Made by a program: the position numbers and the translations under genes. From positions 1 to 23,961 of IMG/VR virus record IMGVR_UViG_3300020219_000068: a stretch of DNA of 23,961 nt. One strand, given 5' to 3'. Below the pieces are notes generated by a model, which saw nothing but the letters and a program-made list of their open reading frames with translations, made no database searches and was not told where the DNA came from. This DNA comes from a virus. Below are positions 1 to 23,961 of the stretch, piece after piece (positions within the stretch are counted from its first letter, which is position 1; each line of letters begins with the position of its first letter).

Positions 1-1149
1 GTTAAGCGCAGCTGGGCCTCTTTTACTAAACGGGCAGGTCGTCACGAGCGTGCCGCTGACCCCTACGGCGGTGCAAGTCACGATCCACTCAGACGCAAAG
101 TGCTGTTGCGCGGTAGATGTCAAGGTCATCCCCGCCGTTGCCGAGAGCGTGACCGAGCCAATTTTAAGGCGTAGTAGAAGAGTGTTCAGCCCTCCGCCAG
201 CGGCCTCCACGCTCGCCGTGACTCGCACCGTTTTCCCGACCACCCAGAAGTCGGCCGGGAAGGCGTACGTCAGCGAAAAATCTGTCTCGGTGTTGGCTCC
301 AGGGTTGGTTAGCGTGGCGCTGCTAGCCGTGTTGTTGCTGAGCAGCGACCCGACGCCTAGGTTGGCTCTCGCCGTACCCGCGTTGGTCAGGTTGGCAAGG
401 TTGTCGGTCGCGTTGAGCAGCAGCCGCTCTACGTTGCCGCTGTCGCGGTAGCGCACGGTGTTTCCAACCGTGTAGACGCTTCCCGCCGTACCCGCGGTGC
501 TTGTAAGCGTGACCGTTGCCACGCCGTAGCCGCTCAACGTTGTCGGCGTCGCGGTGATCGTGGACCACGCTTGATTGTGCGCCGTCGGCGTGCGTGCGTC
601 AGCCAGCCGTGCGTCGTTGCCAACGCACACCGTGGTTCCGGTTGTTCCGTAGGCCACGCTCAGCGTGGCGCGCTGAGCCGCCGCGTCCGCGTCGTCGATC
701 AAGGCTCGCCCCGCCGCCGTCAGCGTGAGCTGCTCGACGACCCCGCTCCCCGCCGTTGCGCGACCTAGCAGCGTGCTGGTCGCTATGTTGACGAGCTTGG
801 CGTAGGCCAGCGTTCCGTCGGCGATCAAGGCCGCCTCCGAGGGCGTGGTGACGACGGGCGCGGTGCGTTCGATCGCAGAACCGTTGGCACGTTCAACCCA
901 CACAACCGAGCCTAGGTCTGGGTCGGTGACGCGCACGAGATAAACCCCGGGCATCCCATCGACCATCAACCGCGTGCTCGGCGTCGCGTCGAGCGTCACG
1001 CGAGCCGTGCCCGCCGTCTTCTCAACCACCGTCAGCCCGGCAGCGTCGATCGCCGACCACATCGCCGCCAGCAGCGACGCAGGCAGCCCCGCCGACACAA
1101 GGTACGGCGCGACCATGTCAATCGTTTCCTGACTCGCCGCACTAGGCAT
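1..1149 (-). CDS. Tail fibre protein, 3' end cut off by the window edge
   Basis: The frame is open from ATG at 1149 to base 1 (383 codons, no stop), so the C-terminus is missing. The start lies 16 bases after the stop of the tip-protein gene and has an AGAGGA ribosome site about 8 bases upstream. The N-terminal ~70 residues form a compact region with an aromatic-rich strand segment. From about residue 145 there are typical phage tail-fibre segments: GRATAGSG, then AAQRATLSVAYGTTGTT, then NDARLADARTPTAHNQAWS followed by ITATPTTLSGYG, then NAGTARANLGVGSLLSN. Such segments are common in trimeric fibres of lambda-like and P2-like phages. The last visible ~90 residues are beta-rich and may begin a receptor-binding domain. 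The position after the tip protein fits a side-tail or central fibre that contacts the host surface. I am confident in the fibre class; the receptor is unknown. Confidence 0.85.
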   Translation of the reverse strand, partial: MPSAASQETIDMVAPYLVSAGLPASLLAAMWSAIDAAGLTVVEKTAGTARVTLDATPSTRLMVDGMPGVYLVRVTDPDLGSVVWVERANGSAIERTAPVVTTPSEAALIADGTLAYAKLVNIATSTLLGRATAGSGVVEQLTLTAAGRALIDDADAAAQRATLSVAYGTTGTTVCVGNDARLADARTPTAHNQAWSTITATPTTLSGYGVATVTLTSTAGTAGSVYTVGNTVRYRDSGNVERLLLNATDNLANLTNAGTARANLGVGSLLSNNTASSATLTNPGANTETDFSLTYAFPADFWVVGKTVRVTASVEAAGGGLNTLLLRLKIGSVTLSATAGMTLTSTAQQHFASEWIVTCTAVGVSGTLVTTCPFSKRGPAALN

Positions 1150-1165
1150 CGCTCGATCCTCTCAG

Positions 1166-4100
1166 TTAACTTGTGACCACCACGTCGAACGCTCGCAAGG
1201 CTGGCTTGTACGGCTCTTTGGTTCTTTTGATCGTGACTCGCACCGTGTACTTGCGAAAGGTACGCGCCAGCGACACGAACACCGCCAGCGGCGCGTAGTC
1301 GCTCCAGATCACCCCGTCGAACGTGCGCACCTCGACGAGGTAGGTTTGCAGGCTATCAGGGTTGGGCGCCTTGACCATGCCCACGAGCTTTGGCGAGTTG
1401 CTCACCACGCCCCAAGAGTCTGCCTCCAGCGTCGGCGCTTGAAAGAGCACGTCCTGGATCGCCGGGTCGTCGGCGTCGTTGCCGGTGCCGATGCGGTAGG
1501 CCAGCTCGCCAGCCGTGATCGTCGTCGTGTCAACATCCTGACTTGTCCAGACGCCCGGCAGGTTCGCGTTGACAAGTTCCAGCCGCAGAGTCGTCGCGTT
1601 CCAGGCCAAGTTCGTGCGCGTCCCGTCGCTCGCCAGCGTGAAAGACGTGGCGAGCTTGACAGACTGCCCCGTGGGCAACGCTGGCGAACTGATCGAAACG
1701 TGCGCCAGGTACGTCGTCGCCAAGCGACCGTTGGGCCCCACACTTTCTACCCAGAAATCACAGCGAGTGGACGGCGGCAGCGTGACGTCTAGCGTGCGCG
1801 GCTCGATGCCCACGGTGCGCGCCAGCACGAGACAGTCCTGATTGCCGTCCAGCCCGGTCTGCGGAAGCCCTGGCGCGGTGTAATTGCCTCCCGTCAGCAC
1901 GCGGTACCCGACCGGGTCGGGCGGGAAGGTTTCTGGATCACCCGGCCCGTACACCGCCAGCTGCCACGTCAGCCGGTAGCGGTTGCCCGCGATCGCCGTC
2001 ACGAAAACGCCCGAGGTTTCCACCGGCGGGCGCAAGAAGAACCCGAGCACCACGTTGACCTTGGGCACACGCGGATCATCAGGCGACAGAAACACGCCGC
2101 CGCGTGACACCGCCACAACCGCAAAGTCGTAGCCCTGGTCAGTGTCAAAGATGTCCACCACCGCGCCGCGTGGCGCGACCTTGGCCTCAGGCACCAGCAG
2201 CCACTTGAGCGTGCCCACGACGCGGCGATAGACGCGAAAACTGGCCGTGTGCAAGGCATCGACAGGCTCTTGTGACCACGAGAGTTCAATTTGTCGCCCG
2301 CTTGGCCGGTCGTACTCGTGAGCCGCGAGGTTGATAACCGGCCCCGGCGGCGTGAGGTCGTCGATGAGCGTGGAATACTGCGGCAGGTTCACGGTGGCCG
2401 CTGGGTCTGGGTTAAAGACGCCGTCGCTATACTCGATGCCTGACACCTCCCAGAGCAGGTTCTCGGTGTCGGACCAGCGCACGCCTGTGCAGGTGAAAGG
2501 TTTGAGTTGCACGCCCGTGCCGCCGATCGAATACTCCTCGAACTCGATCGGGTTGCTGGCCCACGACGCCGCGACGGTCAGGTCAGCCCCCGCCGCGTAC
2601 GTCCCGGCCGCGCTGGTCACGCCGCGCGTCTCAGCCGAGTTGTCGCGATGAACCACCGTGATCGAGTAAGAGTTGCCAGCGATGAGCGTGACCGTGCGAT
2701 CGACCTTGATCGTGGTTGAGCTCGACGAGCGTACCGCGCCGCTGGCGACTCCCCAACCGACCATGCTGGCCGCCGCATCGAAGCGGTCACCCGGCTGCAC
2801 GCACACCACCGGCCGCGTAGGCGTAAGGCGGATCGAGCGCCCTAGCCCGCGCAAGATCTTGACCTGGTAGACCAACTCTGCGAGCACCTGGTCCGGGTCG
2901 GTCACGCCGACAACTTCGAAGGTCTTGACCGCAGGCGCTTCCGTGGCCAGCCACAGCGCGCCGTCGCTAGGGTACTTGAGCACGTCAGGCTGAGAGTCGC
3001 GCAGCTCGTTGGCAAAGCGAGCCACGATCTGGTTAGGCCGCGCGATGCCGCCCTCGGTGGCCTCGCGGCGGTACGCCAGCATTGGCAGATTGGTTTCTGG
3101 ATCGACCGCGATTGAACGATCGGTGAACACTTCAACCGGCACCGCCTGCGGCCGCGCCACGACGAACCGCCACAGCCGCCCGGCGCGAGCTGGCACGCAG
3201 CGTCCCACGCCGCAGATCGCTCGAAGCCACTCGATCGCGCGGCGCGGCTGCTCGACCACCAGGTTGCACGCGAATCGTTTGCGTTGCCCGGCAGCCGGGG
3301 CGTAACGATCGACCAGCGCGTCGCAATAGAGAGCCCAGTCGATCAGCTCGTCCATCGGCACGTCGGCGTCGCGGACGAGCGCTCCCATGCCCCATGTCAA
3401 GTTGGTCATCCACTCCAGCGCGATCCACGCCGGGTTCTCTGAGTAGCCGCGGCTGAACACCGGGCTGGCAGGGCTTGACACGCCGTCCCAGATCCGCAGG
3501 TCGTTGAAGCCCTCGATATCGACGCTCAGGCGCGGGATGCCCCCCGAGATCTGCTCGCTTGCCGTGACCTCGACCGCCAGCAGCGCCGTCCCCGCGTAGC
3601 GGTTGGCGGCGTAGGTGACTTCAACCGCCGAGTCCCACACCATGCGCGAGGACACGATAGCCGAGTCTGAGTCAGGCGTGACCTTCTCCGTTTGCACGTC
3701 GTAGGGCGCGGCCAAAGCCCCCAGCGGTCCGGTGCGCGGCGCCGAGAAGAACTCTGACTGATTAGCTTGATCGACGCTGACCACACGCCACGCCGACCAC
3801 GCTCCCGGCCCCGCCGTCAGCCGCGCTCGCCAGCGATACTTGACCTTGGCCGTGTCGATCTGGCCCTTTTTCGAGACGCCGTACAAGCCCGCCGGAAAGC
3901 GGACGCGAAGCACAACATCGTTGACAGCCGTGGTAGTCTGGAACGTGAAGGCCTCTCCCGAGGCCGAGCCGCTCGTGCGTTCAGAGCCCGACGTGTTGCG
4001 CAGCTCAAAGCCTCCGACACCTACCTCGCGCAAGATCTGAGTGTCGCCAAAGCCCGGGATGACCGCCTGCCCCTGCGATCCCATACGCACCGAGAACTTA

Positions 4101-4747
4101 GCCGAGGGAAAGTTCGCGGCGGCCTGATCGTTGATCCAGGTGAGCCCCATGTCGGCCGCCGCGATGTTGTCAGCGTCGGCGGTCTGAGTTCCGATCTTGT
4201 TGACGCTTCCGCGCGACAGCGCGATGAGCGTGAGCAGCTTGGCGTCGCCGTTGCCGTCAGAACTTTCAACCGGGATCCGCGCGATCACCTTGCCGCCGTA
4301 GCGACGGTGCCGCCCGAAGACCACTCCGCGTTTGTCGCCTACCACCGCGTCACTGCTGAATCTCGCGAAGCCGTAGCGTTTGCGCGCCCCGTCACCGTCG
4401 CCAGAGATCTTCGGGACCCGAGCCTGCGACGCGAGGTACGCCGAGGCGGCCGCGCTCACGAGCGCAATCCCGATCAAGGCGATCGTGCCGTACTCGCCCG
4501 GGCGCGGCGCGAGCACCACCGTCGCCTTGTCCTCAATCAGCGCGTCCCAGTTCGCACCGCCCGACTCGACCACAACGCCGTTCACGGCCACCGCGATCGT
4601 GGCCAGGTTCCAGCCGCGTTCGTTGGCGATCGCCGCCACCAGCCCAGCGAGCGTTCGCCGAGAGTCATCGACCTCGAGCGTCAGCTCGAACACTCGCCGA
4701 TCAGCTTTGGCCAGCAGGTCGCCGTAGGTCACCACATGCAGGTTCAT
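1166..4747 (-). CDS. Tail tip / host-specificity protein, TipJ or lambda gpJ-like
   Basis: 1193 aa, close to lambda gpJ in length and in place (last of the tail-tip genes, before the fibre). The ATG at 4747 overlaps the upstream stop by ATGA and has GGAG about 8 bases before it. Residues 1-82 look like a ubiquitin/MoaD-type beta-grasp domain. Residues 87-107 are a clear hydrophobic segment. A basic linker around 121-153 leads into the long tail-hub region (about 155-790), which contains repeated beta-strand signatures such as LEWMTNLTWGMGALV and WLRAICGVGRCVPARAGRLWRF. From about residue 795 to 1050 there are two fibronectin type III-like domains, with conserved W and Y patterns, and then a beta-rich C-terminus. 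gpJ-family proteins form the tip that closes the tail tube and determine host range. The hydrophobic segment may take part in membrane contact during DNA entry; that role is inference. No separate gpI-like gene is present, so the N-terminal domain may stand in for it. Confidence 0.88.
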   Translation of the reverse strand: MNLHVVTYGDLLAKADRRVFELTLEVDDSRRTLAGLVAAIANERGWNLATIAVAVNGVVVESGGANWDALIEDKATVVLAPRPGEYGTIALIGIALVSAAASAYLASQARVPKISGDGDGARKRYGFARFSSDAVVGDKRGVVFGRHRRYGGKVIARIPVESSDGNGDAKLLTLIALSRGSVNKIGTQTADADNIAAADMGLTWINDQAAANFPSAKFSVRMGSQGQAVIPGFGDTQILREVGVGGFELRNTSGSERTSGSASGEAFTFQTTTAVNDVVLRVRFPAGLYGVSKKGQIDTAKVKYRWRARLTAGPGAWSAWRVVSVDQANQSEFFSAPRTGPLGALAAPYDVQTEKVTPDSDSAIVSSRMVWDSAVEVTYAANRYAGTALLAVEVTASEQISGGIPRLSVDIEGFNDLRIWDGVSSPASPVFSRGYSENPAWIALEWMTNLTWGMGALVRDADVPMDELIDWALYCDALVDRYAPAAGQRKRFACNLVVEQPRRAIEWLRAICGVGRCVPARAGRLWRFVVARPQAVPVEVFTDRSIAVDPETNLPMLAYRREATEGGIARPNQIVARFANELRDSQPDVLKYPSDGALWLATEAPAVKTFEVVGVTDPDQVLAELVYQVKILRGLGRSIRLTPTRPVVCVQPGDRFDAAASMVGWGVASGAVRSSSSTTIKVDRTVTLIAGNSYSITVVHRDNSAETRGVTSAAGTYAAGADLTVAASWASNPIEFEEYSIGGTGVQLKPFTCTGVRWSDTENLLWEVSGIEYSDGVFNPDPAATVNLPQYSTLIDDLTPPGPVINLAAHEYDRPSGRQIELSWSQEPVDALHTASFRVYRRVVGTLKWLLVPEAKVAPRGAVVDIFDTDQGYDFAVVAVSRGGVFLSPDDPRVPKVNVVLGFFLRPPVETSGVFVTAIAGNRYRLTWQLAVYGPGDPETFPPDPVGYRVLTGGNYTAPGLPQTGLDGNQDCLVLARTVGIEPRTLDVTLPPSTRCDFWVESVGPNGRLATTYLAHVSISSPALPTGQSVKLATSFTLASDGTRTNLAWNATTLRLELVNANLPGVWTSQDVDTTTITAGELAYRIGTGNDADDPAIQDVLFQAPTLEADSWGVVSNSPKLVGMVKAPNPDSLQTYLVEVRTFDGVIWSDYAPLAVFVSLARTFRKYTVRVTIKRTKEPYKPALRAFDVVVTS

Positions 4748-5160
4748 TGCGGTTCTCCGGCTGGTTCACGCTCGCCTAGCGCCTTGGCTCGCAGCACGCG
4801 GTCTACCTTGCCACCGGCAAGAAACGGCCTTACAGGGTCGATCCGCACCGCCCCGCCACTAAACGTGTGCAACACGCGAAACAAGCTGACCACCACGCCT
4901 AGGTGCGGGCGCTCGTGCCCGCGGATCACAAGCACGTCAAAGGGCCGCAGCGGCGCGTTGCAGCCGACAACGCGAAAGAGCGACTCTTGAGCGTTCAGGC
5001 CAGCGGCGGCCGTTTCGGGCAAGAGCACGCCGACCGACGCGAGCGCTCGTCGCGTCATCTCGTAGCAGGGGTCAGGCCCGAGTTGCTCGATCGGCGTGGC
5101 AAGCAGCACGCTCCACACGTCTACCGCCAAGCGTCCATTTAACAGCAGGTTGCCGCTCAT
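4744..5160 (-). CDS. NlpC/P60-type tail tip peptidase (lambda gpK position)
   Basis: 138 aa from ATG at 5160 (the TGATG junction shares one base with the upstream stop). A GTG at 5163 would add one Met and give a GTGA overlap instead. The pattern fits a small NlpC/P60 or CHAP-like cysteine peptidase: the candidate nucleophile C32 sits in GPDPCYEMTRRAL at the start of a helix, and the strand PFDVLVIRG precedes the candidate His86 in RPHLGVVV, with His98 (VLHTF) as a possible third polar residue. In lambda-like phages gpK lies between gpL and the tip protein and is thought to act in tip assembly or in cutting peptidoglycan during infection. The protein is shorter than gpK and lacks the N-terminal JAB-type metalloprotease domain. 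The gene overlaps the tip-protein gene by ATGA. The fold assignment rests on motif order only, so I rate it moderate to good. Confidence 0.72.
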   Translation of the reverse strand: MSGNLLLNGRLAVDVWSVLLATPIEQLGPDPCYEMTRRALASVGVLLPETAAAGLNAQESLFRVVGCNAPLRPFDVLVIRGHERPHLGVVVSLFRVLHTFSGGAVRIDPVRPFLAGGKVDRVLRAKALGEREPAGEPQ

Positions 5161-5654
5161 CACGCCACCCCCGTCGGCAGCAGCCCTGGGAAATCTTGCC
5201 GCGTAAACTCGCCCAGCGGGAACGTCCCCACCTCTTCAGGCGAGCCGCACTCGACGCTCAAGCTCGCGCCGCTCGCCGCCACCCCCTTGGCGACCATCTG
5301 ATAGCTCATAGCCGGGTCAAAGCTCGCGAAGGTCGATTCGTGCTGCACCCACACCGTGATCTCTTGCCCGATCAGTTCGCCGCCGACCTCGACCATGCCA
5401 AGCGCCAGCCGCGACACGTCGGCCAGTGTGATCAAGCCGTCGCCTAGCGAGCCTTCCGCTTCCTCGCCAGGCAGTTCAAGCTTCAGCCCCGCCGCCTGCC
5501 AGACCTTGCCGTCGGCCACGACGTGCCGCGCCGACCCGACCAGGCGAAAGAACCCGCCAGCCTTGCGCGCGACTTGAACAAACATGAGCCACGCCTCGCC
5601 CGACATGAGCAGGTGCCGAGCGATATGCAGCGCGCTGGTGAACGGTCGTGCCAC
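5160..5654 (-). CDS. DUF1833-like tail tip assembly protein (lambda gpL position)
   Basis: The frame is open from a GTG at 5693, but that start would overlap the preceding gene by 25 bases. The GTG at 5654 has a strong GAGGAGGG site at 5662-5669 with ideal spacing, just after the preceding stop, so I use it (164 aa, starting M-ARPFTSALHIARH). The middle resembles DUF1833 proteins: a LELPGEEAEGSLGDGLITLADV stretch split by conserved small residues, a beta segment (ITVWVQHEST), and the C-terminal signature FTRQDFPGLLP, where an FPGL near the end is typical. Members lie between the minor tail protein and the NlpC/P60 gene in many lambda-like tails, as gpL does. gpL-type proteins build the distal tail hub. 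The residues give no sign of enzyme activity. Confidence 0.62.
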   Translation of the reverse strand: MARPFTSALHIARHLLMSGEAWLMFVQVARKAGGFFRLVGSARHVVADGKVWQAAGLKLELPGEEAEGSLGDGLITLADVSRLALGMVEVGGELIGQEITVWVQHESTFASFDPAMSYQMVAKGVAASGASLSVECGSPEEVGTFPLGEFTRQDFPGLLPTGVA

Positions 5655-5661
5655 GCGAAAA

Positions 5662-5669
5662 CCCTCCTC
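5662..5669 (-). promoter_or_regulatory. Shine-Dalgarno site that fixes the start of the DUF1833-like gene
   Basis: GAGGAGGG on the minus strand, whose first G is also the last base of the upstream TAG stop. It is separated by seven bases (TTTTCGC) from the GTG at 5654. It supports 5654 rather than 5693 as the translation start. Confidence 0.6.
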
Positions 5670-6442
5670 TACTGGCCGTAGCCAAACCGGCACAGCGCTT
5701 GAGCAACCTGCACGTTGACACGGTTGGAATTGTCTGAGCGTTCGAGGCTCACCCAGAACCCAAGCGTGCCCGAGCCTACCTGGAACGTGCCCGTGAACTT
5801 CGGCTCGATATAAATCCTCAGGTCAAGCCCGACGCTAAGGTTTACGGTCTTGACAAGCGTGCGAACCGCCGTGCCCGCAAACCCAACCCCGCTGTTGGCG
5901 TTCCAGCGTTGCCACTCGATAGTTTCGTTGATAGTGCCGATCAGGTTGCCGTTTACCTGCTGGTTGAGGTTGCCAAAGAGCCGCAGCGTGATGGCCCGCG
6001 GCGTGTACCCGGCGGCGTTGAACGTGGTCGTTGGGCTGGCGTCAGTCTGCACCGTCACAAATTCTAGATAGGTCAGGATCCCGTTCCCGTCGGCCGTCAC
6101 CTCGTTGTAGCGCGCCGCCTCACCGCTCGCCGTGGGCGCGGCCAGCCCTGTGACCTTGAAGCCGCCTGCTGGCAGGTTGGCCGCGAGCGGCACCGTCCCG
6201 CCCGCGTTGAGCTGCGTGAACGCCAGGTCCGCCACCAGCGTCCAGGCCGCGCCGTTCCAGCGCAGCAGTGACTCAGCTGGGAAGCTCAGATAACTCACCG
6301 CATCCCACAGCAGCCCGGTAGGCTTGATCGTCGGCGACGTGCTCCCTCGTTCCAAGGACCGCATCGCCGTGTGCTGAAGCTCGATGTTAGACACCAGCGT
6401 CGAGAGCGAACCAGGCAGACTGATCGTCGTGTACAGCGGCAT
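5669..6442 (-). CDS. Fibre-like minor tail protein
   Basis: 257 aa from ATG at 6442, which lies two bases after the TAA of the preceding gene. A GAGGAGG site about 10 bases upstream, inside the end of that gene, supports this start over the TTG at 6463. Residues 1-60 are predicted mostly helical and may attach to the tail. The segment LLRWNGAAWTLVADLAF followed by LNAGGTVPLAANLPAGGFKVTGLAAPTA resembles the fibre motif in which a tryptophan-rich strand precedes N...I..L..PT repeats. The C-terminal ~130 residues are beta-rich with many Asn, Thr and Val residues. A fibre-like gene between the gpM-like and gpL-like genes is not part of lambda, so this may be an added collar or tip decoration. The exact role is inferred from motifs only. 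Confidence 0.6.
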   Translation of the reverse strand: MPLYTTISLPGSLSTLVSNIELQHTAMRSLERGSTSPTIKPTGLLWDAVSYLSFPAESLLRWNGAAWTLVADLAFTQLNAGGTVPLAANLPAGGFKVTGLAAPTASGEAARYNEVTADGNGILTYLEFVTVQTDASPTTTFNAAGYTPRAITLRLFGNLNQQVNGNLIGTINETIEWQRWNANSGVGFAGTAVRTLVKTVNLSVGLDLRIYIEPKFTGTFQVGSGTLGFWVSLERSDNSNRVNVQVAQALCRFGYGQ

Positions 6443-6444
6443 AC

Positions 6445-6903
6445 TTAAAAGACCTCCTCGCACTCAACCTCGACGGTGTAGCTCGTCTTGGCTTCCCAGC
6501 GGTCCTCGAATCTCTTGACAGGCCGCACCACGACAAAGGCCGATCCCGGCCCGTCGATCGCAAAGTCAAAGGAATTCAGCCGCACACCTACGGTCACGTT
6601 GAGCCACGCGATCAGCGTGTCGCGCTGCGCCATGGTCAGGCCACCCCAGCGCACCACGCAGCGCCCTCGCTGCGCCACGTCGATCGGGCAGGCCGTGACG
6701 TGGTTGCTCGCGCCGGTCACAAACCGCGTAGGCCAGCTCAGGTCTACGCCGTCACCAAGCGACGGCGCGATCGGCGCCGCACCTACGCTGGCTGGCTCTC
6801 CGCTGGGCGTCAGCCGATAAAACCCGCTCGTGCCGTCGCTTGGAACGCTCACAGCCTGCGAGCCCGTGAACAGAGGTTGAAGTTTGACCGCCGCCGTCGC
6901 CAT
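6445..6903 (-). CDS. Minor tail protein (lambda gpM position)
   Basis: 152 aa, starting at ATG 6903 with AGGAGAG about 8 bases upstream and 15 bases after the tape-measure stop. The first ~70 residues are low in motifs. The segment RCVVRWGGLTMAQRDTLIAWLN, followed by a strand with F-DFAIDGPGS and the ending YTVEVECEEVF, is the usual pattern of small distal-tail proteins: a strand, a helix with L...W/F, then an antiparallel sheet. The place immediately after the tape measure is that of gpM or a distal tail protein, which seals the tail tube at the tip. No catalytic residues are seen. The assignment rests on position plus this weak pattern. Confidence 0.6.
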   Translation of the reverse strand: MATAAVKLQPLFTGSQAVSVPSDGTSGFYRLTPSGEPASVGAAPIAPSLGDGVDLSWPTRFVTGASNHVTACPIDVAQRGRCVVRWGGLTMAQRDTLIAWLNVTVGVRLNSFDFAIDGPGSAFVVVRPVKRFEDRWEAKTSYTVEVECEEVF

Positions 6904-6918
6904 GAATGTTCTCTCCTG

Positions 6919-9075
6919 CTACAGGATCGCCGCTCGCAGTGATTCAACCTTGCTCGGCGAGCCGCGAAGAGCTCGCATGAGCCCGTCGTAGGCCGCAGCT
7001 TCCACCGCTCTTTTGACCTCCGCCACCGACTGCCCCGCCGCGCTCGCACCGCCACCGCCGCCGCCGCCCGAGATGTTGACGGTGACGTTAGAGACGATTG
7101 ACGGCGCGGCTCCGCCCTGCTCGTACTGGCGGTTCTGTTCGCGGCTGAGCACGCGCTCTCCCGGCGTGAGCAGCGCGGGCACGATGTCGCGGTTGATAAA
7201 AGGCCCGCCGACTCGTCCACCCGCCGCCAACCGCCGCGGCACCAACCCGCCCGAGTTGGCCCCGTAGTACACCGGAGTACCAGCCCCAAACGCAGAATTC
7301 GCCGGATCTAGCCCAGATCCCACGGCGGTTCCGCCAGCGAACGCTCCCGCGATCCCGCTGATGGCGCGCAAGACCAGCATCTTGATCGCGATCTGACCTA
7401 GGGTGTCCACGATCGCCTTTCCTGCTTTTTTAAAGTTGTTGGCCCAGGAGTCTGTCGCCGTGATGCTGTCCCAGATCGCAGGCGTCAGCGTGTTGGTCAG
7501 CGCCCCGCCAACCTCCGCCACAGCCTCCTTGCCCTGCTGCCGCAGGTCGCGTGCCTTGAGCAGGAACTCGTTGAGCCCTTCGCTGGCCCCGGCCGTGAGC
7601 GCCGTGAAACTTGAAGAGTCGAACTCTCCGCCGATAGAGATGGGCGTCGGCTTGCCCGGCAGCGGCGCGATGCGGTGCCGCGCCAGCGCGTCGGTGATCT
7701 TGAGCACCTGGTCAAGGCTGTTAAACGTGTCGTCGGCGGCGGTCGAGATGTTCCCCAGCGATTCCTGCCACATAGACCCGAACGCCGACGGCCCCGTGTT
7801 CTTCATGGCCTCGCGAATGTCGGCCGAGATCTGCGTGAAGCTGCGCTTGTTTTTGCGCACCACGTCGTCGTCGAGCAGCAGCGAATCCTCGATTCGCTGC
7901 TTGTCGTCGTCGAGCGACTTATAGAACCCGAGCGCTGCGGCGCTGCGCGGCCCGAAGATGTCGATGAGCGACTCGGTGAACTTCATCGAGACGGTGTTGT
8001 AGGCCACCGCGATCGCAGGCCCCAGCCGCTGGGGAAGCGACACAAAGAACCCGCGTGAAACCTGGTAGACCGCCTCCCAGCCCACGCTCACCGCGTCGGC
8101 CAGCCCCGCAAAGACGAGCGCCGCGCCCTCGTACGCGACCGCCTGAGCCAGCAGGATGATCGACTGCCCCATGCTCGCGAGCGCGGCGCGAGCCGCTCGG
8201 CCAGTCTCGCTCTCGCCGCTCAGCGCGTCGCTCACGGTGCGTGCCAGGTTGCCAAAGATGTCTGGCAGCGACGCCACGACGCTCGCAGCCTGGTTGAGCA
8301 GCCGAGCCGCCGAGTTTCCGAACTGCGCGATGATCCCAGCCTTGACGCCGGTCCACGCGAAGTTGATGCGGTCGAGCGCGTCGCGGTAGTTCGCGGCCGC
8401 TTGCACCTGCTCGTTAGAGAAAACCGCGCCAAGTTTCTGAGCCTCAGCCAGCCAGGCGCGAATCCGCTCAGGCCCCTCAGCCAGCACGCGCGTCATAGCC
8501 GCAGCGTTATCGCCAAAGAGCCTGGCTCCCAGCGACGCTCGCTCGGTGGTGTTCTCGATCGCCGCGAAGCGTTGCGACAGCTCAGGCAGCAGCTGCGACA
8601 TCGGCTTGACCTTGCCGTCAGCGCCTCGAGCCTCGATGCCTAGAGCTTTAAACGACTCGGCGGCTCTTCCTCCGCCTGTGCGTGCGAACAGGCCGGCGGC
8701 CTTGGTCAGCGTGCCCAGCGAGGCCGCGAACTCGTCAGGGTTGATGTTTCCCACCAGCTTGGCAAGGTACTGCCCGCCAGAAAGTTCCTGAAACGTAAGC
8801 CCGAGTTCGGTGGCCTTGGCTTCAAGACCGTCGAGCTTCTCGACGGTCTGGTCGATCGAGCTGAGCACCGCGCGAGCCCCGAAGACAGCCGCGAGCGCCA
8901 CCGCGTAGGTCTTGAGGCTCCCGACGACGCGCCCGATCGACGACGCGACTCGGTCAGTCTTCTGCTGGCTCTTTTCGGCCGCCGCGCCCACGCCCATCAC
9001 GTTGCCGATGATGCCTTTGATGACCGTGGAAGCTTGGTCTTGCGCCGCGATGCTGACCGTCAGTTGCTTGGCCAC
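6919..9075 (-). CDS. Tape measure protein
   Basis: 718 aa from GTG at 9075, with AGGGG about nine bases upstream. The protein is rich in Ala, helix and coiled-coil-prone sequence at the N-terminus (residues 1-50). It has hydrophobic stretches at about 56-72 (AVALAAVFGARAVL) and about 300-330 (ILLAQAVAYEGAALVFAGLA). The C-terminus carries the motif FINRDIVPALLTPGERVLS at about 626-644, a well-known signature of lambda gpH-type tape measures, followed by a run of seven glycines and a short helix. The tape measure sets tail length, is wrapped by the chaperones encoded just upstream, and leaves the tail during DNA injection. At the lambda rule of thumb of roughly 0.15 nm per residue, 718 aa would give a tail of about 110 nm; this is inference only. 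Confidence 0.92.
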   Translation of the reverse strand: MAKQLTVSIAAQDQASTVIKGIIGNVMGVGAAAEKSQQKTDRVASSIGRVVGSLKTYAVALAAVFGARAVLSSIDQTVEKLDGLEAKATELGLTFQELSGGQYLAKLVGNINPDEFAASLGTLTKAAGLFARTGGGRAAESFKALGIEARGADGKVKPMSQLLPELSQRFAAIENTTERASLGARLFGDNAAAMTRVLAEGPERIRAWLAEAQKLGAVFSNEQVQAAANYRDALDRINFAWTGVKAGIIAQFGNSAARLLNQAASVVASLPDIFGNLARTVSDALSGESETGRAARAALASMGQSIILLAQAVAYEGAALVFAGLADAVSVGWEAVYQVSRGFFVSLPQRLGPAIAVAYNTVSMKFTESLIDIFGPRSAAALGFYKSLDDDKQRIEDSLLLDDDVVRKNKRSFTQISADIREAMKNTGPSAFGSMWQESLGNISTAADDTFNSLDQVLKITDALARHRIAPLPGKPTPISIGGEFDSSSFTALTAGASEGLNEFLLKARDLRQQGKEAVAEVGGALTNTLTPAIWDSITATDSWANNFKKAGKAIVDTLGQIAIKMLVLRAISGIAGAFAGGTAVGSGLDPANSAFGAGTPVYYGANSGGLVPRRLAAGGRVGGPFINRDIVPALLTPGERVLSREQNRQYEQGGAAPSIVSNVTVNISGGGGGGGASAAGQSVAEVKRAVEAAAYDGLMRALRGSPSKVESLRAAIL

Positions 9076-9085
9076 CGTCTACGCC

Positions 9086-9152
9086 CCTGTCTGTAAGCCT
9101 GTCTGTAAGCCTGTCTAGAAACCTGTCTAGAAACCTGTCTAGAAACCTGTCT
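9086..9152 (-). repeat. 12-bp tandem repeat across the chaperone stop and tape-measure leader
   Basis: Five and a half copies of a 12-base unit. Read on the plus strand, units at 9086 and 9098 are CCTGTCTGTAAG. Units at 9110, 9122 and 9134 are CCTGTCTAGAAA, and a partial unit follows at 9146. On the coding strand the period is a multiple of three, so the frame that ends the chaperone extension meets TAG in each of the three CCTGTCTAGAAA units. The array ends about 10 bases before the tape-measure GTG. Confidence 0.9.
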
Positions 9153-9540
9153 TGCCTTTGCCGTCTGCCTCGTCTGCGGCCTTAAACAGCCGAGCCACCT
9201 CCGCCTCAAAGTACAGCACCGCCTCAAAGAACTCTGGGCTGATGTCGCCCCCGCTCAAGGCTCGCAGCGTTTCGCCTCCCAGCCGGTTCAGCCCGGCCAG
9301 ATCCACAAAGAACTCTTGGCACGCCTCAGCGTCGCCGACCAGTTCGATTTTCGGGTCCGGCCGCAGCACCGACCCAACCTCGCCGCACGCCGCGCACTTT
9401 AAGGCCGACCCTGATCTCTGCTCTGGCGTGCTTTGCAGGCACGCCGCGCAGGCTTCCCAGTCGCTCTTGCGCGCCCCCCAGCGATCGCGAGCCTCGCTCC
9501 GGCCAGCCGTGACTGACACCCAGAGCGCCGCTCGCGTCAA
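9139..9540 (-). CDS. Tail assembly chaperone, -1 frame extension (lambda gpT-like half of gpGT)
   Basis: 133-codon frame that lacks a good start of its own: its first usable codon is TTG at 9540, with no ribosome site, and it is open upstream into the A8 run. It lies in the -1 frame relative to the preceding gene, and the joint product would be about 278 aa (144 residues of the first frame, one Thr, then this frame). The N-terminal part contains two CxxC pairs (CAAC and CAAC) 16 residues apart, a candidate zinc site. The rest is helical, acidic and ends at a TAG within the 12-bp repeats. In lambda the gpGT fusion recruits tail tube subunits to the tape measure, and the present position between tube and tape measure is the same. 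Independent translation of this frame looks unlikely. Confidence 0.8.
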   Translation of the reverse strand: MTRAALWVSVTAGRSEARDRWGARKSDWEACAACLQSTPEQRSGSALKCAACGEVGSVLRPDPKIELVGDAEACQEFFVDLAGLNRLGGETLRALSGGDISPEFFEAVLYFEAEVARLFKAADEADGKGKTGF

Positions 9541-9550
9541 GGTTTTTTTT
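9486..9550 (-). promoter_or_regulatory. Programmed -1 ribosomal frameshift signal
   Basis: On the coding strand, the first chaperone frame ends GAA CAA AAA AAA CCT TGA. This gives a heptamer A-AAA-AAA (A8 run at 9543-9550) in the correct phase for tandem -1 slippage, just ahead of the TGA at 9537-9539. Six bases after the run a stem begins. CGCGAGC (9530-9536) pairs with GCTCGCG (9486-9492). After a symmetric 2x2 internal loop, CGCTC (9523-9527) pairs with GAGCG (9495-9499), closing a 23-base loop. Slippery site, 5-9 base spacer and stem are the classical elements of such signals. The downstream frame is exactly the -1 frame. Confidence 0.82.
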
Positions 9551-9974
9551 GTTCGTCGCTCAACCCTTGGATCGCCGCCAGGAAAACTCGGTCAACGTCT
9601 TCGCCTGTCGGCAGCGCGTCGTAGACCTCGCGGTCGCAAGCCGTGCCCCACTGCGCGTGCGCAGAAGGCTTGACGTTCAACACCTCGCCGTTCTCGCAGT
9701 GCCTGAGCCCTTCAGCGCCGACGACCGCCACGCACACCACTGCGAGCTGGTAGCGTGCGATCGCCGCCACGCTGGCACCGTTGTCGTAGCGAGTAGCCGA
9801 CATGATCTCTGACTGCACGCTGCGGCGCAGCCGCCGCACGATCACCGCCGACCCGTCGCTCAGCGCCACGCGGTGCCGGTTGACCGCTCCGCCCACAACC
9901 GCTACCGACACGCCGAACTCTACTCGTGCCGCAACCTCATCATTAACCACGCCGGGCACAGACGAATTACTCAT
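9537..9974 (-). CDS. Tail assembly chaperone, first frame (lambda gpG-like)
   Basis: 145 aa from ATG at 9974 (a TTG at 9977 is also in frame). AAAGGGA about six bases upstream supports the ATG. The sequence has an N-terminal beta region (residues ~10-60, with RVEFGVSVAVVGG and RHRVALSDGSAVIVRRL) and a helical middle. It ends in an acidic tail, LSDEQKKP. It has no catalytic motif. Its place between the tail tube gene and the tape measure, and the slippery A8 run in its last codons, mark it as the gpG-type chaperone made in excess over the frameshifted fusion. Such proteins coat the tape measure and are absent from the finished tail. No family domain is recognisable from residues alone, so the assignment rests on the synteny and frameshift. 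Confidence 0.78.
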   Translation of the reverse strand: MSNSSVPGVVNDEVAARVEFGVSVAVVGGAVNRHRVALSDGSAVIVRRLRRSVQSEIMSATRYDNGASVAAIARYQLAVVCVAVVGAEGLRHCENGEVLNVKPSAHAQWGTACDREVYDALPTGEDVDRVFLAAIQGLSDEQKKP

Positions 9975-10031
9975 CAAACATCCCTTTCAGCCGAACTCAG
10001 CTTTGCCTTGATCTCTCGGTCTCTTTCTCGC

Positions 10032-11237
10032 TCAACCAAACAGGTGGTAAAAGAAGATCTCATCGTCCGCCGTGCCCGTGAACTTCACGGTTGGGCCCAC
10101 CGTACGCACGCCGTTGCGGTCCCCGAACGCAGGCGAGCCTGTGAGCTGCACCGCCGGTCCGTGCATGATGAACATCCCGTTGCCGTGCGTCACAGCCCCG
10201 ACTTCGTGAATCATCTCAAAGGTCGTTCCAGCGTTAATAAACCCGATGAAGTCGAACACCGCTGGCAGCACGTACTCAGGGTCGATCGTGGCCGTGTACT
10301 CGCGTCCGCTGATGAGCGTGTCAAGGTAGCCGCTGCCCGCGTAGCTGTTGTCGTTGATCGTCTCGCGTGAGGCCAGCGTGTTGTTGAGGTTGACCTCCAG
10401 AGCCGTCAGCACAGGCTTGTAGTCTGCGCTGGCGGTGCGCACGATCAGCGTCACGTTCTTGTTGACGACCGGCGTGACGCCCGCGACCGGCACCGCGGTG
10501 ATTGCCGCCCCAATGCGCGGCGAGATCCCGTTGCTGTCAAACACTGGGGCGCCCTTAAACTCGCTCTTAAACAGCAGCGGCTCGCCCAGCTTGGCGCTGT
10601 ACGTGCCGGTGGCGCGAGCCCCGATCACGGTGTAGCGAACCCCGCCTTCGCGCTTCTCGACCGTGAACTCGTCGTTGGGCGCGGCGTCGGTCGCGGTCAC
10701 CGGGCTGAAGGCGAACCCGCCGTTGGCAGGCCCGCTCGTGCTCAGCGCCGACACCTGCGTGGCGGCGAAGTTGTAGAGCGTGTCGCCCGAGATGAACGCG
10801 CTGGTCACGGGCACGTAGAAGATCTTCCCGTTGCTGTACTTGACAAACTTTCCAATCTTGGTCGAAGCTCCCAAGGTGGTCGCGTTTCCGATCGTTTGTC
10901 CGATCTTGAACGTGCCTCCGCTGGGAGCGTTGACCGCGATCGCCTTGACCTGCGTCGAAGCCATGCTTAGGCCAGCGAGCTGGCGGTGAAAAGGTGCCGC
11001 CACCGCCGCCCCACCGCCCACAACCTCGCCCATAAAAGTGATAGTCTGGATCGCCTGTCCCGGCAGGCTGGGGCGCCGCGCCAGGCTAGCCTGGATCAAG
11101 TCGCGCTCGTACTGGTTCACGTCGAGCGTGACGTCTGACTCCTTGAAGTTTCCCGCGAAGTCCGCCGCCGCCAGCGTCTCCTCGGTCCCCGCCGTCGCCT
11201 GTACCTTCAGCCCGATCTGTGCCGACCGCGTAAACAT
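10032..11237 (-). CDS. Major tail tube protein
   Basis: 401 aa, starting at ATG 11237 with AGGAGGAA about 8 bases upstream. The N-terminus (FTRSAQIGLKVQATAGTEETL) is a typical opening of phage tail tube proteins, in which a strand with GxK..xAG.E leads into a beta sandwich. The protein is mostly beta-rich, with many Thr, Val and Gly residues. A central insertion at about 150-240 includes VTATDAAPNDEFTVEKREG. The last third (EVNLNNTLASRETIND, SGREYTATIDPEY and the C-terminal FTGTADDEIFFYHLFG) also fits the family. Subunits stack as hexameric rings around the tape measure to form the non-contractile tube. The position just before the frameshifted chaperones is diagnostic. It is longer than lambda gpV (246 aa), so extra surface domains are likely. 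Confidence 0.87.
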   Translation of the reverse strand: MFTRSAQIGLKVQATAGTEETLAAADFAGNFKESDVTLDVNQYERDLIQASLARRPSLPGQAIQTITFMGEVVGGGAAVAAPFHRQLAGLSMASTQVKAIAVNAPSGGTFKIGQTIGNATTLGASTKIGKFVKYSNGKIFYVPVTSAFISGDTLYNFAATQVSALSTSGPANGGFAFSPVTATDAAPNDEFTVEKREGGVRYTVIGARATGTYSAKLGEPLLFKSEFKGAPVFDSNGISPRIGAAITAVPVAGVTPVVNKNVTLIVRTASADYKPVLTALEVNLNNTLASRETINDNSYAGSGYLDTLISGREYTATIDPEYVLPAVFDFIGFINAGTTFEMIHEVGAVTHGNGMFIMHGPAVQLTGSPAFGDRNGVRTVGPTVKFTGTADDEIFFYHLFG

Positions 11238-11316
11238 ACCTGATTCCTCCTACGTTTGTGCTCGCGGCGTGTTGCATCTCACGCCAAAGAGTTCCTTGCT
11301 TGATCGTTCACTCAAC

Positions 11317-12441
11317 TCACACGTCTGTCATCGTCACCGCCGCCGCCGCGCGCACGCCGCCCGCCGCTCGTTGCACACTCAGCGTGCTCCCCAGCCGGTA
11401 CCGTACTCCCTCGATCGCAGCTCCCGCGTCGTCGCGCGGGTGCCTCCACAGCACCGGCACGCACCCGCCGCGGGAGCTGGCGTGCAGCGACGCCAGCAGC
11501 GCCACCTCAGCAGGCGGCGCGTCGTGCAGTTCGAGCTCGTACTCGCGGCGTGCACGTTCCGCGCCCTGGCGTGCCGTTCGTTTGCGTCCCTCACTGTCCA
11601 GCACGCCCGCGTGCTGGACTCGCGTGACCGGCCAGCGAAAGTGCAGCCGCGAGCGGCCTGCTTCATCGACCGCCGTGGCGTCGTCGCCCGCGTGATAATC
11701 GAGCGCGTCGAGGTTGTCGCCTAGGTAGGCAATCTCCATCTCCGTGAGCGCTCGCGTCCACAATGCCGCCTGGGTTAGCCCGCCCAGCGAGAGATCTGGG
11801 CACCCGAAGGTAATCCGGTTCAGGTTGAACGCTGAGCGCGTAGGCACAGCGATCTCTGTGCGTGTCGTGCCGTTGACCGAGCACTTCATCACGACGTTCG
11901 AGCCAACTCGCGTCAGCGTGAGAATCACAAGAGCCGGAGTCCAGGGGAGCGATCCTTTTTCGTAGGTCCAGTCAGCAGGCACCGCCAGAAAGCTCGATCC
12001 CGGCGTCGATTCCGCGAACAGCGTCGCGCCGTTGGTGGTCAGATAGCCGTCGTACACGCGCAGGCCGTCAGAGTCTGAGCTGCTGACGTCGCCTGGGAAG
12101 CCGAGAACGTGGTAGCGGTCGGCCCACACTGTCTCGTTCTGCATCGCGCGGCCCGCGCCCGGCCACTGCCGGACCGCCACCGTGAGCACGTCGCCGTCGG
12201 CACCGAGCAGGTTCAGCGCCGCCGTGCTAGCCACCCCGCCGCCGTTGTAGGTGTTGCGTGTGCTAGGAGAGTTCTCGGTGGTCCAGCCCGCCGCAGCCGA
12301 GAGCGTGTCGCCTGTGCGAGCGTTGCTGCGCGAAAGCGCGAGGTTCAGCACGCCCTTCCAACCGACAGCGGTACTGCCCGCGCCAGCAGCCATAGGCCAC
12401 CAATCGACCAGCCCGGTTTGCAAGTCCGCAGGAAGTGCCAT
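11317..12441 (-). CDS. LamG-type lectin-like domain fused to a tail domain
   Basis: 374 aa. The ATG at 12441 directly abuts the TAA of the tail terminator gene, whose last codons hold an AGGAGG site (12449-12454) seven bases away. Residues ~7-245 look like a concanavalin A/LamG jelly roll: the opening LQTGLVDWWPMA, inner beta strands, and the closing signature AALWTRALTEMEIAYLGDN, which is typical of the end of LamG domains. Residues ~262-374 form a second domain with RREYELELHDAPPAEVALL followed by GGCVPVLWRHPRD, a strand-helix-strand pattern seen in small phage tail proteins. LamG domains often bind sugars, so surface display on the tail is likely but unproven. A LamG gene between the tail terminator and the tail tube is unusual. 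The LamG call is fairly firm; the C-terminal call is tentative. Confidence 0.7.
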   Translation of the reverse strand: MALPADLQTGLVDWWPMAAGAGSTAVGWKGVLNLALSRSNARTGDTLSAAAGWTTENSPSTRNTYNGGGVASTAALNLLGADGDVLTVAVRQWPGAGRAMQNETVWADRYHVLGFPGDVSSSDSDGLRVYDGYLTTNGATLFAESTPGSSFLAVPADWTYEKGSLPWTPALVILTLTRVGSNVVMKCSVNGTTRTEIAVPTRSAFNLNRITFGCPDLSLGGLTQAALWTRALTEMEIAYLGDNLDALDYHAGDDATAVDEAGRSRLHFRWPVTRVQHAGVLDSEGRKRTARQGAERARREYELELHDAPPAEVALLASLHASSRGGCVPVLWRHPRDDAGAAIEGVRYRLGSTLSVQRAAGGVRAAAAVTMTDV

Positions 12442-13017
12442 TTATCCACCTCCTCCCGCTGGCAGCGGCGAGGTCGGGTCCGTCATGCCGTGCCGGTACG
12501 TGACGATAAATTCGATCGAAGTTGCGCGTGTGCCGCGAAACATGTCAAAGCCCACGCCTCCTCCGGGCGCGGTCGTGTCCGTCTTGAGTGCCAGCAGCGT
12601 AAAGCCTCCCAGCTCGTCAGGCTCAGGCCACTGCTGCGCTTGCAGCGTGGCGTAATACAGCTGCTCGATCTCGGCGCACAGGTCCGCCGCGAGCATCGTG
12701 ACGGTGCGTCCGCTGGTCAGAGGCTTGCGCGAAAGGTGCACCACGACCGTGACCGTGAAGCGTTTGGTGAGCAAGCCGTAGCCGCCGAGCGAGCCCGAGC
12801 CGTCAGAATCGACCGACTCGTCGTTGCCCGGCTCCCACTCGATGGCGTGCTTGGGCTCGACAGCCTGAGCTGGATCGCCCGCGATAGTTCGTCCGATGAT
12901 CGGCTGATCGTCAGGCGTGGAATCGACCACCAGCCCCACGTCGGTGACGGTCGCGAGCGCGACCGCGATTCGCGCCATGATGCGAGCTCGTACTGAGTTG
13001 ACAACAGAGCCGCTCAT
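12442..13017 (-). CDS. Tail terminator-like protein (lambda gpU position)
   Basis: 191 aa from ATG at 13017, overlapping the preceding stop by ATGA. It begins with a helix (VVNSVRARIMARIAVALA), as tail terminators do. The middle has a strand (KRFTVTVVVHLSRK) and a helix (MLAADLCAEIEQLYYATL). The end, TSIEFIVTYRHGMTDPTSPL, carries the YRH..xDP ending often seen in this family. The last residues are a Gly-rich tail whose codons double as the ribosome site for the next gene. Tail terminators cap the tube when it reaches the tape-measure length and form the joint with the head. Position before the tail tube genes agrees. It is somewhat longer than lambda gpU (131 aa). Confidence 0.7.
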   Translation of the reverse strand: MSGSVVNSVRARIMARIAVALATVTDVGLVVDSTPDDQPIIGRTIAGDPAQAVEPKHAIEWEPGNDESVDSDGSGSLGGYGLLTKRFTVTVVVHLSRKPLTSGRTVTMLAADLCAEIEQLYYATLQAQQWPEPDELGGFTLLALKTDTTAPGGGVGFDMFRGTRATSIEFIVTYRHGMTDPTSPLPAGGGG

Positions 13018-13892
13018 AGCACGGCCTTCTTTCCATCGCCGCCAGCCCCAGCGATCGCGTCCTTCTCAGCTTCAAGGCGGGCGATGTGAGCGATTTTTTG
13101 CATGTTCGCGCGATTGCCATACCCTGCTTTTCTGAGTTCAGCGAGCTTGTTACGAAACGCTCTTAAACCCAACTCTCTTCTTGCGGCATCGTTCAGCAGA
13201 GACGCGCGGCCCGCCGCGGTCATCGCTCTATGAAGGCCACGCTCGAGGCGAGGAACATTGCGTGCCAGCACTTTCTCCCACTGTGCGTTGAAGTTTAGCA
13301 TCGGCTTAATCTGCAACCGTGTTCGAAGCACGCCCATCAACACTGATTTGTTTGTGGGATCGTCGTCAACCAAGAGGCCGCTCGAACGTGAGCTGTTGAC
13401 GATCGCGAAGCGACGGTCGGCAAGCCCCTGACGAAGCCGATTCAGACCAGACGCTCTTGCGGAAAGCCCCCGGACCGCAAGAGCCTGTATCGGGATCGCC
13501 ATAAATCCGCTGGCCACGACGCTGCCGCCTTGTTCCAGAATCTGAAAGAACTTTTTATTCTTTGTGTACATCTCCCCTGTTTCGGCGGCCACAAAGCTCT
13601 CGGCGTAGATGTCGTCATGCTCATCCATGTCATCCATGCGGCCGCCGCTTTGATGGCCGATACTGACGTAGCGAAAGAGGCGTGTCGCAAGCATCTTCTG
13701 CGCTTCACGGCGTCCGGGCATCTTGTTGTGCTTCATCACGCTGAGGCGGTGATGAGAAACGATGTCGTACAAGATCCAGGAAAAAACGCTCTTTAAGGAC
13801 GGGGCCAGCGCGGCAAGCTGGTCCATCGCTTTACCGATGCGAAACGACCATTCGATCTTTGGCGTGTGCTGATTTGCGGCGGCTGCGGTCAC
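13014..13892 (-). CDS. Hypothetical connector or tail completion protein with lower GC
   Basis: 292 aa if begun at the GTG at 13892, which gives a four-base GTGA overlap with the preceding stop and has GGGGGTG about seven bases upstream. A GTG at 13913 would give 299 aa and a 25-base overlap. No domain is recognised with certainty. Residues are basic and helical, with an N-terminal segment around MDQLAALAPSLKSVFSWILYD, an acidic patch DDMDEHDD, and a Lys/Arg-rich C-terminus ending in GGDGKKAVL. The place between the gpFII-like gene and the tail terminator is that of gpZ or HK97 gp10-type tail completion proteins. Hand counts of four 60-base rows give 47-55 % G+C, against 67 and 75 % in one row from each neighbouring gene. 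This suggests a separate origin. The function is inferred from position only. Confidence 0.55.
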   Translation of the reverse strand: MTAAAANQHTPKIEWSFRIGKAMDQLAALAPSLKSVFSWILYDIVSHHRLSVMKHNKMPGRREAQKMLATRLFRYVSIGHQSGGRMDDMDEHDDIYAESFVAAETGEMYTKNKKFFQILEQGGSVVASGFMAIPIQALAVRGLSARASGLNRLRQGLADRRFAIVNSSRSSGLLVDDDPTNKSVLMGVLRTRLQIKPMLNFNAQWEKVLARNVPRLERGLHRAMTAAGRASLLNDAARRELGLRAFRNKLAELRKAGYGNRANMQKIAHIARLEAEKDAIAGAGGDGKKAVL

Positions 13893-14335
13893 AGCGTCAC
13901 CCCCACGCGCCACAACGAACTCTCGATCAGGTCGATCTCTGTCCCCACCACCACCATGACCTCGTCCATGTCAGGGCGGTGCACCTCGCTGCCAGGCACG
14001 ATAAACGTGTCGCCCGAGCGCACGATCTTTACGCCGCCAGCCGCGCCCACGCCCGAGCCGACCACGCTCTCGACCTCGTCAGCCGCAAAGGCCGCGACCT
14101 CGACCTCGTACATCGACGCGCGAAACCCGTGCCCGCTCCCAGGCGTGATGGCCTGCAGCGCCGACGGCCGCAGAGGCCGCTCGGCCACCCCGCTCACACG
14201 CACCGTGACGAGCTGGCCCGCCACGCTCGAGCCTAGCGGCCGGTACAGCGCAAAGACGCCGTCGCTCTCCAAGGCGGCGGCGACGTCCTTGCGAACCTGC
14301 GCCCGAAACACAGATGACTTCTCCGGCAACCCCAC
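13889..14335 (-). CDS. Head-tail joining-like protein (lambda gpFII position)
   Basis: 148 aa from GTG at 14335, with GGGAG about seven bases upstream. The product starts with a helix (VFRAQVRKDVAAALE) and then has several beta strands: VTVRVSGVAE, ASMYEVEVAAFAADE, IVRSGDTFIVPGSEV, and the final VMVVVGTEIDLIESSLWRVGVTL. A small beta barrel of this length after the capsid genes fits a head-tail connector or stopper such as gpFII. Family membership cannot be shown from the residues, so the assignment is positional. Confidence 0.5.
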   Translation of the reverse strand: MGLPEKSSVFRAQVRKDVAAALESDGVFALYRPLGSSVAGQLVTVRVSGVAERPLRPSALQAITPGSGHGFRASMYEVEVAAFAADEVESVVGSGVGAAGGVKIVRSGDTFIVPGSEVHRPDMDEVMVVVGTEIDLIESSLWRVGVTL

Positions 14336-14351
14336 ACGATTCTCCCTAATC

Positions 14352-14375
14352 CCTCAAAGCCTCAACGCCTCAACG
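14352..14375. repeat. 8-bp tandem repeat in an intergenic gap
   Basis: Three head-to-tail units on the plus strand, CCTCAAAG then CCTCAACG twice, within the gap between the decoration gene and the gpFII-like gene. The repeat is short and could be replication slippage. Confidence 0.6.
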
Positions 14376-14406
14376 TCTCGATCTCTTGCTTTGTCCAACT
14401 TGGCCA

Positions 14407-14438
14407 ACGCCTGGCGAGGATCTCTCCTCGCCAGACGT
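14407..14438 (-). promoter_or_regulatory. Stable RNA hairpin with GAGA tetraloop between two genes
   Basis: Ten perfect base pairs (CTGGCGAGGA at 14411-14420 with TCCTCGCCAG at 14425-14434) close a four-base loop that reads GAGA on the minus strand, a GNRA-type tetraloop. The stem extends by four more pairs to 14407 and 14438. One of these is a G-U pair in minus-strand RNA but would be a C-A mismatch in plus-strand RNA, which points to a role in the late transcript. No U-run follows, so it is not a standard intrinsic terminator. It may protect the 3' end of capsid mRNA or set relative expression. Confidence 0.65.
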
Positions 14439-14467
14439 CGCCGTGTGGTGGTTCCGTGTGCTGATCC

Positions 14468-15040
14468 TTACTCGTGAGCCGTGAACATCACCTTGTCAGT
14501 CGCCGCGATGTTGGCCTCAGCCAGCCGCACGGTCCCCGCCGCCGGGTAGGTGATGGTTGTGACTGGCCGCGTAGTCCCCGAGCTGTTCCAGATGATGGCC
14601 TGCACAGCGCCCGTGGGGTCGTTGCCAAAGCCTGTCACCACGTCGACCTGGTTGGCGGTGTCCTGAGCCGCACTAGGTGTGATGGTCAGCGACACTACGC
14701 GCCGCGTGTTGACGAGGTTGACCTCGACAAACAGATCGCCGCTCAGAGCCGCCGTCGCCACCTCGCCAAGCTTCTCGGCCGCCATGTCGGTCGTGATGCG
14801 GCTGTTGGAGACGTCCCACCCAAGCCCGCGCCCCTGCGCCAAGGCCACGCCCGACGCCTTGGCCAGCCGAAAGCGCCCGGTGGTGTACACCGCGCCAGTT
14901 TCGCCGTTGAGCATTTCGGTGACAGCAACGCCAAAGCGGCCGCCGATCTTGACCACCGCCCCAGCCGCGATCGTCGAGCCGGTCGCGTTCACATAGCTGA
15001 ACTCGCTCGCCGACTCGCCGTCCTGAATTCGATTCTTCAC
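14468..15040 (-). CDS. Capsid decoration protein, DUF2190-like
   Basis: 190 aa from GTG at 15040, with AAAGGA about nine bases upstream. Residues ~1-110 match the pattern of DUF2190 capsid cement proteins: an early strand SYVNATGSTIAAGAVVKIGGRFGVAV, broken by conserved glycines, a middle with VYTTGRFRLAKASGVALAQG, and a later DLFVEVNLV. Proteins of this kind lie directly beside the major capsid gene and stabilise the shell. Residues ~115-190 are an extra beta-rich part (VSLTITPSAAQDTANQVDVV and VTTITYPAAGTVRLAE) that may face outward. Its immediate neighbour on the 5' side is the capsid fusion gene, as expected. Confidence 0.72.
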   Translation of the reverse strand: MKNRIQDGESASEFSYVNATGSTIAAGAVVKIGGRFGVAVTEMLNGETGAVYTTGRFRLAKASGVALAQGRGLGWDVSNSRITTDMAAEKLGEVATAALSGDLFVEVNLVNTRRVVSLTITPSAAQDTANQVDVVTGFGNDPTGAVQAIIWNSSGTTRPVTTITYPAAGTVRLAEANIAATDKVMFTAHE

Positions 15041-15090
15041 TGCTCGATCCTTTCAAAAGCAGGTTTTCCCCGCCTATGCCTTCTAATTCC

Positions 15091-15128
15091 TCGATCTCTA
15101 ATCTCTCGATCTCTCGATCCCTGATCTC
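15091..15128. repeat. Short direct repeats (TCGATCTC) in the capsid-decoration gap
   Basis: The plus strand holds TCGATCTC at 15091 and 15106, then TCGATCCC at 15114, with related CTGATCTCG after it. On the coding strand this is a purine-rich GAGATCGA tract between the capsid stop and the decoration gene. It may act as an unstructured spacer; nothing else is seen in this gap. Confidence 0.5.
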
Positions 15129-15130
15129 GC

Positions 15131-17748
15131 TTAGGCTCCCGCGTTTTTGTACCCAGACTCGTGCTGGACCGCGACCGCGCCGAAGTCGTAGATGATCTCT
15201 TGTTCCTGGCCCAGAATGGACCCGTTGCCAACCGGCGTCAAGATCGGCTCGCGGCGTCCCTGCAAGAAGTTCACCTGAATCAGCGGGTACATTGCCGGAT
15301 CGCCCGCGAGGTACCAGGCCGTGGCGGTGCCCGGGCTGAGCCCAAGGTACGGGCTATCGAGCGCCACCAAGCGGCGCTTGCCACCAGCAAAGACGTTGGG
15401 GCGAGTGTTGTTACCCTCGCCGCTGGTCGAGTCATAAGGCGACATCGTGAGCCGGTCAGCCACGATGCCAAGCTGCGGCGGCGTGATGAGAAAGCGCGGC
15501 GTGATGGTGATCGGCACCGCCTCAGAGCCGAAGTCGCGTTGCGTCACCATCGCCAGGTAGGCCGCTTCGAGCGACGTGTTGGACAGAGCCGTCGCCGTCC
15601 CCGCCAAGTTCCGGTTCCCGGCGCTGAAGAGCGTGTTGCCGTTGGGCATGGTCTGGCTGTTGGCGCTCAGGATGGTCATCACCGCCACCTCAGGCGCGAG
15701 CTTGGCGATCACGCCCCAGCGCTGCAACGAGGCCGTGAACCCGCCTAGATCGTCGTTGATGAACATCTGCCGCGTCCAGCTCAGCTTGCGGCCTTGCGTG
15801 CTGATCTTGATCGACTGCTTGCGCTCGTTGAGGGTGGCCTCGGTGGGGCTCAAGCCCTCCGGGATCAACTTCATGCCTTCGAGCGCACTGAGCGTGATGA
15901 TGTCGGTGGTCTTAAAGTCGTTGCTGCTCCCGATGCGACAGAACTGCTCGTAGATCGTCGGCCACAAGAGGAAGCTGGCCATAAGAACCTTGTTCTGCAC
16001 GTTGCTCAGCAGCGACGGGAAGTCAGAGGAGCCGTGCCCGTAGCCCATGCTCGCCCCGCCGCCACCACCAAAGGCCGCCGCCAGCACGTCGTCGTCGTAG
16101 CGATACGAGGCAGGGTTGAAGCGCAGGCCCTGCGCCTGAACGCGACGCTCGACGCTGCGCTGCGCCATGTCCATCAGCTTGAACCGGCGCAGCCCGTTGG
16201 ATTCAGCTTCAGAGAACGCGCGGCGAACCTCAGCACCGTTGGCGTAGCCAAGGTTGGCGGCAAAGCGCCCTCGCCCGTCGGTATCGCTGGCCGCGCGGTC
16301 GATGATCGCCGAGTCCATCTTGTTGAGAAGCATCAGCTCCATCGCGCGTGCCTCGCGTGCCGAGCCCGAGTCGCCGACCAAGAGCGAGCCGCCGTTCACC
16401 CCACCACCAAGCGGGGCTCGGCTCTTGGCAAGGTACGCGATCAACGCAGTCTGAAACGCCGAGGCGTCCACGGTTGCGGTTCGCACCGCAGCGTTGGCGA
16501 GCGCCAGAACGCCTTCATCGCTCTTGAAACCAGCCGCCGCCGCGTCGATCAGGCTCATCTGCTCGTTTCGCTCAGCCGCGGTCTGCTCAGTCTGAGCTTG
16601 CACCAGCAAAGCTGGCCTCACGCTCACACTCTCTAGGCTCGCGCCGTTCTCGTTCTGATTCTCGTTCTCGGACCCATCAACACTCAGCACGTCCATCGCA
16701 TTCACCTTTCCAATGTTGCTCGCGTTGCGCGAGACGTTCCTAGCACTCGCAACCATGACACCTCGGCCACCATTCACACCAGCGACCTTGGCCGCTGGCG
16801 CCGAGAACCTCTGATTCATCACACCGATCACGTTCTCGATCGTGTCAACGCCGTCCGCCAGCCCCTGCGCCACCGCAGCCTTGCCCACCCACATATGCCC
16901 GGTCGCCACGCCGCCGACCTGCGCCGCGCTCATGCCTCTCCCGCGTGCAACCGCCTCGGTGAACATTTCTTGCAGCGCGTTGACGATGCCGCGCCAGTGC
17001 GCGATCGCCGCCTCAGAGATCGCCACGCCCGGCACATGCTCGCCCTTGACGCTGACAACCTTGCCGTCCGCGCTCGTGAGCACGTCTGAGCGGATGAGGT
17101 GAACATCGACTCCCTCGTTCTTGGCTTGGCGTGAGCTATCGACGGCGACGATGTACGTGCCGATCGAGCCCGCCATGCCGTCAAGCGGCAAGAAGACTTT
17201 TTCCGCCTGCGAAACGAGGTAGTACGCCGCCGACGCCGCGAGGCCATCGATGAACGACCACACCGGCTTAGACTTGCTGTCCGAACCAGCAGGTGCGCGC
17301 GACGCGAAGATCGAATCAGCCGCCTGCTTGAGCCCGTCGGCCGAACCGCCCGGCGAATCAGCGCGCAGCATTATCGACCCGACCTGGTCATCAGCTCGCG
17401 CCGTGCGCATGGCCAGGTCGATCGCTTCCAGGCTCGTGCCCCGATGCTGGCTCGACCCGTTGACCATCGACGCTCGCTTGGCGATCACGCCCGCGATAGG
17501 CACCACCGCCACCGACCCGACGCGCTGGTAGAGCATCCTGCCGTTAGAGTCAGTGACCACGTCGGACCGAGGCGAGAGCTTCGTTCGCGCTCGATCTTGC
17601 GGCCGTCCGTTGACCACCTGAGCCACCTGCGTGACGTCCAGCCGCACGCCCGAGGAGTGCCGCAGCAGGACGCCGCACACGCGCTCGAGCACCATCGGTT
17701 CCATCATCCAGCAGGTGCTTGTCAAGGCCGCGAGAAGCTGCGAACTGT

Positions 17749-17752
<4 letters not shown>
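15131..17752 (-). CDS. Prohead protease fused to major capsid protein
   Basis: 873 aa in one frame. The ATG at 17752 overlaps the portal stop by ATGA. Residues ~75-320 are a ClpP/S49-type protease: the oxyanion strand ADSPGGSADG (131-140), the nucleophile S174 in DGLAASAAYY, the following GSIGTYIV, and the C-terminal ATGHMWVGKAAVAQGLADGV. Residues ~325-375 are a linker with an Asn/Glu-rich patch. Residues ~375-570 are helical and scaffold-like. From SSDFPSLLSNVQNK (~575) to the end lies an HK97-fold capsid protein with the typical TRQMFINDDLGGFT (660-673) and GNTLFSAGNRNLAG. Fusions of this kind are known in other phages; the protease is expected to assemble with the shell and cut the linker region. 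The usual S49 catalytic Lys position (+52 from the Ser) is T226 here by my alignment, with K231 nearby. Confidence 0.9.
16647..16670 (-). repeat. Asn/Glu-Gln hexanucleotide repeat in the protease-capsid linker
   Basis: Four units on the plus strand: TTCTCG, TTCTGA, TTCTCG and TTCTCG. They encode the linker stretch ENENQNEN (about residues 362-369). The period is six bases, so changes in copy number would keep the reading frame. Confidence 0.85.
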
Positions 17753-19553
<1,801 letters not shown>

Positions 19554-19557
<4 letters not shown>

Positions 19558-19772
19558 ACTGGTTCTCCAAACCCGATGCGTTTGTACGCACCGCCGCCCG
19601 CTCTTTGCCGCGTCACGCTGGAGCTAAGCTGGTCGCGCAGATCCATGAGCGAGTTCAGCGATCCGCGCGTGAACGACGTTCCGTCTTTGAGCGTGTAGGA
19701 CTGGCCGGTCCGCACGATGGTGCGGATCGCTTCGTTGACGTCTACAAGAAGATCAGAGTCGCTGATACTCAC
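19554..19772 (-). CDS. Head-tail joining protein, gpW-like
   Basis: 72 aa. The GTG at 19772 is the only reasonable start, because an in-frame TAG lies two codons upstream. A clear ribosome site is not seen. The sequence follows the gpW pattern: an N-terminal helix (DSDLLVDVNEAIRTIVRTG), a short hairpin (QSYTLKDGTSFTR), and a second helix (GSLNSLMDLRDQLSSSVTR) with a basic tail. gpW-type proteins bind the portal after DNA packaging and are needed for tail joining. It overlaps the portal start by ATGA. The length matches lambda gpW (68 aa). Confidence 0.82.
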
Positions 19773-19809
19773 GCGCTAAACATACTCGCGTGTTCCTGCC
19801 CCAGGTTCC

Positions 19810-19843
19810 GACCTCGGAAAACAAGCAGAGACTTTCCGAGATC
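19810..19843 (-). promoter_or_regulatory. Intergenic RNA hairpin before the gpW-like gene
   Basis: On the minus strand GATCTCGGAAA pairs with TTTCCGAGGTC around a 12-base loop, eleven pairs with one G-U. In plus-strand RNA that G-U pair would be a C-A mismatch, so the structure fits the coding strand. It sits in the ~80-base gap after the zinc-ribbon gene. No U-run follows. It may be an RNA processing or stability element. Confidence 0.5.
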
Positions 19844-19851
19844 AAACACGC

Positions 19852-20100
19852 TCACGTTAAAAAGACCTCTTCGAGCTTACCGTGCTTCTGAAGCGTTTTA
19901 TGCGTCGTCCCGCAGCGCGTGCAGGACCGGTAGCGCACTCGCCCCTCGTTGTTGAGGCGCGAACCGTCGAGCGCCGGGCACCCGTGGTGCCCGCACAGCG
20001 GGCACCTAACCTGGTCGTACCGCTTCGGCTGCTCTTGCACCTTGAGCATCTTCTCCGTCACAGTTTGCTTCTCCGCCAAACGATCTTTGTGCTTGCTCAC
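19852..20100 (-). CDS. Small zinc-ribbon protein
   Basis: 82 aa from GTG at 20100, which lies 14 bases after the large-terminase stop and has GAAGGGA about nine bases upstream. A GTG at 20127 would give 91 aa and a 13-base overlap. Residues 33-63 form a zinc ribbon: CPLC (C33, C36) with C41 next to it, then 23 residues to SCTRC (C60, C63). The N-terminus is a basic coiled helix. Small zinc-ribbon proteins of this sort (Com or Ogr-like) in phages can bind nucleic acid or regulate translation or transcription. Its place between terminase and the joiner gives no clear answer. It could also support packaging. Function not assigned. Confidence 0.65.
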   Translation of the reverse strand: MSKHKDRLAEKQTVTEKMLKVQEQPKRYDQVRCPLCGHHGCPALDGSRLNNEGRVRYRSCTRCGTTHKTLQKHGKLEEVFLT

Positions 20101-20114
20101 GCCAGTGCATCCCT

Positions 20115-22169
20115 TCAAACATTCCACCAGCCGCCGCGCCCACGCCCGTGCCGCTCTTGACCCAAGCGGTCCGCGCGGTCGGCCATCCCGGCGCCAAACT
20201 CGCGTTTGCCGCGCCTCTGCTCACCGTCACGCTCGTTCACCGCGGCTGGCCTCTCGCGTGCCTCGCGTTCGTCGGCCGCGTGGATTCTGTCCAGCTGCAG
20301 CTTGAGCACCGCCCCCGCCTCGCAGTACGCGAGCGCCTGTAGAAAATCGTCGCGCAGTTCCTTTGGCTTCCACCACTCCGCCGCGTCAGGCTCCAGCCCG
20401 TGCAGCTTGAGCTTGGGCCGCAGCATGTTGGACATGAGGTGCTCTTTAAACATGAGCGGCAGCGCGCACAAGATCACCAGCCGACCCTCCTGGATGCGAC
20501 GGATCGCGCGATCAACCCACGAGTGCCGGTGCAAGTAGAAATAATCGATCGCCCCCAGCTCGGGCCGCGCGATGTCGGTGCGTTTGCTCTCCGGGGCCAG
20601 AATCGCGGGGTTGTCGGCGTTGGTCTGCGTGGTGTACTTCAGCGGGAGCTGCTCGACCTTGCCGCCGCGCGCCGCCGAGTACACAGCGATGCGTGAGTTG
20701 TGCATCACCTGTTGAGTCTCGTAGCCGGTGTCAATCGACGCCATCCGCACGCCCAACAGTCCCGCTGGCCCCGCGACAGAGTTGCCCGCGCCGTCGTTGA
20801 TCTTGACGCTCGCCTCGCCCAACAGCGCGTGGTAGGCCGCGAACCCGCTGACGACCTTGGCCCACACGAGGTACGCCAACCCGTTGGCGGCGAAGGCCAT
20901 GCCGACGGTCACGAACGTCGGGTTGTGGCGTGGCGACTGCACGTCCGCGCCCGCGCACAAGAACCGCACGCCGCGCGGCCCGCCCGGCACCACGATGTCG
21001 GCCATTGGTTTGAGGCACTGCTCGATCGACTCCAGGGCCAGCGTGCCCTCCGAGCGCGCGTCCGGCTCGCCGTTGCGTTTGTTGAAGAACGTCTGGCGTT
21101 GCTCGACGGTTTTTTTCTGCACGAACTCGGCGGCCCACTCGCGCACGCCAAAGGCCGGGTCCGCCAGCCCCGTGACCCACCATCCGATGAACGGCCGCTT
21201 GGCCTGCTCTTCCGCGCTCAGTTCGCTCACGAACCGGCCAGTTCCTCCCAGCCGCGGCGGCCAGGTCGCGTGCGCTCGCTCGGCGTCCAAGATCACGCAG
21301 CCGTTCGTGGCGCACACGAAAACGGCCGAGTCAGGGTTGAGATCGGCGTGCTCGCCGTCGCTCTCGTCAAGCCCTGTCATGCGCACGCGCGCCGAGCACG
21401 GGAAGACGAGCGCCCCGCAGTGCGGGCAGTCAAAGCACCAGCGTCGGCGGTCGCTGATGCGAGTCCAAAGGTCCATCACGTCCTCGTTGTCGTAGCGTGG
21501 GTGGCTAAAGACGTACATGCCTCCCAGGCCGGCCTGCCGGAACGTCTTGGTGCGTCCGAAGGCGGTTCCGAAGAGATCGCCCGAGGACTTGGGAAAGTTC
21601 TCCGACGATTTCTGATACTCGTCGAGCACCACGAACTTGCGTGCTGTCGAGATGACGCCAGACTCGCTGCCAGCCCCGACAAAGTCGATCACGCCGCCCG
21701 CGAACGGCCGCGAGGCGATCAGCGACCGGTTGTCTTCAGCTGATTGGCTGAAGACCTTGTCAAGTTCAGGGCACGCGCGCACGCTAGGCATGAACTCGCG
21801 CACCGCGAAGTTCTGAGCCTTGATCGCGTCGGTGGTGAGGTACAGCATCGGGCCCGGGTCGGTTGCGCAGTTGCACAAGGCTCGGTTGATGTTGGCGCGT
21901 GAGGCCCCGATCTGCTCAGGCTTGATGCCGATTTCGCCAAGTTTCTCAGGGTGGTCAAAGTGCAAGTCGTGCAGGTCGCGCGTCCACGGCTTCCAGTCGC
22001 ACGAAAATGGTCCAGGCCGCGCGTTAGACTGATCGAGGATGATAGACCGCTCTGCGAACGCGCTAGGCCGCACTCGCGTGCGCGGCTGGATAGCCGCCGC
22101 CACGGCCTCCCACAGCTCACGCTCCTCCGGGTGCGCGATAGTTCTCGCCACGTCAGTCGCCACGCTCAC
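20115..22169 (-). CDS. Terminase large subunit, lambda gpA family
   Basis: 684 aa, GTG at 22169 overlapping the small-terminase stop by GTGA, with a G-rich site before it. The ATPase half has a deviant Walker A, IKPEQIGASRANI (K83), like the lambda gpA form in which the lysine stands early, and a Walker B FVVLDEYQKS (D183, E184). A treble-clef-like zinc site follows: C245, C248, C251, C258 and C286, C291. The nuclease half shows the acidic residues D409 (LCAGADVQ) and D480 (ASIDTGYE), and later DYFYLHRH. The C-terminal ~70 residues are charged and low complexity, likely for portal contact. The enzyme cuts concatemeric DNA and drives it into the prohead. The length is close to gpA (641 aa). 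Confidence 0.95.
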   Translation of the reverse strand: MSVATDVARTIAHPEERELWEAVAAAIQPRTRVRPSAFAERSIILDQSNARPGPFSCDWKPWTRDLHDLHFDHPEKLGEIGIKPEQIGASRANINRALCNCATDPGPMLYLTTDAIKAQNFAVREFMPSVRACPELDKVFSQSAEDNRSLIASRPFAGGVIDFVGAGSESGVISTARKFVVLDEYQKSSENFPKSSGDLFGTAFGRTKTFRQAGLGGMYVFSHPRYDNEDVMDLWTRISDRRRWCFDCPHCGALVFPCSARVRMTGLDESDGEHADLNPDSAVFVCATNGCVILDAERAHATWPPRLGGTGRFVSELSAEEQAKRPFIGWWVTGLADPAFGVREWAAEFVQKKTVEQRQTFFNKRNGEPDARSEGTLALESIEQCLKPMADIVVPGGPRGVRFLCAGADVQSPRHNPTFVTVGMAFAANGLAYLVWAKVVSGFAAYHALLGEASVKINDGAGNSVAGPAGLLGVRMASIDTGYETQQVMHNSRIAVYSAARGGKVEQLPLKYTTQTNADNPAILAPESKRTDIARPELGAIDYFYLHRHSWVDRAIRRIQEGRLVILCALPLMFKEHLMSNMLRPKLKLHGLEPDAAEWWKPKELRDDFLQALAYCEAGAVLKLQLDRIHAADEREARERPAAVNERDGEQRRGKREFGAGMADRADRLGQERHGRGRGGWWNV

Positions 22170-22942
22170 GCTCCCACCCCCGCCTCTCTTGCCGCTCGAT
22201 CGATGAGGTTCGCTTGCTGGCGAATCGACGTTGCTCGTCGCTGCCGCGTCGCGTCTACGACCTCACGCACGACCACCGAAACCACGCGCGTAAACTTGTC
22301 AAGGTCAGCGTCGCTGGCCGTGCCCAGCATCCGCTCGCGCACCTTCACAGGAATGTCGGTCACGATGGTGCTCAGGTCGGTTCCAAACGCCGCCGCCTCC
22401 GAGGACAAGATCGCCGCGCAGGTTCGTCGCGACACCCACTCGCCCGCTCGTTGCTGGTGCTGAAAGCGAGCCTCTTCAAGCTGCCGCAGCTCGCCCGACG
22501 CGCTCTTGAACGCCGACGCAAGTTTCTGCTGTTCGTCCGCGAAGAAAGTCCCCTTCTCCATGTCCGCCAGCAGCCGCGCAAAGGCCACCTTGGCGCGCGC
22601 GATAAGCTGGTCGTAGTCAACCGGCCCCACCAGCTCGGCCATCAGGCCTGTCCACAACACGTCCGACGGTTTCTCAGGCACGCTGCCGCGCTGCGCGTCA
22701 GAGTTCGGCTTAAACACGCTCAGCCCGCGCTCGCGCCTGAACGTGGTAACCTCTTCAAGGTTGAACGACGGCGAGAGTTTCCCGGCTCGCAGCACGAGCG
22801 TGTGCGGGTGCTGCTCGTCGCTCGCCCACAGCAACACCTCGCGCTTGGACCACCCGAGCGCGCGCGAAACATCTAACGCGCTCAAGGCTCGCAGCGGCTT
22901 TACGCTCGTGATCTCACTTTCTATCTTCAGCTCGGCCACCAC
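22166..22942 (-). CDS. Terminase small subunit, Nu1-like
   Basis: 258 aa, GTG at 22942 with a GAGGA site upstream. Residues ~20-75 look like the winged helix-turn-helix of Nu1-type proteins: ALDVSRALGWSKREVLLWA, then a wing, then FNLEEVTTFRRERGL. Residues ~108-200 are helical, with the segment RAGEWVSRRTCAAILSSEA, which resembles the G-x-hydrophobic-V region preceding the oligomerisation helices in this family. The C-terminus is helical and basic. Small terminases bind the packaging site on phage DNA and load the large subunit. The gene lies immediately before the large subunit and overlaps it by four bases. It is longer than lambda Nu1 (181 aa). Confidence 0.78.
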   Translation of the reverse strand: MVAELKIESEITSVKPLRALSALDVSRALGWSKREVLLWASDEQHPHTLVLRAGKLSPSFNLEEVTTFRRERGLSVFKPNSDAQRGSVPEKPSDVLWTGLMAELVGPVDYDQLIARAKVAFARLLADMEKGTFFADEQQKLASAFKSASGELRQLEEARFQHQQRAGEWVSRRTCAAILSSEAAAFGTDLSTIVTDIPVKVRERMLGTASDADLDKFTRVVSVVVREVVDATRQRRATSIRQQANLIDRAAREAGVGA

Positions 22943-22966
22943 GCCGTCCTCGTTTCTCAGCCAGAG

Positions 22967-23524
22967 TTACGCCCATCGTTCGTGCATGTACGCCACGCTC
23001 GCGGCCGTGCTCTTCTTGGCCACGCGCAAGATGCCCATCATGTTGCCCGCCTCGACGATCGACACGCCCGCCTTGCTCAGCACTCCCGCCACAGTCTGAG
23101 CTGGGAAGGCCGTGATCTCTGAACCGTTGTTCATGGCCGCCCCCAGCCCGGTAGGGCTGAACGCCGCCGCCGACGCAAAGACGTGCCCGGCACGCCCGCC
23201 CACGCTGTCTGTGCCCAGCGTCGCCGTGTGCTCGCCCAGCAGCTCGGTCTCGACTCCCTCGACGCTGTCGGTATAGATCTTTTTTACCGCGAACAGCAGC
23301 TCTGAACACGTCCCGTTGGCCGCAGCCCCGACGAGCAGACACCGGCACTTGGTCACTGGCGTCAGGCTGACCGTGGGAGGCCCAAAGTCCACGTACGCAC
23401 CGCCCGCGATCTCCGCCAACATCGCCTCGATGCTGGTGTAGCGAGCCAGCACCGTCGAGTATGTTCCCGCCGCCACGTCCGCCGTCCCCGCCGTGGTTGA
23501 GTAGACCAGAGCTTCACGCTGCAT
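22967..23524 (-). CDS. Unrecognised 185-aa phage protein
   Basis: ATG at 23524 with AAAGGAT about nine bases upstream, and a 24-base gap to the next gene. I do not recognise a family. The sequence begins QREALVYSTTAGTADVAAGTYS, has a helix (SIEAMLAEIAGG), then a strand with two cysteines (KCRCLLVGAAANGTCSELLFAV). The C-terminal half is Gly/Ala-rich and includes GVLSKAGVSIVEAGNMMGIL. No signal peptide or clear membrane span is seen. It may be a structural or packaging accessory, since it leads into the terminase genes. Confidence 0.6.
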   Translation of the reverse strand: MQREALVYSTTAGTADVAAGTYSTVLARYTSIEAMLAEIAGGAYVDFGPPTVSLTPVTKCRCLLVGAAANGTCSELLFAVKKIYTDSVEGVETELLGEHTATLGTDSVGGRAGHVFASAAAFSPTGLGAAMNNGSEITAFPAQTVAGVLSKAGVSIVEAGNMMGILRVAKKSTAASVAYMHERWA

Positions 23525-23563
23525 CGTTCATCCTTTCAAAGGTCACACCGTTCATTTGTTTGC

Positions 23564-23591
23564 ACAACCACACTCACAACCACACTCACAC
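23564..23591. repeat. 12-bp tandem repeat in an intergenic gap
   Basis: Two units of ACAACCACACTC (23564-23575 and 23576-23587) and a partial third. They lie in the 78-base gap between the cut-off gene and the 185-aa gene, ahead of its ribosome site. Confidence 0.75.
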
Positions 23592-23602
23592 GCGCGCCAG
23601 TT

Positions 23603-23961
23603 TTACGGCCGCGCCCGCACCTTGCCGCGCCCGCTCAAGGCTTCTCCGCGCGCGTTGAGCCCGCCCGCCGCACTGCTCAGCACCAAGTGCTGCCGCGCAA
23701 AGTCAACCACTCGAAACCAGCCGTTGTCGGTGAGCGAGGCATCGATGCGATCCCAGAACGTCACGTTGGGCGGCGCGTTGCCCGTGCTCGCCAGCTTGCA
23801 GCGGTACCAGCCGCCGTTAGACCGCTCCCAGAACGCCGCCGCCGCGTGAACCACCACGTCTCCGACCGCGTAGGCCGTGCTCGCGTTGTACACGTCGCGA
23901 ACCGTGGTCCCGCTCAACTCGCTTGCACTAGCGCCGCGAATAAACTTCGTCGCGCCCTGCC
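23603..23961 (-). CDS. Carbohydrate-binding-like protein, 5' end cut off by the window edge
   Basis: The frame is open from base 23959 to the stop at 23603, so the true start lies outside the window (a TTG at 23917 is probably internal). The visible ~118 residues contain YNASTAYAVGDVVVH, then WERSNGGWYRCKLAS and NAPPNVTFWDRID. This is the usual pattern of small carbohydrate-binding domains of the CBM5/12 type found on phage fibres: an aromatic-rich strand, a GD-V turn, a Y-C strand and a late W. The C-terminus (ARQHLVLSSAAGGLNARGE) is short and basic. It probably belongs to a fibre or tip protein encoded near the packaging genes. Confidence 0.6.
   Translation of the reverse strand, partial: QGATKFIRGASASELSGTTVRDVYNASTAYAVGDVVVHAAAAFWERSNGGWYRCKLASTGNAPPNVTFWDRIDASLTDNGWFRVVDFARQHLVLSSAAGGLNARGEALSGRGKVRARP

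Follow-up and report, generated by a model that had tools for sequence, protein, structure and literature searches.

Two overlapping reading frames of the window (a 23,961 bp IMG/VR virus record with a G+C content of 64.6%), here called G and T, are very probably linked by a lambda-type programmed −1 ribosomal frameshift that would yield a minor GT product. The first-pass annotation had proposed that a −1 frameshift cassette joins two tail chaperone frames at this site, and this proposal is supported by gene position, by the arrangement and codon usage of the frames and, above all, by the layout observed in relatives. The features of the cassette and of the genes that flank it are listed in Table 1.

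Table 1. Features of the G/T cassette and its flanking tail genes (positions in the window).
Feature	Coordinates	Strand	Details
Tail-tube (major tail) protein, upstream of G	10032..11237	−	tblastn to Rhodobacter phage RcZahn gp25, E 9e-7
G, zero-frame tail assembly chaperone candidate	9537..9974	−	145 aa, ATG 9974
A8 run	9543..9550	−	includes in-phase slippery heptamer A_AAA_AAA (9549-9543)
Predicted stimulatory stem	9486..9536	−	7 + 8 pairs, begins 6 nt past the A8 run
T, −1 frame domain	9139..9543	−	Thr + 133 aa, stop TAG 9141-9139
Tape measure protein, downstream of T	6919..9075	−	PHROG tape-measure families, best E 2.5e-31

The ATG of G is preceded by a Shine-Dalgarno-like AAAGGGA, with TTG 9977 as an alternative start one codon earlier, and the protein ends in DEQKKP. 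At its 3' end the frame reads GAC GAA CAA AAA AAA CCT TGA, so that the slippery heptamer is in phase and the zero-frame TGA (9539-9537) falls within six bases of the A8 run, as had been noted from the first inspection. No other homopolymer in the window reaches a length of 8. A back-slip by one base reads AAA AAA ACC TTG ACG and enters a −1 frame of 134 codons without a stop, which remains open to the TAG of T. The predicted GT fusion thus has 278 aa, made up of residues 1-144 of G, a single Thr and 133 further residues, and the corresponding figures of the first-pass annotation are correct. The sequence CCTTGA separates the run from the predicted stem, whose start at 9536 confirms the spacing of six bases given earlier. 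The outer helix of seven pairs (9536-9530/9492-9486) and the 2x2 internal loop also stand as described, and the inner helix, previously given five pairs, actually has eight (9527-9520/9502-9495), including one U.G.

The main genes found in the window are on the minus strand, where terminase is followed in turn by portal, capsid protease/major capsid and the head-tail genes, and then by tail tube, G, T and tape measure. The G/T pair thus sits between a tail-tube gene that was identified by homology, the product of which also aligns with annotated tail tube proteins, and a tape measure gene that was identified with PHROGs. Note that a 12-bp tandem repeat (9086-9152, 5.6 copies, ACAGGTTTCTAG type) fills the space from T to the tape measure gene, and that T and the tape measure share a frame, separated only by four TAG codons of which three are within the repeats. 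Since TAG also stops the tape measure gene, readthrough from T into the tape measure is not suggested. Other short tandem repeats (15082-15128, 17860-17968 and 23563-23590) are located between genes and in the portal C-terminus, where they encode NQ/NGNGGKDDG. The protease and major capsid protein occupy one 873-aa reading frame (15131-17752) that resembles the 'major capsid and protease fusion protein' of the Rhodobacter RcOceanus group.

A codon-usage model was built from 13 further genes of the window and used for scoring. The −1 frame downstream of the heptamer gave +0.26 bits/codon and G gave +0.28, as compared with −0.68 for the downstream zero frame and −0.47 for the −2 frame, both of which contain stops. 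The only start candidates near the beginning of T are TTG 9540, which lacks a Shine-Dalgarno sequence (duplex +0.1 kcal/mol), and GTG 9519, which is inside the stem (duplex −2.6 kcal/mol). There is thus no credible independent start for the whole T domain, in agreement with the earlier statement that this −1 frame has no good start of its own. Folding of the 81-nt stretch is modestly more stable than that of dinucleotide shuffles (z = −2.1). Among all 66-nt windows on the same strand 0.46% fold equally well or better than the stem, a value that is 1.1% for GC-matched 66-nt windows, and a stem of at least 15 pairs starting 5-9 nt downstream is present at 0.44% of positions.

Homology searches with G and T returned no family match in Pfam or PHROG, and hhalign profile comparisons gave no hit between them and the G and T proteins of relatives. 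A search of the phage collection found no relative of G, and among viral contigs the close relatives of G, T, the tape measure and the tail tube were confined to just one near-identical contig, which was also the only match when the A8 cassette was searched for as a sequence pattern. This second contig has an identical A8 cassette and is 99.92% identical to the window over 11 kb, with nine differences. Single-sequence AlphaFold2 models had a mean pLDDT of 40 for G and 48 for T, too poor for fold comparison. CxxC motifs, which are possible zinc sites, are observed in many T domains with otherwise unalignable sequences (L006, L011, L013, L014, L015 and L109), and the window's T carries CAAC-x15-CAAC at 9444-9369. 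Homology of this T to RcZahn gp28 was considered on account of the shared CxxC motifs and set aside, as it had no BLASTP or hhalign support. Similarity to chaperone families is not a strict requirement for the G/GT class, as such proteins diverge fast.

Because no homologues of G or T could be detected, we followed the tail-tube relatives as the strongest test of the frameshift. RcZahn gp25 leads on to phages of Rhizobium, Agrobacterium, Alteromonas, Vibrio and Synechococcus. All of the reference phages with a readable region contain, between the tail tube and the tape measure, a reading frame with an in-phase −1 heptamer near its end, followed by a −1 extension of 100-132 aa (90-140 aa across all readable relatives); the region of RHph_Y1_11 is incomplete, as its record starts within it. 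In a wider survey we used two tail-tube alignments, tighter than a 12-protein alignment that was too divergent as a search query, against viral contigs, together with one genome scan. At 97 of the resulting loci the sequence continues for 900 nt or more beyond the tail-tube gene, and these were searched up to a limit of 1.5 kb. A rule-based heptamer candidate is present in 94 of them, the great majority being A_AAA_AAC and a few G_GGA_AAC or A_AAA_AAG, and A_AAA_AAA was found in none of the approximately 97 surveyed relatives. Many of the 94 are close kin rather than independent cases, so the independence of the survey rests on the dozen divergent reference phages. At one of the three missed loci, L111, A_AAA_AAC is present in a G frame that lies past the 1.5-kb limit; the other two, L023 and L028, have other genes there and not a G/T pair devoid of a signal. 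In most relatives a stop directly follows the heptamer, with no conserved start codon at that point. Separate frames with conserved starts and no slippery run, the arrangement that the first-pass annotation had named as evidence against a frameshift, were not found among the readable relatives. Furthermore, the annotation of the Rhodobacter phage RcOceanus, which has portal and capsid proteins that match those of the window, gives the tail assembly chaperone as a joined gene.

Additional inspection of these loci revealed several annotation problems. The RcZahn genes gp27 and gp28 (L006:6700-7601) are annotated as separate despite an in-phase −1 heptamer that joins them, and the same is true of the Rhizobium and Agrobacterium equivalents (L011, L013, L014 and L019); some of the annotated T starts in these phages fall well inside the −1 frame. 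The G protein of S-LBS1 (L009:5613-5993) is labeled 'ATPase component of the ABC-type cobalamin/Fe3+-siderophores transport system', which is evidently a misannotation. RcZahn-like tail regions also occur on ~96-kb contigs of three bacterial assemblies, a Burkholderiaceae MAG, a Proteobacteria MAG and Paracoccus sp. MKU1 (L111, L112 and L113), and these contigs are probably whole phages carried along with their hosts. Two Vibrio phages reached through the tape measure (L007 and L008) were set aside as comparators, since neither is close to the window; they have no A- or G-type heptamer, and their only candidates, C_CCT_TTT/T_TTT_TTG, lie ~70 nt ahead of the stop and have short extensions.

When folding was analyzed across the survey, 55% of the 73 distinct 60-nt stretches that follow a heptamer had a folding energy within the lowest 10% for their own locus, with a median percentile of 0.082, and the stem of the window ranks sixth strongest in this comparison. 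In a cyanophage-like group of 25 sequences a fixed-register stem, which pairs columns 14-25 with columns 30-41, has a covariation score of 0.323, relative to a mean of 0.222 for shuffled alignments; none of 500 shuffles reached this score, which also exceeds that of every slid register, although the shuffles are uncorrected for kinship and the slid registers are compared with a stem that was derived from the same sequences. The consensus fold of this group recovers six central pairs, three of them with compensatory changes. The window's own stem lies outside this covariation evidence, since only one near-identical second copy of it was found.

These observations are consistent with the following mechanism. 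Most ribosomes would end at the TGA of G and release the 145-aa product. A minority, delayed by the stem six bases on, would slip on A_AAA_AAA, with both lysine tRNAs shifting back by one base into the −1 frame, and the resulting junction would read Gln-Lys-Lys-Thr-Leu-Thr and lead on to the 278-aa GT. By analogy with the chaperone roles reviewed in PMC5009743, G together with a few GT molecules would coat the tape measure protein, recruit tail-tube subunits and then be discarded. We infer the slippage itself, its rate, its ribosomal origin and the chaperone roles from the sequence. Counted against this reading are the lack of a family for G and T and a heptamer unlike those of all surveyed relatives. 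Note also that A_AAA_AAA is a weaker shift site in E. coli than A_AAA_AAG (PMC5009743).

The A8 run also raises an alternative that was absent from the first-pass annotation, which is that slippage of RNA polymerase on this run, alone or jointly with the ribosome, makes the fusion. Specifically, one added A would give CAA AAA AAA ACC TTG and an identical 278-aa protein, and the run, which exceeds the need of the heptamer by one A, is an A8 found in no surveyed relative. Runs longer than seven A's have been cited as sites of programmed transcriptional slippage (PMC3711429), and in Deinococcus and Nostoc it has been suggested that slippage on eight A's is productive in IS elements (PMC1088944). 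A length of eight is the lower edge for such programmed slippage (PMC1088944; PMC3711429). However, in most bacteria no selection against A runs is evident below nine (PMC1088944), a ribosomal but not a polymerase slip is expected to come with a strong stem at canonical spacing, and the relatives have A_AAA_AAC or G_GGA_AAC without long homopolymers. We consider polymerase slippage unlikely, and on the basis of this stem and of the short-run heptamers in relatives a ribosomal slip is favored. It seems similarly improbable that this lineage has swapped the ribosomal A_AAA_AAC of its relatives for A8 so that the polymerase, alone or with the ribosome, sets the G:GT ratio; if true, the tail-chaperone ratio would be partly under transcriptional slippage.

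Separate translation of T by stop-start coupling at TTGA, with no fusion made, is very unlikely. TTG 9540 does overlap the TGA beginning at 9539 in an arrangement that is typical of termination-reinitiation, but TTG is a weak start, it has the unfavorable Shine-Dalgarno duplex given above and the stem right behind it, and no start codon is conserved at this point in most relatives, where the heptamer is followed by the stop. Finally, homopolymers are error-prone and one more A would fuse the frames, but a sequencing or assembly error that conceals a true A9 and one continuous G-T gene is hardly credible, given that the second contig also has A8 despite nine other base differences and that in relatives this point likewise has two frames, and the runs there are shorter.

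The −1 frameshift that yields gpG and gpGT in lambda has counterparts in long-tailed phages (Levin 1993; Xu 2004; both according to PMC5009743). Like lambda, the window has the order tail tube, G, T and tape measure, −1 overlapping frames and an in-phase slippery heptamer shortly before the stop of G. The sizes of the lambda G and T products are near those of the window's G and T. Specifically, the window has the gene position of this class, a coding, overlapping and startless −1 frame and a heptamer of the X_XXY_YYZ form that is kept in relatives. It differs from lambda in that neither G nor T has recognizable similarity to known chaperone families, in its A_AAA_AAA within A8 and in its stem of 7 + 8 pairs. 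The closest parallels include the Synechococcus phages S-LBS1 and S-CBS1, RcZahn and the Rhizobium RHph and L338C phages, which like the window have a related tail tube upstream, a −1 heptamer at the end of G that opens an extension of ~100-132 aa and is usually followed at 4-9 nt by a hairpin, and many T parts with CxxC motifs. Unlike the window these phages mostly have A_AAA_AAC with an immediate stop, or in some cases G_GGA_AAC or A_AAA_AAG, and their G and T proteins cannot be aligned with those of the window. A_AAA_AAA is itself a listed ribosomal frameshift motif (PMC3711429), and its combination with a stem-loop has been proven to promote frameshifting in an IS cluster (PMC4066793). Those IS sites share the heptamer and the downstream stem-loop with the window but belong to transposase genes and not to tail chaperones (PMC4066793; PMC3711429). 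The earlier suggestion of a distinct design, based on the eight-A run and its stem, is not supported, since A_AAA_AAA is documented and hairpins are usual among relatives; the supposed design is one heptamer substitution in an ordinary cassette.

The cassette is real, previously unannotated and of a well-known kind, differing only by its eight A's from the A-AAA-AAC of relatives, and it leaves knowledge of G/GT frameshifting unchanged. The analysis does show that the annotations of RcZahn, the RHph phages, S-LBS1 and S-CBS1 split the pair despite an intact signal. For a phage lineage that otherwise belongs to no family, genome position together with the frameshift signal is enough to give the tail chaperones a firm identity.
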